Positions 1 to 64,000 of a DNA stretch of 64,000 nucleotides are shown piece after piece. Made by a program: the position numbers and the translations under genes. This stretch comes from Verrucomicrobiota bacterium (lineage in GTDB: Bacteria; Verrucomicrobiota; Verrucomicrobiia; Opitutales; Opitutaceae). The notes under the pieces are model-generated. The model saw only the letters and a list, made by a program, of their open reading frames with translations, did no database searches and had not been told where the DNA came from. The stretch's first letter is position 1. Each line of letters begins with the position of its first letter. The stretch lies in assembly GCA_016235555.1 (NCBI GenBank), contig JACRKC010000080.1, positions 1 through 64,000 on the forward strand, read 5' to 3'.

Positions 1-1
1 G

Positions 2-322
<321 letters not shown>

Positions 323-356
323 CGCCACACCCGCAGTTTATTCCCCTGACTTACGA

Positions 357-393
357 CCGGCGCCGTCGCCAAGCGGCGCCGGTTTGCTTTGTT
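357..393 (+). terminator. Rho-independent terminator of the P-II gene
   Basis: A perfect 9-bp GC stem (357-365 with 374-382) has an 8-nt loop and is followed by a T-rich tail, TTTGCTTTGTT. It lies 35 bp after the P-II stop codon. Confidence 0.85.
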
Positions 394-519
394 CAGCGCG
401 AGCCGCGTGCCTGCGCTTGCCGGAGGTGTTCCCCGGCCTCGGCGGCCCGGCCCATCTGGCGCAGGACTTGGGCGAGAAGGGGCGCATCGCGCTTTTCTTG
501 CGCGTCTGGCTTGCGGCCG

Positions 520-581
520 ACGGAGCGGCGGTTTTCAACCGCCGAACCCGCAGCCTCGGCGCTTACAAAGCGCCGCTCCGT
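520..581. repeat. REP-type inverted pair (GGAG foot)
   Basis: Two arms of about 25 bp (520-544 and 557-581) are inverted relative to each other. Each starts ACGGAGCGGCG and folds into its own hairpin (CGGCGGTTTTCAACCGCC in one arm, GGCGCTTACAAAGCGCC in the other). The GGAG tetranucleotide at the foot of a hairpin is the classic REP layout. The arms differ in sequence but both keep the stem. Confidence 0.6.
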
Positions 582-637
582 TCGCCGCCAGGCAGAAAAC
601 TGAGAGGGGACCGGGCGCGAGTGCGATGCGCGACATC

Positions 638-823
638 ATCCTGAATTCCGCAATTGAACCGCAGGGATCGCAAAGAGCACAGAAAGGAAATCCTGGGTGT
701 TTGGGTGTTTCGTTCCCATTCACCCACGAGGTGAAGGACTCGCGGTCAGTGAGAAAATCCGAAGAGCTGATCTTTGAGTTCCTTGCGCTCGTTGCGGTTA
801 ATCCCAACTGCGCTTTTTAGGAT
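638..823. repeat. MITE-like dispersed intergenic element, copy 1
   Basis: This 186-bp element begins ATCCTGAATTCCGCAATTGA and ends CTGCGCTTTTTAGGAT, so its ends form an imperfect inverted repeat of about 30 bp. A homologous copy lies at 45863-46053. The two share the ends (AATTGAACCGCAG, GCGGTTAATCCCAACTGCG) and a central CCCATTCACCCACGA block. No open frame is shared, which fits a non-autonomous mobile element or a structured RNA. Confidence 0.6.
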
Positions 824-918
824 CATTTGCTTCGGTCGCCGCAACCGATCAAGGTCACTCGTGTGACCAGCCCCGTTCGTTCGACCTTCTTCGCCCGTCC
901 GCGATTCGCACGGCGATC

Positions 919-975
919 CGTCAAGAGTCAAGCCATGACCCCTTCGGCACTTTCCTGACCCCTTCGGCACTTTCC
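919..975. repeat. RAYT-associated-like repeat, left bracket
   Basis: The lead sequence GTCAAGAGTCAAGCCATGAC is followed by two perfect tandem copies of TGACCCCTTCGGCACTTTCC (936-955 and 956-975). The block at 3297-3386 is the same layout on the opposite strand: GTCAACAGTCAAGCCCTGAC followed by tandem GACCCTTTCGTTGCC units. I recall similar GGGTCAGGTCTTGA-type sequences beside IS200-like REP-associated transposases, but no such transposase is present here. Confidence 0.55.
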
Positions 976-976
976 G

Positions 977-1270
977 CCGGTGGGCAGTCTCCGCGTCGTA
1001 GGGCCGACGAACGCACCGCAGAAAATCGCGGACTTGGTTCACGTCACCGCCTACCGCGCGATCGGCGAGGAGCTTATCAAGACGCAGCTACAGGTGGCCG
1101 TTGCCCTGAAACCGCACTGGCTTACCTTGTCGGCGTGGAATGAGTTCGGCTCAGCGACGGACGAACCTTCACCGGATCTATCGTGGACACTCATGCCGAA
1201 TAACAAATTCGGGCGTCGCTACTCGAAGATACTCAAAGACAAGATCGAAGCCTACAAGACAGCACCATGA
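977..1270 (+). pseudogene. C-terminal fragment of a possible glycoside hydrolase
   Basis: The frame is open from directly after the 919-975 repeat, with a GTG at 980, and encodes about 96 residues. It reads like the end of a (beta/alpha)8 hydrolase: VTAYRAIGEELIKTQ, then HWLTLSAWNEFGSATDEPSP, then GRRYSKILKDKIEAY. The WNEF/EPSP pattern resembles GH71/GH99-like C-termini. That family call is tentative. There is no signal peptide or domain start, so the 5' part appears lost at the repeat boundary. The stop codon overlaps the next start codon (ATGA at 1267-1270), which suggests this was once the upstream gene of an operon with the two secreted paralogs. Confidence 0.4.
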
Positions 1271-2088
1271 TGACCTTCCTCAAATACGCTCTTCCTTGGC
1301 CGTGCGTGTCAGCCTGTCGACATTGGGGAACCCGTGCGGCTGTGCTGTCGGGTATCTGGGGCTTTGCACTGAATGCTCAGGATCTAGCGCCCGAGCGGAT
1401 CGCGAACATGACCGTGACGTTTAGAGGCCAAAATGCCTTCCCCGATCCGTTGATATTTTCGGAGAATGGATTTGCTTACAACCCGACCAACGGTGGAGCG
1501 GATGCCCCGTTCGCTCAAGTTCGACAATTCACTTGGCGGAAGACTGGTCCAAACTCGGGAATTCTGACCCAAACATTTACCTCAACCCAAGTCGTCCGCT
1601 CGCTCGTTTTCGATTTCTTCAGTCCCACGTCTGGTTGGTCTGGCAGCTACCGCGACGGCAATGCCGCAGGGGTTTTCAGTATCGTTCCGTTGAGTCTTAC
1701 ATCCGTGGCACCTCTGCGTAACGCCTCGACCCGAACAATCCTCGCACCCAATGGTTCGGCCACGATGGGATTCGTCGTAACGGGTGCGACACCGCGCCGT
1801 ATCCTAGTGCGCGCCATCGGGCCCACGCTTAGCCAGTTCGGCGTGGCGAATCCTGCGGCGGCACCGGTCCTGACCGTGATCTGCGAAGGAACGGAAGTCG
1901 CGACCAACAGCGGCTGGGGTGGCTCGAGCGAGACGGCGGCGGTGTTCGCTAAGGTTGGGGCCTTCGCGCTGGCCGCGACCAGCCGTGATTCCGCCTTGGT
2001 GCTCACGCTGCCGGCTGGAAACTACTCTGCACAAATCCGCACTGCAGCCGGTGGCGAGGTGCTGTTCGAGGCGTATTACGTCGATTGA
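1267..2088 (+). CDS. Secreted protein with C-terminal GPTL-type domain
   Basis: This 273-residue protein of unknown function has a likely signal peptide ending at ALNA, before QDLAPERIANM. A middle region of about 100 residues is unassigned. From about residue 145 a domain runs to the end, with N-A-S-x-R, GFVVTG, ILVRAIGPTL, FGV, a W in a glycine-rich turn (SGWGGS), VGAFAL and a final LPAGNYSAQ...LFEAYYVD strand. The same domain occurs in the next gene and at 6959-8977 and 30659-36202. The mature N-terminus (AQDLAPERIANM) closely matches that of the downstream gene (AQELAPESVADM), so the two are tandem paralogs. The ATG overlaps the preceding stop codon. Confidence 0.8.
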   Translation: MMTFLKYALPWPCVSACRHWGTRAAVLSGIWGFALNAQDLAPERIANMTVTFRGQNAFPDPLIFSENGFAYNPTNGGADAPFAQVRQFTWRKTGPNSGILTQTFTSTQVVRSLVFDFFSPTSGWSGSYRDGNAAGVFSIVPLSLTSVAPLRNASTRTILAPNGSATMGFVVTGATPRRILVRAIGPTLSQFGVANPAAAPVLTVICEGTEVATNSGWGGSSETAAVFAKVGAFALAATSRDSALVLTLPAGNYSAQIRTAAGGEVLFEAYYVD

Positions 2089-2107
2089 ATGTAGAACCAA
2101 CCCTCCC

Positions 2108-2959
2108 ATGAAGCGTTCACCCTCCACGTCATTGCATCGTCGGCGGAGTCTTGCGTCAGCCCTATCGTTGTTCGCCTTCGGTTGGGCGATACTACCGGTG
2201 CTCGCGGCGGCGCAGGAACTCGCGCCCGAATCCGTCGCGGACATGTTCTACATCGTCGCAGTCAAAGAACCTCAGTTTACTGGTGGAAATCCGCCACCAG
2301 TAGAACAACTGCCCCATGCCGCTGTTCTCAGTCGCGACGGCACCCGCACGCGGCTAGATGTTTCTGTGCAGTTAGGTCAGCTTGCGCCAGCGACCTACGC
2401 ATGGACGAAGACCTCTGCGAAAACCGCGATTCTGCGCCTGACGGGGTCGGACATCGTGTCGCGTCTGGAGATCACGTTTACGTCGCCCGGCCGCGCCACA
2501 TACCGCGAAATCCGCGAAGGCCGCAGCGTGATTTCCAGCGGCGATTTCCTAATCGCACCGGTGCCGCGCAACCTCACGCCACCGCTGATCAATCTTTCCT
2601 CAAGATTGACGCTCTCCGCCGGCCAGACCGCCATCCAGGGATTCGTCGTAGAAGGGCCGGCTCCGCGGCGCGTGCTAGTGCGAGCCGTCGGCCCGACGCT
2701 GGCCGCATTCGGTGTGCAGAACGTGGCCGCGACCCCAACTTTGTCCGTGTTCAAGGGCGCTACGCAGATTGCGTCGAATACCGGCTGGGCCGGTGCAGCA
2801 AATCTCTCCGCCGCATTTGTCGCCGCCGGAGCCTTTGCTTTGCCGTCCACGAGCCGAGACAGCGCCGTCGTGCTGACGCTGGAGCCGGGCGATTACACCG
2901 CCCAAGCGCGCGATGCCAACGGCGGCGAAGTGCTGCTGGAAGTGTATTTGCTCAACTGA
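2108..2959 (+). CDS. Secreted protein with C-terminal GPTL-type domain, tandem paralog
   Basis: This 283-residue protein starts at the ATG 20 bp after the previous gene (MKRSPSTSLHRRRS), which places a good signal peptide ending LAAA before QELAPESVADM. Longer upstream frames do not give a signal peptide. The C-terminal domain (about residues 160-283) carries NLSSRLTL, GFVVEGPAPRRVLVRAVGPT, AAGAFALPSTSRDSAV and a closing EVLLEVYLLN strand. The N-terminal regions of the pair are divergent apart from the first dozen mature residues. Function is unknown; export to the periplasm or cell surface is inferred from the signal peptide. Confidence 0.8.
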   Translation: MKRSPSTSLHRRRSLASALSLFAFGWAILPVLAAAQELAPESVADMFYIVAVKEPQFTGGNPPPVEQLPHAAVLSRDGTRTRLDVSVQLGQLAPATYAWTKTSAKTAILRLTGSDIVSRLEITFTSPGRATYREIREGRSVISSGDFLIAPVPRNLTPPLINLSSRLTLSAGQTAIQGFVVEGPAPRRVLVRAVGPTLAAFGVQNVAATPTLSVFKGATQIASNTGWAGAANLSAAFVAAGAFALPSTSRDSAVVLTLEPGDYTAQARDANGGEVLLEVYLLN

Positions 2960-3048
2960 ACACAGCCACGGCCTCATGCTCGCCCAGCAGAGGAACGCCC
3001 TGCCAGCGCCAAGCCGCCACCTTATCGTATTTGAAGATCCTCGCGAAA

Positions 3049-3385
3049 ATGAAAAAAACACTCTTTAGGAACCTGTCCTTCGTAGTGCTGCTTGCCGCAT
3101 TGATCTCCCGAGTTGAAGGCGCGCAAACGGCACATCCGGCAGTCGCGCCGGCCCTCGATTTGCCGCGACTCAAAGGCAACCCCAAGCCAGGGGATCCAAC
3201 ACCCATTGCGCGAACCAAGGTCACGAACGACGACCTTTTGGCGCGCGGGGAGCCCGGAGTCAGCGCGGCGAAGAAGCAGGGCGTCGATTTGCTCGTGGGC
3301 AACGAAAGGGTCATGGGCAACGAAAGGGTCTGGGCAACGAAAGGGTCTGGGCAACGAAAGGGTCAGGGCTTGACTGTTGACAGTC
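3049..3385 (+). pseudogene. Truncated secreted hypothetical protein
   Basis: A believable gene start (MKKTLFRNLSFVVLLAALIS, signal peptide ending VEGA before QTAHPAV) leads into about 60 residues of unknown type (LDLPRLKGNPKPGDPTPIA, KVTNDDLLARGEPG). From 3297 the frame runs into the tandem repeat, which it translates as NERV/ATKGSGQRKG. It then continues to 4839 only because the opposite strand of the GT9 gene lacks stops in this frame. The natural 3' end therefore seems to have been replaced at the repeat boundary. It could alternatively be an intact small gene whose own stop was lost. Confidence 0.4.
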
Positions 3386-3386
3386 G
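3297..3386. repeat. RAYT-associated-like repeat, right bracket (inverted)
   Basis: Four tandem copies of a 17-18 bp unit, GGGCAACGAAAGGGTC plus T or AT, start at 3297, 3315, 3332 and 3349. They are followed by AGGGCTTGACTGTTGACAGTC, which contains a small GACTG/CAGTC hairpin (3372-3385). Reverse complemented, the order is hairpin, GTCAAGCCCTGAC, then tandem units, the same order as at 919-975. Confidence 0.65.
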
Positions 3387-3510
3387 TGCGTTGGGAGCGC
3401 GGCGCCGAGTTCGCCGACTCGCTTGCGCGACGCCATCGCACCGGCCGGAGACCACGCAGAAGATCTGCGGCGACGAGCCGGGGTGGTCGGCCGTGAACCG
3501 AGCCGCGGGC

Positions 3511-4866
3511 TCAACTGGCCGCGGCCTGCCGGGCGAGGAAGACCGCGCGCACCTTGGCGAACACGACCTCGACGGTGAGCGCCTGCATGCACTGGTTGTC
3601 GCGACAGGAGGTCCGGCGGTTGTTGAAGGCGTTGACGCACGGGCTGCACGCGAGGCGCGCCCACAGCGGATGCTGCCGTGGACCGTTGCCGGCGTAGAGC
3701 AGCGGCGTCTCGGGCCCGAACAGCGCGACGCAGTCGATGCCCGTGAGCGCCGCGAAGTGGGCGGGGCCGCTGTCGTTGGTGACGAGCACGTCGGCGAAAT
3801 CGTAGACAATCAGCAGCTGCCGCAGCGTGGTGCGGCCGGCAAGGCAGAGCGCGCGCGGGGAATCCACCTCCCGGCACAGCTGCACAATGCGCGGGGCCTC
3901 GCCGGGCGCACCGGTGAACCCGATCTGCAAGGCCGGAAACTCCGCGAGCAGCCGCCGGGCGAGCGTGACATAGTTCGCTTCGCTCCAACGACGCAGCGGC
4001 AGGAGGTCGCTGGCATTGGCGTTGAGGAGGATCATCGGTCGCCCCGGGTCCATCCCGGCGCTGACGAGCGTCGCTCGCACCTGCGCCACTTCGTCCGGCG
4101 CGGCGTGAAAGCGCGGTGGCATCGTGCCCGGTGGCGGGACGACCGGAAACGCCGGGTAGTGGGTCCCCTGACCGCCAAGGGCCATGACGAGAGCGGTGAA
4201 GGTGGGGCTCGTGTGGAGGTGGGGGTTGTAGGGCACACGGTGGGTGTGGAGATCACCGCGATACGGCGCCTCGCCGATCGGGCCGTGGAACCCAACGCGG
4301 ATGCGCGCGCCGGTGAAAAACGCGATGGCCGCGGTGAAGCGGGCGAAAAACTCCATGTCGATGCACGCCTCGATGCGCCGCCGGCGGATCTCGGCGAGGC
4401 GCTGCAGGCAACTCACGGCCATGCGCCACGCCGAGCGGGTGTCGATGGTGAAGACGTTTTCGCGCGGGACCAGCGCGAGGACATCGACGATGAAGCGGTT
4501 TTCCTCGAACACGAGAAAGCAGACGTGCTCGCGCCCGACCTGCGCGATCGCCCGGCGGATCGCGTCGTGCGCGAGGACGGTGGAGCCCTGCTCGGCCAGT
4601 TTGAGCAGGAGGATCGAGCGCGGAGGGGCGTCCGTCGGGGCGGCGGCGAAGAGCCCGGCGAGCCGGCGGACGAGCGTGAGCGCAAAGCAGAGCGGAATGC
4701 CGGCGACCCGGTCGACGGTTTGGAGGAGCGAAGCGTTCTGGCTGAGGCGGCTCACGGCGGCAGGATCGCAGGCGAAACCGCGGCCTCGCGCAAGCTTCGC
4801 CCCGATCGGCGCGGCGCGGAGGGCGCAGCGCCGAGTTGACGGTTCAGGTGGAGCGCGGGCGTCCAC
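3511..4866 (-). CDS. Glycosyltransferase family 9 (heptosyltransferase-like)
   Basis: GT9 enzymes transfer ADP-heptose or related sugars to lipopolysaccharide cores at the inner face of the cytoplasmic membrane. The 451-residue product has the GT-B layout. The N-terminal half has the SILLLKLAEQGSTVL strand-loop and a putative acceptor domain. The C-terminal donor domain carries MILLNANAS, the signature VTNDSGPAHFAALTGIDCVA and the LFGPETP loop. The extreme C-terminus is Cys-rich (ACSPCVNAFNN, SCRDNQCMQAL), as in several GT9 members. The GTG start gives about 40 extra N-terminal residues that look non-native, so translation may begin further in. It is divergent from the TMTC-like gene, which also suggests an envelope-glycan role. 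Confidence 0.85.
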   Translation of the reverse strand: MDARAPPEPSTRRCALRAAPIGAKLARGRGFACDPAAVSRLSQNASLLQTVDRVAGIPLCFALTLVRRLAGLFAAAPTDAPPRSILLLKLAEQGSTVLAHDAIRRAIAQVGREHVCFLVFEENRFIVDVLALVPRENVFTIDTRSAWRMAVSCLQRLAEIRRRRIEACIDMEFFARFTAAIAFFTGARIRVGFHGPIGEAPYRGDLHTHRVPYNPHLHTSPTFTALVMALGGQGTHYPAFPVVPPPGTMPPRFHAAPDEVAQVRATLVSAGMDPGRPMILLNANASDLLPLRRWSEANYVTLARRLLAEFPALQIGFTGAPGEAPRIVQLCREVDSPRALCLAGRTTLRQLLIVYDFADVLVTNDSGPAHFAALTGIDCVALFGPETPLLYAGNGPRQHPLWARLACSPCVNAFNNRRTSCRDNQCMQALTVEVVFAKVRAVFLARQAAAS

Positions 4867-4883
4867 GCGGGCAGCTCAATCCA

Positions 4884-4906
4884 GCAGGCGGGACGCCTGC
4901 GCTCCT
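4884..4906 (-). repeat. Single REP unit (GGAG foot)
   Basis: Read on the minus strand this is AGGAGC followed by the hairpin GCAGGCGTCCCGCCTGC (6-bp stem, 5-nt loop). It sits in the divergent promoter interval between the GT9 gene and the TMTC-like gene. No inverted partner is seen nearby. Confidence 0.5.
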
Positions 4907-4992
4907 CGGCGGCGCCACCGCCAATCGGCAGATGCGCCCCGGCGCGGATTGAAACGCTCGACCAGCGCCGGGCGCTGGCGCAGCGTCGCGGG

Positions 4993-6954
4993 ATGAATCG
5001 ACCGACCTCCCCGCCTGCGTCGCCCGGCCCGACCGGCGGAGCGGAGCGCCGGCGGTTTGGGGTGATGGTCGCGCTGGTCGCGGTCGCGGTGGCGGTCACC
5101 TACCAGCCGGTGTGGACGGCGGGCTTCATCTGGGACGACGACCAGCTCGTCACGGCCAATCCGCTGATCAAATCGCCGGGCGGGTTGGGGGATTTCTGGT
5201 TCACCACGAAGGCGCACGACTACTGGCCGGTGGTGTCGACCAGTTTCTGGATCGAGTGGCGGCTGTGGGGCCTGAATGCCGCGGGGTATCATCTGACCAA
5301 TCTCGGGTTGCACGCGATCGCGGCGGTGCTGATCGGCTGGATTCTGCGGCGGCTGAAAATCCCGGGTGCGGAGATCGCCGCGGTGTTGTTTGCGGTGCAT
5401 CCGGTGAACGTCGAGTCGGTGGCGTGGATCGCGCAGCGGAAGAACACGCTGTCGATGGTGTTTTACCTGCTGTCGATCGCCGGCTACGTGCGCGCGGAGG
5501 AGGCCCGCGGCCCGGCGGCGGGGCGCTGGGGGCCGCCGGACGCGCGGTGGTGGTATGGGCTCAGTTTTGCGGCGTTCGCGCTCGCGATGTTGAGCAAGGG
5601 GTCGGTGGCGATGCTGCCGGTCGTGCTGTTGATCGTGATCGGGTGGCGGCGGCCGGTCGAGTGGGGCGATGCGTGGCGGCTGGCGCCGTTCGCCGGGCTG
5701 GCGGCCGGGCTGGCCAAGGTGAACATCTGGTTCCAAACGCACGGGTGGGAGGAGGTCGTGATCCGGACGGCGGGGTGGGCGGAGCGGGTGGCGGGCGCGG
5801 GGGCGGCCTTTTGGTTTTATCTCTCGAAGGCGCTCTGGCCGGCGAACCTGATGTTCATCTACCCGCAGTGGCGCATCGATCCGGCGTCGCCGGCCTGGTG
5901 GCTGCCGTTGGGGGCGGCGGTGGCCGGGCTGGCGGGACTCGTGTGGCTGGTGGCGCGCGGGCGGGCGCGGGCGCTTTTTTTCGCGTATGTTTACTTCGGC
6001 GTGGCGCTGGTGCCGGCGGTGGGGCTGGTCGACGTATATTTCATGAAGTATTCGCTGGTGGCGGATCACTACCAGCATCTCGCGCTGGCGGGCATCGTGG
6101 CGCTGGGCGCGGCGGCGTGGAGCCGGTGGCACGAGCGCGCGGGGGACGGCGTGAGGTGGCTGGCGCGGGCCGGGTTGGGCGCCGCGGTCGTCGCGCTGGG
6201 CGCGCAGACGTGGCGGACGGCGCGAACCTACCGAGACGGAGAGACGATCTACCGGGCGACGCTCGAACGAAACCCGGACTGCTGGCTGGCGCACAACAAC
6301 CTCGGGGCGCTGCTCAAGGACACGCATCGCGACGAGGCGGTCGGGCACTTCCAGGCGGCGTTGCGGCTCAAGCCGGATTATGCGGAGGCGCACGGCAACC
6401 TCGGCCACGTGCGGGAGACGCAGGGCGATCTGCCTGCGGCCCTCGCGCACTACGAGGCGGCCGTGAAACTCGGACCGAAGCTGCGGGAGGCGCGGGTGGA
6501 TCTCGGGGCGCTGCTGCGCCGGCTGGGCCGCCTGCCCGAGGCGATCCAACAACTGGAGACGGCGGTGCGTTTGAATCCGGACTTCGTGCCGGCGCGTTAC
6601 AACCTCGGCAACGCGCTGCTACAGGCGGAGCGGCTGGACGAAGCAGCCGCGCAGTATCGCGCCGCGTTGCGGTTGCAGCCGGAGTTCGGCGAGGCGCACT
6701 CGAATCTTGGCAACGCGTTGTTCCTCGGCGGCGATCTGGCGGGGGCGGAGCAAGCGTATCGCGCGGCGGCGAGGCTTCGGCCGGAACTCGTGCAGGCGCA
6801 TTCCAATCTCGCCACCGTGCTGGCGCGGCAGGGCCGGCTGGCGGAATCGCTGGCCGCACTCGAAGCGGCGCAGCGCCTGACGCCGGCCGATCCGGGTCTC
6901 ACCGCGCGAGTGGAGGAAACGCGCGCGGCGCTGCGGGCGGCGGAGAAACGGTGA
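4993..6954 (+). CDS. TMTC-like polytopic membrane protein with C-terminal TPRs
   Basis: This 653-residue protein has about ten hydrophobic segments in residues 20-400 and a TPR array from about residue 410 to the end. The first loop after the first membrane segment carries FIWDDDQLVTANPLIK, an acidic motif in the position expected for a GT-C sugar transferase. HPVNVESVAWIAQRKNTLSM and SLVADHYQHLALAGIVAL follow, typical of the bacterial relatives of eukaryotic TMTC O-mannosyltransferases. The TPR part has at least six repeats (NPDCWLAHNNLGALL, KPDYAEAHGNLGHV, NPDFVPARYNLGNAL and so on). A role in protein or surface glycosylation with a lipid-linked donor is inferred from family resemblance. 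The gene ends 4 bp from the convergent Ig-domain gene. Confidence 0.8.
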   Translation: MNRPTSPPASPGPTGGAERRRFGVMVALVAVAVAVTYQPVWTAGFIWDDDQLVTANPLIKSPGGLGDFWFTTKAHDYWPVVSTSFWIEWRLWGLNAAGYHLTNLGLHAIAAVLIGWILRRLKIPGAEIAAVLFAVHPVNVESVAWIAQRKNTLSMVFYLLSIAGYVRAEEARGPAAGRWGPPDARWWYGLSFAAFALAMLSKGSVAMLPVVLLIVIGWRRPVEWGDAWRLAPFAGLAAGLAKVNIWFQTHGWEEVVIRTAGWAERVAGAGAAFWFYLSKALWPANLMFIYPQWRIDPASPAWWLPLGAAVAGLAGLVWLVARGRARALFFAYVYFGVALVPAVGLVDVYFMKYSLVADHYQHLALAGIVALGAAAWSRWHERAGDGVRWLARAGLGAAVVALGAQTWRTARTYRDGETIYRATLERNPDCWLAHNNLGALLKDTHRDEAVGHFQAALRLKPDYAEAHGNLGHVRETQGDLPAALAHYEAAVKLGPKLREARVDLGALLRRLGRLPEAIQQLETAVRLNPDFVPARYNLGNALLQAERLDEAAAQYRAALRLQPEFGEAHSNLGNALFLGGDLAGAEQAYRAAARLRPELVQAHSNLATVLARQGRLAESLAALEAAQRLTPADPGLTARVEETRAALRAAEKR

Positions 6955-6958
6955 CGGG

Positions 6959-8977
6959 CTACGGCACCTCGTAGACTTCGACGATGGCGGTGCCGCCGGC
7001 GCCGTCGGCGGCGCTGACGCGGGCGCTGGATTGGCCGGGGGCGAGCGTGATGAGCAGCACGGCGTCCTTGCTCGTGGCGTTGGCGAGGGCGAAGGCGCCG
7101 ACGGAGGCCTGGGCGGTGGCGAGCGCGGCGTCGCCGCCCCAGTTGTCGTTTTCGGAGATTTTCTGGCCGGTGGCGTTGTTGAAGAGTTCGAGTTTCGGAT
7201 CGGCCATGGTGCCGCCGAGGCCGAAGGCGGAGCCGAGCGTGGGGCCGACGCCGCGCACGAGCAGCGTGCGGGCGGAGGCGCCGCCGATCACGAAGCCGAC
7301 GGCGAGATTGGAGCCGGCGGCGATGTCGGTGAGCGTGGAGAGATTGGTGAGGCGAGGCGTGGTGTCGCCGCGCGCGTTGCCGGAGGCGTCATACATCTCG
7401 GCGATCACGGTGCCGGTGGCGCTGCCCTTGCCGGCGACCTGCACGGTGTAGCCGCCGGAGGCGAGGCCGGGGCCGGCGGGGACGATCGCGGCGTCGAGGC
7501 TGTTGGGCTGGAGGGAAAACGCGCCGACGTTGGCGAACGCGGTGGCGAGCGCGGCGCTGTTGCCCCAGTCGTCGTTGGTGGCGAAGGGTGCGGCCTCGCC
7601 GGCGCGGTTGAGCGAGAGCACAGGATCGGCGAGCACGCCGGCGATGCCGAACGGCGCCTGGCCGAGCGTGGGGCCGACGGCGCGGATGACGAGCGGGAGG
7701 GAGCCGCTCGTGCCGGAGCCGCCGACGGTGGCGCCGATGGTGAGCGCCTTGGCGCCGGAGCCGGCAGTGGTGAGGATGGAGAGGTTGGCGAGACGGCCGA
7801 CCGAAGGGGCGGGGACGCTGGTGACGGTGAGCGCGGCGGCGGTGCTGGTGGTGGAGCCGACGCTGTTGGAGACGACGACGGAGTAGACGCCCGCCTGGGT
7901 GGCGGTGGCGGCGTTGAGAATGAGGGTCGCGCTGGTGGCGTTGGCGAGGGCGGCGCCGTCCTTGCGCCACTGGTAGGTGGGGGCGGGCGCGCCGGTGGCC
8001 GCGACGTTGAACACGACGGTGCTGCCGGCGGCGATCGTTTGCGCGGCGGGCTGGCCGGCGGCGGCGATGGCGGGCACGACGGCGGTGGTGGCGGGCGGGA
8101 GGACGGTGAGCGCGGCGACGGTGGTGGTGACGTTACCGGCGGCGTTGGTGACGGTGGCGGAGTAGGAGCCGGCGTTGGCGGACTGGACGTTGGTGAGGGT
8201 GAGGGTGGCGGCGGTCGCGCCGGGGATGTCGACGCCGTCCTTGCGCCACTGGATCGCCGGGGCGGGCGTGCCGCTCGCGGCGACGGTGAAGGTGACGTTG
8301 CCGCCGGTGAGGACGGACTGCGTTTGCGGTTGGGTGGAAATGCTGGGCGCGACGTTGGCGGGTTGGGTGGTGCCGGGCGCGACAACGATCTCGAAGGTGA
8401 ACAGGCGCGAGGCGAGGCCGGTGGCGGCGGTCGACTGGTAGGCTTGGAAGCTGAGCGAGTAGGTGCCGGCCTGCGTGGGGGTGCCGGCGAGGAAGGGGGT
8501 CGTCGTGGGCACGGAGTTGCCCGGCACGGCGTAGGGATCGCTGGGGTCGAAGATGGTGCCGGAGACGGGGGCTTGCAGGATGCCGGGGGCGCTGAGGGCC
8601 GGGCCGCCTTCGCGGGCGTTGACCGTCACGCCGGGAGGCAACGTGCCGCCGATGCGCCACGAGGCGATGTTGATGGTGTCGGTGACGGTGAACGCGACCG
8701 TGGGCAGGGGGCTGCCGACCCTGGCGCTGAGCGGCCCCGGCATGGAGCTGACGAAATTGGTCGCGCCGGCGAGCGTGTGCAGCGCGCCGAGCGAGGCCGT
8801 GGTGGCGAACGCGGCGCGCAGGACCGCTCCGAGCGGTGAGGTATGGACGAACGATTCGGCGGCGGCGGCGAGGCGGGCGGCCGGGGCGCGTTGCAGCAGG
8901 GTGGCCAGGAGTGCCGCGGCCGGGATCGGGAGACGGAGCCACACGGCGGAGCAGCGGAGGAGATCGGTTGGTTTCAT
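6959..8977 (-). CDS. Secreted protein with two Ig-like and two GPTL-type domains
   Basis: This 672-residue exported protein has an N-terminal hydrophobic segment (LPIPAAALLATLL). Residues about 75-200 form an Ig-fold region rich in putative cadherin/He_PIG-like patterns (LPPGVTVNAREGG, FLAGTPTQAGTYSLSF). Two Ig-like repeats follow, each with QWRKDG near the centre and AGxYSxxVxNxxG at the end (about 215-300 and 305-390). Two GPTL-type domains close the protein (about 395-535 and 540-672), with LVIRAVGPTL, LLVRGVGPTL, NDDWGN and NDNWGG. No catalytic residues are evident, so an adhesive or surface role is inferred. The start is an ATG with no clear ribosome binding site. Confidence 0.85.
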   Translation of the reverse strand: MKPTDLLRCSAVWLRLPIPAAALLATLLQRAPAARLAAAAESFVHTSPLGAVLRAAFATTASLGALHTLAGATNFVSSMPGPLSARVGSPLPTVAFTVTDTINIASWRIGGTLPPGVTVNAREGGPALSAPGILQAPVSGTIFDPSDPYAVPGNSVPTTTPFLAGTPTQAGTYSLSFQAYQSTAATGLASRLFTFEIVVAPGTTQPANVAPSISTQPQTQSVLTGGNVTFTVAASGTPAPAIQWRKDGVDIPGATAATLTLTNVQSANAGSYSATVTNAAGNVTTTVAALTVLPPATTAVVPAIAAAGQPAAQTIAAGSTVVFNVAATGAPAPTYQWRKDGAALANATSATLILNAATATQAGVYSVVVSNSVGSTTSTAAALTVTSVPAPSVGRLANLSILTTAGSGAKALTIGATVGGSGTSGSLPLVIRAVGPTLGQAPFGIAGVLADPVLSLNRAGEAAPFATNDDWGNSAALATAFANVGAFSLQPNSLDAAIVPAGPGLASGGYTVQVAGKGSATGTVIAEMYDASGNARGDTTPRLTNLSTLTDIAAGSNLAVGFVIGGASARTLLVRGVGPTLGSAFGLGGTMADPKLELFNNATGQKISENDNWGGDAALATAQASVGAFALANATSKDAVLLITLAPGQSSARVSAADGAGGTAIVEVYEVP

Positions 8978-9024
8978 GATGGGAGCGGGTTGGTGTCAGT
9001 GGGAAGGGAAACCGGCGCCGGGCG

Positions 9025-10458
9025 TCAGCGCGCGTGGCGGGCGATGGACCAGAGGAAGTCGACTTGCAGGGTGCCGACGAACTGTGGGTCGATGAGGTCG
9101 ACGTAGCGCGCGCCGCTAAGGCGGGGCGCGGTGGCGAGCTTCCGGGGATTGTAGTTGGCGCGGGCGTGACAGCTCATGCAGCTCGTCTGGATGCCGACGT
9201 TGTTGGGCGCGGGGCGGCCGTCGGGTCCGATGGAGGAAAGGGAGTCGGGCAGCTGGGAAGGCGTGAACGCGGCCTCGATCCACGGGTTGTAGGCATAGAC
9301 GGGAGAGCCGCGGTTTTCGCCGCCGGTGTAGGGCTGGTCAGGTGACAGCAGCGCGTAGCCGAGTGACATGGCGTAGGAGCGGGCGGCGCCGCGCAGCTCG
9401 GTGGGGCGCAGCGCGGCGATCTCGCGCGAACTGGGGGCGGGCGGGGAGTCGGGCGCGGGCGTCCACCAAAACGTCTGCCAGGTCCAGCGGGCGATTTCGC
9501 GGGTGGAGACGTGCATCGCGACGAGGATCGCGGGATCGCCGGCGCGAGCGTCGGTGGCGGGTTTCTCGAGGTTGAGCGACGCAGCATCGCCGGCCGAGAG
9601 CCGGTAGTGGATCAGGGCGGACACGGGGTAGGTGGTGGCTTCGGTGCGGCTGGAGCCGTCGGTCGCGGCGATCGAGTCGATGTCGCCGACACCGTGGCCG
9701 CCGCCGAAAACATCGATCCAAACGCACCCGGGCCAGTCGGCCGGGGCAAACGGCCGGGGCGTGGTGGGCGGGCCGGTCCAGACCGGCAGGCGGTGGTAGC
9801 GCCCGTCGATGAGAGTGCGCGCAGCGAGCACCTGGAAAACCGGCTTCACCACGATCGCATGGGCGGGAAATGGGGGAATCTGGGTTGCACCGGCGGCCAG
9901 CAGCACATCGAGGGTGGCGGCGCTGAGCAGCTGTTGGGACTGGATGTGCGCCGCGGCGGCCGGATCGAACTTGGTGAATCCAACGATGCGTGAGACCGGA
10001 AGCCCGGGGGCAACACGATCGAGTTTCGCGGGGGGTTCGGCCAGCTGCGCGAGCTGACGGAGCGGTGCGAGCAGACGCTGCTCCGCGGTCGCAGCAACGC
10101 CGGCGGGGGTGGCGCCGGCGAGTTCGTCGGGGGTATGCCAGGTTTCGAAGACGCGCAGTTTGGTGCCGCCGTAAGTCTGCGCGGTCTCGGCGGTGACGGC
10201 GGTCCACAGGCCCCAGCCGTGGGCGTGGATTTTTTCAAACGCGACGGCCGCCGCCGCAGTGTCGTCGCTGCGGGACAGCGCGGTGATCCAGCGGGTGAGC
10301 GTGGCCTCGCTTTCGGGGAATTGGAAACCGGGGATCGCGTGAGACCCAACCGGCTCGGGTGCGACGTTGCCGCCATGCGCGGTGGCAGCGGCTGACAGCG
10401 GCCCGATCAGGACCGCAGCGCACAGAAGGCCGGGATAGCGAGGCGCGAGTCGAACCAC
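9025..10458 (-). CDS. Secreted single-haem c-type cytochrome-like protein
   Basis: This 477-residue protein has a signal peptide (AAVLIGPLSAAATA) and one CXXCH motif near the C-terminus (SCMSCHARANYNPRK), so it should bind one covalent haem c in the periplasm. Before the haem site there are aromatic-rich segments (WPGCVWIDVFGGGHG, RWTWQTFWWTPAP, YALLSPDQPYTGG) that I cannot assign to a named family. No partner dehydrogenase lies next to it; neighbours are an Ig-domain protein and the kinase operon, both on the same strand. Electron transfer or redox sensing is inferred from the haem motif only. The roughly 110-bp gap upstream holds a 7-bp inverted repeat (CGGTAAC/GTTACCG at 10501-10520) without a T-tract. 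Confidence 0.75.
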   Translation of the reverse strand: MVRLAPRYPGLLCAAVLIGPLSAAATAHGGNVAPEPVGSHAIPGFQFPESEATLTRWITALSRSDDTAAAAVAFEKIHAHGWGLWTAVTAETAQTYGGTKLRVFETWHTPDELAGATPAGVAATAEQRLLAPLRQLAQLAEPPAKLDRVAPGLPVSRIVGFTKFDPAAAAHIQSQQLLSAATLDVLLAAGATQIPPFPAHAIVVKPVFQVLAARTLIDGRYHRLPVWTGPPTTPRPFAPADWPGCVWIDVFGGGHGVGDIDSIAATDGSSRTEATTYPVSALIHYRLSAGDAASLNLEKPATDARAGDPAILVAMHVSTREIARWTWQTFWWTPAPDSPPAPSSREIAALRPTELRGAARSYAMSLGYALLSPDQPYTGGENRGSPVYAYNPWIEAAFTPSQLPDSLSSIGPDGRPAPNNVGIQTSCMSCHARANYNPRKLATAPRLSGARYVDLIDPQFVGTLQVDFLWSIARHAR

Positions 10459-10569
10459 GGGCTCATTTTACGCCGGGCGGGGCGATCGGAAAGTCGCGGA
10501 CGGTAACGGGGCTGTTACCGCGACCGCGCGGTCCGGCGGAGAAAGCGATTTCGCCCGGCGAGTGAATCT

Positions 10570-13569
10570 TCAGAACAGCGGGGCGTTGTGCTTCGGGTCG
10601 GTGAGCAGGGCGATGAATCCGGGGTGATTCCGCAGCGGGAAAAACGCCGCGTGGTGCCGCATGACGAAGACGTTAACGATCCGGGCCTCGTCGTTCCAGT
10701 TGTGATAGTAGACGACACCGAGCAGCCGGGCGTAGTCCTGCACGGCGCCGGCAAGGTCGCCGGTCCAGCTCTTCGCGAGCGCGAGATTGATGCGATAAAC
10801 GGGCCCGTTCCAAGGATCGAGCGACTCGGGCGCCAGTTCGACTGCTTTGGCCGCGCAACGCAGTGCCTCGTCGCGGTGACCGAGGAGCGCTTCCGCCACG
10901 CCGAGCCGCGCCCACGGGCCGGGCTTGGCGGGATCGGCGGTGACGTAGCCGCGCTGTTGCTCGGCGATTGATTGCGCGAGTTCGCGGGCGGCGGGCCAGT
11001 CGCCGTTCGCGGCGAGCGCGCACGCCTCGAACAGCCGGTAACCGCGGGCCGCGCCCTCCAACGTTCCGCCGGTCATCAGTTCCAACTCGCGCAGGTAGCC
11101 CGGCGCGGTCTCGTGCAATAACGCCGGACGATCCAGCGTCCCATGGCGAAGCACGGCGAGCAGCCCCTGGCTGAACGGAACCTTCCGTCCCAGCGCCTCC
11201 GCGCGCCGCAGCGCGCTCTCCGCGTCGTCGTAACGCCGGCCCGAGAGCGCGAGGTGGTAGAGTTCCTCGGCGTATTCCGGATTGCCCGGGTCCATGCGTT
11301 CGACGGCGCGCAACGCCTGCCACGCTTCGGTCCAGCGGCCTTGCCGGCGGTGCAGCACCGCGAGGGCGTAGCGCGGGCCGGGGGAGTTCGGGGCCGCCGC
11401 GGTGGCGCGCTGAAACTCCTGCTCGGCCCGGGCATAGTCGTGCCGCCCGAAGTAGTGCACGTAACCCCGCATCAGCGGCAGCTCGGGGGCGTCGGGAATC
11501 AGCCGGCCCGCGCGGTCGATGGCGTCTTGCGCGCCCGCGAGGCGGCCCTCGGCCTGCTTCGCGCCGGAGAAGACGAGGAACGCGCGCACCCGGGCGAGCC
11601 TGGCCCACGCGAGCCCGAAGTCGGGATCGAGCGTGACGGCGCGCTCGAGCAACTGCTCCTGCTCGGCCAGCATGGCCGGGCCGGTGCCGCGGCGGTTTTC
11701 GAGGTCGCGGGCCTTGAGGTAGGCGTCGTAGGCATCCGGTTGGCGCGTGGGCAGGCGTTGCAGCACCTGTCTTTCCGCGGGGGCAATCGCAGCGGAGAGC
11801 TTCCCGGCGATCTCGGTCGCGATGGTCGTCTGGATTGCGAACACGTCCTTCATGTCGCGCTCCAATCTCCAGGCCGAGACCTGCTCCCCGCCCGGGGGGC
11901 GGATGAGCTTGCCCGTCACAAGCACGGTCGCGCCGGCGCGGCGCACGCTGCCTTCGAGCAGAAAGGCCACATTGAGTTCCCGGGCGATCTCATGGAGGGG
12001 TTGCTTGCTGTCGCGGTAGCGTTCGACGGAAGTCCGCGAGATCACGCGCAGCTGCCGGATCACGCCGAGGCTGGTCAGGACATCCTCGTGGACACCGTCG
12101 GCGAAGAAACGGGTGTCGGCGTCGCCGTTGAGATTGGCGAACGGCAGGACTGCGATCGAGCGCGGGTCGGGGGCGGCGGGAGTGGCGTCGCCGACGGGAG
12201 CGGCGCGGCGTCCCAGGTGCCAGGCGCCCACGGTGCCGATGAGGACGAGCAGCGCGGCGAACGCGGCGGTGATGAGGCCGGTGCGGTGGCGGCGGCAGAA
12301 CTTGGCGACACGGTAGCCGATGCTGGGTGGCCGGGCGACGATGGGCTCGTGCGCGAGGTGGCGGCGGAGATCGGCGGCGAGGGCGTTGGCGGTTTCGTAG
12401 CGACGGGCGCGGTCTTTTTCGAGGCAGCGCATGACGATCCAGTCGAGGTCGCCGCGCAGTTCGTCGGCGGCAGGTAACTGTGGGAGGGGCTTTGTGCCCC
12501 GAGTGATTGACGCTTCCACCGCGTCGGGGCGTAAAGCCCCTCCCACAGCTCGGGTGCGAGCGAGCGTGGCGACGCGCGTCGACGGTCGCGGTGGCTCGAT
12601 CTCGCGGATGATGCGGCGGATCTCGTCGACGCCGCCGGCGAGCAGCGTCTTCGGATCGAAGGGCGGGGCGCCGGTGAGCAACTCGTAGAGGAGGACGCCG
12701 AGCGAGTAGATGTCGGAGCGCGTGTCGATATCGACGCTGCTCAGATCGGCCTGCTCGGGGCTCATGTAGGTCGGCGTGCCGATGAACTGCTGGAAGGCGG
12801 TGAAGAGTGTCTTGTCCGTGAGCGGGCCCTGGGTGGCCTTGGCGATGCCGAAGTCGATCACCTTGGGGGTGGCGACGCCGTCGTTGACGGTGACGAGGAT
12901 GTTCGACGGCTTGAGGTCGCGGTGGACGATGCCCTTCTGGTGCGCGTGCTGCACGGCCGAGCAGACGGCGATGAACAACTCAAGACGCTGGGTGGGGGTG
13001 AGCTTCGCCTCGTCGCAGTAGCGCGTGATCGGCAGACCGCGCACCAGCTCCATCACGAAAAACGGCCGGCCGGCCAGATGTGGCACGGGTCTCCCGGCCC
13101 GTGGTTCGGAATCATGGGTCGGGAGACCCATGCCACCGGTGGCGCCACCGTCGAACACTTTCGCGATGTTGGGATGATCCATCAGCGCGAGGGCCTGGCG
13201 CTCGGCCTCGAAACGCGCGATCACTTCGCGCGTGTCCATGCCGAGCTTGATCACTTTCAGCGCGACGCGGCGGCGGACGGGCTCGCTTTGCTCGGCCATC
13301 CACACGACGCCGCAGCCGCCCTCGCCGATTTTCTCGAGGAGCTTGTAGCGGCCGATCACGTCGCTGGGCTTTTCTTCGGGCGGGCTGGCGGGGAGGGCGC
13401 GGGTGGCGAGCGGCTCGCGGAGAAAACTGTTCGCTTCGTCGTGGGCGTGCAGGAGCGCCTCGATCCGGGCGCGGAGCGCGGCATCGTCGCCGCAAGCCGT
13501 CCGCAAAAACGCCTCGCGCTCCGCCACCGGACGCGCCAGTGCCTGCTCGAACACGGTGTCTTCGCTCAT
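10570..13569 (-). CDS. Membrane Ser/Thr protein kinase with TolB-like and TPR domains
   Basis: This 999-residue kinase has a 70-residue N-terminal helix region, a PknB-type kinase domain (about 74-400), one membrane segment (about 425-445), a TolB-like domain found with such kinases (RSIAVLPFANLNGDADTRFF, about 460-590) and TPRs to the end. Catalytic features are present: IGEGGCGVVW, Lys105 in VALKVIKLG, HRDLKPSN, DFGIAK and GTPTYMSPEQA. Start: the ATG at 13569 aligns with the paralog's N-terminus, although a GTG at 13578 overlaps the upstream TGA and could also serve. Two REP pairs are inserted in frame, at 13080-13136 (residues about 144-163, beta4-beta5 loop) and 12479-12548 (about 341-364, loop after helix G). 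The kinase core is otherwise intact, so it is probably active. Confidence 0.9.
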   Translation of the reverse strand: MSEDTVFEQALARPVAEREAFLRTACGDDAALRARIEALLHAHDEANSFLREPLATRALPASPPEEKPSDVIGRYKLLEKIGEGGCGVVWMAEQSEPVRRRVALKVIKLGMDTREVIARFEAERQALALMDHPNIAKVFDGGATGGMGLPTHDSEPRAGRPVPHLAGRPFFVMELVRGLPITRYCDEAKLTPTQRLELFIAVCSAVQHAHQKGIVHRDLKPSNILVTVNDGVATPKVIDFGIAKATQGPLTDKTLFTAFQQFIGTPTYMSPEQADLSSVDIDTRSDIYSLGVLLYELLTGAPPFDPKTLLAGGVDEIRRIIREIEPPRPSTRVATLARTRAVGGALRPDAVEASITRGTKPLPQLPAADELRGDLDWIVMRCLEKDRARRYETANALAADLRRHLAHEPIVARPPSIGYRVAKFCRRHRTGLITAAFAALLVLIGTVGAWHLGRRAAPVGDATPAAPDPRSIAVLPFANLNGDADTRFFADGVHEDVLTSLGVIRQLRVISRTSVERYRDSKQPLHEIARELNVAFLLEGSVRRAGATVLVTGKLIRPPGGEQVSAWRLERDMKDVFAIQTTIATEIAGKLSAAIAPAERQVLQRLPTRQPDAYDAYLKARDLENRRGTGPAMLAEQEQLLERAVTLDPDFGLAWARLARVRAFLVFSGAKQAEGRLAGAQDAIDRAGRLIPDAPELPLMRGYVHYFGRHDYARAEQEFQRATAAAPNSPGPRYALAVLHRRQGRWTEAWQALRAVERMDPGNPEYAEELYHLALSGRRYDDAESALRRAEALGRKVPFSQGLLAVLRHGTLDRPALLHETAPGYLRELELMTGGTLEGAARGYRLFEACALAANGDWPAARELAQSIAEQQRGYVTADPAKPGPWARLGVAEALLGHRDEALRCAAKAVELAPESLDPWNGPVYRINLALAKSWTGDLAGAVQDYARLLGVVYYHNWNDEARIVNVFVMRHHAAFFPLRNHPGFIALLTDPKHNAPLF
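12479..12548. repeat. REP pair inside the TPR-kinase coding sequence
   Basis: Two 25-bp arms (12479-12503 and 12524-12548) are inverted copies with two differences. Both begin CTGTGGGAGGGGCTTT and form a GGGGC/GCCCC hairpin, and both differences fall in its loop. A lone arm of the same family is at 63556-63579. The element is read through as about 23 residues (TRAVGGALRPDAVEASITRG plus KPLPQL nearby) in the kinase C-lobe linker before RGDLDWIVM. Confidence 0.75.
13080..13136. repeat. REP pair inside the kinase catalytic domain, 57 bp
   Basis: Arms 13080-13103 and 13113-13136 are inverted copies of GTGGCACGGGTCTCCC-type sequence, each with the GTGG foot followed by a hairpin. The right arm has T-A where the left has C-G in the stem. 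The element is exactly 57 bp, or 19 codons. The paralogous kinase at 13575-17033 has GGATESGRPYFV where this one has GGAT, 21 residues, then GRPFFV: 19 residues more. The same family occurs intergenically at 62690-62745. Confidence 0.8.
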
Positions 13570-13574
13570 CGGGT

Positions 13575-16500
13575 TCACTGCGCTCGTCCCTTTTTCTCCG
13601 CCGCCTCAATCTCCGCCCACGAGGGTGCGCGCCAGAGGTGCAGCGTGCCCGGCGAGCTCACGCCGCCGAGGCTGTTGCCGTCCGGTGAAAAGGCCGCCTG
13701 ATACAGGAATTCGGTCACTGGCAGCGCCAGCAAAGGCTCCCAGTTTCCCACGTCCCAAAGCCGCATCCCTTCCCGGCCCTGACCGGCGGTCGCCAGCCGC
13801 CGATTATCGCGGGAGAAAGCGACCGCGCCGACGTTGCTCGCGTAGCCGTCCAACTTAGCCAGCAGCTGGTGGCTGCGCGCGTCGCGAATCTGCGCGTAGT
13901 TGTTCATGCTGGCCATCGCGAGAAGACTTCCATCGGAAGAGTGCTCCAGGTCGCTCAGTCGTTGCACGTCGACCTGCGTTTCCGTCAGCCGGCCGGAATC
14001 CAGCTCGAGGCGCGCCAAACTGCCACTGGGATTGCTAAGCAGAAATTCTTTTTCGTTGGTGGAAAGTGCCACCGAGCCGGCGCCGGCGATTTCCAACCAC
14101 CCCACATTTTCCAGCGGCCACGAACGTCCCGCTGCATTGCGCTCCAAGTCCCATTCCTGAATCGACGCGCGGCGATCGGATATCTGCACTATCAGCAACA
14201 GCCGCGTGCCGTGGTCGAGAAACACCTTGGGAATGGCCACCGGCGCGCCGGTCGCCAGTGTCCGCCACAACGCCCGCCGCTCCCAGTCCCAGACCTCCAC
14301 CTGACCATTCGGCGTCGTCACGGCGATGCGTGGAGCATCCAGCGCCATCACCGCTGGGAGGGCGTTGTTGCCGAGTCGTCGCGGTCCGTTCTCCCGCTGC
14401 CACGTGGCGCCAAGGGACAGCAGCACTTCCGTCGTGCCGAAATCGCGCCCACGGCGCCGGGTGATTTCACCGGTGTCACTGATTGCGATCACGGACTGAC
14501 CCTCCTCGGCGAACCGCCATTTTTGGATTTGTTCGGGCAGCGTAGTCCGCGCGGTGGCGGCGCGAGTGCCAGTGAGGTCCCACGCGAATACGGTGCCGTC
14601 CCGGGCACCGCTAAAGAGCGTCAGGCCCCCGGGCGCGAGCGCCACCGAATAGATAGGTCGCTCGTGGCCACGCAGGGTGCGGGCTATCTGCCTCGTGCGC
14701 ATGTCCCACAGCCGGATGGTTTGGTCCGTGCTTCCGCTCACGAGCAGGTTTCCGTCTGGCGAAAACCGGAGGGCAAAGATGCCTGCATGGTGGCCGCGCA
14801 ACTCACCGATTCGCTCGCCGGTCGCACCGTCCCAGAGCCAGAGGTCGGCTTTTGAGTCACCCCCGACGGTCACGACAACGCCGCCATCGGGCGAAATCGC
14901 GCACGGGGCGACCCCCACCACGCCAATCGACTCGGCCCAACGGGTTGTGCCCCGTTCGAGGTCAACAAACGAAAGACGTGACTGGAGGCCGTCCTGCTGA
15001 AGAACGGCGGCGTGGCTAAGATCAGGCGTGACCGCGACCGCCCGCTGGTTGTTCAAATCACTCGTGGGTGTAGGGCCTTCGAGCTGCTGGCCATCCGCGA
15101 CGCGCCAGCGGATCCACTGCGCCGTGGCCTGTTCGCCGGTGACGATCAGCAACGTGGCCCCATCGCCGGAAAAGAAACACTCGCGAAAGATTCCAGGCAG
15201 GCGCCATTCACCGATCTGCTGACGAGTCGCGACGTTCCAGAGAATTAACCGGCCCTGTCTCACGGGCACAATGGCCAATACTGGCGCGCGCGGGGAAAAG
15301 ACCGCTCGCCGGAGCTTTCCCTCCACCGGCGCGGGAATCTCCGTCCTCGTGCGGAGATTCCAAAGCGAAAAATTGGACCCATCGAAGCCCAGCACGTTGC
15401 CACTTCCATCGCCCACCGCCATCGATAGCCAGTCGCCATCGCCCGAGATCGAGAGTGAACCGACCACGTCTGGTTTCTGGCATAGCACGAACGCAGCATC
15501 GCTCTGGCACTGCTGCCACAGGTAACGCCATTCCCAACCGCGCAGGTCGGCCTCGCCGGATTTGGGCCGGTGGCGGTCGAGCAGCTCGCGGGCACGGCCG
15601 AGGTTGTCGATGGCCAAGGCCTGTTGGGCGAGATTCATGTCGGCGGCATAGCCGCGACGGAGTGCGGCGCGTTCGGCGGCTTCGGCGCGCTGGCGTTGCG
15701 CCGACTCGACGGTGCGCAGGCGCGATTGCTCGCGCTCCGCGCGCGTGGCGCGGACGGCCTGCCAGGCGCTCGCGGCGACGCCGAGGAGCAGCGTCGCGAC
15801 GATGGCGGCGGCGGACGCGAAAGCCACGCGGTGGCGGCGGACAAGTTTTTGCACCGTGTAGGCCGCGCTCGGCGGGCGGGCGAGGATGGGCTCGTGCGCG
15901 AGATGGCGCTGGATGTCGGCGGCGAAGGCGCTCGCGCTTTCGTAGCGGCGCGTGCGGTTTTTCTCGAGCGCCTTCATCACGATCCAGTCGAGATCGCCGG
16001 CGAGGTCGGAGTCGTGGCTGCGGCGTCCCGCCGCAGATTCCTTGGAGGCACTGAGGCGGGACGCCTCAGCCACGTTGAGTGTGCGCACCCGCGTGGATGG
16101 CCGCGGCGGCTCGACTTCGCGGATGATGCGGCGGATTTCGTCGAGGCCGGAGGAAGCGAGCGTTTTCGGATCGAAGAGCGGCTGGCCGGTGAGCAGCTCG
16201 TAAAGGAGGACGCCGAGCGAGTAGATGTCGCTGCGGGTATCGACATCGAGCGCGTTGAACTCGGCCTGCTCCGGACTCATGTAGGCCGGCGTGCCGATGA
16301 ACTGGGCGAAGGCGGTGTAAACGGTATTGTCGGTGAGCCGCCCCTGCGTGGCCTTCGCGATGCCGAAATCGATCACCTTGGGCACGGCCACATCGTCGTG
16401 GAGCGTGACGAGGATGTTGGAGGGCTTGATGTCACGGTGGATGATGCCCTTTTGGTGCGCGTGCTGGATCGCGTGGCAGACATCGATGAAAAGATCGAGG

Positions 16501-17033
16501 CGCGCGGCGGTGGAGAGGTTGTGCTCGTCGCAGTAGCGCGTGATGGGGATGCCGCGGACCAGCTCCATCACGAAATACGGCCGTCCGCTCTCGGTCGCGC
16601 CGCCGTCGTGCACCTTCGCGATGTTCGGGTGGTCCATCAGCGCGAGGGCCTGGCGCTCGGCTTCGAAGCGGGCGATGACCTCCTTCGTGTCCATGCCGAG
16701 CTTGATCACCTTGAGCGCGACGCGGCGCTTCACCGGCTCGCTTTGCTCGGCGAGCCACACGACGCCGCAGCCACCCTCGCCGATTTTTTCGCGCAGCGTG
16801 TAGCGATCGATCACGTCGCGGGGCTTTTCCTCGATGAACGCAGCGACCGCGGCTGCACCGCGCGTGGCGAGGGGTTGTTTGAGGAAGCTGTTGGCCTCGT
16901 CGTGGGCGCAGAGCAACGCCTCGACGCGAGCGCGGAGTGCGGCATCGCTAGAACAGGCGTGATCGAGGTGGGCGGACCGTGCTTGCGGCGCGAGCGCAAG
17001 CGCGGCCTCGAAGATCTCCTCTTCACGCGTCAT
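13575..17033 (-). CDS. Membrane Ser/Thr protein kinase with WD40 beta-propeller
   Basis: This 1152-residue kinase is organised as helical N-terminus (1-75), PknB-type kinase (about 78-390), single membrane helix (VAFASAAAIVATLLLGVAA, near 450) and extracytoplasmic WD40 repeats (about 560-1150; for example LRFSPDGNLLVSGSTDQTIR and GHERPIYSVAL). Catalytic residues are complete: IGEGGCGVVW, Lys108 in VALKVIKLG, HRDIKPSN, DFGIAK and GTPAYMSPEQA. The ATG at 17033 (MTREEEIFEAAL) matches the paralog's N-terminus; the frame upstream of it is open but uncoded-looking. A REP pair (16011-16076) is read in frame in the C-lobe linker. The stop overlaps the next kinase's possible GTG start, so the two kinases are probably translated together from the ECF-sigma operon. 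Confidence 0.92.
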   Translation of the reverse strand: MTREEEIFEAALALAPQARSAHLDHACSSDAALRARVEALLCAHDEANSFLKQPLATRGAAAVAAFIEEKPRDVIDRYTLREKIGEGGCGVVWLAEQSEPVKRRVALKVIKLGMDTKEVIARFEAERQALALMDHPNIAKVHDGGATESGRPYFVMELVRGIPITRYCDEHNLSTAARLDLFIDVCHAIQHAHQKGIIHRDIKPSNILVTLHDDVAVPKVIDFGIAKATQGRLTDNTVYTAFAQFIGTPAYMSPEQAEFNALDVDTRSDIYSLGVLLYELLTGQPLFDPKTLASSGLDEIRRIIREVEPPRPSTRVRTLNVAEASRLSASKESAAGRRSHDSDLAGDLDWIVMKALEKNRTRRYESASAFAADIQRHLAHEPILARPPSAAYTVQKLVRRHRVAFASAAAIVATLLLGVAASAWQAVRATRAEREQSRLRTVESAQRQRAEAAERAALRRGYAADMNLAQQALAIDNLGRARELLDRHRPKSGEADLRGWEWRYLWQQCQSDAAFVLCQKPDVVGSLSISGDGDWLSMAVGDGSGNVLGFDGSNFSLWNLRTRTEIPAPVEGKLRRAVFSPRAPVLAIVPVRQGRLILWNVATRQQIGEWRLPGIFRECFFSGDGATLLIVTGEQATAQWIRWRVADGQQLEGPTPTSDLNNQRAVAVTPDLSHAAVLQQDGLQSRLSFVDLERGTTRWAESIGVVGVAPCAISPDGGVVVTVGGDSKADLWLWDGATGERIGELRGHHAGIFALRFSPDGNLLVSGSTDQTIRLWDMRTRQIARTLRGHERPIYSVALAPGGLTLFSGARDGTVFAWDLTGTRAATARTTLPEQIQKWRFAEEGQSVIAISDTGEITRRRGRDFGTTEVLLSLGATWQRENGPRRLGNNALPAVMALDAPRIAVTTPNGQVEVWDWERRALWRTLATGAPVAIPKVFLDHGTRLLLIVQISDRRASIQEWDLERNAAGRSWPLENVGWLEIAGAGSVALSTNEKEFLLSNPSGSLARLELDSGRLTETQVDVQRLSDLEHSSDGSLLAMASMNNYAQIRDARSHQLLAKLDGYASNVGAVAFSRDNRRLATAGQGREGMRLWDVGNWEPLLALPVTEFLYQAAFSPDGNSLGGVSSPGTLHLWRAPSWAEIEAAEKKGRAQ
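16011..16076. repeat. REP pair inside the WD40-kinase coding sequence
   Basis: Arms 16011-16036 and 16051-16076 are inverted copies of the GTCGTGGCTGAGGCG family, with foot GTGG and hairpin CTGxGGCG/CGCCxCAG. Where the left arm has a C-G pair the right has A-T, so the stem is kept. On the kinase strand it is read as VAEASRLSASKESAAGRRSH, a frame that avoids the TGA inside GTGGCTGAGG. Confidence 0.75.
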
Positions 17034-17101
17034 GGGGGTAGTGGGGCTGGAACTGGCGGGAGTCTGCGGGGCGCGGCGGCGGGCCGCAAGCCGCGGTCGC
17101 G

Positions 17102-17500
17102 CTATTTCTTGGCGACGGCACCCTTGGCGGACTTTGCTTCCTGCTGGGCGACGAAGGCGCGGACGGTTTTGCCGTCGCAGAGCTTGATCGTCTTCACGCG
17201 GTTGTCGGCGAAGATGACGAGGGCGGCGTCGAACTGGTCGGCGCGCGGGGCGTCCTTGGCCTTGAAGTTCCAATACGCCCAGATGTTCGGCGCGAGCTGC
17301 GCGTGCGGGGCGCCGAGGATGGTGTGGACCTCCTGCGGGGTCATGCCGCGCGCGAGGCGGGCGGGGGCGAGCTGGCGGGCGAGAAATTCGAGGTCGGCGA
17401 GTTCGCGGTCGGTGAAGTCGGACGGGGAAGAAGCCGTGTCGGCGGCGAGGGCGAGCGAGGTGGTGGCGAGGGTGAGGGCGGTCAGGAGGATGTTTTTCAT
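17102..17500 (-). CDS. Small secreted SmpA/BamE-like protein
   Basis: This 132-residue exported protein has a signal peptide ending ALA before ADTASSPSD. Its core, ARGMTPQEVHTILGAPHAQL then NIWAYWNFKAKD, has the 'GMT..EV...LG.P' helix-turn followed by an aromatic strand, as in SmpA/OmlA (BamE) and related domains. The C-terminus is Lys/Ala-rich. There is no lipobox Cys, so it is unlikely to be a canonical BamE lipoprotein. It lies between the ECF sigma gene and the WD40 kinase on the same strand. It may be a periplasmic ligand of the kinase sensor domain; that is inference from position. Confidence 0.65.
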   Translation of the reverse strand: MKNILLTALTLATTSLALAADTASSPSDFTDRELADLEFLARQLAPARLARGMTPQEVHTILGAPHAQLAPNIWAYWNFKAKDAPRADQFDAALVIFADNRVKTIKLCDGKTVRAFVAQQEAKSAKGAVAKK

Positions 17501-17557
17501 GGGGTGGATTTGGTTTCATCCACCAGCGCGGAATTCGCCGGGCAAAGGGGACATGAA

Positions 17558-17578
17558 AACGCGAAAATTTTTCGCGTT
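17558..17578. promoter_or_regulatory. AT-centred perfect palindrome upstream of the BamE-like gene
   Basis: Two perfect 10-bp arms, AACGCGAAAA and TTTTCGCGTT, are separated by one T, 58 bp upstream of the BamE-like start codon. It stands out in GC-rich surroundings. It could be an operator for a dimeric regulator. On the minus strand it is followed by TTC, so a weak attenuator after the sigma gene is also possible. Confidence 0.4.
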
Positions 17579-17635
17579 GAGGCCGCGACACTTGGGGACG
17601 GGAAGGTCACGGGCTGGAAAGTCCGTGGCGCGGGA

Positions 17636-17662
17636 AGCGCGTTGAGGGCAACGCGCTCCACC
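17636..17662 (-). repeat. Single REP unit of the FecR-gene family
   Basis: Read on the minus strand it is GGTGG followed by the hairpin AGCGCGTT...AACGCGCT. It is one arm of the element found as a pair at 61913-61990. It lies about 20 bp past the stop codon of the ECF sigma gene. Confidence 0.6.
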
Positions 17663-17681
17663 TGCCGAAGGCGGGCAGGCG

Positions 17682-18263
17682 CTACTGGGTGCGCAGGCGC
17701 TTGATGGCGTCGAAGAGCCAGGCGCGGGCGTAGGCCCAGTCGCGCTTGGCGGTGCGCTCGGTGACGCCGTGCAGCGCGGCGATCTCGGCGAGAGTCAGGC
17801 CGACGAAATACCACTGCTTCACGAGCTCGGCCTTGCGCGCGTCGTGCGCGGCGAGGGCGTCGAGCGCGTCGTTGAGGAGGAGCAGCTCGGTGCTCGACAT
17901 CTCGGGCGCGGCGACGTCGAAGCCAGTGGCGTCGGCCGAGATTTTTTCGAGCGCACCGCCGTGGCGCTGCGCCTGCTTGCGGCGCGCGTGGTCGATCAAA
18001 ATGCGGCGCATGGCCTCGGCGGCGGCGGCAAAAAAGTGGGCGCGGCTCTTCCACGACGGCTGCGCGTCGCCGCCGAGGCGGAGCCACGCCTCGTGCACGA
18101 GCGCGGTGGGCTGCAGCGTCTGGCCGGGGGACTCGCGCGCCATCTTCGCGGCGGCGAGTTTGCGCAATTCGCCGTAAACCAGCGGGAGAATTTGATCCGC
18201 GGCGGAGGCGTCGCCGGAATCGGCGCGCTGGAGGAGGAGGGTGAGGTCGCCGGGGGGATGCAC
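17682..18263 (-). CDS. ECF-type RNA polymerase sigma factor (TIGR02999-like)
   Basis: This 193-residue extracytoplasmic-function sigma factor belongs to the group that accompanies Ser/Thr kinases. Region 2 is LVYGELRKLAAAKMARE then QPTALVHEAWLRL, with the group-typical HFFAAAAEAMRRILIDHARR. Region 4 contains the helix-turn-helix TLAEIAALHGVTERTAKRDW. The start is GTG, 6 bp after the DUF885 stop, so the two are co-transcribed. Downstream lie the BamE-like protein and both kinases. Kinase-dependent activation of the sigma factor is known for related ECF groups and is inferred here from gene order. No anti-sigma gene is present in this operon. Confidence 0.9.
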   Translation of the reverse strand: MHPPGDLTLLLQRADSGDASAADQILPLVYGELRKLAAAKMARESPGQTLQPTALVHEAWLRLGGDAQPSWKSRAHFFAAAAEAMRRILIDHARRKQAQRHGGALEKISADATGFDVAAPEMSSTELLLLNDALDALAAHDARKAELVKQWYFVGLTLAEIAALHGVTERTAKRDWAYARAWLFDAIKRLRTQ

Positions 18264-18269
18264 GGGGCG

Positions 18270-20024
18270 TCAGCGGGCGGCCGCGAGGTAGTCGTCGATG
18301 ATGCGCGAGAGGACGTCGAGGGGGATGTTGCCGTTGCGCAGGATGACGTTGTGAAACGCCTTGATGGAGAATTTCGGCCCGAGGATGGACTTTGCCTTGG
18401 CGCGGAGTTCGAGGATTTTCAACTGGCCGACTTTGTAGGAGCAGGCCTGGCCGGGCCAGACGATGTAGCGTTCGACCTCGGAGACGGGCAGCGCGTAGTC
18501 GATGGCTTGCTGGCGAGTCCAGCGTTTCGTGTGCAGACCGGTGTCGACGACGAGGCGGCGGGCGCGGAAGAGTTCGTCGCTGAGCTGGCCAAGGTGGCCC
18601 TGTGGGTCGCCTTCATACCAGCCGTCCTCGACGGCGAGTTTCTCGGCGTAGAGCGCCCAGCCTTCGCCATGCGCGGAGATGAAACCGAAGATGCCGTCCT
18701 GACGGAAACGCGGGAGCGATTTCATCTCCTGTTGCAGCGCGATCTGAAAATGGTGCCCGGGCACGGCTTCGTGGTAGGCCGTGGTGCGCATGGTGAGAAT
18801 GTCGTAGGTGGGGCCGGGGAGCGGCGTCCAGAACACGCCGGGGCGCGAGCCGTCGCGGGCGGGCTCCTCGTAGTGGGCGGAGGCGGTTTCCTCGGTGAAA
18901 GGCGGCTCGCGTTTCACGACGAGGGGCGCGGCGGGGCGGAGGTCGAAGAGGTTGGCGGCGCGTTTCTCGGCTTCGCGCACGTAGGCTTCGTTGCGTGCGA
19001 GGAGGGCGGGACGCGGGTCGGGCGTAGCGGGTGGCTGGATGTCGGCCTGGAGTTTTTCCACGCGGGCTTCGAGTGTGCCGGTGGTGTAGCCCAGCTGGCG
19101 GAGGATCCGGTCCATGTCGGCGCTGATGCGGGCGACTTCCTTCAGGCCGAGCTCGTGCACCTGCTCCGGGGTGAAGTCGGTGGTGGTCATGCGGCGCAGG
19201 TAGAACGCGTAGGCTTTGTCGCCGCCGGGCAGGCGCCAGATGCCGGCGTCGTCGGTGGCGCGCGCCTGCTGCTCGCGGAGCATCGCTTGCACGCGGCGGA
19301 ATGCGGGGATGACGGCGGCGGCGACGGTCTTTTCGGTGGCGGCGACGAAACGCGCGCGATCTGCGACGGACAGGGAGGAGAGTTTGGCGGCGCGCTCGTC
19401 GAGGGAGGCGACGAGAACGTTCTTGCGGGGAGAGTCGGCGAGGAAGCGGTCGAGTTGACCGAGGGCGGCGGTGTAGATGAAGCGCGGCATGACGAAGCCG
19501 CGCGAGGCGGCGTCCCGTGCGCGGGCGATGCCTTCGTCGAGGCGGGCGGCGACCTGATCGAGACGGGCGAGATAATTCTCGATGTCGCGGGGATTGCGCA
19601 CCGGGTGCATCTGGCTGAGGAAGTTGACGAGCTCGACGTGCAGGCCGTTGAACTGGTCGAAGACCCAATCGAAATCGGCATACGCGAATCCTTCGACGAT
19701 GTCGGTGAGGGCCCACGCGAGGAGGTCGGCGGATACGCGCTGCTCGGCGCTGAGCTGCTTGCGGTCGAAGCGGGCGAGGGCGGCGAGGCCTTGTTGCGCG
19801 GCGGCGACGCGGGCGGCGCGGAAAGCGCGGGTGGGAGGGGTGAGCTGGCGGTCGAGTTGATCCTGCTCGGGGCCGGTGAAGTATTGGGCCTTGGTCGAGG
19901 CTTGGGGGTCGGCCCGCATCCAGTCGGCGGCGAAGGTGTCGGCGAAGCGATCGAAGGCGGGGTCGGCGGCGAAGGTGCTCACGATGGTGGTGACGAAGGC
20001 GAGAAGCGGACGAAGGTGGCGCAT
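18270..20024 (-). CDS. Exported DUF885-family metallopeptidase-like protein
   Basis: This 584-residue protein has a signal peptide (LLAFVTTIVSTFAA) followed by ADPAFDRFADTFAADWMRAD, the usual DUF885 opening. The zinc-site-like motif YHEAVPGHHFQ is intact, with FISAHGEGWALYAEKL and the C-terminal PGQACSYKVGQLKI block, all hallmarks of the family. The few characterised members are peptidases; substrate here is unknown. The ATG at 20024 is preferred over a TTG five codons upstream. It is the first gene after the pyrophosphatase terminator and is 6 bp from the sigma gene, an unexpected pairing that makes it part of the sigma-kinase operon. Confidence 0.88.
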   Translation of the reverse strand: MRHLRPLLAFVTTIVSTFAADPAFDRFADTFAADWMRADPQASTKAQYFTGPEQDQLDRQLTPPTRAFRAARVAAAQQGLAALARFDRKQLSAEQRVSADLLAWALTDIVEGFAYADFDWVFDQFNGLHVELVNFLSQMHPVRNPRDIENYLARLDQVAARLDEGIARARDAASRGFVMPRFIYTAALGQLDRFLADSPRKNVLVASLDERAAKLSSLSVADRARFVAATEKTVAAAVIPAFRRVQAMLREQQARATDDAGIWRLPGGDKAYAFYLRRMTTTDFTPEQVHELGLKEVARISADMDRILRQLGYTTGTLEARVEKLQADIQPPATPDPRPALLARNEAYVREAEKRAANLFDLRPAAPLVVKREPPFTEETASAHYEEPARDGSRPGVFWTPLPGPTYDILTMRTTAYHEAVPGHHFQIALQQEMKSLPRFRQDGIFGFISAHGEGWALYAEKLAVEDGWYEGDPQGHLGQLSDELFRARRLVVDTGLHTKRWTRQQAIDYALPVSEVERYIVWPGQACSYKVGQLKILELRAKAKSILGPKFSIKAFHNVILRNGNIPLDVLSRIIDDYLAAAR

Positions 20025-20036
20025 GGGACGGATGGG

Positions 20037-20070
20037 CAAAAAAAAAGAGCGGGCCGGTGAGGGCCCGCTC
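20037..20070 (-). terminator. Rho-independent terminator of the pyrophosphatase gene
   Basis: On the minus strand a 9-bp stem (GAGCGGGCC with GGCCCGCTC; 20062-20070 and 20047-20055) with a 6-nt loop is followed by nine T residues. It separates the pyrophosphatase from the DUF885-sigma-kinase operon. Confidence 0.92.
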
Positions 20071-20097
20071 GGAGAAAGACGCGATCAGGGAAGGGCG

Positions 20098-22581
<2,484 letters not shown>

Positions 22582-22726
22582 AGGCAGGGTTGGAATCAGT
22601 AGGGGTTGGCCCGTGGTTCTGCCGGCCGGTCGCGAAACCCGCGAGTCAATTTTAGCGGCATTCCTTGCAGAAAGGTGGCCCTTATTTGCCCATGCCGCGG
22701 GGCGCCGGAGGCCGGGTTTTGCGGTG

Positions 22727-22760
22727 AAAAAAGAAAGCCCGCGCGGTGCAACCGGCGGGC
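22727..22760 (-). terminator. Probable terminator of the PEP-CTERM gene
   Basis: On the minus strand GCCCGC (22755-22760) pairs with GCGGGC (22737-22742) across a 12-nt loop, followed by TTTCTTTTTTC. It lies about 26 bp past the stop codon. Confidence 0.7.
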
Positions 22761-22785
22761 GGGCCACAGGCGGGGTGCGCGGGCC

Positions 22786-25700
22786 TCAGCGGCGCGCGGC
22801 GGAGCGGCGCCAGCGACGGTAGCCGAGGAACGCGAGGCAGGCGCCAAGGAACAGGGCGCCGTAGGTGGAGGGTTCGGGCGTCGGACGAATTTCGCGGTTG
22901 AAATAATTGCCGCCCTGCGTGGTGACCCACGTGGTGGCGGTGGCCGGGGCGTTGGTGGGCGTGCTGAAGGTGATCTGGTTGAGCGGCGATTGGTTGGTCA
23001 GGTCGAGGATCGAGCCTGTGTTGCCGTTGATCTGGGTGGTGGCATACCAAGCGTCGCTCAGGCTGGTCCAGTTGATGATGGTGACGTTGACGCCGCCGCT
23101 GATGAGAAGGTTGGCGGCGGTGAGCGTGGTGGCGTAGCTGCCGTTGAAGTCGATCGTGGTATCGGCGGTGATGCTGATCGTGCCGAACGTGACGTTGACG
23201 CCGCTGGTATTGCCGAGCTTGAGGGTGCCGCCGTTGAGGATGAGCGTGGAGGACGAGCCGGCGTTGAACGATTGGGCGAAGACGAGTTCGCCGGCGCCGT
23301 TCTTCTTGAAGGTGCCGCCGCCATCGCCGGAGACATCGCTGATCGTGCCGTAGAACACCGTGGAGCCGGACGAGTAGGTGGCCGTCACCTGTGCGCCGCT
23401 CGCGACGGCCAGGACGGCGGACGAGATCGTGGTGTCGAGGGCGGCCGTGTTGAGCGTGCCGGATGTGACCGCGAGAGTGCCTGCGTTGACGTGGGTGACG
23501 CCGATCTGGTTGTCCGTGGAGCCGCCACTGAGGGAGAGCGAAACCGTGCCGGTGCCGTCCTTGGTGAAGACGGAGGAACCGCCGCTGAGGGTGTAGCCCC
23601 CGCCGTTGTTGCCGCTGAGGGCGGTGTTGCCCGAGCCGCCGATATTGAGGGTCGCGTTGGCGCTGCCGCCGGTGATCAAGCCGCCGGTGAGGGCGAGGGA
23701 ATTGCCGGCGACGTCGTTTTGAATGCGCGTGGTGGCGACATTGGTGCCGGTGCCGAGCGAAACCGTGCCGCCGAAGGTGTTGGTGCCGGAAACGTTTCGA
23801 AGCGCACCATTGCCACTGATGCCGGTGCCGCTGAGCGACAGCGATTCGCCACCGACCGTGATGCCGCCGGACAAATGGAGCGCGGCACCGCTCGAGACGG
23901 AGGTGCCGTCGGTCCCGGTGGTCACGCTGCCGAGGGCGTTGTTGTGAGCGGCGACGAGGACGCCCGAGCTGACGGTGGTGGCGCCGGCGTAGCTGTTGTT
24001 GCCGGACAGCGTCAGCGTGCCGGTGCCATCCTTCGTGACCGTGGTGGTCGTCGTCGAACCGGTGCTGATACTGCCGCTGATGGTGACATCGCCGGAGCCA
24101 CCGACGGTGAGCGCCTTGTTGCGGGCGGTGGTGTCGTCCGCTTTGTCGACGGAGACGATGTTGGACAAGATGGTGAGCGTGGTGCCGCTGTCGGCGTTGA
24201 TCCGGGCGTCGTCGTGCAGGTTGATGCGGGCCAGACCGGCTACGCCCCAGGTGTTGTTGCCGGAGACATTCTGCAGGGCTCCTTGGTTGCCGCTGTAGCC
24301 GGTTCCGCTGAGGTGGAGGCGTTCGTCGGAGATCGCGATGCCGCCGCTCAACTGCAGGGTGGCGCCGCTGGCGACAATGGTGCCTTGGGCGGTGGTGGCG
24401 TCGCCGGAGCCGAGGCTGGAGTGGGAGGCCGAGGTGCCGGAGGTGGCCTTCACGATGCCGTTGTTAATCTGGGTCTGGCCGGTGTAGGTGTTGGAGCCGT
24501 TGAGCACCAAGGTGCCGGCGCCTTCCTTGATGAGCGTGCCGTTTTGCACGACGGCGTCGATCTGGAGCGTCGCGCCAGAATTGGTGACGGTGAAGGTGCG
24601 GTTGGCGGTGCCGGAGTCGACGCCGGAGGCTTGATGGAGCGTCATCGAGAGGTTGCCCGTGCCGATGGTGGCGGTGCCGGACGTGGAGCTGACGAGGACG
24701 TTGTTGTTGAGGTAGAGTGTGGCACCGGTGCCGATCTGAACCTGACCGAGTGCGCCGTTATTGGCTGCGCCGGTGAAGGTGAGGGCGTCGATCGTCTGGC
24801 CCTGGCTGTTCAGGTTCAGCGTGCCGTCGGCGTAGATGGTGACGGTCGTCAGGTGACTGAGCGCCTCTTTCGCGTTGGGGCTGCCGCCTTGACCCAGCTG
24901 CACCGTGGCCGTGGAGCTGCCGTTGCCAATCACCAGCGCACCGTTGACGCCGTGGAATGAGTCGGTGGTGGTGTCGTGCGGGGCGGTCGAGCCGTTGCTG
25001 ATCGTATCGACGATCAGCGTGCCGTTTTTCACGTAGGTGGTGCCGGTGTAGGTGTTGGCGTTGGCGACGTATTTGACGACGCCGCCGCTGCTCATGTCGA
25101 TCGTGACGGAGCCGGCGGTCCCGCTTGGCGCCACCGGCCGGTAGTTGATGGTGTTGGCATCAAGATAGGACCAGCCGGCAGTCTGGCCGGAGTAATCTTG
25201 GATCCGGCTGTTGACCACGATGGTGCCGCTGCCGGAGAAGGTGAGGGAGTTGCTGTTGGTGCTGTTGCCGAGCGTGATATAGCTGTTTTCGGTGGGCTGA
25301 CTGTGGCCGGACGGTGCGAAGCCGGGTTTGTTGGGACCGAGGTTGAGGGTGCCGGCGGCGGCACCGATCCGTGCATCCGCTCCGAGGGTGATGCTGTTGT
25401 TCCAGCGATTGGTCCCGCTGCCGGAGGCATTGTAGAGGGCGCCGCTGTTGCTGACGCCGTCGCCAGAAATCGTGAGTGTGCCATTGGCCACCGTGAGCGA
25501 ACTGCCGGCCAAGCCGAGGGCCGCTCCGCTGCTGACGGTGGTGCCGGAGGTGCCCGCGCCAAGGGCGCTGCTGTTCGCGGCGAGCAGCGTGCCGCCGCTG
25601 ACGTTGACCGCCCCGGTATAGCCGGTGCTGCTGCCGGAAAGGGTCAACACGCCTGCGCCAGTCTTGGTGAGCGTGCCGGAGCTGCCGAGCACACCGGCGT

Positions 25701-27399
25701 AGGTGCCGTCGCTGGCGGCGTTGACCGTGAGGGTATGGCCGGGACCGAGGTTGACGGTGCCGCCGGAGCCAGTGAGGGCCGAGACGGTCTGGGCGGTGTT
25801 GTTGAGGTTGAGCGTGCCACCATTGACCACCAAGCCGGCGGTGGCGCCCGAAAGAGCGGCCCCGGAGTTGACGGTGAGAGTGCCGGCGGAAAGCGTCGTG
25901 GTGCCGGTCTGGGTATTGACACCGCCGAGCGTCCAAGTGCCCGCGCCGTTTTTCGTGAGAGACGTCGCGCCAGTGTTGTCGCCGATGATCGCGGCGAGCG
26001 ACCCTGTGCCAGTTCCGGTCAGCGTCAGGGTGCGGGCGCTGGTCGAACCGTTGAATCCCATGCTCCCGGCGTTGTTGAGCGTGAGTTGACCCGCACCGGA
26101 GGCGTCGATCGTGCCGCCCGCAGCACCAACGGAAAACAGGCGATCGGAGGTGGAGCCCGCACCGGTGTAGAGCAGTGTGCCGCCGTCGAGGATCAGGCTG
26201 GAGGCGGTGTTGTTCGACGCGCCGATGGAACTGTTTGCCCCCCCATTGGCCAAGGCACTGACGGACAGAATACCGCCGGAAATCGTCGTCGAACCGGTGT
26301 AAGAATTGGTGCCCGAAAGCGTGAGTGTGCCACTGCCGGTTTTCACCAGCGAACCTGCGCTGGCGAGCGTGCCAGAAAACGTGCCGGTGGTGGTGGAGTT
26401 GACGGTGAGGGTGTGGCCGGAACCAAGGTTGATGGTGCCGCCGGTGCCGGAAAGGGCGGCGACGGTCTGGGCGGTGTTGTTGAGGGTGAGGGTGCCGCCG
26501 TTGACGACGAGGGAGCCGGTGGCCCCGGAGAGGGCCCCGGTGGAGCTGACGATGACGGTGCCGGCGCTGACGGTGGTGGTGCCGGTCTGAGTATTGACGC
26601 CGGCCAAGGTGAGGGTGCCGGTGCCGTTCTTGGTGAGGTTACCGGTGCTGGCGAAAATGCCGGAGTAGGTGCCGGTGGTGGTGGAGTTGACCGCGAGAGT
26701 GTGGCCGGAGCCGAGGTTGATGGTGCCGCCGGTGCCGGAAAGGGCGGCGACGGTCTGGGCGGTGTTGTTGAGATTGAGAGTGCCGCCGTTGACCACCAAG
26801 CCGGCGGTGGCGCCCGAAAGAGCGGCACCAGTGGCGACGTTTAATGTGCCGGCCGTGAGCGTCGTCGTGCCGGTCTGAGAGTTTGCGGCGCTGAGCGTGA
26901 GTGCGCCGGTGCCGGTTTTTGTTACGCTGCCTGTTCCCATGATTGAGACGCTCGATGGCAGGGTCGAGTTCGAGCTCGAGTTGAATGTCAGCGTATTTCC
27001 GGCGGTGTTGATGATCCACGTGCCGGTCGCGACGGAAATCGTCCCGACGCTGACAGCGGAGGTAAGCGTTGCCGTATAGGTGCTGGTGCCTGACGAGCCA
27101 CCGAGAATCGCGTTGTTGGGTGTGGCCGCGTTTGACCACGCGATCGTGGCGGAGGTCCCGGTCGAAGACCAACGTTTGTTGGTCGTGCCCCAATTGAAGC
27201 TGGCGGAGGCGCCGTAGCCGGCGGTCGTGTTGTTGAAATCAGTCTGATATGTCGTCTGGGCCGAAACAGGTGCGGCAATCACCGTCACGAAAATAACGGC
27301 GGCGAGACGAAATCCCAAATTATCAACGCCCCAAAGCTTTTCAGTTGAGGGCCTATTTGCCGCGACTCGGCAGGAACCTTTTGTGTCGCTTGCAGCCAT
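22786..27399 (-). CDS. Giant PEP-CTERM protein with autotransporter-type strand repeats
   Basis: This 1537-residue exported protein has a signal peptide (AAVIFVTVIAAPVSA before QTTYQTDFNN), a passenger-like beta-helix of many GTLTLSGxNTYTG-type strand repeats, and a C-terminal sorting signal: PEPSTYGALF, a hydrophobic helix, then RRWRRSAARR. PEP-CTERM proteins are processed by an exosortase (EpsH/XrtA type) and are linked to exopolysaccharide. Typical repeat text is TLTKTGAGVLTLSGSSTGYT or VKNGTLIVDTISNGS. There is no outer-membrane beta-barrel, so it is not a true autotransporter despite the repeats. The ATG at 27399 leaves about 30 residues before the leader; an in-frame TTG just before GFRLAA is an alternative start. 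It is divergent from the SdrD-B-like gene. Confidence 0.88.
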   Translation of the reverse strand: MAASDTKGSCRVAANRPSTEKLWGVDNLGFRLAAVIFVTVIAAPVSAQTTYQTDFNNTTAGYGASASFNWGTTNKRWSSTGTSATIAWSNAATPNNAILGGSSGTSTYTATLTSAVSVGTISVATGTWIINTAGNTLTFNSSSNSTLPSSVSIMGTGSVTKTGTGALTLSAANSQTGTTTLTAGTLNVATGAALSGATAGLVVNGGTLNLNNTAQTVAALSGTGGTINLGSGHTLAVNSTTTGTYSGIFASTGNLTKNGTGTLTLAGVNTQTGTTTVSAGTVIVSSTGALSGATGSLVVNGGTLTLNNTAQTVAALSGTGGTINLGSGHTLTVNSTTTGTFSGTLASAGSLVKTGSGTLTLSGTNSYTGSTTISGGILSVSALANGGANSSIGASNNTASSLILDGGTLLYTGAGSTSDRLFSVGAAGGTIDASGAGQLTLNNAGSMGFNGSTSARTLTLTGTGTGSLAAIIGDNTGATSLTKNGAGTWTLGGVNTQTGTTTLSAGTLTVNSGAALSGATAGLVVNGGTLNLNNTAQTVSALTGSGGTVNLGPGHTLTVNAASDGTYAGVLGSSGTLTKTGAGVLTLSGSSTGYTGAVNVSGGTLLAANSSALGAGTSGTTVSSGAALGLAGSSLTVANGTLTISGDGVSNSGALYNASGSGTNRWNNSITLGADARIGAAAGTLNLGPNKPGFAPSGHSQPTENSYITLGNSTNSNSLTFSGSGTIVVNSRIQDYSGQTAGWSYLDANTINYRPVAPSGTAGSVTIDMSSGGVVKYVANANTYTGTTYVKNGTLIVDTISNGSTAPHDTTTDSFHGVNGALVIGNGSSTATVQLGQGGSPNAKEALSHLTTVTIYADGTLNLNSQGQTIDALTFTGAANNGALGQVQIGTGATLYLNNNVLVSSTSGTATIGTGNLSMTLHQASGVDSGTANRTFTVTNSGATLQIDAVVQNGTLIKEGAGTLVLNGSNTYTGQTQINNGIVKATSGTSASHSSLGSGDATTAQGTIVASGATLQLSGGIAISDERLHLSGTGYSGNQGALQNVSGNNTWGVAGLARINLHDDARINADSGTTLTILSNIVSVDKADDTTARNKALTVGGSGDVTISGSISTGSTTTTTVTKDGTGTLTLSGNNSYAGATTVSSGVLVAAHNNALGSVTTGTDGTSVSSGAALHLSGGITVGGESLSLSGTGISGNGALRNVSGTNTFGGTVSLGTGTNVATTRIQNDVAGNSLALTGGLITGGSANATLNIGGSGNTALSGNNGGGYTLSGGSSVFTKDGTGTVSLSLSGGSTDNQIGVTHVNAGTLAVTSGTLNTAALDTTISSAVLAVASGAQVTATYSSGSTVFYGTISDVSGDGGGTFKKNGAGELVFAQSFNAGSSSTLILNGGTLKLGNTSGVNVTFGTISITADTTIDFNGSYATTLTAANLLISGGVNVTIINWTSLSDAWYATTQINGNTGSILDLTNQSPLNQITFSTPTNAPATATTWVTTQGGNYFNREIRPTPEPSTYGALFLGACLAFLGYRRWRRSAARR
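25690..26860 (-). repeat. Near-identical ~291-bp units inside the PEP-CTERM gene
   Basis: A unit of about 97 codons (GALSGATxGLVVNGGTLxLN, QTVAALSGTGGTINLGSGHT, NGTGTLTLAGVNTQTGTTT) recurs around 26670-26860, 26380-26590 and 25700-25920. Long stretches are nearly identical in DNA, for example GTGCCGGAAAGGGCGGCGAC. Recent tandem duplication or conversion is likely, and the array could vary between strains. Confidence 0.7.
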
Positions 27400-27416
27400 G
27401 GAGATCGACGTGCGGC

Positions 27417-27445
27417 ATCAAATCAAAGCGAAGTCCGCCTGTCAA
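27417..27445 (-). promoter_or_regulatory. Candidate sigma70-type promoter for the PEP-CTERM gene
   Basis: On the minus strand there is TTGACA (27440-27445), a 17-nt spacer and TTTGAT (27417-27422) in an AT-rich gap. The predicted transcript start would be only about 10 nt before the annotated ATG, which favours either a very short leader or the downstream TTG start. Confidence 0.35.
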
Positions 27446-27623
27446 ATCTTATTTAGGGTGATTTACCCAGAACGTAAAGCGAAGTGTTACCGCTATTCGG
27501 GCCTATCTTCGATACATCTGAATAGGTTGTTCACGATGTCGTGCACCGTGGCCCAAGGCATTCGTGTTTATGCGGTGCCACGGCGGCGATTTCGTATGTT
27601 TCGGGGGCAAAATTACGTATAGG

Positions 27624-27653
27624 GTGACTTTATGGTCGACTTATGGGGATAAT
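27624..27653 (+). promoter_or_regulatory. Candidate promoter for the SdrD-B-like gene
   Basis: GTGACT (27624-27629), an 18-nt spacer and GATAAT (27648-27653) lie about 50 bp before the MKTQFF start. The surrounding 27400-27700 interval is clearly more AT-rich than the rest of the window. Confidence 0.35.
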
Positions 27654-27708
27654 TACCTAATGTTCCGAATGTCCCCTCGATTCCCACATGTTTGTATCTC
27701 GTGACGCT

Positions 27709-30267
27709 ATGAAGACGCAGTTTTTTGCCCCGTTTGTTAGAGCTTGGAGTCTTGTGGTTGTGGCAGTGGTGGGTGGCTCGCTGTTGCACGCCTCAGACCC
27801 GAGCGGGACCATTGTCTACACGCCTGGCACGCCGACGATCGTGGAGGGAAACATTCCATTTCCGACCACGATCACGATCAAGATCAAGGCGCCGGACAAT
27901 CTTGCGGGCCCGGTAACGGTCACGCCCTACGTGACGATCGACGCGAATACTTTGCCGGCAGGCGTGTCTTTGGCAAAGGCGCTGAGTTTTGTATCGTTTT
28001 CTCCAAGTCAACTGACTTTCACCACCCCGCTACAGGAACTCTCCACCCAATTCACGGTGACGTTCACTTTGGAAGCGCTGCCGACTGGGTCGACGGTGGG
28101 GTCGGCGCTTTATGTGTATCGGATCCTCACGTCGGGATGGGGTGTGCCGGTGGATGATCCCGGCACTTTCATCAATGCGTCGGCCACGGCGGCGGCGTCG
28201 ACCGGATCGGGGCCGCTCACGACCGCGGTAGTCGCTCCGGCGGACGGCTCGACGGTTCAGCTCAACTCGGGCGAGACGTCGCGGTTGATCAATTTTAGTT
28301 TTACGGCGACGGCTTCTCCGGGTGATCCCCTGACCAACGTGACTGCAACGGTCGACGGGCTGGCCCTGCCACTCACTTTCCAGAATTCGGCCGGAAGCGT
28401 GATCACGGGACCGACCGGTCAGCTTGCAGTGACGGCCAGCGGATCGATGACGTTGGCGCCCGGCCAGCATGAAGTGATCGTCAACGCATACAATGCGGCT
28501 GGTAATGGGACCGGTCAGGCCACCGACACGAACGGCTTCCGGATCAACTCAGTAGCCGTCCCCCCTGTGGCGACGGTCAGTTTGACCAACGGTGCGAGCT
28601 ACACACTGCGGGCCGGTGATGGCACCCTGAATGTGCCGTTCACCTTTGCGGTTTCGCGCCCGGTGGTGGCGGGAGATGTCAATCCCCTCGTGGTGCTGCT
28701 CGATGGAGCGCCCACGTCGTATACGCTGACTTCCGCAGTCAATGCCCTGAGCGTGACCGGCGGCGGCACACGCACGTTTTCCGAGGCCGAATTGCCCGCC
28801 GGAATTTCCACGCACACGCTGACGGTGCAGGGCACCGATGCGAATGGAACGTCGAATCTGGCCGCGGCGACCTTTACGATCAATTATATCAGGCCCACAC
28901 CGACCATCACCATCACGTCGCCCACGACGGCGGCGATCACGATCCCGACCGGTGCGACGACGGTCAACGTGCCGTTCACGATCCTAAGCGCGAGCAGCAC
29001 GGGCTTTGGCGTGGATTCGGTCGTAGCCTGGCTCGATACCGGCGCGACTTTCTCACCGTCGACGACGGGACTTGGCACCATCAGTGCGACGAGCACCGGC
29101 ACGCTCGCGGCCGTTGGCGCCGGTGTTCACACTTTGCAGGCCCGCGTCTCGACCGGCGGCAACGCTGCGATCACCGCGACCACCTCGGTGACCTTCGAGG
29201 TCAAGAGTTCGACGACGTTGCCGCCGACGGTGGTTATCAACACGCCGCCGGCCGGATCGGTCTTTACCCGCGTCTCCGGTGGGCCGGCGCTGAGTATTCC
29301 GCTTACGTTCACTGGAAGCAGCCTGACGCCGGGCGGGACGATCACCACGCTCACCGCCAAACTTGACGGCGCGAACCTGGCGCTCACCACCACCGGTATT
29401 GGCACAGCCGTCGCCAACGGCAGCGCCACGATGTCGGTCTCGACGGCCGGTGCCCACACCATCACCGTTTCCGCAGTCGATGCCTATGGCACGGCGACGG
29501 CCACGCGGACCTTTCAGGTGAACGTGGTGACGGGGCGGACCATCTGCGGAGACACGTTTTTCGACGTCGACTTCGACGGACAGGAAGACAGCGGTGAGTT
29601 TGGCCTCAGCGGCGTGCTCGTGCGATTGCTGAACTCCAGCGGCCAGGTGGTCGCCACGGCTACGAGCAACGCCTGCGGCAATTACTCGTTCGGCAATGTG
29701 GGCCCGGGCACTTATGTGGTCGCCGCGATCATTCCCACGGGCCTGAAGGCGACAACACTCAACGAACGTTCGGTAACCGTGGCGGGAGCGGATGTGCGCG
29801 TGCCGCTGTTCGGGTTCGGGCTCGATTTCAATGCCCTGCGCACGATGACGGCGAACGGCAACTCGCAGGGCTACTGGAAAACCAACATCGACAAGGCGAT
29901 CGCTGGCTCGACCAGCGGCGTGCAGGTCTCCAAGAGCACGCTCAGCTCCTACACGACCAAGATCGGTGATTTCGCGCTCTCGCCTTACGACAATATCACG
30001 CTGAAGACAGCTTCCAGCACGTTGGGCTATTCCGGCTCCTCGGTGACGTCGTTGCTCTCCAAGCAGCTCATCGCCTCGGAATACAATTACCAGGCGGGCG
30101 CCTACCTCAACGGCAACAAGACGCTCACGATGCTGTTCGTGTGGTGGGGTGAGTATGTGCTCGCCAATCCGGGCAGGTATTCGAGCACCTACATCACGTG
30201 GGCCAAGAATTGGTTCGAGGCCTACAATGTCAGTCACGGCGGCGTCGTGGCCGGGCCGGCTCCGTAA
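27709..30267 (+). CDS. Large secreted protein with SdrD B-like domain
   Basis: This exported protein of 852 residues has a signal peptide (WSLVVVAVVGGSLLHAS). Several Ig-like or cadherin-like repeats follow over about residues 35-600, with recurring TVNVPFTI, PLTFTGSSLTPGG and AGAHTITVSAVDAYG. An SdrD B/Cna-B type domain (ICGDTFFDVDFDGQEDSGEF, then GNVGPGTYVVAAI) lies at about 610-700, and its acidic DVDFDGQED loop resembles a calcium site. The last 130 residues (NGNSQGYWKTNIDKA, LFVWWGEYVLANPGRYSS) form a distinct Trp/Tyr-rich domain I cannot name. No PEP-CTERM or other anchor is seen. An upstream ATG at 27688 is also in frame. A surface-adhesion role is inferred. Confidence 0.8.
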   Translation: MKTQFFAPFVRAWSLVVVAVVGGSLLHASDPSGTIVYTPGTPTIVEGNIPFPTTITIKIKAPDNLAGPVTVTPYVTIDANTLPAGVSLAKALSFVSFSPSQLTFTTPLQELSTQFTVTFTLEALPTGSTVGSALYVYRILTSGWGVPVDDPGTFINASATAAASTGSGPLTTAVVAPADGSTVQLNSGETSRLINFSFTATASPGDPLTNVTATVDGLALPLTFQNSAGSVITGPTGQLAVTASGSMTLAPGQHEVIVNAYNAAGNGTGQATDTNGFRINSVAVPPVATVSLTNGASYTLRAGDGTLNVPFTFAVSRPVVAGDVNPLVVLLDGAPTSYTLTSAVNALSVTGGGTRTFSEAELPAGISTHTLTVQGTDANGTSNLAAATFTINYIRPTPTITITSPTTAAITIPTGATTVNVPFTILSASSTGFGVDSVVAWLDTGATFSPSTTGLGTISATSTGTLAAVGAGVHTLQARVSTGGNAAITATTSVTFEVKSSTTLPPTVVINTPPAGSVFTRVSGGPALSIPLTFTGSSLTPGGTITTLTAKLDGANLALTTTGIGTAVANGSATMSVSTAGAHTITVSAVDAYGTATATRTFQVNVVTGRTICGDTFFDVDFDGQEDSGEFGLSGVLVRLLNSSGQVVATATSNACGNYSFGNVGPGTYVVAAIIPTGLKATTLNERSVTVAGADVRVPLFGFGLDFNALRTMTANGNSQGYWKTNIDKAIAGSTSGVQVSKSTLSSYTTKIGDFALSPYDNITLKTASSTLGYSGSSVTSLLSKQLIASEYNYQAGAYLNGNKTLTMLFVWWGEYVLANPGRYSSTYITWAKNWFEAYNVSHGGVVAGPAP

Positions 30268-30291
30268 GGTTTGGATTGAGTTTTCTTTCGC

Positions 30292-30321
30292 GCCGGGCTT
30301 CTGCGGAAGCCCGGCTTTTTT
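30292..30321 (+). terminator. Rho-independent terminator of the SdrD-B-like gene
   Basis: A perfect 9-bp stem GCCGGGCTT/AAGCCCGGC (30292-30300 and 30307-30315) with a 6-nt loop is followed by TTTTTT, 25 bp after the stop codon. Confidence 0.9.
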
Positions 30322-30658
30322 GCCCGCATGCGGCCCGACCATCCGGGTCGAGGCTGCGCAGGAGTCACTTCGAGCGCCGCTCCCGGAAAGCAGGAACGCC
30401 AGGTTTGGAAGCGTTCAGGATGACGGGTGCACCATCGCCATTCACGTCGACGATCTCCGCCTGCGTGCTCGAGGCTGACGCGTCGTCCACCACGTATGGG
30501 ATGAATTCGGCCGTTGGAACCCGCCGCGCCGCAGCTCGGCGCTCGGCATGCAACAAAGGAGACTGCGGCCACGGCGGAACCTGCCTGCGCCGTTTTCTTG
30601 AGTTGGGTGGCTCCGCCCGTTTGGGTGAGTGCCCGTCAACCCCTGAACCCCGTCCGCC
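30322..30658. other. Intergenic stretch without a clear gene
   Basis: Nothing convincing is coded here. A minus-strand frame reads VDDASASSTQAEIVDVNGDG near 30430-30490, which could be a gene remnant, but it has no start, no domain and no partner. The promoter of the CotH gene should lie in its right part. Confidence 0.4.
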
Positions 30659-33600
30659 ATGCCTCGTTCCATCCAAGCCGTTTTGGGCCATGCTTGCTTG
30701 CTCGCCGCGATCCTCCCGGCGGTGCTGCCCGCCGCCAGCTTCACCCACAACTTCAACTCCGTCGCCACCGACACCCCGAACGGCGCGATCAACACCAACC
30801 TCACGTTGAGCGGCGGCTCGCTCAACGGCGCCGCCGCCAACGTGACCTTGATCTCCAATCGCAAGGACACGAACGGCGCCGGCACCATCAACGTCGGCAT
30901 CGTCAAGACCGGGGTCGGCTCGGGTGGCGCGACGGCGCTGCGGCTCGCGGACAAAGCCACGGGCAGCGCCACGGCGGCCCTGGTGCTCCCGGTGCTCGAT
31001 GCCAACGCCACGGTCACCGAGTTCACGGTCACGCTCCGGCTGCTGCTCGACCGGACGGCGGGGGCGACACCGGCGGACGGATTCAATATCAGCTTCGGCC
31101 CGGCGCTGAGCGGCGTCGGCGGCGCGGGCGGGCACCTGGCCGCCTACGGCCTGATCGTGAACTTCGACACGTATCAGAATGCCACGAACGACCCGCGGAG
31201 CATCGAGGTATTCGCGGACGGCAACTCCGTCGGCAACTTCCTCGCGTCGAACCTGCCGGGCGGAAACTTCACCTACGACCAGACCTTCCGCGAGCTCACG
31301 TTACACTGGGATGTCGTCAACGGCCTCGACCTCACCTACGGCGGCACCACGATCTTCTCGAAGCTGCCCACGCCGGGTTTCATTCCGACGGTCGGCGGCA
31401 ACTTCGCGATCAACGCCGGCACCGGCGGTTTGATGCACGATGTGTTCATCGACGACCTGGCGATCACGACGGTCACCACCCCGGTCGCGCCCCCGCAGAC
31501 CGGCGGCGTGGTCATCGAGGAGATCATGGCGGACAACAACGGCGGTCTCGAAGACGAGGATCTGGACCGGCCCGACTGGATCGATCTCTACAACGGCACC
31601 GCCGCCGCGGTCAGCCTCGCCGGCTGGCGGCTGGATCATGTGAGCGCCCCGGTCCCCGCGCCCGGCACCACCCCGGCGCCGGCCAGCTACGCGCTGCCGA
31701 ATAATCTCACGATCCCTGCCTACGGCCACGTGGTGATCTTCGCCTCGGGCAAGAACCGGTTCACGAACGTCCGGCCCCATGCGAATTTCACGCTGCAAAA
31801 AGAAGGCGGCACGTTGACGCTGGTGCGCGCCGACGGCACCACCGCGGCCCACTCCCTCGCTTTCGGGCCGCAGCAGCAGGACGTGGCTTTCGGCGGGCTG
31901 GGGGCGGCGCAGACCCCGGGCTACCTGGAGACGCCCACGCCCGGCGCGGCCAACGCCGGGCGGCAGGCGGCGGGCCGGCGCCTCGGCGCGCCGGTGTTCT
32001 TCAAGCCGGGGGTCACGCCGCGGGCCGACCAACCCAGCGCGGTCCTCACCTCGGCGATCTCGCTCGGGCTCCAGTTGCCCGAGGATGCGCCCGCCGGCGC
32101 CGAAATCCGCTACACGCTCAACACCGCCGAGCCGACCGAAACCTCGCCGCGCTACACCGCGCCGCTCGACATCACGACCGGCACCTGCGTGAAGGCGCGG
32201 GTGTTCGCCCCCGACCACCTGCCGTCGAAGACGGGCAACCGCGCCTTCATCTGGCTCTCCAGCGCGGCCGACACCAGCGCGACCACCCTGATCAATGTCG
32301 CCAGCAACTACGCCGGCTCGGGCCGGGCCTTCAGCAGCAACCTGCCGGTGCTCGTGCTCGACAGCTTCCTGCGCAATGTCGACGGGCTCACGAATCCCGC
32401 GGGGTTGCGGCCGTATCGATTCACCCAGGTCGCCGTCTACGACGTGCAGCCCGGCACCAACCGCGCGAGCCTCGCCGGTCCGCCCGACCAGATGTTGCGC
32501 GGTGGCACGCATGTGCGCGGCCAGAGCTCCTCCGGACAGGCCGAGCGGCCCTATGCGCTGGAGCTGTGGAAGGAGGACGAGGATGCCGACCGCACCGAGC
32601 CGCTGCTCGGCATGCCCAGCGATGCCGACTGGGTGCTGATGACCCTCACCTTGGACAAATCGCTCATGCGAAATTACCTCATGCAGCAGGCGATGCTGGA
32701 CGCCAACGGCCCGGGGGCCGGCGTGCGCTGCCGCTTCGTCGAGGTGTTCTTCAACCAGGGCAACACCACGCTCGATTACGCCGACTACCGCGGCGTCTAC
32801 CTGCTCATGGAGAAGGTCTCGCGCGGCAAGGAGCGCGTCGACGTGGCCAAGCTCAACGACAGCATGAGCGATCCCGCGCTGATCAACGGCGGCTTCATCT
32901 TCAAGAACGACAAGACGCCCTACGAATACCGGATCAACGCCGCCGCCAACGCCGCCATTCCCGGCGCCAACCGCGACTACGACATCTTCGATCCCGAACC
33001 CGTCACCGCGACGCAGGCCGGCGCCCTCGTCGACTGGCTCAACCGCCTGACGACCGCGCTCGCCGCCGCGGATTTCAACCAGCCCGCGAGTGCGAACTAC
33101 TACGCGAAGTGGCTCCACGAGCGCAGCTTCATCGACAAGACCCTGTTCCTCGAGCTGTGCAAGGAGGTCGATGCCTACACCTTCAGCTACTATTTCTCGA
33201 AGGACCGCAACGGCCCGCTCACGGCCTTTCCGCTCTGGGATGTCGACCGCAGCCTCGGCAATAGCGACTACGGTTCCTCCAACGCGACGTTCGGCATGAA
33301 GTGGTGGGTCGTCGGCGGAAACTACACCTATTACACCCGGCTCCACCAGGACGCCGAGTTCAACGATCGCTATTGGAACCGCTGGACGGCGCTCCGGCGC
33401 TCGCATTTCGCCAAGGAGAAGCTCTTCGAGCGCATCGAGTCGGTCTACACGCTGCTCACGGACGGCAGCCGCGCCGACATCGTCAACGCGGCCAACGCCA
33501 CGACGATGGCGGTGCAGGTGCCCGTGGCGCGCCACTACCGCAAATACCCGATCCTCGGCGCGCTCACGTTTTCCGGTGGCCAGACCGGCCAGGCGACTCG

Positions 33601-36202
33601 CACCACCTGGCGCCATGAAGTCGATGCGCTCAAATCCTGGCTCGCCGAGCGCCTCGAGTGGATCGACGGCGCGCCGCAACCCATCGACGCCAACCGCCTC
33701 GCCGAGCGCCTCAAGCCCACCGACCTGATCAACGTCGCCACGGGCCAGCCGCTCTTCGGCGGCAGCGTGCCGCTCGGCTACCAGTTCCGGCTCCACAATC
33801 CGAATCCGGCTGGCGGCACCACCTACTACACCATCAACGGCGCCGACCCGCGGCAGGTGGGCGGCACCCTCGACCCGGCTGCGCAGGTGGCGGCGACGAG
33901 CACGGTCGCGGCGTCGACGATTCTCACGGCCGGGCAAACGTGGAAATGGCTGTTGCCGTCCGCCGCACCGGCCAACGATGCAGCGAGTGCGGTCTGGACT
34001 GCGCCCACCTATACCGACGATGCGTGGGCCAGCGGCACCGCGCCGCTCGGTTACGGCGAGGCCAGCGGACTCGCCACCAACATCGCACCCACCGCACCCA
34101 ACTACACGTCGGCGACGGGGGAGCCGGGACCGGCCTACTTCCGCACCACGTTCACCGCCACGGATGTCACGGGCCTCACGAGCGCGACGTTCGAGATCTG
34201 CGCCGACGACGGCGCGGTGATCTACCTGAACGGGGTGGAGGCCGCGCGGTTCAATTTTCCGCTCGCCCCCACGCCGGCGACCTACGGTCAGGAGGCACTC
34301 GGGCCGATCGATCCGGGCAACAACTATGCGCCGATCGAATCGACCTATTTCCCGGTGTCGTTCGACCCGAAGCTCCTGCGGGAAGGCGTCAACACCATCG
34401 CCGTCGAAGTGCACCAAGCGACGTATTCGTTTCCGCCGAACGCGACCAACGCCTATCCTCGCAACGATTTTTCCGACATGCGTTTTGATGTGCGGATCAT
34501 CGGCCAGACCGCCTCGGGCCCGGGCGCGCCGATCGCCCTTGCCACCAACGGTGTCCACACCGTGCGCACGCGCATCAAGCAGGGCGACACGTGGTCGCCG
34601 CTGACCGAGGCCACGTTCGTGATGGAGGCGGTGCCGGCCAGTGCGGCCAACCTCGTCGTGAGTGAGTTGCACTACCACCCGCCCGATCCGACGCCGGCCG
34701 AACTCGCGGCCGGTTTCAACAACGGCAACGACTTCGAGTTCATCGAGCTCATGAATATTTCCCGCACGCAGTCCGTCGATCTGAGCGGCGTGAAGCTCGA
34801 CGATGCGGTCACGTTCGACTTCGGCGCGGCGCCTCCCGCGTTGCGCATCCTGCCGCCGGGCGGACGCGTGGTGGTGGCGGAAAATCCGGCGGCGTTTGCG
34901 GCGCGAACGGAACCCGGAGCGCAGCCAATCGTGGCCGGGGCGTTTTCGGGCAATCTCTCAAACAGCAGCGAGCAGCTGATCGTGCGCGCGGCGAATGGGA
35001 CGATCATCAAGCAATTCACCTACCGCGATTCGTCGCCCTGGCCCGAAGAAGCCGACGGCAACGGCTCCAGCCTCGTGCTGAACGCGCCCTTCACGAATCC
35101 CAACCACAACCTCGCGAGCAGCTGGCACGCGAGCCCGCCGGTGGCGCCGGCGAAAGTGGCGGCGTCGCCCGCGGCCCCGCAGATCGCCGCGCAGCCCGCG
35201 GCGCAGACTGTCCTCGTCGGCGGCAGCGCGGCGCTGGCGGTCTCGGCCACCTCGGCGGGTTTCGCCTGGTATCAGTGGATGAAGGATGGCGTGCCCATCG
35301 AGGGCGCCACGAAGGCGACGCTGACTCTCGGCAGCGCCGCCGCCGCCACGCCCGGCAACTACACGGTCGTGGTGGCCAACGCCGGCGGCGCCACCGTGAG
35401 CGCACCAGCGAGGTTGGCGGTGGTGAGCGCCAGCGCGCTGGCCAACCTCTCGGTGCGCACGACGCTCGCCGCCGGGCAGGAACTCACGGTGGGCGCGGTC
35501 GTGAGCGGCGGATCGAAGCAGGTGCTGATCCGGGCGGCCGGCCCGGCGCTGACCGCGTTTGGTCTCGCGGGAATGGCTGATCCGCGGCTCGAACTTTTCA
35601 CCGGAGGAAATTCGTCGCCCGTGACGACCAACGACGACTGGCCGGGATCACTCGCCGGCGCGTTTGCCGCGGTGGGCGCGTTCCCCTTCGCGAGCGGCTC
35701 GAAGGATGCCGCGCTGGCTCAACCGCTCACCGGGGCCTTCACGGTCCGGGCCAGCGGCTCCACGGCCGGGGCGGTGTTGGTGGAGGTTTATGATACCGCA
35801 GGCGGCCTCACCCCGCGTCTGGTCAACGTCTCCGCGCGCAATCGCGTGGGAACGGGGGACGATATTCTCATCGCCGGGTTCTCGATCGCGGGCACAGGCG
35901 GCAAACAGCTCCTCATTCGCGCCGTCGGTCCGACGCTCGCTTCGTTCGGCGTCCCGGGGCCGTTGTCCGATCCGACGCTCCGCGTGATCGACGGCCAGGG
36001 TGCGACGGTCGGCGCCAACGACAACTGGGCCGCGGCCTTGGCGGCGGTCTTTGCGCAGGTCGGGGCCTTTCCGCTGGTCGCGGGCAGCCGGGACTCGGCC
36101 TTGCTGGTGACGCTGCCCGCCGGCGGCACCTTCACGATTCAGGTGGCCGGGGCGAACAACGGCACCGGGGAGGCGCTGATCGAAATCTACGAAGTGCTCT
36201 GA
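30659..36202 (+). CDS. Secreted CotH-family protein with lamin-tail, Ig-like and GPTL domains
   Basis: This 1847-residue exported multidomain protein has a signal peptide (LAAILPAVLPAAS). An L-type-lectin-like sandwich (about 27-275) is followed by a first lamin-tail domain (VVIEEIMADNNGG, DWIDLYN, 283-400) and a chitobiase-C-like strand pair (YTLNTAEPTETSPRYTAPL, near 490). A CotH kinase-like domain (about 560-960) has YRGVYLLMEKVSRGKERVDV, GGFIFKNDK and FPLWDVDRSLGN. A PA14-like segment (ADDGAVIYLNGVE), a second lamin-tail (NLVVSELHYHPPDP, near 1330), an Ig-like domain (WMKDGVPIEGATKATLTL) and two GPTL domains close it. CotH proteins are atypical protein kinases in spore coats; a bacterial surface role is inferred. 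The architecture is complete, with no frameshift seen. Confidence 0.9.
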   Translation: MPRSIQAVLGHACLLAAILPAVLPAASFTHNFNSVATDTPNGAINTNLTLSGGSLNGAAANVTLISNRKDTNGAGTINVGIVKTGVGSGGATALRLADKATGSATAALVLPVLDANATVTEFTVTLRLLLDRTAGATPADGFNISFGPALSGVGGAGGHLAAYGLIVNFDTYQNATNDPRSIEVFADGNSVGNFLASNLPGGNFTYDQTFRELTLHWDVVNGLDLTYGGTTIFSKLPTPGFIPTVGGNFAINAGTGGLMHDVFIDDLAITTVTTPVAPPQTGGVVIEEIMADNNGGLEDEDLDRPDWIDLYNGTAAAVSLAGWRLDHVSAPVPAPGTTPAPASYALPNNLTIPAYGHVVIFASGKNRFTNVRPHANFTLQKEGGTLTLVRADGTTAAHSLAFGPQQQDVAFGGLGAAQTPGYLETPTPGAANAGRQAAGRRLGAPVFFKPGVTPRADQPSAVLTSAISLGLQLPEDAPAGAEIRYTLNTAEPTETSPRYTAPLDITTGTCVKARVFAPDHLPSKTGNRAFIWLSSAADTSATTLINVASNYAGSGRAFSSNLPVLVLDSFLRNVDGLTNPAGLRPYRFTQVAVYDVQPGTNRASLAGPPDQMLRGGTHVRGQSSSGQAERPYALELWKEDEDADRTEPLLGMPSDADWVLMTLTLDKSLMRNYLMQQAMLDANGPGAGVRCRFVEVFFNQGNTTLDYADYRGVYLLMEKVSRGKERVDVAKLNDSMSDPALINGGFIFKNDKTPYEYRINAAANAAIPGANRDYDIFDPEPVTATQAGALVDWLNRLTTALAAADFNQPASANYYAKWLHERSFIDKTLFLELCKEVDAYTFSYYFSKDRNGPLTAFPLWDVDRSLGNSDYGSSNATFGMKWWVVGGNYTYYTRLHQDAEFNDRYWNRWTALRRSHFAKEKLFERIESVYTLLTDGSRADIVNAANATTMAVQVPVARHYRKYPILGALTFSGGQTGQATRTTWRHEVDALKSWLAERLEWIDGAPQPIDANRLAERLKPTDLINVATGQPLFGGSVPLGYQFRLHNPNPAGGTTYYTINGADPRQVGGTLDPAAQVAATSTVAASTILTAGQTWKWLLPSAAPANDAASAVWTAPTYTDDAWASGTAPLGYGEASGLATNIAPTAPNYTSATGEPGPAYFRTTFTATDVTGLTSATFEICADDGAVIYLNGVEAARFNFPLAPTPATYGQEALGPIDPGNNYAPIESTYFPVSFDPKLLREGVNTIAVEVHQATYSFPPNATNAYPRNDFSDMRFDVRIIGQTASGPGAPIALATNGVHTVRTRIKQGDTWSPLTEATFVMEAVPASAANLVVSELHYHPPDPTPAELAAGFNNGNDFEFIELMNISRTQSVDLSGVKLDDAVTFDFGAAPPALRILPPGGRVVVAENPAAFAARTEPGAQPIVAGAFSGNLSNSSEQLIVRAANGTIIKQFTYRDSSPWPEEADGNGSSLVLNAPFTNPNHNLASSWHASPPVAPAKVAASPAAPQIAAQPAAQTVLVGGSAALAVSATSAGFAWYQWMKDGVPIEGATKATLTLGSAAAATPGNYTVVVANAGGATVSAPARLAVVSASALANLSVRTTLAAGQELTVGAVVSGGSKQVLIRAAGPALTAFGLAGMADPRLELFTGGNSSPVTTNDDWPGSLAGAFAAVGAFPFASGSKDAALAQPLTGAFTVRASGSTAGAVLVEVYDTAGGLTPRLVNVSARNRVGTGDDILIAGFSIAGTGGKQLLIRAVGPTLASFGVPGPLSDPTLRVIDGQGATVGANDNWAAALAAVFAQVGAFPLVAGSRDSALLVTLPAGGTFTIQVAGANNGTGEALIEIYEVL

Positions 36203-36217
36203 TACTGCGACGGCGCG

Positions 36218-37384
36218 TCACTTCAGCCCGAGAAACCCGGCCAGGTCCGCGACGGCGCCGCGCGTGCGGACACCCCGGCGGACCCGCCGCGACACCACGG
36301 TGAGCCGGGAGCGCCCGCGGTCGGCCTTCGGATCGATGTGGCCGGCCAGTTCCGTGCCGGCGAGCACCGGCAGCGCGTAGTAACCCCGGAGGCGTTGGGC
36401 GGCCGGGGTGTAGACCTCCCAGGTGTAGTTGAAATCCCATACGCCACGCGTCACCCGCCGGTCGTAGATGAGCGGGTCGAGTGGAGCGACCAGCCGGACC
36501 TCCCCCGCCGGTGCCGCCGCGGGTGAAGCCGTGCCCTCGAGGTGGCCGGCATCCTCCCGCAGGCAGTAAAGCGTGGGGCAATCGGTCCCGTCGATCGTCA
36601 CCGCCTGCACGTCATCACCCACGAGATGAAGTTCCGCGCGCGTGAGCGGGACCAGGCGGCGCTGGCGCAGTTTGGCCGCCACCAGCCACCGCCGGACCTC
36701 GGGTTCCGGACGCGCCGGCGCGGCGAGCACCGCGGGGGGCAGGACGCGTTCGGCCAGATCGTAAACGCGGCGGAAATTGCGGCGGCTGGTGATGAGCAGC
36801 CGGCCGTGGGCGAAGAGTTTTTCGAGCACGCATTTGGTCAGCGTGCCCTGAGTGCCCCACGCGCTCCGGGCGCGACCGTCATGCTCGAAGTCATCCGAGG
36901 TGAGCGGTCCGCGGGCTGCGATCGTGGCGAGAATGTGATCCGCGAGTTTCGCCTCACGTGGAGTGAACCGGCCCGAGTGAAGATTGCGGGTGAATTCCCG
37001 CCGCTGCATCCGGCCCGTGAGGAACGGCCACGCCGTGAGGGGAAAGGCGACCAGAATGCCCCGGCCCGGCAGGTAGTGTTCGAATCCGGGGCGGGCGGAC
37101 GAATGGAGGAATTCGTGCAGGGCTCCCGCGCGGTAGTCGCGCACGCGATTGCGCAGGATCAGGTCGTGCATGCGACCGCAGACGTTGATCGGATCGATCT
37201 GGATGAATCCGTGGTGGGCGAGGGCGGCGCTCAGCGTGGGAAACGGCGCGTCGAACCCGAGGGCGCGGCGCATGAAACGGCGGGCGGCGAGGGGAGAAAC
37301 GCGGAGCGGCGGGAGCACGCGGGCGATTGAGCGCGCGGTGCGCCGGGAAAACAAGGCTGCGAGCGCGGCGCCGAGGAGTTTCAC
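36218..37384 (-). CDS. YcaQ/AlkZ-like DNA glycosylase (winged-helix HTH_42 family)
   Basis: This 388-residue cytoplasmic protein belongs to the family of E. coli YcaQ, which unhooks DNA interstrand crosslinks and excises bulky N7-alkylated purines. The family's N-terminal motif is present as HHGFIQIDPINVCGRMHDLI; the QID triad matches the Gln-X-Asp motif of YcaQ-type members. RVRDYRAGALHEFLH and the C-terminal block APLDPLIYDRRVTRGVWDFN with YTWEVYTPAAQRLRGYYALP are also characteristic. The start is GTG. It is convergent with the CotH gene (15-bp gap) and divergent from the GH3 gene, with no functional link to either. Confidence 0.88.
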   Translation of the reverse strand: MKLLGAALAALFSRRTARSIARVLPPLRVSPLAARRFMRRALGFDAPFPTLSAALAHHGFIQIDPINVCGRMHDLILRNRVRDYRAGALHEFLHSSARPGFEHYLPGRGILVAFPLTAWPFLTGRMQRREFTRNLHSGRFTPREAKLADHILATIAARGPLTSDDFEHDGRARSAWGTQGTLTKCVLEKLFAHGRLLITSRRNFRRVYDLAERVLPPAVLAAPARPEPEVRRWLVAAKLRQRRLVPLTRAELHLVGDDVQAVTIDGTDCPTLYCLREDAGHLEGTASPAAAPAGEVRLVAPLDPLIYDRRVTRGVWDFNYTWEVYTPAAQRLRGYYALPVLAGTELAGHIDPKADRGRSRLTVVSRRVRRGVRTRGAVADLAGFLGLK

Positions 37385-37561
37385 GCTAATGTTAGACTGG
37401 CGGCCTCGTTGTCACCGTGGTGCGCGGGTTGTGCTGTGCGCCTGCCCCCCAGACGCGATCCCCGTCCCCCATGCTTCGCCTCCCCGTCGTCCTTCCGGAT
37501 TTTTTCCGTGTGTCGCCCCGATCCCCGGTCAACCGCCCGCCGGGGGGCACCGTTTTCTGAC

Positions 37562-39733
37562 ATGCACCCTGCTGCCGCCAACGCCGCTGTTGCGACTCCG
37601 CCCGTCTCTTCCGCGCTGGGCCCGTTCCGGGATCCCGGCCGGTCCCGTGCGGAGCGCGTCGACGATCTCGTGGCGCGGCTGACGCTCGCCGAGAAGATCA
37701 GCCAGCTGGTGCATGACAGTCCCGCCATCGAGCGGCTGGGCGTGCCGGCTTACAACTGGTGGAACGAGGCCTGTCACGGCGTGGGGCGCAACGGTCGCGC
37801 CACCGTGTTTCCGCAGGTGATCGGACTGGCGGCGACTTGGAACCGCGCACTCGTGCAACGCGTGGCCGCGGCGATTGCGGACGAAGCGCGGGCCAAGCAC
37901 CACGCCGCGGTCGCGGCCGGCCTGCGGGGCCAGTATCAGGGGCTCACCTTCTGGACGCCGAACGTGAACATCTTCCGCGATCCCCGGTGGGGGCGCGGCC
38001 AGGAAACGTTCGGGGAGGATCCGTATCTCACGGGGGAACTCGGCGTGGCGATGGTGCGCGGTTTGCAGGGCGATCACCCGCACTACCTCAAGACGGCGGC
38101 GTGTGCGAAGCACTACGCCGTGCACAGCGGCCCGGAGCAGATGCGCCACGGCTTCGACGCCAGGCCGAGCGCGAAGGATCTGGCCGAGACCTATCTCCCG
38201 GCCTTCGAGAAGCTCGTGCGAGCCGGGGTCGAGGCCGTGATGGGGGCCTACAATCGCGTGCTCGGCGAGCCCGCGTGCGCCTCCCGGTTGCTGCTCGGTG
38301 AAGTGCTCCGCGCGCGATGGGGGTTTGCCGGCCATGTGGTGAGCGACTGCGGGGCGATCGATGATTTTCACCACCATCACGGCGTCTCGGCCAATGCGGC
38401 CGAATCCGCGGCGCTCGCCGTCCGCGCGGGATGCGATCTGAACTGCGGCTGCACCTACCACGATCTCGTGGTCGCGGCGCGCGACGGGCTGATCAGCGAG
38501 GCGGAGATCGACACGGCGCTGCGCCGCCTGCTCGCGACGCGGTTCAAGCTGGGGTTGTTCGACCCACCCGCACAGGTGCCGTGGTCCGCCACGCCCGCGA
38601 CCGTCATCGATTCGCCGGCGCACCGGGCGCTCGCCCGCACCGCCGCCGCCGAGTCGATCGTGCTGCTCAAAAACAACGGCCTCCTGCCGCTGCGGCGCGA
38701 CCACGCGAGCATCCTCGTCACCGGCCCGACCGCGGCGAATCTCGCCGTGCTGCTGGGCAACTACTACGGCGTCTCGCCACGGCTCGTCAGCCTGCTGGAG
38801 GGCATCATGGGCGCCGTCGACGAAGGCTGCCGCGTGGTCTACCGCGCGGGCTGTCCGCTCACGGGGGCGACGGCGCCCGGCATCAACTACACCTTTGGCA
38901 CGGCGGCCGAAAACGAACTGACGATCGCGTTCCTCGGCCTCGATCACACGCTGGAGGGCGAAGAGGGCGACGCCGTCGCCTCCGCCGGGGGCGGCGACCG
39001 CCAGGCGATCGAGTTGCCCGACTGCCAGCGCGAGTTCCTGCTCGAGCTGCGCAAGCACGCGAAAAAACTCGTGCTCGTGCTGACCGGCGGCAGCGCGATC
39101 GCGGTGCCCGAGGCGCACGAAATCTGCGACGCCGTGCTCCAAGTCTGGTATCCCGGTTGTGAAGGCGGCGGCGCCTTGGCCGACGTGCTGTTCGGCGACG
39201 TGTCGCCGAGCGGCAAACTTCCGGTGACGGTGCCGCGCCGCACGGCGGATCTTCCGCCGTTCGAGGATTACGCGATGCGCGGCCGCACCTATCGGTATGC
39301 GGAGATCGAGCCGCTTTATCCGTTTGGTTTTGGGCTCGGCTATGCGACGCTCGCCTACGGTCCGCTCGCGGTGAGCCGGTGCGAAGCGGCCGGCGAGAGC
39401 CGCGTCGTCGCGACGACCACGCTGGCGAACCGTGGTGCATGCAGCGTCGACGAGGTGGTGCAGTGTTACGTGTGTCCACCGCGCGGCCTTGCGGCGGCCC
39501 CGCGGGCCACGCTGGTCGATTTTCGCAAAGTGCGCGTGCCGGCCGGCGCGACGGTGACCGTCGAATTCTCGCTCGCGCCCGCCGCCTTCACGGTGATCGA
39601 TGCGGCGGGCGCGCCGGCGCGGGTGCCCGGCGAGTATGAACTCGTCGTTGGCTCGGCCTCGCCGGGAGCGCGGGCGGTCGCCCTCGGCGCACCGGCCCCG
39701 GCCTGCGCGGCGGTGCGGGTGGCCGGCACCTGA
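37562..39733 (+). CDS. Glycoside hydrolase family 3 (beta-xylosidase/glucosidase type)
   Basis: GH3 enzymes release terminal beta-linked sugars by a retaining mechanism. The 723-residue protein resembles the plant/bacterial xylosidase branch: VPAYNWWNEACHGVGRNG, TFWTPNVNIFRDPRWGRGQE, KHYAVHSGPE, and nucleophile Asp262 in GHVVSDCGAIDD. The C-terminal alpha/beta domain (ESIVLLKNNGLLPL, VWYPGCEGGGALADVLFG) and a fibronectin-like end (VDEVVQCYVCPP) follow. There is no PA14 insert. No signal peptide is visible at the chosen ATG (MHPAAANAAVATPPV), so it is probably cytoplasmic and acts on imported oligosaccharides. It sits 37 bp before a TonB receptor, consistent with a small uptake-and-degradation operon. 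Confidence 0.92.
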   Translation: MHPAAANAAVATPPVSSALGPFRDPGRSRAERVDDLVARLTLAEKISQLVHDSPAIERLGVPAYNWWNEACHGVGRNGRATVFPQVIGLAATWNRALVQRVAAAIADEARAKHHAAVAAGLRGQYQGLTFWTPNVNIFRDPRWGRGQETFGEDPYLTGELGVAMVRGLQGDHPHYLKTAACAKHYAVHSGPEQMRHGFDARPSAKDLAETYLPAFEKLVRAGVEAVMGAYNRVLGEPACASRLLLGEVLRARWGFAGHVVSDCGAIDDFHHHHGVSANAAESAALAVRAGCDLNCGCTYHDLVVAARDGLISEAEIDTALRRLLATRFKLGLFDPPAQVPWSATPATVIDSPAHRALARTAAAESIVLLKNNGLLPLRRDHASILVTGPTAANLAVLLGNYYGVSPRLVSLLEGIMGAVDEGCRVVYRAGCPLTGATAPGINYTFGTAAENELTIAFLGLDHTLEGEEGDAVASAGGGDRQAIELPDCQREFLLELRKHAKKLVLVLTGGSAIAVPEAHEICDAVLQVWYPGCEGGGALADVLFGDVSPSGKLPVTVPRRTADLPPFEDYAMRGRTYRYAEIEPLYPFGFGLGYATLAYGPLAVSRCEAAGESRVVATTTLANRGACSVDEVVQCYVCPPRGLAAAPRATLVDFRKVRVPAGATVTVEFSLAPAAFTVIDAAGAPARVPGEYELVVGSASPGARAVALGAPAPACAAVRVAGT

Positions 39734-39770
39734 GACCGCGGGATTTTTTGCTGAACCCAGACTCCCAGTC

Positions 39771-42700
39771 ATGAATACCAACCCAAAACATACCCTGGCC
39801 GCCTTGCTGGCGGTCCTCACGGCCTGGCCCCTGACCGCCCAGCCCGTTGCCTCCGCGCCCCCCAAACCCGCGGATGACGAAACCATCACGCTCACGCCCT
39901 TCGAAGTGGCCACGACGAAGGACACCGGCTATCAGGCCACCGAGACGCTGGCTGGCACGCGCATCCGCACGGATCTGCGGGATGTTGGTTCCGCGATTCA
40001 GGTGGTCACCAAGGAATTCTTGAAGGACGTCGGCGCCACCGATGCCGGCACGCTGCTCCAATACACCACGAACACCGAGGTCGCCGGCACACGCGGCACC
40101 TACACCGGCCTCGGCAACGGCACCAGCGTCGACGAAAGCGGCAACCTGCGCGCCCCGCAGGGCGCCCAGCGCGTGCGCGGCCTCGCCGCCGCCGACAACG
40201 CCCGCGATTTCTTCGTCACCGACATTCCGTGGGATTCCTACATCGTCGATCGCATCGACATCCAGCGCGGCCCGAACTCGATCCTGTTCGGCCTCGGCAG
40301 CCCCGCCGGCATGGTCAACGCCGGGCTGCGGAATGCGGAGTTCCGCAACTTCGGCAGCGTCGACGCCCGCTTCGGCTCCTACGGCAGCGCGCGCAGCACG
40401 CTCGATCTCAACCAGCAGATCATTCCCAAGGTCCTCTCGCTGCGCCTCGACGGCTTGTGGAGCAACGAGAAGTTCCGCCAGGAGCCCGCGTTCCAGGATG
40501 ACCGCCGGTTCTACGGCGCCCTCCGCTTCGATCCCCAGCTCTTCAAGGCCCCGGGCTTCCACACGAGCATCCGCGCGAAATTCGAGCACGGCGACATCAC
40601 CGCCAACCGGCCGCGCACCGTCACGCCCAACGACAATCTCTCCGCGTGGTTCCGCCCCAGCGCCGTGTCCGCCACCAATCCGTTCGGCGGCATGAACAAG
40701 GCCGCCGTCAACAACGGCTACGATGCCTGGCGCAGCGACGCGGCCAACATCGTCGCCGGCGACGGCAAGGGCATGGTGATCGCGGGCACGGTCAACTACC
40801 AGCCGTGGCTCACCGTTCCAGCCAACCAGCAGCAACCGTTCTGGCTGATCGATGGCACGACCAACCAGCTTTACCGGGTGGAGGGCGGCTTCATCAACGT
40901 CGGCGCCCGCAACAACACCGGCGGCCTCACCGGTGCCGCCGCCGGCCTCATCGGCAAGCGCACCATGGACCAGTTCTACGGCATCGCGGGCCTGCCCCAG
41001 GCCGCCGTGGCACTGAACCTCCCCAGCAACCAGTTCGGCCAATACCGCCAGCAGTCGATGCTCGATTCATCGATTTTCGACTACAACAACACCCTCATCG
41101 ACGGGAACACCAAGTCGGAGTGGGAGCACTGGAATGCTTACAACCTCAACCTTTCGCAGACTTTCTGGCGCGACCGCATCGGCATCGACGTGGCCTACGA
41201 CCGCCAGAAATACCAGCGCGGCGGCCAGGCGTTCTTCGGTGGCGCCCCGGGCATCACGGTCGACGTCCTGCGGAACTTCGCGGACTTCTACCTCAGCGGC
41301 GCCAACGGCCTCACGACCACCAACCCGAATTTCGGCCGGCCCTACGTCACCGGCGGCGGCGGCAGCGGCGGCAACTCCTATCGCTCCGATCGCGAATACA
41401 CCCGCGCCTCCATCTTCGGCGAGGTCCGCGTCAGCGATTTCTCCAAGAACGAATTTCTCATCAAGCTCTTCGGCCGCCACCGCTTCAACGGCGTCTACGC
41501 CAATGAGGAATACTCCACCGAAAATCTCGGCTGGCAGCTCTTCGCCAACAGCCGCGAGTGGGCCGCCTTCTGGAACGGCACCGATGGCACGGGCTCCCCG
41601 ATCAATGACCGCCCGCCCATGGCCTTTGTCTATCTCGGGCCCTCCATCGCCAACCGCACCTCGGCCGCCGGCGCCGCCATTCCCGGCGTGACCGCCAACG
41701 TCACCCTCACCAGCGCGCCCGTGCATGTCTTCAATCCGGTCTGGACGAACAACAACGTCGCCTTCGGCGCCAACTGGGACGTGCCGGCCTCGCTCTACAA
41801 GGTCTTCAACGGCCTGCCGAACCCCGAGAGCACCGCGCAGCTCACGCAGGCCTCCAATCCGGCGAACTACGTCGGTTGGACCACCTTCCAGAACAACCTG
41901 CTCAGCTACGACGACGGAGCCAACAAGAGCCTTCTCACCCGCGCCCAGCTGTCGAAGCGCGAGACCCGGTCCTTCGCCGGTTCCTGGCAGGGCTACCTGT
42001 GGAACGACGCGATCGTCCCCACGCTCGGCTGGCGTTTCGACGAAGTGAAGGGCAAGGCGATCAACGCCCCCGTGATGGGCAACAACCGCAACAGCCTGAA
42101 CCTCGCGGCCAACGTCTACACGCTGCCCGCCACCTACCCGGCCAACCAGATCTTCAAGGATCACTCGACCAGCGGTGGCTGGGTCGTCCACCTCAACCGC
42201 GTCCTCCCGCGCGACCCGCTGCCGTTCAACGTCAGCGTTTCCTACAACAAATCGGACAACTTCCAGGTCACCGACACGCGCCGCGACCTCTACGGCAACC
42301 CGATCTCCAATCCGACTGGCAAGACCAAGGACTACGGCGTGCTCCTCTCCACCAAGGACGGGAAGTATTCTTTCCGCGCGGTCAAATACGAGACCAGCGT
42401 CAAGAACGCCAGCAGCGGCCTGAGCGACTCCGGCGGCATCGGCCGCGTGATCCAGCAGGGCCTGCGCTTCCGCAATGTGTTCCTCTACAAACTCGGCGCC
42501 TACGACTGGGCGACGCGCGAGCAGGCCCAGGCCCGCAACACCTGGGGTGGCTCGACCGCCCAGGGTGACGCGGTCAACTCCGCCAACCAGAACCTCACGT
42601 TCGCTCAAGGCCGCGCCCTCGAGGATTCGGCCATCCGCACGTGGAACGAGATCCAGGTCTGGCTCACCGACAAGGGCTTCTTCAACGCCTGGGGCTTCCA

Positions 42701-43496
42701 GCCGCAGCCGGCCTCGGTCCTCACCGACCGCACTACGTATGAAGCCAATCCCGCCCGCTACACGCCGCCGAACACCGCGGCGGTCTTCGCCTATGTCGCG
42801 ACGCCGCCGCCGGGTTTCACGGTCACCGCCGACACGGAGTCGAAGGGCTACGAGTATGAGTTCACCGCTAACCCCACCCGGAACTGGCGCATCTCGATCA
42901 ACGCCTCGCAGACCGAGGCCGTGCGCCGCAACGTCGGCGGCAGATTGCTCGACGAATACATCGCCTACCTCGATTCGAAGCTGACCAACGCCGACGGCTC
43001 GCTCACGCCCGCCGGCTCGATGCCGCAGTTCGGCAACACGACGCTCAACCTCTACGCCAACGTCTTCGGTCCGTGGCGCTCCAACTACGTGCAGATGAAA
43101 CTGCAGGAAGGCGCCGCCGCCCCCGAAATCCGCAAATGGCGCTACGGCCTCGTGACGAACTACTCGTTCCGCGAGGGCCTCCTCAAGGGCTCCGGCATCG
43201 GCGGCAGCTACCGCTGGCAGGACAAGGTCGTGATCGGCTATCCGACCACGGCGCGGGGGTCGTTCGACCTGACCAACCCCGCCTTCGGTCCGTCCGAGGA
43301 TGCGATCGATCTCTGGGTGAACTACGAGCGCAAGCTCACGCCGAAGATCGGCTGGAAGATCCAGCTGAACATCCGTAACGCCTTCGCCAAGGACGGCCTC
43401 ATTCCGATCTCCATCGAACCCGATGGGAAAACCTGGGCCTCCGTGCGCGTGAAGCCCAACCAGGAATGGTTCGTCACGAACACGTTCTCGTTCTGA
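39771..43496 (+). CDS. TonB-dependent outer-membrane receptor
   Basis: This 1241-residue outer-membrane receptor/porin is energised by TonB-ExbBD. It has a signal peptide ending LTAQ, then ITLTPFEVATTKDTGY, the N-terminal motif typical of this receptor branch and a likely TonB-box region. The plug domain has TLAGTRIRTDLRDVGSAIQV, IQRGPNSILFGLGSPAGMVN and a short FGSYGSARSTLDLN turn. The long barrel ends in a terminal Phe (NTFSF), as outer-membrane barrels do. It is much larger than siderophore receptors, in line with glycan transport. No SusD partner is present. With the upstream GH3 it probably forms an oligosaccharide uptake unit, by inference. Confidence 0.93.
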   Translation: MNTNPKHTLAALLAVLTAWPLTAQPVASAPPKPADDETITLTPFEVATTKDTGYQATETLAGTRIRTDLRDVGSAIQVVTKEFLKDVGATDAGTLLQYTTNTEVAGTRGTYTGLGNGTSVDESGNLRAPQGAQRVRGLAAADNARDFFVTDIPWDSYIVDRIDIQRGPNSILFGLGSPAGMVNAGLRNAEFRNFGSVDARFGSYGSARSTLDLNQQIIPKVLSLRLDGLWSNEKFRQEPAFQDDRRFYGALRFDPQLFKAPGFHTSIRAKFEHGDITANRPRTVTPNDNLSAWFRPSAVSATNPFGGMNKAAVNNGYDAWRSDAANIVAGDGKGMVIAGTVNYQPWLTVPANQQQPFWLIDGTTNQLYRVEGGFINVGARNNTGGLTGAAAGLIGKRTMDQFYGIAGLPQAAVALNLPSNQFGQYRQQSMLDSSIFDYNNTLIDGNTKSEWEHWNAYNLNLSQTFWRDRIGIDVAYDRQKYQRGGQAFFGGAPGITVDVLRNFADFYLSGANGLTTTNPNFGRPYVTGGGGSGGNSYRSDREYTRASIFGEVRVSDFSKNEFLIKLFGRHRFNGVYANEEYSTENLGWQLFANSREWAAFWNGTDGTGSPINDRPPMAFVYLGPSIANRTSAAGAAIPGVTANVTLTSAPVHVFNPVWTNNNVAFGANWDVPASLYKVFNGLPNPESTAQLTQASNPANYVGWTTFQNNLLSYDDGANKSLLTRAQLSKRETRSFAGSWQGYLWNDAIVPTLGWRFDEVKGKAINAPVMGNNRNSLNLAANVYTLPATYPANQIFKDHSTSGGWVVHLNRVLPRDPLPFNVSVSYNKSDNFQVTDTRRDLYGNPISNPTGKTKDYGVLLSTKDGKYSFRAVKYETSVKNASSGLSDSGGIGRVIQQGLRFRNVFLYKLGAYDWATREQAQARNTWGGSTAQGDAVNSANQNLTFAQGRALEDSAIRTWNEIQVWLTDKGFFNAWGFQPQPASVLTDRTTYEANPARYTPPNTAAVFAYVATPPPGFTVTADTESKGYEYEFTANPTRNWRISINASQTEAVRRNVGGRLLDEYIAYLDSKLTNADGSLTPAGSMPQFGNTTLNLYANVFGPWRSNYVQMKLQEGAAAPEIRKWRYGLVTNYSFREGLLKGSGIGGSYRWQDKVVIGYPTTARGSFDLTNPAFGPSEDAIDLWVNYERKLTPKIGWKIQLNIRNAFAKDGLIPISIEPDGKTWASVRVKPNQEWFVTNTFSF

Positions 43497-43599
43497 TCGC
43501 TCCGGCTGGTGCTCCGGCCGCCGGCTGATGCGGTCGGAGCGACTTGGGCTTTCGGATCGAAAGTTTTGTCAGTCCGTTTGTCAGGGTATTGGTCAAGGT

Positions 43600-43637
43600 C
43601 ACGCCGCCGCGGAGGGGTCCGCGGCGGCGTGTTTTTT
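43600..43637 (+). terminator. Rho-independent terminator of the GH3-TonB receptor operon
   Basis: A perfect 14-bp stem (43600-43613 and 43618-43631) with a GGGG loop is followed by TTTTTT. It is the strongest terminator in the window. Confidence 0.95.
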
Positions 43638-43644
43638 GGTTGAG

Positions 43645-43672
43645 TAAAAATCCCCGGAGCAAGCTCCGGGGC
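43645..43672 (-). terminator. Possible minus-strand terminator hairpin
   Basis: CCCCGGAGC/GCTCCGGGG (9-bp stem, 2-nt loop; 43652-43671) is followed on the minus strand by ATTTTTAC. It could end transcription of the fucosidase gene, although that gene stops 560 bp away. Confidence 0.4.
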
Positions 43673-43714
43673 ATTTGACCAAACCTCCATTGTCCTCCCG
43701 ACGATTCCCGCTCT

Positions 43715-43742
43715 GGTAGCTGCTATAAGCGTAAGCGAGTGG
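43715..43742. repeat. Dispersed GTAAGCGAGTGG repeat
   Basis: The sequence GGTAGCTGCTATAAGCGTAA then GCGAGTGG shares its GTAAGCGAGTGG core with 57891-57914 (opposite strand). Here it is followed by GTGGTTTCTCGTCCAC, a small hairpin, then CTACACC. It lies in the unexplained 43497-44236 interval. Confidence 0.4.
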
Positions 43743-43958
43743 TTTCTCGTCCACTACACCAACCAAGGCGAAGCAAGCTTCGCGGTATCGAACCCAATGA
43801 GAATCAAACCAACGTCACGAAAGCGCGAGACCAACCGCCCGTGACGTCCATTCCGAGACCTGTTTGAATTTCTGCCGGGCCGCCGCCGGTCGGCGGGCCG
43901 CGGCCCGGCCGCGAGGGCCGGCCCGGGGCGCATCTCACTTTCTTGCAGAATGTCGAAA

Positions 43959-44038
43959 GGTGGGCCGCTGCTCCGCGGGCGGCCAGGAACGAGCGGACAT
44001 CGCCACGCGCTGGCCGGGCGCGGAGCGCCCGGCCCACC
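43959..44038. repeat. REP pair (GTGG foot) in the 740-bp gene-free interval
   Basis: Arms begin and end with GGTGGGCC. The right arm, on the minus strand, is GTGGGCCGGGCGCTCCGCGC then CCGGC, a long GC hairpin. The left arm folds less perfectly. The whole 43497-44236 interval has no believable gene: it holds two terminator hairpins, the 43715 repeat, a GC-rich block of nested palindromes (43870-43930) and this pair. CTTGCAGAA occurs at 43942-43950 and again at 44054-44062, on either side of the pair. Confidence 0.5.
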
Positions 44039-44236
44039 CCTGCGGTGCGGTCACCTTGCAGAAAATTGAGATACGCCCGCCGGCCCGACGGTCCAGGGGT
44101 TCTTCGTGACTGGCGTGATATTTGGATTTCGCGCGTAGCGCCGGTGAGGACCGCCGTGATGCGGCGCGTTGGCCCGCACTCGATGGCGCCAAAGTGCCTG
44201 TGAAGCACCGCACCGCGGCTTGAACGTCGGCCTCGG

Positions 44237-45721
44237 TTACTCCGGCTGCACGGTGGCTCCGCTGATTTTGAAGACGAACGCGTGCCGGCACGGGGCGGCT
44301 TCGGGGCCGAGGTCAGGCAGCGTGATCGTGAGCGTCGTGCCGCTCCGGCTCGTCTTCAATGCGCCGGGGACGCCGAGCATCGTGACGGTGGCGCCGGCGG
44401 GCACGTTGACATTGCGGACCACGAGTTGCCTGCCTGGCCAACCGGGGGTGATGGCGTAGAGGGCGTCGGGTTTCTTGGTGAAGAACACGTTCTTCACCGC
44501 GTTGCCGTCGCGCGGGGTCTGGCCGACCTGGTCCATCAAATTGTATTTCACCATGTATTCCCCGTATTTTTGTTCGAGGCGTTTGCCGTCGGTCCACTGC
44601 GCGGAGCGGCCGGCGGTGCGCGTGCCGTAGATGGCCTCGCCGTTGACCTTGAGCCAGTCGCCGATTTCGAGCAGGCGCTGCTCCATGAGGGGCGGGATGG
44701 TGCCGTCCGCGGCGGGGCCGATGTCGAGGAGGAGGTTGCCACCGCGGCTCACCAGATCGACGAGCACGAAGATGAACTCGCGCGCGGTCTTGTAGTGATC
44801 GATGCGCTCGGCGCGGTTGAGGCCGTAGGAAAACGCCATGCCGCGGCTTTCCTCCCACGGGTGCGAGCCGTCCTTGAGGCCGGCGGCGTATTCGGTGGTC
44901 CAGTAGCCGCCGTGCTTGTGGCGGCTGTCCTTGCCCCAGCGGTCGTTGATCACGACCTCGGTGCGCGAGGGCGACTCGTTGAAGAGCCACGCGAGCAGTT
45001 CCTCACTCTTCCACTCCTTCGACGGCATGTCCCACTCGCCGTCGGCGAAGATGATCGCGGGGGCGTAACGCGACACGACGTCCTTGAACTGCGGCATCAT
45101 GTGCTCGGTCACGTAGCGGGCGCGGTCGGTTTTCCAGAGCGGGTTATACCATTCGTAGAGGGAATAGTAGAAACCGAACTTCATCCCGCGCTCGCGGGTG
45201 GCGGCGGCGAGCTCGCCCATGAGGTCGCGCATGGGGCCGATCTCGGCGGCGTTCCACGGGCGGCCCCAGGTGCGGCTGGCCTCGGCGCTCGGCCACAGCG
45301 CGTAGCCCTCGTGGTGCTTCGAGGTGGGCACGACGTATTTGATGCCGGCGCGGGCGAAGACATCGGCCCACTGCCTGGCGTCGAAGAGCTCGCAGGTGAA
45401 CCTGGGCGCGAAATCCTTGTAGTCGAAATTAGCGCCGTAGTTCCTGGCGTGCCATTCCCGCCACGGAGCGAACCTGGCCTCCTTGCCGGAGATGCGGTTC
45501 CAATACCACTCGGCGTATTCGCCGACCTGCCCGTAGGCGGGCACGGAGTAAACGCCCCAGTGGATGAACACGCCGAACTTCGCATCGAGGAACCATTCGG
45601 GCGTCGGCCGCGCATCGAGCGAGGCCCAGTTGGGCTCGTAGCGTTTTTCGGCGGCGGAGCCGAGCGCGGTGCCAGCGAGCACGATGAACAACGCACACAA
45701 GGGGCGAAGCAGATGTTTCAT
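44237..45721 (-). CDS. Alpha-L-fucosidase, GH29
   Basis: GH29 enzymes remove alpha-L-fucose by a retaining mechanism. The 494-residue precursor has a signal peptide ending GSAA before EKRYEPNW, so it acts in the periplasm or outside. Family motifs are WFLDAKFGVFIHWGVYSVPA, YVVPTSKHHEGYALWPS, GFYYSLYEWYNP and the nucleophile Asp227 in IIFADGEWD. The segment GGNLLLDIGPAADGTIPPLM is typical of the C-terminal side of the barrel. A C-terminal beta-sandwich ends the protein. It is the last gene of the minus-strand glycan locus, separated from the FAD oxidoreductase by a repeat-filled 440-bp gap, so it may have its own promoter. Confidence 0.95.
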   Translation of the reverse strand: MKHLLRPLCALFIVLAGTALGSAAEKRYEPNWASLDARPTPEWFLDAKFGVFIHWGVYSVPAYGQVGEYAEWYWNRISGKEARFAPWREWHARNYGANFDYKDFAPRFTCELFDARQWADVFARAGIKYVVPTSKHHEGYALWPSAEASRTWGRPWNAAEIGPMRDLMGELAAATRERGMKFGFYYSLYEWYNPLWKTDRARYVTEHMMPQFKDVVSRYAPAIIFADGEWDMPSKEWKSEELLAWLFNESPSRTEVVINDRWGKDSRHKHGGYWTTEYAAGLKDGSHPWEESRGMAFSYGLNRAERIDHYKTAREFIFVLVDLVSRGGNLLLDIGPAADGTIPPLMEQRLLEIGDWLKVNGEAIYGTRTAGRSAQWTDGKRLEQKYGEYMVKYNLMDQVGQTPRDGNAVKNVFFTKKPDALYAITPGWPGRQLVVRNVNVPAGATVTMLGVPGALKTSRSGTTLTITLPDLGPEAAPCRHAFVFKISGATVQPE

Positions 45722-45802
45722 GCGAAAGGTGAGCGTGGCCGACGGGCGGGGTCGCGTCAGGACATTTTTCGGGAGGGTGGACCTGAAGGGCGCAACTCAT
45801 AC

Positions 45803-45841
45803 CAGGGCGGACGCCCGGCCACCGGCCGGGCCTACAATCCA
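45803..45841 (-). repeat. Single REP unit (GTAG foot)
   Basis: On the minus strand GGATTGTAG is followed by GCCCGGCC-GGT-GGCCGGGC (8-bp stem). A degenerate copy lies at 46112-46143, on the far side of the MITE-like element. Confidence 0.55.
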
Positions 45842-45862
45842 AAAAGCGCTCGGTAATCGGTA

Positions 45863-46053
45863 TTAGCCTGGATTCCGCAATTGAACCGCAGAGATCGCAA
45901 AGCACGCAGAGAGAAAAAGCTCGTTGGCTGCACGTCATCCCCATTCACCCACGAAGTGAACGCCGCGTGACCAGCACGAAAAACCGGCGAGTCTCTCTTT
46001 GCGTCCCTTGCGCTCTTTGTGGTTAATTCCAACTGCGTTTTCTAGGATTAGTC
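45863..46053. repeat. MITE-like dispersed intergenic element, copy 2
   Basis: This 191-bp relative of 638-823 has the same ends: TAGCCTGGATTCCGCAATTG at the left, CAACTGCGTTTTCTAGGATT at the right, forming an imperfect terminal inverted repeat. Together with the flanking REP units it fills most of the 45722-46163 gap, in which no gene is seen. Confidence 0.6.
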
Positions 46054-46111
46054 ATAGGCTAGGCAGCCGCCCGCGGCCGGCCCATCTTTCACGGCACCGC
46101 TGGGAGGAGCG

Positions 46112-46143
46112 ATACGCCCGGCGCCCGCAGGGCCTGCAATCCG
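46112..46143 (-). repeat. Degenerate REP unit
   Basis: On the minus strand GGATTGCAGGCCCTGCGGGC aligns with the unit at 45803-45841, but its stem is weakened and GTAG has become GCAG. Confidence 0.4.
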
Positions 46144-46163
46144 GATCGCGCGGGGCTTTGGGA

Positions 46164-47555
46164 TCAGGCGGGCCGGCGGGTTTTGTCGCGCACGGCGGCG
46201 ATGTCGCGCCACGGAAGGTCGTGCGGCAGCGATCGGGACTGCGCCGCGAGTGCGGCGGCGGCGCCCGCGGCTTCGCCCATCGCAACGGCGTTGCCCGTGA
46301 CGCGATAGCTCGAGTGCGCAATGTAGTCGCCGCTGATGCAGCGGCCGGCGAGCAGCAGGCCATCGACATCACGGGCGACCAGCGCGCGATAGGGAATGTC
46401 GTAGGGCTTCACTTTGATGCCGGTATTCGTGTAGCCGCCGCCGGCGTGGGTGCGATCGTAAGCGTGGATGTCGACGGAGAAAGTGGGGCGGACCACGGCG
46501 TCGGCGTGCCGGGCGCCGGCGACGAGATCGTCGCGCTGGACGGTGTAGCGGCCGCGGATGCGGCGGCCGTCCCGCACGCCGATCTGTTCGGGGGTGGCGA
46601 CGAGTTGCACGCCCTCCCACGCTCCGCCCAGTTTGCGGAGGCCGCGCACGATGCGATGGAGTTCGGCGCGGGCGCGGATCGTGGCCTCGGTGATCCGGGC
46701 GGCATCGAAGGCGAGGATGCTGTATTCGTGGTTCATCATCGCGAGCAGGAGGTTGTCGCGGATGGGGAAGAGCGTGGGCTTGGCGTAGGAAGGCGTGATG
46801 CCCGCGCGTTGGATCTCGGCGAGGAAGGCGCGCTTGGCGGCCTCGTTGGGGGCGCCGCCGCCGACGGGGTGGATGCACGCCGCCAACGCCGCGGGATCGC
46901 GCACGGTGAGCAGCGCACACATCGACAGCGGCTGGCACGGGCACGCTTTGGTTTCGCCGGTTTCCCATCCGCAGCCCGCGAGGGCGCCGAGATCGCCGTC
47001 GCCGGTGGCGTCGATGAAAACCGGCGCGCGCCACGCCTGGCGGCCGCTCTTCGATTCGGTGACGATGGTGGCGAGCCGGCGGCCGTCGCGGTAGGCGGCG
47101 GCGACGCGCGTGTGCAGTTGGAGTTTCACGCCGGCGTCGACGCAGAGTTCGTCGAGGAGGACTTTCATCTCCTCGGGCTCGTAGGTCATCGCGTCGCGCG
47201 TGGGGATGCGGCGGGCATCGCGCCGGTCGAGTTCGCGGACGAGTTCCTGATTGAAGCCGGGTTTGTCGAAATCGAGCAGATAGCCGAGCAACGACGAGGT
47301 CCACACGCCGCCGAGGGCGCCGTGCGCCTCGAAGAGCCGGACGCGGGCGCCGGCGCGAGCCGCGGTGATCGCGGCGGTGACGCCGGCCGGTCCGGCGCCG
47401 CACACGATCACGTCGCAGTCGGCGGCGAGGGGTGGGGTGAGATTCGGTTCGGCGAAGGCCGTGGAATCGGCGGAGGGCGTGGACGCGGCCCGGGCGAGCA
47501 TCGGGCCGGCGACGACGGCGGAGGTGGCGAGAAACTGGCGGCGGGAGAGGGGCAT
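46164..47555 (-). CDS. Tat-exported FAD-dependent oxidoreductase
   Basis: This 463-residue flavoprotein has a twin-arginine leader (MPLSRRQFLATSAVVAG). The dinucleotide fold is DVIVCGAGPAGVTAAITAAR with the downstream acidic LFEAHGALGGVWTSSLLG, as in the FAD_oxidored family (PF12831). FIDATGDGDLGALAGCGWE and the C-terminal LLLAGRCISGDYIAHSSYRV then TGNAVAMGEAAG complete the FAD site. These proteins are common in verrucomicrobial and planctomycete glycan loci; the substrate is unknown. The ATG at 47555 was chosen for the Tat motif, since the frame is open far upstream. It is the fifth consecutive Tat substrate in this minus-strand run and lies 68 bp after the Gfo/Idh/MocA gene. Confidence 0.9.
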   Translation of the reverse strand: MPLSRRQFLATSAVVAGPMLARAASTPSADSTAFAEPNLTPPLAADCDVIVCGAGPAGVTAAITAARAGARVRLFEAHGALGGVWTSSLLGYLLDFDKPGFNQELVRELDRRDARRIPTRDAMTYEPEEMKVLLDELCVDAGVKLQLHTRVAAAYRDGRRLATIVTESKSGRQAWRAPVFIDATGDGDLGALAGCGWETGETKACPCQPLSMCALLTVRDPAALAACIHPVGGGAPNEAAKRAFLAEIQRAGITPSYAKPTLFPIRDNLLLAMMNHEYSILAFDAARITEATIRARAELHRIVRGLRKLGGAWEGVQLVATPEQIGVRDGRRIRGRYTVQRDDLVAGARHADAVVRPTFSVDIHAYDRTHAGGGYTNTGIKVKPYDIPYRALVARDVDGLLLAGRCISGDYIAHSSYRVTGNAVAMGEAAGAAAALAAQSRSLPHDLPWRDIAAVRDKTRRPA

Positions 47556-47623
47556 GGCGGGGCAAGCGGGAACGAAGTGATGCCGGCGACGCCCGCGCGC
47601 CGCCGGTCGGGAGAAGGGGAGAA

Positions 47624-48976
47624 TCAGACCTTCCAGTTGTCGCGGTAGCGGTCGCGGGTGAGCCAGCGGGATTCGCCGCCGCTCGTGAACTTGTTGCGCG
47701 CGGGATCCCATTTGGCGTTGGCGCCGTAGTGATAGGCGAAGTTCATCAGGTGGCACGCGGTGACAGAGCTGGCGCCGATGGCGACGTCGCAGATCGGCAG
47801 CTTCCGGCTGCGCACCGCATCGAGAAAATCCTGCAGGTGGCTCTTGCTCTCGTAGAGTTTCACCTTGGCGTTGGCGAGGTAGTCGCGCTGCGTGAAGAGG
47901 ATTTCGCGGTCGAGCGACGTGGTCTTGTCGGCCTCCTTGTCCCAGAACTTCCGCACCGTCTTGCCGTCCATGATGAGCTCGAACTTGCCGCGGTTGACGT
48001 GGCAGACGCCCTCGGTGCCGTGGAGCGAGACGCCTTTGCCCTTCACGTGGGTGATGACGGTGCCGTTGGCGTAAACGAGCTGGGCGCCGCGTTTGGCGGT
48101 CTCCCAGTTCTGCGGCGCGCGAATCTCGACCGGGCCGCTGCCGTCGGCGCCGAGCGCCCACTGGGCGATGTCGATGTGGTGCGCACCCCAGTCGGTGATC
48201 ATGCCGCCGCCAAATTCCCAGGTGTTGCGCCATTTCGGGAAGTGATCGTGCAGGCCGCGCGGGGAGAGCATGGAATTGTATTTCACGAGCGGGCCGGGGC
48301 CGCACCAGAGATTCCAGTCGAGGCCGGGCTCCATCGGCTCCTCGGGCTCCTTGTAGGGGGTGGCCGGATCGCCGAAGGAGACGTGGATGGAATCGACGCG
48401 CCCGAGCAAGCCATTGCGCATGAGTTCGCAGGCGACGCGGAATTCTTTGGAGGAGCGCTGCTGCGAGCCGACCTGGAAGACGCGGTTGGCCTGCCGCACG
48501 GCCTTCACCAGCTCGATGGCCTCGCGAATGTTGTAGGTGAGCGGCTTTTCGCAGTAGACGTCTTTGCCGGCCTTGACCGCGGCGATGGCGATGAACGCGT
48601 GCCAATGGTCCGGCGTGGCGATGACGACGGCGTCGATGTCCTTTCGGGCGAGCAGCTCGCGAAAATCGTTGTAGGCGGCGCAGCCGGTGCGGGTTTCGCC
48701 GGCGGCCTTGGTGTAAGCCTCGTCGACGCGCTTCTTGGCGGCTTCACGGCGGGTGGTATCGACATCGCACACGGCGAGCACCTCGGTCTCGGGCCGGCCG
48801 AGGAGGGCGCCGAGGTGGCCCTTCATCTGCTTGCCCATGCCGATGCAGCCGAAGGTGAGGCGCTTGCTCGGGGCGGACTCCTGCGACCAGACGCGGCTGG
48901 GGAGGATGAGCGGCGCGAGCGAGAGGAGTGCGGTGTTTTGAAGGAATCGGCGGCGGGTGGAGAGGTGCTGGGGCAT
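47624..48976 (-). CDS. Tat-exported Gfo/Idh/MocA-family oxidoreductase
   Basis: This 450-residue NAD(P)-linked sugar oxidoreductase-type protein has a Tat leader (STRRRFLQNTALLSLA). The Rossmann start is LTFGCIGMGKQMKGHLGAL with AVCDVDTTRREAA, and the catalytic-lysine motif is DVYCEKPLTYNIREA. FGGGMITDWGAHHIDIAQWA is the C-terminal signature of the exported branch. Periplasmic members are known to hold their cofactor tightly and are frequent in PVC-group sugar loci. The ATG at 48976 was chosen because it places RRRFLQ correctly. Acting with the FAD enzyme and fucosidase on a modified sugar is an inference from neighbourhood. Confidence 0.92.
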   Translation of the reverse strand: MPQHLSTRRRFLQNTALLSLAPLILPSRVWSQESAPSKRLTFGCIGMGKQMKGHLGALLGRPETEVLAVCDVDTTRREAAKKRVDEAYTKAAGETRTGCAAYNDFRELLARKDIDAVVIATPDHWHAFIAIAAVKAGKDVYCEKPLTYNIREAIELVKAVRQANRVFQVGSQQRSSKEFRVACELMRNGLLGRVDSIHVSFGDPATPYKEPEEPMEPGLDWNLWCGPGPLVKYNSMLSPRGLHDHFPKWRNTWEFGGGMITDWGAHHIDIAQWALGADGSGPVEIRAPQNWETAKRGAQLVYANGTVITHVKGKGVSLHGTEGVCHVNRGKFELIMDGKTVRKFWDKEADKTTSLDREILFTQRDYLANAKVKLYESKSHLQDFLDAVRSRKLPICDVAIGASSVTACHLMNFAYHYGANAKWDPARNKFTSGGESRWLTRDRYRDNWKV

Positions 48977-49057
48977 ACGGAGAAGAGCTAAGGTGAAGTC
49001 ACGGCGGAAGGGAAGTGCGGCGAGTAGGCGTATTTTGTCGTGGATCGATCGCATTGA

Positions 49058-49119
49058 GTCGTGGACGAGGCGTCTCGCCTCGTGGCCCTGAAACTGAGGC
49101 GAGACGCCTCAGCCACGAC
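49058..49119. repeat. REP pair overlapping the stop codon of the first PPT-like gene
   Basis: Arms 49058-49081 and 49096-49119 are inverted copies of GTCGTGG plus a hairpin. The stems are ACGAGGCG/CGCCTCGT on the left and CTGAGGCG/CGCCTCAG on the right, so the two changes in each arm are compensatory. The TGA of the upstream gene (49109-49111) lies inside the right arm. Confidence 0.8.
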
Positions 49120-50368
49120 TGGGCGCTTCGCGGGCGACGATGGCCATGGTTTCGCGCTGACGCTGCTGGACGTAGGCGCGGGCTTTCGCGGTCTTGGCGC
49201 GGGCGGCGGCCGGATCCTTTGCGAGCGCGAGCACGGTGGCGGTGAGGCGGGCGCGGTCGGCGTCGCGATCGAGGTCGAAGAGCCAGTCGCCGAGGCCGAT
49301 GTCGCGCCACATGAAACCCTTCGTCGTCTGCTCGACGAAGCGGCATACGATCGCGGGCACACCGTGGCCGACGCACATGATGGGGCTGTGCATCTCGCTG
49401 CCGAACAGGCCGGCGGAGCGGGTGTAGGTGCTGATGGCTTCGTCGGTGAGCCAGAATTTTTCGCGCCAGACGACGCGCGGTTTTACGTCGGCGGGGAGCG
49501 GATCGACGAGGAGTTCGCGGCCGGATTTCATCTGCGTGGCGTCCTCGGGGCAGACGAGAATCTTCAGGCCGGTCTGCCGGACCACGGCGCAGATCGCATC
49601 GCGCAGCGGGGCGTGATCGTGCTCCTTCATCTCCTCGTTGCGGCGGTGCTTGGCCTCGTCGAAGGCGTAGCCGGGTTTGATCTCCCAGTAAGGGGCGTTG
49701 CGCAGGTTGGGGATGCAGCAGAGAAACTTTCCCTCCTCAAGGCCGTGGGCGCGGAGAAACGCCGTGGCCGCGGCGTCGTTGCGGACGTCGGCGGCGAAGG
49801 CGCCGTCGGGGCCGAACTCGATGACTGGCGCGGTGACACCGGCGGCGCGCACGACGCCGAGCGAGACGCTGTCGCGGAGGAAGACGAAGCTCGCGCCGTT
49901 GAGCAGGCCGCGGGTGGCTTCGTCGAGGCCGTTGTTGCGCATGATGCGCAGGCCGGGATCGCCGGCGGCGGCCATGGTGATGCCGTAAACGCCGTAGGGT
50001 TTGCGGACGTTTTGCTTCCAGTCGGCGATGTCGCGGTGGGCGGTGAGGTAGGGGCCGGAGCCGTGCAGGAGGAAATCGCAGTCGTTGATGACCGTGCGGT
50101 CCTTGGTGATGACGAGCCGCGGAAAGCGGCGCCGCAGCATCTCCTCGACGCCATCGGCGACGGTGGAAGGCCACAGGAACAGGTCAGCCTGCGGGATATG
50201 TTCTTCGAGCAGGCGCAGCACGCCGGGCGTGTGACCGACGTCGCCGATGTTGATCGTCTGCCACGAGGAGCGGAGCACGATGCGGGGGCGGCGGCCGGCG
50301 GGGGCGCTGCGGAGCGCGGTGGCGAGGGCGACGCCGAGCGTGGAGGTGAGGAAGGTGCGGCGGTGCAT
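49109..50368 (-). CDS. Tat-exported polysaccharide pyruvyl transferase-like protein A
   Basis: This 419-residue protein of the polysaccharide pyruvyl transferase family (PF04230-like) has an N-terminal Tat-type leader (MHRRTFLTSTLGVALAT). Family features are IVLRSSWQTINIGDVGHTPG at the start of the mature chain, FLLHGSGPYLTAHRD, VFLRDSVSLG, VIEFGPDGAF, and a C-terminal SEMHSPIMCVGHGVPAI segment. Known members add ketal-linked pyruvate from phosphoenolpyruvate in the cytoplasm; an exported version lacks an obvious donor. The start at MHRRTF is preferred, because the longer frame would read through a REP element. The last residues (SRG) and stop codon come from the REP pair at 49058-49119. Two paralogs follow upstream in tandem. 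Confidence 0.85.
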   Translation of the reverse strand: MHRRTFLTSTLGVALATALRSAPAGRRPRIVLRSSWQTINIGDVGHTPGVLRLLEEHIPQADLFLWPSTVADGVEEMLRRRFPRLVITKDRTVINDCDFLLHGSGPYLTAHRDIADWKQNVRKPYGVYGITMAAAGDPGLRIMRNNGLDEATRGLLNGASFVFLRDSVSLGVVRAAGVTAPVIEFGPDGAFAADVRNDAAATAFLRAHGLEEGKFLCCIPNLRNAPYWEIKPGYAFDEAKHRRNEEMKEHDHAPLRDAICAVVRQTGLKILVCPEDATQMKSGRELLVDPLPADVKPRVVWREKFWLTDEAISTYTRSAGLFGSEMHSPIMCVGHGVPAIVCRFVEQTTKGFMWRDIGLGDWLFDLDRDADRARLTATVLALAKDPAAARAKTAKARAYVQQRQRETMAIVAREAPSRG

Positions 50369-50385
50369 GGCGGGGAGCGATTCGA

Positions 50386-50479
50386 GTCGGGGACGAGGTG
50401 TCCCGCTCGTGGTTCGAATGAAACTGAGGCGGGACCCGCCTTCGCCAAGGCTTCGGCGGGCAAGCGCCTCAGGCACGAC
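50386..50479. repeat. REP pair with a second palindrome nested in one arm
   Basis: The left arm (50386-50408) and right outer ends (GAGGCGGGAC near 50425-50435 and GCGCCTCAGGCACGAC ending 50479) belong to the GTCGTGGCTGAGG family. The right arm's hairpin loop is expanded by an unrelated palindrome, CCGCCTTCGCCAAGGCTTCG then GCGGG (50436-50461). The TGA of the second PPT-like gene (50469-50471) lies inside the right arm. Confidence 0.65.
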
Positions 50480-51824
50480 GGACCGCCTCGCGCACGGCGT
50501 CGACCATGCGCTTCTGGCGCTGCTCGACGAAGGCCATGATGGATTTTACCTTGGCGCGGGCGGCGGCGGGATTCTGGTGGATGGCTTCGAGGCGCGACCA
50601 GAGCTGCTGGCCGTTGGTCTCGTCGATCTCGAAGAACCAGTCGTTGGCGCCGATGTCGCGATACATTTGTCCTTTGCAGGTATCGGTGGGCTGGCGGACG
50701 TAGAACGTCGGCGTGCCGCTGTGCAGCGCGATGAGCGGCGAGTGGCACTCGATGCTGACGACGGCGAGGGCCTTCGTGTAGATCGACGCGGCTTCGTCGG
50801 GGAGCCAGTAGGTGTCGCGCCAGACGACGTTCTTCTTCACGTCGGCGGGGAGCGGATCGACGACGGACTCTTTCGCGAGTTCGATCTGGTAGGTCATCTC
50901 GGGGCACGTGAGGACCTTGTTTCCCGTCGTGCGCACGTAGGAGACGATGAGGTCGCGGAGTTTGGCGTGGTCCTTCTCGGTGGTGCGGGCGTTGATCGCG
51001 TCCCTGAGGTCGTCGGCGGCGACGCGCTTGGTGTTTTTGATTTTGTAGTAGGGCGTGTAGCGGACGCGGGGGACGACGCAGATGAACTTCCCTTCGACGA
51101 GGCCGTGAGCTTGGAGGAAGCCGTAGCCCTTGGCGTCGTCGCGCAGGTGCATGCCGAGCTGGGCGTCGGGGCCGAATTCGAGGATCGGGGTCTTCACGCC
51201 CTGCGCTTTCAGGTAGTCGCGGGTGATGGTGTCGCGGCAGAAGAAGAACGCCGCCTGGTCCATGATGTAGCGCAGGTCGGCGTTGAGATGCGTGGGCGGG
51301 AGTTTCATCGCCCGTTCGCGGAGGCTGACGAGCGTGCCGCCTTCGGGATCGCGGGTGGCGCCGATGCCGGAGATCGGGTCGTTGCTGACGCCGAAGACGC
51401 CGACGGGTTTGCCGGTGGCTTTGCGAAACGCGACGGCGTGCGCACTGGCGGGGAAGCCGGAACCGGAGCCGCTGAGGTAGAGATCGGTTTCATCCCAGGT
51501 CTTGGCGAGCGCGGGCGTGGTGGGTTTGCCGTCCTTGACGCTGCCCTCGACGATTTTGAGGCGCGGGTAGCCCTTGGTGAGCATGTCGCGCGAACCGTGG
51601 CCGAGTTCGCCGGGCCAGAGGGTGATTTCGGCCTCGGGGAGATATTTCCAGAGGAGCGAGAGCGCGCCGGGCGTGTGGCCGATGTCGCCGATGTTGACGC
51701 TCTGCCACGAGCTGCGGAGGAGGATGCGCGGCGGGCGCTTGGTGTCGGCGGCGCGAAGCGGACGAGCGAGCGCGGCGGCGATGGCAGCGGCGGACGTGGA
51801 GGCGAGGAAGTGGCGGCGGTTCAT
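50469..51824 (-). CDS. Tat-exported polysaccharide pyruvyl transferase-like protein B
   Basis: This 451-residue paralog of the flanking genes has a leader (MNRRHFLASTSAAAIAAAL) with the twin Arg and FL. The mature start RILLRSSWQSVNIGDIGHTP matches protein A closely. Further family segments are LYLSGSGSGFPASAHA, FFFCRDTITRDYLKAQGVKT, PILEFGPDAQLGMHLRDD, FICVVPRVRYTPYY and SIECHSPLIALHSGTPTFYV. The ATG at 51824 is chosen for the leader. The stop codon and final Arg-Arg-Ala lie in the REP pair at 50386-50479. Periplasmic location is inferred from the leader. No substrate can be named. Confidence 0.85.
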   Translation of the reverse strand: MNRRHFLASTSAAAIAAALARPLRAADTKRPPRILLRSSWQSVNIGDIGHTPGALSLLWKYLPEAEITLWPGELGHGSRDMLTKGYPRLKIVEGSVKDGKPTTPALAKTWDETDLYLSGSGSGFPASAHAVAFRKATGKPVGVFGVSNDPISGIGATRDPEGGTLVSLRERAMKLPPTHLNADLRYIMDQAAFFFCRDTITRDYLKAQGVKTPILEFGPDAQLGMHLRDDAKGYGFLQAHGLVEGKFICVVPRVRYTPYYKIKNTKRVAADDLRDAINARTTEKDHAKLRDLIVSYVRTTGNKVLTCPEMTYQIELAKESVVDPLPADVKKNVVWRDTYWLPDEAASIYTKALAVVSIECHSPLIALHSGTPTFYVRQPTDTCKGQMYRDIGANDWFFEIDETNGQQLWSRLEAIHQNPAAARAKVKSIMAFVEQRQKRMVDAVREAVRRA

Positions 51825-51847
51825 CTTCGGAGAATACTGGTTTGGGG

Positions 51848-51920
51848 TAGGGCGGGTCTGTGACCCGACTTTGGTGCGGGTATTCAACACGCAAAAGGGC
51901 GGGTCACAGACCCGCCCTAC
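51848..51920. repeat. REP pair (GTAG foot), perfect arms
   Basis: Perfect 21-bp arms (51848-51868 and 51900-51920) begin GTAGGGCGGGTCTGTGACCC. Each is a GTAG foot plus a CGGGTC/GACCCG hairpin. The pair sits between two PPT-like genes and ends one base before the stop codon of gene C (51922). Confidence 0.85.
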
Positions 51921-51921
51921 T

Positions 51922-53184
51922 TCATGCGAGAATTCCCTTGAGGACGTTCATCTGGGATTTGGCGCGGCTCTCGACGTAGGCCATGGCTTTTTTGACTTTG
52001 GCTTGCGCCGCGGGGTAGTCGCGGTGGATGCCCATCAGAGTCTCGAACATCTTCGACGCCGGCGTGCGGTCGAATTCGGGCGCCCACTCCTCCAGGCCGA
52101 TGTCCTTAAACATCCAGCATTTTGGCGAATGGAATTCGGAGAACGTGTGCATCATCGGCGTGCCCATCGCGAGAGCCATGATCGGCGTGTGCGGCTCGTG
52201 GCAGATCACGGTGTGGGCGCGGGCGTAGAAGGAGCAGGCTTCGTCGACGTTCCAGAATTCGTCGAAGTTGACGACGTGCTGCTTGAGGCGGTCGGGCAGC
52301 GGATCGTAGATGAACTGCTTGTTGTAGATCATCTCCTTGTTCACCTCGGGGGCGATGACGACTTTGCCGCCGGTCTCCTTCACCCACATCGCGATGAGGT
52401 CCTGATAAACTTTTGCGCGCCGGGTGTCGTCGGCGATGTTTTCGGGGGTGGGGTGGAGCGGATTGAGTTTTTGCGGCCGCGTATCATCCACGCCGGGGCT
52501 GCTGGGCGAATGGGTGCGGAGCTGCAGCGTGATGAATTTCTTTGGCTCCAGGCCGTGCTTCTTCAACCGGGCCAGTGCCTTTTCTTCGTCGCGGACGTCG
52601 ACGCCGAAGCAGCCGTCGGGGCAGAATTCGAGGACGGGCGGCTTCACGCCGGCATCGCGGAGCATCTTGAGCGACTTCGAGTCGCGGCAGTAGATGAAGG
52701 CGGCGCTGTTGAGCAGAGCGATGCGCTCGTCGCCGCCCTTGCCGGTGATCATGTCCGGAAAATAGGACTGGCCCTGCAGGCCCCAGGGTTTCCCGATCTT
52801 CCGGCAATAGATCATGAAATCGGTGCTCTGGCCCATGCCGGGTCCGCGCAGAAAAAAGTCGGAGCGCGCGATGGCGCGCTGGACGGCGCCGTCTTTCTCG
52901 GAGAGCGAGCCTCGCACGACCTCCACCTTCGGGAAGCGGCGCTTCAGCATCGCGTCCACTTGGGCGTTGGTGCTTTGCAGCCAGAGGATGACGTTGGCCG
53001 ACGGCAGATACTGTTCGAGGAAGCGCAGAGTGCCGGGCGTGTGGCCGATGTCGCCGATGTTTTTCACCGCCCAACCGCATTGCAGCAGGACGGTTTTTCG
53101 CGGTTTGGCGGATTGGCCGAGGGCGGGCAGGGCGCTGGCGCCGAGCACGAGGCCGGTGGTTTGGAGAAAAGTGCGGCGATTCAT
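51922..53184 (-). CDS. Tat-exported polysaccharide pyruvyl transferase-like protein C
   Basis: This 420-residue third tandem paralog has a leader (MNRRTFLQTTGLVLGASAL). It keeps the family start (CGWAVKNIGDIGHTPGTLRF), FFLRGPGMGQSTDFMIYCRK, FIYCRDSKSLKMLRDAGVKP, PVLEFCPDGCFGVDVRDEEK and ICHEPHTPIMALAMGTPMMH. It is more diverged than A and B; the SSWQ of those is CGWA here, and the GSG turn is GPG. A distinct substrate or acceptor is therefore likely. The 28 codons upstream of the ATG at 53184 come from a REP-bearing spacer and were excluded. It follows the second TonB receptor by about 100 bp, so it is probably in the same transcript. Confidence 0.85.
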   Translation of the reverse strand: MNRRTFLQTTGLVLGASALPALGQSAKPRKTVLLQCGWAVKNIGDIGHTPGTLRFLEQYLPSANVILWLQSTNAQVDAMLKRRFPKVEVVRGSLSEKDGAVQRAIARSDFFLRGPGMGQSTDFMIYCRKIGKPWGLQGQSYFPDMITGKGGDERIALLNSAAFIYCRDSKSLKMLRDAGVKPPVLEFCPDGCFGVDVRDEEKALARLKKHGLEPKKFITLQLRTHSPSSPGVDDTRPQKLNPLHPTPENIADDTRRAKVYQDLIAMWVKETGGKVVIAPEVNKEMIYNKQFIYDPLPDRLKQHVVNFDEFWNVDEACSFYARAHTVICHEPHTPIMALAMGTPMMHTFSEFHSPKCWMFKDIGLEEWAPEFDRTPASKMFETLMGIHRDYPAAQAKVKKAMAYVESRAKSQMNVLKGILA

Positions 53185-53191
53185 GATTGAA

Positions 53192-53281
53192 GCAGGGCGG
53201 GTCTGTGACCCGCCGTTCAGGAGTGGCGATGCGATTTCGAGGTGCGATGCGATATGAGGGCGGGTCACAGCCCCGCCCTAC
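53192..53281. repeat. REP pair (GTAG-family), second copy
   Basis: Arms 53192-53212 and 53261-53281 are nearly identical inverted copies of the 51848-51920 family. The left foot is GCAG and the right is GTAG. The spacer holds GCGATGCGAT twice. It fills the gap between the TonB receptor stop and the PPT-like gene C start. Confidence 0.75.
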
Positions 53282-53285
53282 TTTT

Positions 53286-56200
53286 TCAGAACGTGCCCTT
53301 CACGCCGGCATACCAATTTGCCCCGTAGTTGATCCGGCCACGGATGATGCGGTCGCTCGGGGTCGACGGCCCGTAGGTCACGGTGTCCTCGTTGGCCGCG
53401 TTGACGTTGCGACCGATCACGAAAAGCGAGACGGCCCGCGTCAGCCGGTATTCGGCCGCCACGTCGGCGATGGCCCGGGATTGCAGATACGTGAACGTGT
53501 TGGGCTCGGTGCCCGCGCCGGTGACGCGGCCCTGATCGATTTGTCCGCGGAGATTGACGGCGACGCGGGCGGTGAAGCGCTCGCGGCTGAAAGTGACGCC
53601 GTAGTTGATGGTGCGCCGGACGAAGCCGGTGAAGCTGGTGGTCTGCGTGCCGGTGCGGCGTTGCAGCGTGAGGTTGCCGAACACCGTGAGCCCTCGCGCC
53701 CAGTGCGGCAGGAAGACAAGGTTCTGCCGGTAATCAAACTCAGTGCCCGTCACGCGCGCATCGCCGACGTTGCTCGTCGTGCTCACCATGTAGCCGAGCG
53801 CCTGGCCATAGACGGTCGGATCGATGCCATAGGGTTCCAGCAGGTCGTTCGTCGCCGGCTGGAGGGTCGTGCCCCAGAAATCGGTCACGTCCCGGCGATA
53901 GCCGCGCACCGAGAACACGCCGGTCGACGGCTCGTTGAAGTAGTATTCCAGCGCGAGGCCATAGCTGTCGGCATACCACGGCTTGAGCGTGGGATTCGTG
54001 AGGGTGATCGTGCGCGCGGACGTTTCCGTGTCGGGCAGGCTCATCGAGGGGAGGATACTGCCGAAGTCCGGGCGATTGAAGGACCGCCCATACGAAGCTC
54101 GAGCGATCAAGTCGGGCCGCAGTTTGAACGAGCCGTTGAGGCTCGGGAAAAAGTCGTCGTAGGTCTTCTTCGCGTGCGAACCGCGTTCGACGTAGGCGAG
54201 TTTGGTGCCCGCCAAGGTCGCGAGCGCGGCGGTGACCACCGGCCGGCCGGCGGTGTCGCGCACAATCTGCCCCGCGGCGTTGCGCTGATAGATGCGCGTC
54301 GGATCGATGAGCGGACCGTTGCCGTCGTCTTCCGTGCGCTCGTAGCGCACGCCCCCGGTCACCTGCAGGCGGCCGTTGAAGAAACTCGTGTCGAGCCGCA
54401 GGTAGGGCGCCAGGATGGTCTCCGTGATCGCCTGCGACGTGGTGACCCGAGTGCGGTAGGAGTTCACCGCGTCGGACTCGTTGCTCGTGAAATACTCCGG
54501 GTGCGCGCGGTAGGTTTCGCCGATCTTGTTGAGATCGAACCACTGCATGCGCGGGCCGAAGATCAGGTCACGCGAGGAGTAGCTCGGGTCGAACCACTGC
54601 GCGGCGGTGTCATCCGCGGTGCGCGTCGTGCGATCCGCGCCGATGAAATTGGTCGCATACGTCGGGCGCATCAGGTCGCGGCTCTCCGAGCGCAGATCCG
54701 CGCCGAGCTTCACCGACAGCGGGACCACGAGACGGTAGTCGCGCTTCAGGAAACCGTTGAGCGAGCGCACGACGGCGGCGCTCTGGAACGACTGTCCGGA
54801 GAGACTTTCCAAGTTGTAGTTGGCGAGGTTGTAGGGGTCGACGTCGCGCGTGCCGGTTGCGTCTTTGACCGACACCACTTGGGGATGGTCGATGGTGAGT
54901 TTCTCGAAGCGCACGGTGACGTTGCGGAAAAACGCGTTGTTGCTCAGGAAATAGCCCTTGTTCGCGTAGTGGTTGGTCGCGGCGGAGTAGGCGCCGCCCA
55001 CCTGCCACTGCCAGACCGGGCCGTTGTGTTTATACCGGAAGCTGGGCGCCCAGCTCGTGTTGTTCTTCTCGCGAGCGTCGGTGAGGATTTGCACGAAGCC
55101 TGCGCCCGCCGCGCCCTGCGTGAAGTCCTGTCCGAACGACGCCACGCGGCCGGTGTCGAAGTTCAACTGGCGCACCCAGAAATTCTGGGAGTGATAAAAA
55201 TACGAGAACCCGGCCGAGAGCACATCCCGGGGCGACAAACGCCAGTCGGCCGAGAGATTCAGCGAGTCCCGCACGGTGATCTTGGGGCGCTCCTGCAGGC
55301 GATAGCGCGCGAGATACGGCTTGTCGGGCGTCGTGGCGGGGAAATTAGCCGACTGCGCGGCGACCGTGGGCACCCAATCCTGCGTGATGCCCGGTCCGTT
55401 GTTGCGCGTCCGCGAAACCATGCCGCTGGCGGTGAAGCCAAAATTGCGGGAGAGCGGCACCACCGCGCTCGCTTCGAAATTCGGCTCGAAGACATAGTCC
55501 TTCTTGGCGAACGGGCCGGGCTCCTTCTTGAAACTGAAATCGTCGCCGCGCCACGAGAGGTGGGCTTTGACCGTATACTGGGGGCGGGAACGTTCGAAGG
55601 CACTCCGACTGATCAGATTGACCGAGCCGCCGATCGCGTTGGCGGGCGAGTCGGGGTTCTGCGAGCGCGAAACCTCGACGCGCGCGATGCTCCCGACGGC
55701 GATATTCTCGAACTCGGTCTGGCGGTTCGCATTCGAACCCGTGGCGCTCGCGATGCCGTTTCCGTCCATCATGATCGGGGTGCCGCTCGGCGGCACGCCA
55801 CCGATGGAGATGGTCAGGCCGTCGCTGCCGCTGCGGTTGAGCGTGACGCCGGGGAGGTATTTGGCGAACTCACCGACGTTGCCGTCCGCGATGTCGGCGA
55901 AGGAATCGGTGGAGACGATGTTCTTGATCGAGGGGGAATAGCGCTGCTCGTTGACCGCGACGTCGGAGGCGGCCATGTCGCGTTTGGCCGCGACGGTGAA
56001 CGCGTCGAGGGTCACGAGTTCGTCCTTCTGGCCGGCGGCGCGCAGGTCGAAATTCTGTTCGCTGCGCTGGCCGGCGGTCACGCGCACGGTGCGGACCTGA
56101 CTCGGGAAGCCGGTGTAGGACACGCGCACAGCCACTTCGCCGGCGGGCACGTTGCCCAGGCGGAACGAGCCGAACTCATCCGTGGCGGTTTCGAGTTTGG

Positions 56201-56390
56201 GCGCGTCGATGCTCACGCGCGCGTTGGTGATGTAGGCGCCGACGGCGGGATTGAAGACGCGGCCTTCGATGGTGCCGGTGGCGGCGTCGGCAGCGGAGGC
56301 GGCGGATGGGAGGGCGGCGAGGGCGGCGAAGAACAGGAAGGTGGCGACCCTCCGGAGTTGGTGGAGAGAGGGGAAGCAAGCGAATGGCAT
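53286..56390 (-). CDS. TonB-dependent receptor with N-terminal CarboxypepD-regulatory-like domain
   Basis: This 1034-residue outer-membrane receptor has a signal peptide (VATFLFFAALAALPSAASA). A CarboxypepD_reg-like domain follows (GTIEGRVFNPAVGAYITNAR, DEFGSFRLGNVPAGEVAVRV). The plug has IVSTDSFADIADGNVGEFAK, YLPGVTLNRSGSDGLTISIG, MDGNGIASATGSNANRQTEF and VSRSQNPDSPANAIGGSVNL. This corresponds to the TIGR01782-type receptor group, distinct from the other two in the window. The barrel closes with a terminal Phe (AGVKGTF). The ATG at 56390 gives the best leader. It lies between the propeller glycosidase-like gene and the PPT-like trio on one strand, consistent with import of the locus's glycan. 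Confidence 0.92.
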   Translation of the reverse strand: MPFACFPSLHQLRRVATFLFFAALAALPSAASAADAATGTIEGRVFNPAVGAYITNARVSIDAPKLETATDEFGSFRLGNVPAGEVAVRVSYTGFPSQVRTVRVTAGQRSEQNFDLRAAGQKDELVTLDAFTVAAKRDMAASDVAVNEQRYSPSIKNIVSTDSFADIADGNVGEFAKYLPGVTLNRSGSDGLTISIGGVPPSGTPIMMDGNGIASATGSNANRQTEFENIAVGSIARVEVSRSQNPDSPANAIGGSVNLISRSAFERSRPQYTVKAHLSWRGDDFSFKKEPGPFAKKDYVFEPNFEASAVVPLSRNFGFTASGMVSRTRNNGPGITQDWVPTVAAQSANFPATTPDKPYLARYRLQERPKITVRDSLNLSADWRLSPRDVLSAGFSYFYHSQNFWVRQLNFDTGRVASFGQDFTQGAAGAGFVQILTDAREKNNTSWAPSFRYKHNGPVWQWQVGGAYSAATNHYANKGYFLSNNAFFRNVTVRFEKLTIDHPQVVSVKDATGTRDVDPYNLANYNLESLSGQSFQSAAVVRSLNGFLKRDYRLVVPLSVKLGADLRSESRDLMRPTYATNFIGADRTTRTADDTAAQWFDPSYSSRDLIFGPRMQWFDLNKIGETYRAHPEYFTSNESDAVNSYRTRVTTSQAITETILAPYLRLDTSFFNGRLQVTGGVRYERTEDDGNGPLIDPTRIYQRNAAGQIVRDTAGRPVVTAALATLAGTKLAYVERGSHAKKTYDDFFPSLNGSFKLRPDLIARASYGRSFNRPDFGSILPSMSLPDTETSARTITLTNPTLKPWYADSYGLALEYYFNEPSTGVFSVRGYRRDVTDFWGTTLQPATNDLLEPYGIDPTVYGQALGYMVSTTSNVGDARVTGTEFDYRQNLVFLPHWARGLTVFGNLTLQRRTGTQTTSFTGFVRRTINYGVTFSRERFTARVAVNLRGQIDQGRVTGAGTEPNTFTYLQSRAIADVAAEYRLTRAVSLFVIGRNVNAANEDTVTYGPSTPSDRIIRGRINYGANWYAGVKGTF

Positions 56391-56580
56391 GGCGGTGGAG
56401 GGCGGTGATGAGGAGAGAATGGCAGACCCAGCCATGCAAAGGACGAATGGTGGCACGAAAAGGTGACCACTGTTGTGTCGGCGATGTGGCGCGCCGCGAG
56501 GAAGCCAGTTGCTGCGACGCGGCAGGCCGGTCGCCCGAATGATTTTGACGATGGGGGGGGCGATCTCCGCGCGGTCCGCG

Positions 56581-56604
56581 GCCCGCCCGGAGAGCGGGCC
56601 CTAC
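56581..56604 (-). repeat. Single REP unit (GTAG foot) upstream of the TonB receptor
   Basis: On the minus strand GTAG is followed by GGCCCGCTCTCCGGGCGGGC, an imperfect GC hairpin. It lies in the 254-bp gap between the propeller gene and the TonB receptor start. Confidence 0.45.
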
Positions 56605-56644
56605 CCTCGGTCTGGCCGAATGCGCCAAGGCGACTGCTAGCGGA

Positions 56645-57727
56645 TCACCGGGCGCCGGTCGAATAGTGGAGTCGCGCGAGGCCCAGGTCGTGTTCGCCGG
56701 CCGCGGCATAAACCAGCCAGGCATCAACGCCGTCGCGAAACACCGCGGGATCGCGCAGGCTGTTTTCCCGTTCGCGGGAGCGGCCGCCCTTGGAATAAGC
56801 GAGCGGCAGCGCGGCGCCTTCCCACTCCTTCTCCGGCCGCAGCACCTCGATCGCGCCGCGCGCGCGCCAGGTCGCGGGCGCCCCGATCAGATCGACCACG
56901 GTGCAGAGGATGCGCTCGGGGCGGTGGCCGACACACGAGAAGAAAACCATCAGCCGGTCGCCCGCGACGTCCGTGCCGACGTGCCGGAGGGAGTAGCGAT
57001 CGGCGCCGTTGGCCGGGCGATCCTTGGGCGCGCCGGGTTCGCCGCGCCGGAACGGATCGACCGCCTCGGCGATGTCGGGGCCGAGGATGCGCGCGACGAG
57101 TTCGAAGCGTTGCGTCGGATCCGCGCTCGTGAGGAGTTCGCCCGACTGGTTGAGCGCAAACCACCGCCCCGCGTGGCGGAACACCTGGAGATACGCCGGC
57201 CCCACGATGGTCTCGGTCGAAACGAACGCGAGCCCGTCGCCCGAGGTCGCGACGGCGGTTTGCTGCCCGGCCTCGGGATCACGCGCGGCGCCGCCGACGA
57301 GGTCCTTTTTCTGAAACGTGAGCGGGCGGCCGTGATAATAGAGCAGAAAGCGCCGCGCCGCGTCGTCGACGACGACCGCGGGCGAGGCGATGTGGCCGTT
57401 GAGAACCTTCTGGTCCGCCATCGGGAGCACGCCTTCGGGGCGGATGGTCCACGGGCCTTCGAGGCGGTCGGCGTAGGCGAAGCGGATGTATTTTCCCGCG
57501 TGGTGCGCGAAGTAGAGGTAGTATCGGCCGAGGGGATTTTTCACCCACGCGGGCACGCGGATGAGGCTGGGGCCGCTGATGCTGTCGCCGTCGTCGCCCG
57601 GCAGCATGGTGGCCGTGATGATCGGATTGCCGGGGAGCCGCTCGACGCGGAGGGACGGCAGCGGGCGCTCCGCGGCAAGCGCCGATACTGGAAGCGCACA
57701 GATGAGTGCCAGTCGGAGTTTCAGCAT
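56645..57727 (-). CDS. Exported five-bladed beta-propeller glycosidase-like protein
   Basis: This 360-residue exported protein has a signal peptide (ALICALPVSALA). Its blade repeats resemble the GH43/GH32/GH117 group: PGNPIITATMLPG, SISGPSLIRVPAWVKNPLGR, YYLYFAHHAGKYIRFAYADR, EGPW, then HIASPAVVVDDAARRFLLYY and ENSLRDPAVFRDGVDAWLVY. The position of acidic residues (GPSLIR, DPAVF) suggests a glycosidase active site, but I cannot assign a family or confirm a catalytic triad. It sits between two TonB receptors in the minus-strand locus, so acting on the imported glycan in the periplasm or at the surface is a reasonable inference. Confidence 0.7.
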   Translation of the reverse strand: MLKLRLALICALPVSALAAERPLPSLRVERLPGNPIITATMLPGDDGDSISGPSLIRVPAWVKNPLGRYYLYFAHHAGKYIRFAYADRLEGPWTIRPEGVLPMADQKVLNGHIASPAVVVDDAARRFLLYYHGRPLTFQKKDLVGGAARDPEAGQQTAVATSGDGLAFVSTETIVGPAYLQVFRHAGRWFALNQSGELLTSADPTQRFELVARILGPDIAEAVDPFRRGEPGAPKDRPANGADRYSLRHVGTDVAGDRLMVFFSCVGHRPERILCTVVDLIGAPATWRARGAIEVLRPEKEWEGAALPLAYSKGGRSRERENSLRDPAVFRDGVDAWLVYAAAGEHDLGLARLHYSTGAR

Positions 57728-57890
57728 AAGATTAAGAAATCGGTCCTGCGCCGTCCGGCCACAGCCAGGCAGCGAGGCAGATGACGACCGAACGCGCCGG
57801 CCTCCTCACGTCGGCCGCTACGCCTGCCCGCGGGCGCGCTGTTCATTCGAGGGAGGTTCATGGGGGCGACGGGCTGGCGTTGATGCCAGG

Positions 57891-57914
57891 CCACTCGCTT
57901 ACGCTCGCAGCGAC
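57891..57914. repeat. Dispersed GTAAGCGAGTGG repeat, second copy
   Basis: CCACTCGCTTACGCTCGCAG then CGAC shares its core with 43715-43742 in the opposite orientation. It lies 7 bp beyond the stop codon of the STN-TonB receptor gene. Confidence 0.4.
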
Positions 57915-57921
57915 GCTGACG

Positions 57922-60900
57922 CTAGAACGAAAAGGTATTGGTGAGAATAAACGTGCGTTTCTCCGGAAGCGTGAAGACCGCGACGTCGCCCGTGGAGATG
58001 GTGCCCTGTGCGCGCCGGTCGAGATCGTTGAACAGGTTGCGGACATTGAGCTGCACGCGCCAGCCGATCTTGTTTTGCAGGAGGCGCCGGCCGTAGCCGA
58101 GGAAGCCGTCGAACTCGTTCAACGCCCGGCCGCTGATCGGTTTGTTGAGGTCGCTGATCGTGAGCGTGTCGTTCGGGCCGATGAAGCCCTCGGTGAACTG
58201 CAGTTCGCTGCCCTTGACCGTCTTGCTCCCGTAGCCGACGACCGCCGGCGAGCGGTAGCGCCAGCTGCCGCCGAGGAAGGCCCCCTTGAGCGGGCCGGAG
58301 GAGAAGCCGTAACGCGCCGTGCCGTTGGCGCGGTCGCGGCTCATCTGCGCGACGCTGTGGCCTTCCTGCGCCTTGATGAAATTCCAACTGTTGATGGCGT
58401 TGCCGACGACGAGGTCGTTGATGGTTTGCGTGGTGCTGGGGAAGACGAAGGAGCTCTTGAACCTGGCCCAGACGGGGAGGCGGTCGGCGATGAAGGCATA
58501 CCACGACGCGGCCATGTTGGACTCGACGGCGTCGTTGCGGGCGAAGCTGGCGCTGACGCGCCAGTTGGGCGTGGGATTGGCGATGAGTTCGATCTCGGTG
58601 CCCTTGGAGACGAGGTCGGAGAACACGTCGTAGGTCTCGCGCTGGCTGGCAGGCCGGCTGGCGGTGCCGATGGCGCGGACGCTTTCGGAGAAGCTGGCGA
58701 ACTTCACGCTCGACGGGGCGCCGGCGAGCAACGCGGCGCTCTCGATGTTGTAGACGACGTTGCGAAACGGGTTGACGCCGCCGAGGCCGCCGGCGGCGCG
58801 GAGCGTGTTGTTCACGCCGTCGTCGACCGAGGTGTGCTGGCGGTTGATGCGCAGCATCAGGTTGTCTTTGAGCAGGTGAAACGCGATGCCGTAGTTCTTG
58901 CCGGTGCCATCGCCGACGGGCGGCGTGGTGCCGTCGAGGTTGAGCTTGATGCTGGAGGGCGGGTCGTGGGTGTTGGACTCGTCGTAGAAGAGCGAGAGCC
59001 AGGGGAACGGATGCACGACGACATCGACGAGGCGCGTGTTGCCGGAGCGCACCTGGTCGAGCGCGTAGGCGCCGGGGAGTTGTTTGCGGCCGTCGAACTG
59101 GTCATACCACCAGGCATAGCCCGCGTTGTTGCCGATGCCGCTGCCGCCGTTGGTGCCGGTGCGCAGCTGGCGCGTGGTGTCGATGGAGTAGCTCTTGCTG
59201 ACGTCGCGGCGCTGGCCGTAGGTCACGACGATTTTGTCCTTCAGGAAGAAACTCTGAATCGTCTGGACGTTGCTCGAGATGTGGCGGCGGCTGTTGGTCG
59301 TGTTGCTCGCGCCGAGGGGGTTGTCGAGCGTGGCGACCTGCCAGTCGGTGCCCGGCAAAATCCCGGGCGCGAACGGATCGAAGGGAAACACGGCCGAGTA
59401 AACGCCCTTGGAGGCCGGGTCCCGGGGGTTGTCGAGGTAGAGGCGGATGCGCGGGCTGCGCTGCGCGGACATGAGCGAATCGGCGGGATTGCTGACGTTG
59501 GCGGCGGCGTAGTTGGCGGCCAGGCTGGCGGGGGTGTTGATGATCCGGAAGTCGCTGTTCGCGCGACCGTCGCGGGCTTTGTCGGCGGACCAGAGGGCGG
59601 CGACGCGGTGGCGCCCGATCCATTTTTTCCAGCCGGTTTTTTCGGTGAAGTTGAGATCGTAGGAGGCCGAGACGCGGCGGCTGTCGAAGCGGTAGAACGA
59701 CTCGCCCGAGCCGGGAGTGGTGGTGAGGTAGTAGCGGCCGACGTTGGGATTCGGCGTGACGCGGTCGGGCAGGTATTGGTTGGCGTCGACGCGCAGTTCG
59801 GTGCCGGTGAAGGGGAGGAGGTCGACGAATTTGTTGATGTAGCGCTCCTGATTGTTGCCGAGCTCGAGGTAGAAGTTCTTCAGCGGGTTGAGTTCGACGG
59901 TGAAGCCGCGGATGTCGGCATGCAGCCGGTTCTGCAGCGCCTGGCCGGTGAAATTCGTGTCGAGGGGGAAGAGGCTGCTGTCGGCGAGCGAGCGGTCGAA
60001 ATTGTCGGGGGACGTGGCGGCGGTGTCGTAGCTGCGGGTGACGACGGTGGTGTTGGCGTATTGGAAGCCGGCGGGCGAGGTGCCGGCGATGTTGCCCATC
60101 AGCACGACGGGGAACGTGGTGGAGTTGTAGATTTGAAACGCGGGATTGAAGTTGGCGAGGCCGGGCGTGTTGACATTCGCGGGCAGGGCCTTGCCGACGC
60201 CGTTGTCGAAGATCGGCCGGCCGGCCTTGATCCACGGGGTGATGGCGTCGGTGATGACGGTGTTGCGCACGGGCATGCGGTTGCGGTGGACGTCCTCCAC
60301 GTAGGCCCGGGCGCTGATCCACCCGAACGGTCTGGCTTCGACGGTGGCGAAGAGGCGTTTCTGCCGGTCGAAGTTCGGCGTGCGCGCCCCGCGCTGGTCC
60401 GAATTCAGGCCGGTGAGGCGCAGGGCGAGTTTGTTTTTGAGGATCGGCTGGTTCAGGTCGATCGACGTGCGCTTCGAGTCGTTGCTGTCGAAGCGCGATT
60501 CGAGGCTGTAGCCCGGCTGGGTGACGCGGGCGCGCTTGAGGGAGGAGTCGTTGTTGCCGGAGGGATTGCCGGAGCCGAAGAGGATGGCGTTGGGGCCGGA
60601 GACGAGGGTGAAGCGTTCGCTGTTGTAGGTGTCGATCGGGATGTTGGTCGCGAAGAAATCGTGGGTGGGCGTGGACTGGCCGAGGCCGCGGGCGCGGTTG
60701 TTGCCGTTGATGGTCTGCGTGGTGAGCGTCGCGTTGTTGCTGGACGTGACGTCGTAGAATTCGTCCGTGCTCTCGATGTTGAGCGAGAAGCGGAAGGCAT
60801 CCTCCATCGTGACCGCGGCGACGTCCTGGAGGAACTCGGGCGTCATGATCGAGACCTGCGCGGCGACGTCCTTGAGGGAGGTGTTGAGCCGGCTCCCGGC

Positions 60901-61524
60901 GAGGGTGTCCTTGGCGAGATAGCCGACGTCCTTCGAGGAGTTGACCTGGAACGGCGAGAGCACGAGGGCTTCGTCGGCGGGGGCGGTGGTCTGAGCGTCG
61001 GCGGGGGCGGGTGCGAGCGCGAGGGCGAGCCAGGCGCCGAGGGTGGCAAGCGGGGTGCGGGATTTCATGCTTGGCGGAGAAATGGAAGATGGGGGAGGCG
61101 CGGAGGCGGAGGGTGTGGTCAGGGCGGCGGACTCGGCGCGGCGCACGGTGATCGTGCCGGCGGAATCGTCCGCCACGAGGGTGAGCGCCGTGCCGGAGAC
61201 GAGGCGCGCGAGGGCGTCGCGAGGGGCGAATCTGCCCTTGAGCCCCGGAGTGCGGACGCCGCGCACGGCGTCGGCGAAGAAGACAATCTCCAGACCGCCC
61301 TGACGGGCCGCGATTTTGAGCGTCGCGGCGGCGTCGCCGGCGGGCACATCGAATTCACGCGGCGCCTCGGCGGCAACGGCCCCGTGGCAGGCGGCGACGA
61401 CACACAGGCCGACGACCAAGCGAAGGAGGAAAAGGCAGATGGGGTGGGGAAACGCGGCAAGCACCCTGAGACGGCCAGGGCCGGCGATTTCACTAAGGAA
61501 ATTTTTGCAGCCGGGATTCTTCAC
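57922..61524 (-). CDS. TonB-dependent transducer with N-terminal STN signalling domain
   Basis: This 1200-residue frame has a leader (LFLLRLVVGLCVVAACHGAV), a secretin/TonB short N-terminal (STN) domain (FDVPAGDAAATLKIAARQGG, VRGVRTPGLKGRFAPRDALA, SGTALTLVADDSAGTITVRR; about 55-130), a linker, a second signal-peptide-like stretch (TPLATLGAWLALALAPAPAD, near 155), then LVLSPFQVNSSKDVGY, plug and barrel ending NTFSF. The STN domain normally contacts a FecR-type anti-sigma, and fecR- and fecI-like genes lie directly upstream, so a FecIRA relay is likely. The start is GTG at 61524. The internal MKSRTP at 61068 could be a separate receptor start; no stop separates the two parts. Signal specificity is unknown. 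Confidence 0.88.
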   Translation of the reverse strand: MKNPGCKNFLSEIAGPGRLRVLAAFPHPICLFLLRLVVGLCVVAACHGAVAAEAPREFDVPAGDAAATLKIAARQGGLEIVFFADAVRGVRTPGLKGRFAPRDALARLVSGTALTLVADDSAGTITVRRAESAALTTPSASAPPPSSISPPSMKSRTPLATLGAWLALALAPAPADAQTTAPADEALVLSPFQVNSSKDVGYLAKDTLAGSRLNTSLKDVAAQVSIMTPEFLQDVAAVTMEDAFRFSLNIESTDEFYDVTSSNNATLTTQTINGNNRARGLGQSTPTHDFFATNIPIDTYNSERFTLVSGPNAILFGSGNPSGNNDSSLKRARVTQPGYSLESRFDSNDSKRTSIDLNQPILKNKLALRLTGLNSDQRGARTPNFDRQKRLFATVEARPFGWISARAYVEDVHRNRMPVRNTVITDAITPWIKAGRPIFDNGVGKALPANVNTPGLANFNPAFQIYNSTTFPVVLMGNIAGTSPAGFQYANTTVVTRSYDTAATSPDNFDRSLADSSLFPLDTNFTGQALQNRLHADIRGFTVELNPLKNFYLELGNNQERYINKFVDLLPFTGTELRVDANQYLPDRVTPNPNVGRYYLTTTPGSGESFYRFDSRRVSASYDLNFTEKTGWKKWIGRHRVAALWSADKARDGRANSDFRIINTPASLAANYAAANVSNPADSLMSAQRSPRIRLYLDNPRDPASKGVYSAVFPFDPFAPGILPGTDWQVATLDNPLGASNTTNSRRHISSNVQTIQSFFLKDKIVVTYGQRRDVSKSYSIDTTRQLRTGTNGGSGIGNNAGYAWWYDQFDGRKQLPGAYALDQVRSGNTRLVDVVVHPFPWLSLFYDESNTHDPPSSIKLNLDGTTPPVGDGTGKNYGIAFHLLKDNLMLRINRQHTSVDDGVNNTLRAAGGLGGVNPFRNVVYNIESAALLAGAPSSVKFASFSESVRAIGTASRPASQRETYDVFSDLVSKGTEIELIANPTPNWRVSASFARNDAVESNMAASWYAFIADRLPVWARFKSSFVFPSTTQTINDLVVGNAINSWNFIKAQEGHSVAQMSRDRANGTARYGFSSGPLKGAFLGGSWRYRSPAVVGYGSKTVKGSELQFTEGFIGPNDTLTISDLNKPISGRALNEFDGFLGYGRRLLQNKIGWRVQLNVRNLFNDLDRRAQGTISTGDVAVFTLPEKRTFILTNTFSF

Positions 61525-61572
61525 TGCGCGACTGGGTTCGGTGGGGACGCGCGGCAGGGGGAGCTCGGAGAT

Positions 61573-62646
61573 TCACCGCCTCCGGCGGACCACGATTTCG
61601 GTGGCGCTGCGGCGTTCGATTTCGATCCCGGGCGCGGCGGAGAGAAAATTGGCGAAGCCCTCGATGTTGTCGGAGCGGATGGAAGCGATGATGGGCAGCG
61701 CCGCGAGCGATTCGTCGGCGAGGAGGAACTGGACGCGGTTGCGGCGGTTGAACTCGGCGACGGCCGCGGAGAGGGGCGCGGACGAAAAATCGAGGAGCTG
61801 CGGCTGCCAGCTGAGCTGCTGCGCGATCGCCTGCGGACTGACGGGCACGATCTGCGGCGGCGCGGTGGTGGTGAGGGAGACGGTGGCGCGGTGGCCGGCG
61901 GCGACTTCGGAGGGTGGAGCGCGTTGACCCCAACGCGCTGGTTTGGGTTCGGTGTCGGGGGCTAGCGCGTTAGGGGCAACGCGCTCCACCTCGGAAACCG
62001 CGACGCGGCCCTCGGTGACGAGCACTTCGACGGCAGCGGCGTCGAGGCGCACGCTGAACGCGGTGCCGACCGCGCGCACGTCGACGCCGCGGGCATTCAC
62101 GATGAAGGGGCGCGATGGATTTTTCGCGACGGTGAAATAGGCCTCGCCGCTGACGAGGATGGCGCGGCGTTCGGTGGCGGTGAACGCGGTGGTGACGGCC
62201 GCGCCGTGGTTGAGCTCGACCGAGGAACCGTCTTCGAGAATGCGGCGCTTGAGGTCGACGCCGGCGACGGGTGCGGGGGTTGGGGCGGCGGGCGTCGCCC
62301 GCCACCACACGGCGGCGAGCGTGATGGCTGCGGCGGCGGCGAGCGTGGTCGGCACGAGCCAGTGGATTTTCCGCGGCGGCGGCGCGGACCGCGCCGGCGG
62401 ACGGGCCAGGAGGTCGGGATTCGGTTCCGCGCTGTGCTCGGGGCGCCACGTGGCGAGCGCGGTGAAATCGGCGACCGTGCCGCGGTGCAGCGCGAGCCAT
62501 TCGCCGTGGCGCGGATCGGCCGCGAGCCAGTCGAGAAACGCATCCTGCTCCGCCGGCGTGAGGCCGCGGTCGCGGCGCACGAGCCACTCGGCGGCGGCGG
62601 CGGCGCGGTGGCGGGCCTCCGGAGAATCGGGTTCGGGGCGCTTCAT
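61573..62646 (-). CDS. FecR-family anti-sigma factor
   Basis: This 357-residue membrane regulator has a cytoplasmic sigma-binding N-terminus with the DUF4880 pattern (AAAAAEWLVRRDRGLTPAEQ, FLDWLAADPRHGEWLALHRG). One membrane helix follows (VPTTLAAAAAITLAAVW, near 100), then the periplasmic FecR domain (LEDGSSVELNHGAAV, RRAILVSGEAYFTVAKNPSR, VRAVGTAFSVRLDAAAVEVL) and a C-terminal STN-like region (FSSAPLSAAVAEFNRRNRVQ, NIEGFANFLSAAPGIEIER). A 78-bp REP pair (61913-61990) adds 26 residues in frame inside the FecR domain (residues about 219-244). The ATG at 62646 was chosen because upstream codons fall in another REP pair. It should transmit the receptor signal to the sigma factor. Confidence 0.9.
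   Translation of the reverse strand: MKRPEPDSPEARHRAAAAAEWLVRRDRGLTPAEQDAFLDWLAADPRHGEWLALHRGTVADFTALATWRPEHSAEPNPDLLARPPARSAPPPRKIHWLVPTTLAAAAAITLAAVWWRATPAAPTPAPVAGVDLKRRILEDGSSVELNHGAAVTTAFTATERRAILVSGEAYFTVAKNPSRPFIVNARGVDVRAVGTAFSVRLDAAAVEVLVTEGRVAVSEVERVAPNALAPDTEPKPARWGQRAPPSEVAAGHRATVSLTTTAPPQIVPVSPQAIAQQLSWQPQLLDFSSAPLSAAVAEFNRRNRVQFLLADESLAALPIIASIRSDNIEGFANFLSAAPGIEIERRSATEIVVRRRR
61913..61990. repeat. REP pair inside the fecR-like coding sequence, 78 bp
   Basis: Arms 61913-61939 and 61964-61990 are 27-bp inverted copies: GGTGG, then the hairpin AGCGCGTT/AACGCGCT. The two differences lie in the hairpin loop. The element is 78 bp, 26 codons, and is read as VERVAPNALAPDTEPKPARW plus GQRAPP. 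A lone arm is at 17636-17662. Confidence 0.8.
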
Positions 62647-62689
62647 GGGTGGCGAGGCGGAGGGCAGGCGCGTGCTGGCCGGCAATTTC

Positions 62690-62745
62690 GTGGCACGGGT
62701 CTCCCGACCCGTGTTCGGCCCCACGGGTCAGGAGACCCGTGCCAC
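62690..62745. repeat. REP pair (GTGG foot) upstream of the fecR-like gene
   Basis: Arms 62690-62713 and 62722-62745 are 24-bp inverted copies with one loop difference, the same family as the element inside the TPR kinase (13080-13136). It lies between the sigma and anti-sigma genes, 44 bp before the anti-sigma ATG. Confidence 0.8.
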
Positions 62746-62797
62746 TTCGGACCATCACTGCCCAGCAGGCTCGTGTGATTGGAAGGCTCGGGGCGTT

Positions 62798-63325
62798 TCA
62801 TCGCGGGGAAGTCCGGCAGCCGGCGCGGCGTAGCATGAAATCCGTGCAGCGTTCGGTGCCGATGGCGAGTTGCGCGGCGACCGTGCGGTCGGAGATGCCG
62901 AGCTTCTCGCCGATTTCGCGCTGTGTGAGGCTGTAGACGAGGCGGAGCGTCATCACCTGGCGGCAGCGGTCGGGCAGGGACTGAATGGCTTCGGTCAAGA
63001 GGGCGAGTTCCTGGTTGCGGGCGACGCTGTCGGGGATGCTGGCATGGTCATCCAAGACGTTTGAGAGGTCCGTTTCCACTAAGGCATCCGTGCGCGAGAC
63101 GGCGTGGCGGCGGAGCTGGTCGAGCGCGAGGTTGCGGGCGGTGGCGAAGAGAAACGCCTTCGGTGCCTGCAACTCGCCGGTGTCGCGGGCGCGCAGCACG
63201 CGCAGAAACGCCTCCTGCACCACATCGTCGATCGCGAGGCGGGGACCGAACCCGCGCGCCAGCCAGGCGCGCAACATCGCCTCGTGCGGCTGCACGTGTG
63301 CGGCGAACCATTCGGCGGGGCTCAT
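62798..63325 (-). CDS. FecI-like ECF sigma factor
   Basis: This 175-residue ECF sigma factor has region 2 as AHVQPHEAMLRAWLARGFGP, then IDDVVQEAFLRVLRARDTGE, and FLFATARNLALDQLRRHAVS. Region 4 is IQSLPDRCRQVMTLRLVYSL followed by the helix-turn-helix TQREIGEKLGISDRTVAAQL. It is followed by the fecR-like gene and the STN receptor, so it probably drives the receptor operon when signalled. The ATG at 63325 (MSPAEWFAAH) gives the normal length; the 85 codons upstream look non-coding. It lies 270 bp downstream of another TonB receptor end. Confidence 0.92.
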   Translation of the reverse strand: MSPAEWFAAHVQPHEAMLRAWLARGFGPRLAIDDVVQEAFLRVLRARDTGELQAPKAFLFATARNLALDQLRRHAVSRTDALVETDLSNVLDDHASIPDSVARNQELALLTEAIQSLPDRCRQVMTLRLVYSLTQREIGEKLGISDRTVAAQLAIGTERCTDFMLRRAGCRTSPR

Positions 63326-63555
63326 GGCAGGCCAGCGGGAAGTGGCGGGGTCGGCCGGGGGCACGACGCATGAGCTAGCGCCGCGGATTGAGAACGCAAG
63401 CGCGGCGAGCGGGGATGGCCGAGCGTGCTTCCATGGGACGTATCGGTGGATGGCGGGCGCGGGGAATCGGCGCCAAAAGGCCAAAGGCAAACTGCCCTTC
63501 GCGTGATACGCGCTTGGCAAAACGGGCGCCGGTCCCGGGCGCCCGCGAGAATCGA

Positions 63556-63579
63556 TCGGGGCGTAAAGCCCCTCCCACA
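63556..63579 (-). repeat. Single REP unit of the kinase-gene family
   Basis: On the minus strand TGTGGGAGGGGCTTTACGCC then CCGA matches one arm of the pair at 12479-12548. It lies just beyond the stop codon of the receptor fragment. A GC hairpin, GGGCGCC/GGGCGCCC (near 63522-63542), lies beside it. Confidence 0.6.
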
Positions 63580-63595
63580 ATCAATCCGGCGTCGC

Positions 63596-64000
63596 TCAGA
63601 AGCTCACCGTCGTCGTGAAGGTGTAGCTGCGGGGGATGATGAAGGAGAACTGGCTCGGCGTCGCGATGCGCTGCGGATTGGTAATGTCACCGTTCGGCGC
63701 GCGCTGCGCGGTCGTGTAGTAGAGCAGCATGTTTTCGTTCAGAAGATTGCTCACGCGGAAGTCGAATTTGAGGCGGAGCTTTTCCAGCTTCATCGTGTAG
63801 CCGATGACGCCGGTCCAGAGTTGGTAGGGTTTGCGGTAGACGGGGTTGGTGGCGTCGACCGACGGATCGTCGGCGGTGGTGGTCGGGCCGGTGCGGATGG
63901 TGTCGCCGCCGCGGTAGCCGATGACTTCCTTGCCGCGGTAGTTGAGGCCGAGGCCGAGGCGGACGTTCTTCAACCGGCCTTCGCGAATCGTGTAGTCGCT
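63596..64000 (-). CDS. TonB-dependent receptor, C-terminal barrel only (cut by window end)
   Basis: The last 134 residues of an outer-membrane barrel are visible; the rest lies beyond the window. The frame is open to base 64000 (SDYTIREGRLKNVRL), so the TTG near 63973 is not the start. Barrel features are VRLGLGLNYRGKEVIGYRGG, LWTGVIGYTMKLEKLRLKFD, FRVSNLLNENMLLYYTTAQR and the terminal IIPRSYTFTTTVSF with a final Phe. The RxxxNLLNEN turn is common near the end of TonB receptor barrels. It is upstream of the fecI-like gene on the same strand. Confidence 0.88.
   Translation of the reverse strand, partial: SDYTIREGRLKNVRLGLGLNYRGKEVIGYRGGDTIRTGPTTTADDPSVDATNPVYRKPYQLWTGVIGYTMKLEKLRLKFDFRVSNLLNENMLLYYTTAQRAPNGDITNPQRIATPSQFSFIIPRSYTFTTTVSF

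Follow-up and report, generated by a model that had tools for sequence, protein, structure and literature searches.

In-frame REP palindromes in a kinase gene and other protein genes of a Verrucomicrobiota bacterium

A 57-bp palindrome lies in frame within the gene for a Ser/Thr kinase of a Verrucomicrobiota bacterium, and very likely it is a REPIN of a mobile family that entered an ancestral kinase gene and now provides residues of a loop. Bearing on this reading are the copy number of the family, the anatomy of its pairs, the statistics of reading frame, uninterrupted homologs, the insertion in two paralogs, and a REP-flanked transposase gene. The window, meaning the whole 64,000-nucleotide stretch of DNA that was analyzed (contig JACRKC010000080.1, positions 1 to 64,000, assembly GCA_016235555.1), contains the following features:

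10570-13578, minus strand: Ser/Thr kinase with a C-terminal TPR region, 1002 aa, holding two in-frame REP pairs
12479-12547, no strand assigned: REP pair 2, 69 bp, family TGTGGGAGGGGCTTTRTGCCCCGA, encoding about VGGALRPDAVEASITRGTKPLPQ, in frame in the same kinase
13080-13136, no strand assigned: REP pair 1, 57 bp, family GTGGCACGGGTCTCCYGACCCGTG, read on the minus strand as approximately GMGLPTHDSEPRAGRPVPH
13082-13103, plus strand: arm of REP pair 1, 0 mismatches
13113-13134, minus strand: arm of REP pair 1, its 2 mismatches together make a compensated change of one base pair of the REP hairpin (C-G to T-A)
13575-17591, minus strand: neighboring paralog kinase with WD40-type repeats and the uninterrupted loop GGATESGRPYFV
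62690-62745, no strand assigned: second family-1 copy in the window, 56 bp, not within an ORF coding-scored on both sides
63556-63579, minus strand: family-2 arm

The kinase ORF matches Pfam Pkinase (E 3.2e-40, residues 78-401) and also TPR models. The palindrome inside it runs from GTGGCAC to GCCAC and constitutes an inverted pair of REPs, with a predicted single-strand DNA fold of -25 kcal/mol (z -7.18). Four matches to the family-1 arm occur in the window (shuffle mean 0.03, largest 1), and genome-wide there are 117 forward and 120 reverse arms (control 0). A chance palindrome is ruled out by the arm copy number, the shuffle control and the fold z-score. The initial annotation had described a 57-bp palindromic element here and an intergenic copy at 62690-62745, and proposed a genome search for the arm; both elements are present as described, and the arm is far from unique.

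Genome-wide, 114 family-1 elements were recovered, comprising 99 inverted (+-) pairs, two three-unit elements and 13 single units; some of the elements lie at contig ends. The 24-nt consensus unit consists of a 4-nt GTGG tag and an 8-bp stem with a 4-nt loop (fold z -3.86). GT precedes the GGCAC of the first arm in 105 of the 114 elements, such that the ends read GTGG. Arm positions 5 and 20 show the compensated change from C-G to T-A in 11 of 217 arms and other changes of pair in four. Most elements are extragenic: 89 of 114 are not coding on both sides under the strict score, and 33 of 114 fall within an ORF under the permissive one. Judged by these sequence features, family 1 has what characterizes a REP/REPIN, namely a hairpin unit, high copy number, a tag variant, inverted doublets, an associated RAYT gene that they flank, and a mostly extragenic distribution. 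Among the 81 elements outside ORFs, 37 have both 12-nt outer flanks (at least 9 of 12 positions) in common with another element, so what moves may extend beyond the core.

The genome also encodes a candidate for the enzyme responsible. A transposase ORF (L164:2106-2828, contig C109) has a REP pair on one side (2031-2110, overlapping the start codon as mechanically called) and a three-unit array on the other (2832-2921); its match to NF047646 (E 1.4e-21, 76.9 bits) is below the NCBIfam cut-off of 80. Most likely, family 1 was moved as single-stranded hairpin DNA by this REP-associated tyrosine transposase. We think it unlikely that the repeats instead spread by template switching or gene conversion between repeats, with no such enzyme. 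Arm conversion could yield what is seen in the pairs, where spacers are variable and arms nearly identical to the consensus, and a kinase paralog on contig C64 (below) has gained one additional direct unit; the flanks shared by copies outside ORFs likewise leave room for copying of longer segments. However, REP-associated transposase genes of this genome adjoin palindromes of their own, and the kinase copy and 21 of the 24 strict in-gene copies have no outer flanks in common with other elements, so that the in-gene copies mostly look like separate arrivals.

Within the kinase, the motifs GGAT and GRPFFV are separated by 22 residues, vs. two in the neighboring paralog, an excess over paralogs of 20 residues or 60 bp. 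The initial annotation was right that the insertion is in frame but had counted 21 residues and an excess of 19, and its exact equality of a 57-bp element with the excess does not hold. With a 57-bp palindrome and a 60-bp excess, the boundaries of the element are not exact, and the extra 3 bp either arrived with it or were already there. The catalytic motifs, as had been claimed, are intact in the window row of our alignment (A1), the columns of which we take to be the P-loop glycines, the lysine, HRD, DFG and SPE. An AlphaFold2 model confirms the predicted placement of REP pair 1 in the beta4-beta5 loop, also as first annotated: the modeled strands span domain residues 77-82 and 108-113 and the insert lies between them, where pLDDT is below 50 at residues 87-104; overall, the model is of modest quality (mean pLDDT 68.3).

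Homologous kinases provide the uninterrupted state. The loop is a constant 28-residue motif in 90 of 95 loop motifs, which were obtained from 112 loci (not deduplicated, and including the 80 top-ranked among at least 562 relatives). This shared length led us to reject ordinary variation in loop length as an explanation. Three further paralogs in the same genome are uninterrupted, in addition to the neighbor in the window. Five motifs are longer, and only one of these, from the C64 paralog of the same genome, contains the family-1 element. The material examined therefore includes the insert-free kinases that the initial annotation had suggested seeking, and no orthologs from distant genera that share the inserted residues.

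In the C64 paralog the first insertion has grown to three REPs (+27 nt, 9 codons, in frame). We suggest that one REPIN copy inserted into the ancestral gene among the codons for the beta4-beta5 loop, and that the gene survived because the insert had no stop codon in the frame used and a net length change that was a multiple of three. The palindrome would now be translated as about 20 residues of flexible loop, probably with neutral effect; the gene would have been duplicated after the insertion, with one REP unit added to the C64 copy. That the two paralogs instead gained the element independently at one site, through target preference of the transposase, is quite improbable. In its favor, comparison of the two kinases gives a dS of 0.143 for the insert against 0.82 and 0.92 for the adjacent 41-codon flanks, as if the insertion postdated the duplication, and other repeats have entered the same kinase loop in other genomes. 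But the synonymous comparison is a small one (2 of 15 sites), with p 0.0095 when set against the local flanks and 0.051 for all kinase flanks. In addition, the junctions are identical in both paralogs, as are the residues that follow (HLA), and both have the CATG-type arm, a less common type seen in 11 of 217 arms.

The insertion in the kinase is one of many in coding sequence. By a coding-score test (n = 114), 24 family-1 elements are in frame, one is shifted (C100:78004), and 89 are not coding on both sides. The frame bias is strong (binomial p 6e-11 against an expectation of 1/3) and persists when TIR paralogs are counted once and the kinase pair once (15 of 16, p 8e-7); as a control, removal of one or two bases in silico flipped all 24 to “shift.” The near-universal in-frame state is the pattern left by purifying selection against insertions that break the frame. 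Of 30 family-1 ORFs scanned (33 in total; L086, L093 and L096 left out), 29 match Pfam, and insert-bearing genes include iPGM, a topoisomerase III-like enzyme and PheT, as well as many TIR proteins with REP inserts in their linkers. For iPGM, 29 relatives were fetched and the motif was located in 19, none of which has the insert. The gain is 15-18 residues against a 58-bp core, which implies that loop residues were lost or that the ancestral loop was shorter; no clean empty site was found among these relatives, as the loop has been remodeled too.

These target genes also raise the question of whether inserts were domesticated, i.e., kept for a useful peptide or hairpin beyond mere tolerance. 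Housekeeping genes and numerous TIR-protein linkers as hosts, the low synonymous divergence of the kinase insert, and arms that stay near consensus while spacers vary would all fit, yet we give domestication a low probability. Most homolog motifs do without an insert, the loop lacks confident structure in the AlphaFold2 model, and the repeats in the same loop of kinases from other genomes are different ones (two look like simple tandem repeats), so the sequence of the insert seems of little importance. We tentatively propose, at somewhat less than even probability, that unrelated REP families of Verrucomicrobia land repeatedly in a small number of tolerant loops and linkers (kinase beta4-beta5, post-TIR), and that in this way REP-associated transposase systems supply proteins with a steady stream of new peptide segments. 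The inserted DNA would stay constrained as a hairpin, and in that case the same bases would serve as protein code and as repeat.

Intragenic REPs are a kind of element already known. Those with GTAG tags have been described as most abundant in Opitutus terrae, with over half occurring as dimers or groups and encoding 20-30 residues (Di Nocera et al., 2013, PMC3733652). The same report describes GTRG variants, a tag mostly mutated to GTGG in the O. terrae GTAG-20 repeats, repeat-specific transposase genes, and different REPs near one recB site in two Xanthomonas species, which is an earlier example of a site used more than once. Family 1 resembles the O. terrae elements in having REPs and dimers within ORFs, a GTGG tag and transposase genes, a comparison by description rather than by consensus sequence. 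New here are the frame statistics and the finding that a single kinase loop, and likewise the TIR linkers, hold unrelated repeats; for GTAG REPs, neither a frame-ratio test nor gene duplication after insertion appears in the available portion of that report. The elements are also like REPINs in being inverted, spaced REP doublets that form hairpins and are tied to RAYTs (Bertels and Rainey, 2011, PMC3116915). They are unlike those of P. fluorescens SBW25, for which the available text gives just 14 gene overlaps among the top 16-mers (1,067 occurrences together), in that 24 of 114 elements lie in ORFs under the strict score and 33 under the permissive one.

The initial annotation had drawn a parallel to Rickettsia palindromic elements, in-frame mobile palindromes in unrelated genes that are thought to be compatible with function (Ogata et al., 2000, 2002; as described in PMC10969869 and PMC3733652). 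This parallel is apt for the in-frame, protein-coding state but does not extend to membership. As far as those accounts go, Rickettsia elements have a CGTC tag, the first reported were about 150 bp, and they have no associated transposase genes; family 1 ends in GTGG and has the REP-flanked gene on C109. Its elements are, by their sequence characteristics, REPs/REPINs that work like Rickettsia palindromic elements. The proposal that a mobile palindrome had become protein sequence is supported by the arm copies and the uninterrupted kinases, and the additional in-frame elements widen its scope. The genome can be viewed as a natural experiment on the conversion of short mobile DNA into protein, on the loops that accept it, and on the strength of the frame filter.

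With up to one mismatch, family-1 arms occur in three of 384 genomes of the class, and with up to three mismatches in 18 of 61 genomes of the family (own genome included in both), where several cases are a single 3-mismatch match or matches to a related family; genome G003 has none at this threshold. Of seven copies sampled from three other genomes (G026, G057, G010), none was coding on both sides according to a model trained on our own genome. The class and family sets searched contain no genome of the same genus, and thus no sister strain that could show a clean empty site.

A second family shows the same behavior. Further downstream in the same kinase, REP pair 2 (fold z -8.64) is in frame and belongs to this other family, which has 77 + 85 arms genome-wide (control 0). 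Its frame test gave 10 in frame, none shifted and 57 other in a non-random sample of 67, drawn from 60 stretches plus the window, among the first 100 of 162 arms listed by lowest mismatches. The two families together (strict; family 2 sampled) have 34 elements in frame and one shifted, some in housekeeping genes. This contrasts with a published model of REPIN persistence (PMC8049555) in which, in the part available, genes are assumed to be destroyed by a REPIN copied into them. It also makes it highly improbable that the kinase insertion is an assembly artefact or the gene a pseudogene: the assembly is a draft of 140 contigs with elements at some contig ends, but the kinase copy is interior to a contig of 132816 bp, the kinase is open across its 1002 codons, and nearly all scanned host ORFs match Pfam. 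REP pair 2 was absent from the initial annotation.

The palindrome reported at 13080-13136 in the initial annotation is present in the window sequence and lies inside a kinase ORF (10570-13578, reverse strand). Compared to the neighbouring paralog (13575-17591, reverse strand), in which the corresponding loop is uninterrupted and reads GGATESGRPYFV, the loop of this kinase (GGAT, 22 residues, GRPFFV) has gained 20 residues, not the 19 previously claimed. An AlphaFold2 model (mean pLDDT 68.3) places the insert between two strands, with low confidence at 87-104. The element is a REP pair, i.e., two inverted units around a spacer, and its family is referred to here as family 1. The arm pattern GGCACGGGTCTCCCGNCCCGTG, allowing up to three mismatches, has four matches in the window (shuffle mean 0.03); at the same tolerance it occurs 117 and 120 times on the two strands of the draft genome of 8,028,152 bases and never as a reversed control.

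A census of family 1 was made by reading 115 stretches around listed arms and grouping the arms into elements, each of which needed one or more arms at three or fewer mismatches. It yielded 114 elements (99 inverted pairs, 13 single units, and two with three units) and is incomplete, as 211 arm positions at three or fewer mismatches fall within these stretches vs. 237 strand-wise matches genome-wide. Arms are near consensus, and spacers are highly variable in both length and sequence. The fold of the consensus unit consists of a GTGG tag and an 8-bp stem; stem positions 5 and 20 form a compensated T-A pair in 11 of 217 arms and carry other changes in four.

Family 1 elements within genes are strongly biased toward the in-frame state. 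Coding potential was scored using a phase-specific model with four-base context, trained on ORFs from these stretches, namely the longest and the best-scoring ones. In a permissive test, 33 elements lie inside ORFs scoring above 0 on both sides; by a text pattern, 28 of them have the right arm in the frame that gives TGQETRAT, and the left arm reads mostly VARVSRPV or GTGLPTRD. In a strict test, for which the best coding frame of either flank was picked independently, 24 elements are in frame, one is shifted (C100:78004), and 89 are not coding on both sides (binomial p 6e-11). When each of the two paralog groups (nine TIR proteins, two kinases) is counted as one, the result is 15 of 16 (p 8e-7). 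In-frame to shifted ratios at score thresholds of 5, 10, 15, and 20 are 28:1, 25:1, 24:1, and 21:1, and taking out one or two bases in silico produced a “shift” call for all 24 in-frame elements. A Pfam scan of 30 of the 33 ORFs matched 29, including nine TIR proteins, iPGM, a topoisomerase (best PDB match, topoisomerase III), an E1 dehydrogenase, a GT2 glycosyltransferase, a DEAD helicase, and GH67.

Both outer 12-nt flanks are common to another element (at least 9 of 12 positions) in 37 of the 81 family 1 elements outside ORFs, where there are at least two flank types. This indicates that longer composite units exist, and the core may be only part of the mobile unit. Such flanks occur in three of the 24 strict in-gene elements, all three in neighbouring paralogs, and in two of the nine further permissive ones; by the same measure, the window kinase copy has no flank pair in common with another census element.

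Among kinases, the loop is 28 residues long in 90 of the 95 motifs found in 112 loci, a set that was not deduplicated (L034 and L200 read the same) and whose named kinase loci represent the top 80 among at least 562. In a paralogous kinase of this genome, on contig C64, the loop motif spans 57 residues; it has the junctions and a CATG-type arm in common with the window kinase, plus an extra 27-nt unit. Between these two copies, dS is 0.143 in the insert (2 of 15.3 sites), compared to 0.82 and 0.92 in the adjacent flanks and 0.598 across all kinase flanks. The Fisher p is 0.0095 against local flanks and 0.051 against all flanks, a result that hints that the insert may be under constraint or have undergone conversion. 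Long inserts also occupy this loop in four kinases of other genomes:

L225:2406-2579, a GTAG-type pair; its genome holds 64 + 60 copies of the unit (control 0)
L228:5966-6208, another REP-like pair, with 7 + 4 matches in its genome (control 0)
L219:2421-2597, what looks like a simple tandem repeat
L245:2397-2522, likewise apparently a simple tandem repeat

The iPGM loop motif has 72 residues in this genome and 54-57 in relatives (19 with the motif among 29 fetched). The AlphaFold2 model (mean pLDDT 74.4) locates the insert between helix 106-116 and strand 138-143 and predicts a short helix within it; PDB alignment has a gap at this position.

The window kinase gene harbors a second pair, of an unrelated family (family 2):

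12479-12547, 69-bp REP pair, family 2

This pair is also in frame, encoding about VGGALRPDAVEASITRGTKPLPQ, and family 2 arms occur 77 + 85 times genome-wide (control 0). The strict test of 67 elements, drawn from the window plus 60 fetched stretches, gave 10 in frame, none shifted, and 57 other. Two of the ten are single units, including the one in PheT. All nine non-window ORFs with in-frame elements matched Pfam, among them Phe-tRNA synthetase beta chain and a proton-antiporter (NuoM-like) subunit.

A total of 50 TIR_2 matches occur in the genome. Among 30 fetched TIR proteins, the linker contains the family 1 peptide in seven (one degenerate), a sister family peptide (VARAFQPV..TGWKARAT) in two, and another palindrome-encoded peptide (RDASPRRPSS..GRLGETSLP) in four; in the census, family 1 adjoins five more TIR matches outside these 30. 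Across different paralogs (L294-L323), three or more repeat families supply peptide sequence to the linker after the TIR domain. The sister REP family, GTGGCACGGGCTTTCCAGCCCGTG in L309 and L319, has the outer bases of family 1 and a different hairpin centre.

Intragenic REPs are an already published phenomenon, to which these elements belong; their intragenic share here is high and measurable. Di Nocera et al. (PMC3733652) record REPs within ORFs in several species, with GTAG ones most numerous in O. terrae, where the tag is GTGG in most GTAG-20 repeats. In that paper, intragenic REP dimers and groups code for 20-30 residues, and recB of two Xanthomonas species carries different REPs at roughly one position. 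The classic precedent, as presented in PMC10969869, is the Rickettsia elements. A title and abstract search of open-licence literature (Verrucomicrobia, Opitutus, intragenic REPs, in-frame or protein-coding palindromes) found no paper on REPs inserted into this loop of the kinase or into the linkers of TIR proteins.

Ten Y1_Tnp matches were found in the genome. One transposase ORF on contig C109, 240 aa long when counted from its first start codon, scores slightly below the cut-off of the REP-associated tyrosine transposase model (E 1.4e-21, 76.9 bits) and has family 1 REPs on both sides:

L164 2031-2110, REP pair overlapping the first start codon of the ORF
L164 2832-2921, three-unit REP array after the stop at 2828

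Several other such genes adjoin other palindromes, and one on contig C138 has family 2 on both sides. Each of the REP-associated or related transposase genes at L164, L166, L167, L168, L171, and L173 adjoins palindromes of its own type. The window itself contains a GTAG-tagged inverted REP pair at 51832-51935 (GTAGGGCGGGTCTGTGACCCG...) and more palindromic repeat families, at 17636-17673 and 61902-61939, and at 505-596: AGCGCGTTGAGGGCAACGCGCT; CGGAGCGGCGGTTTTCAACCGCCG.
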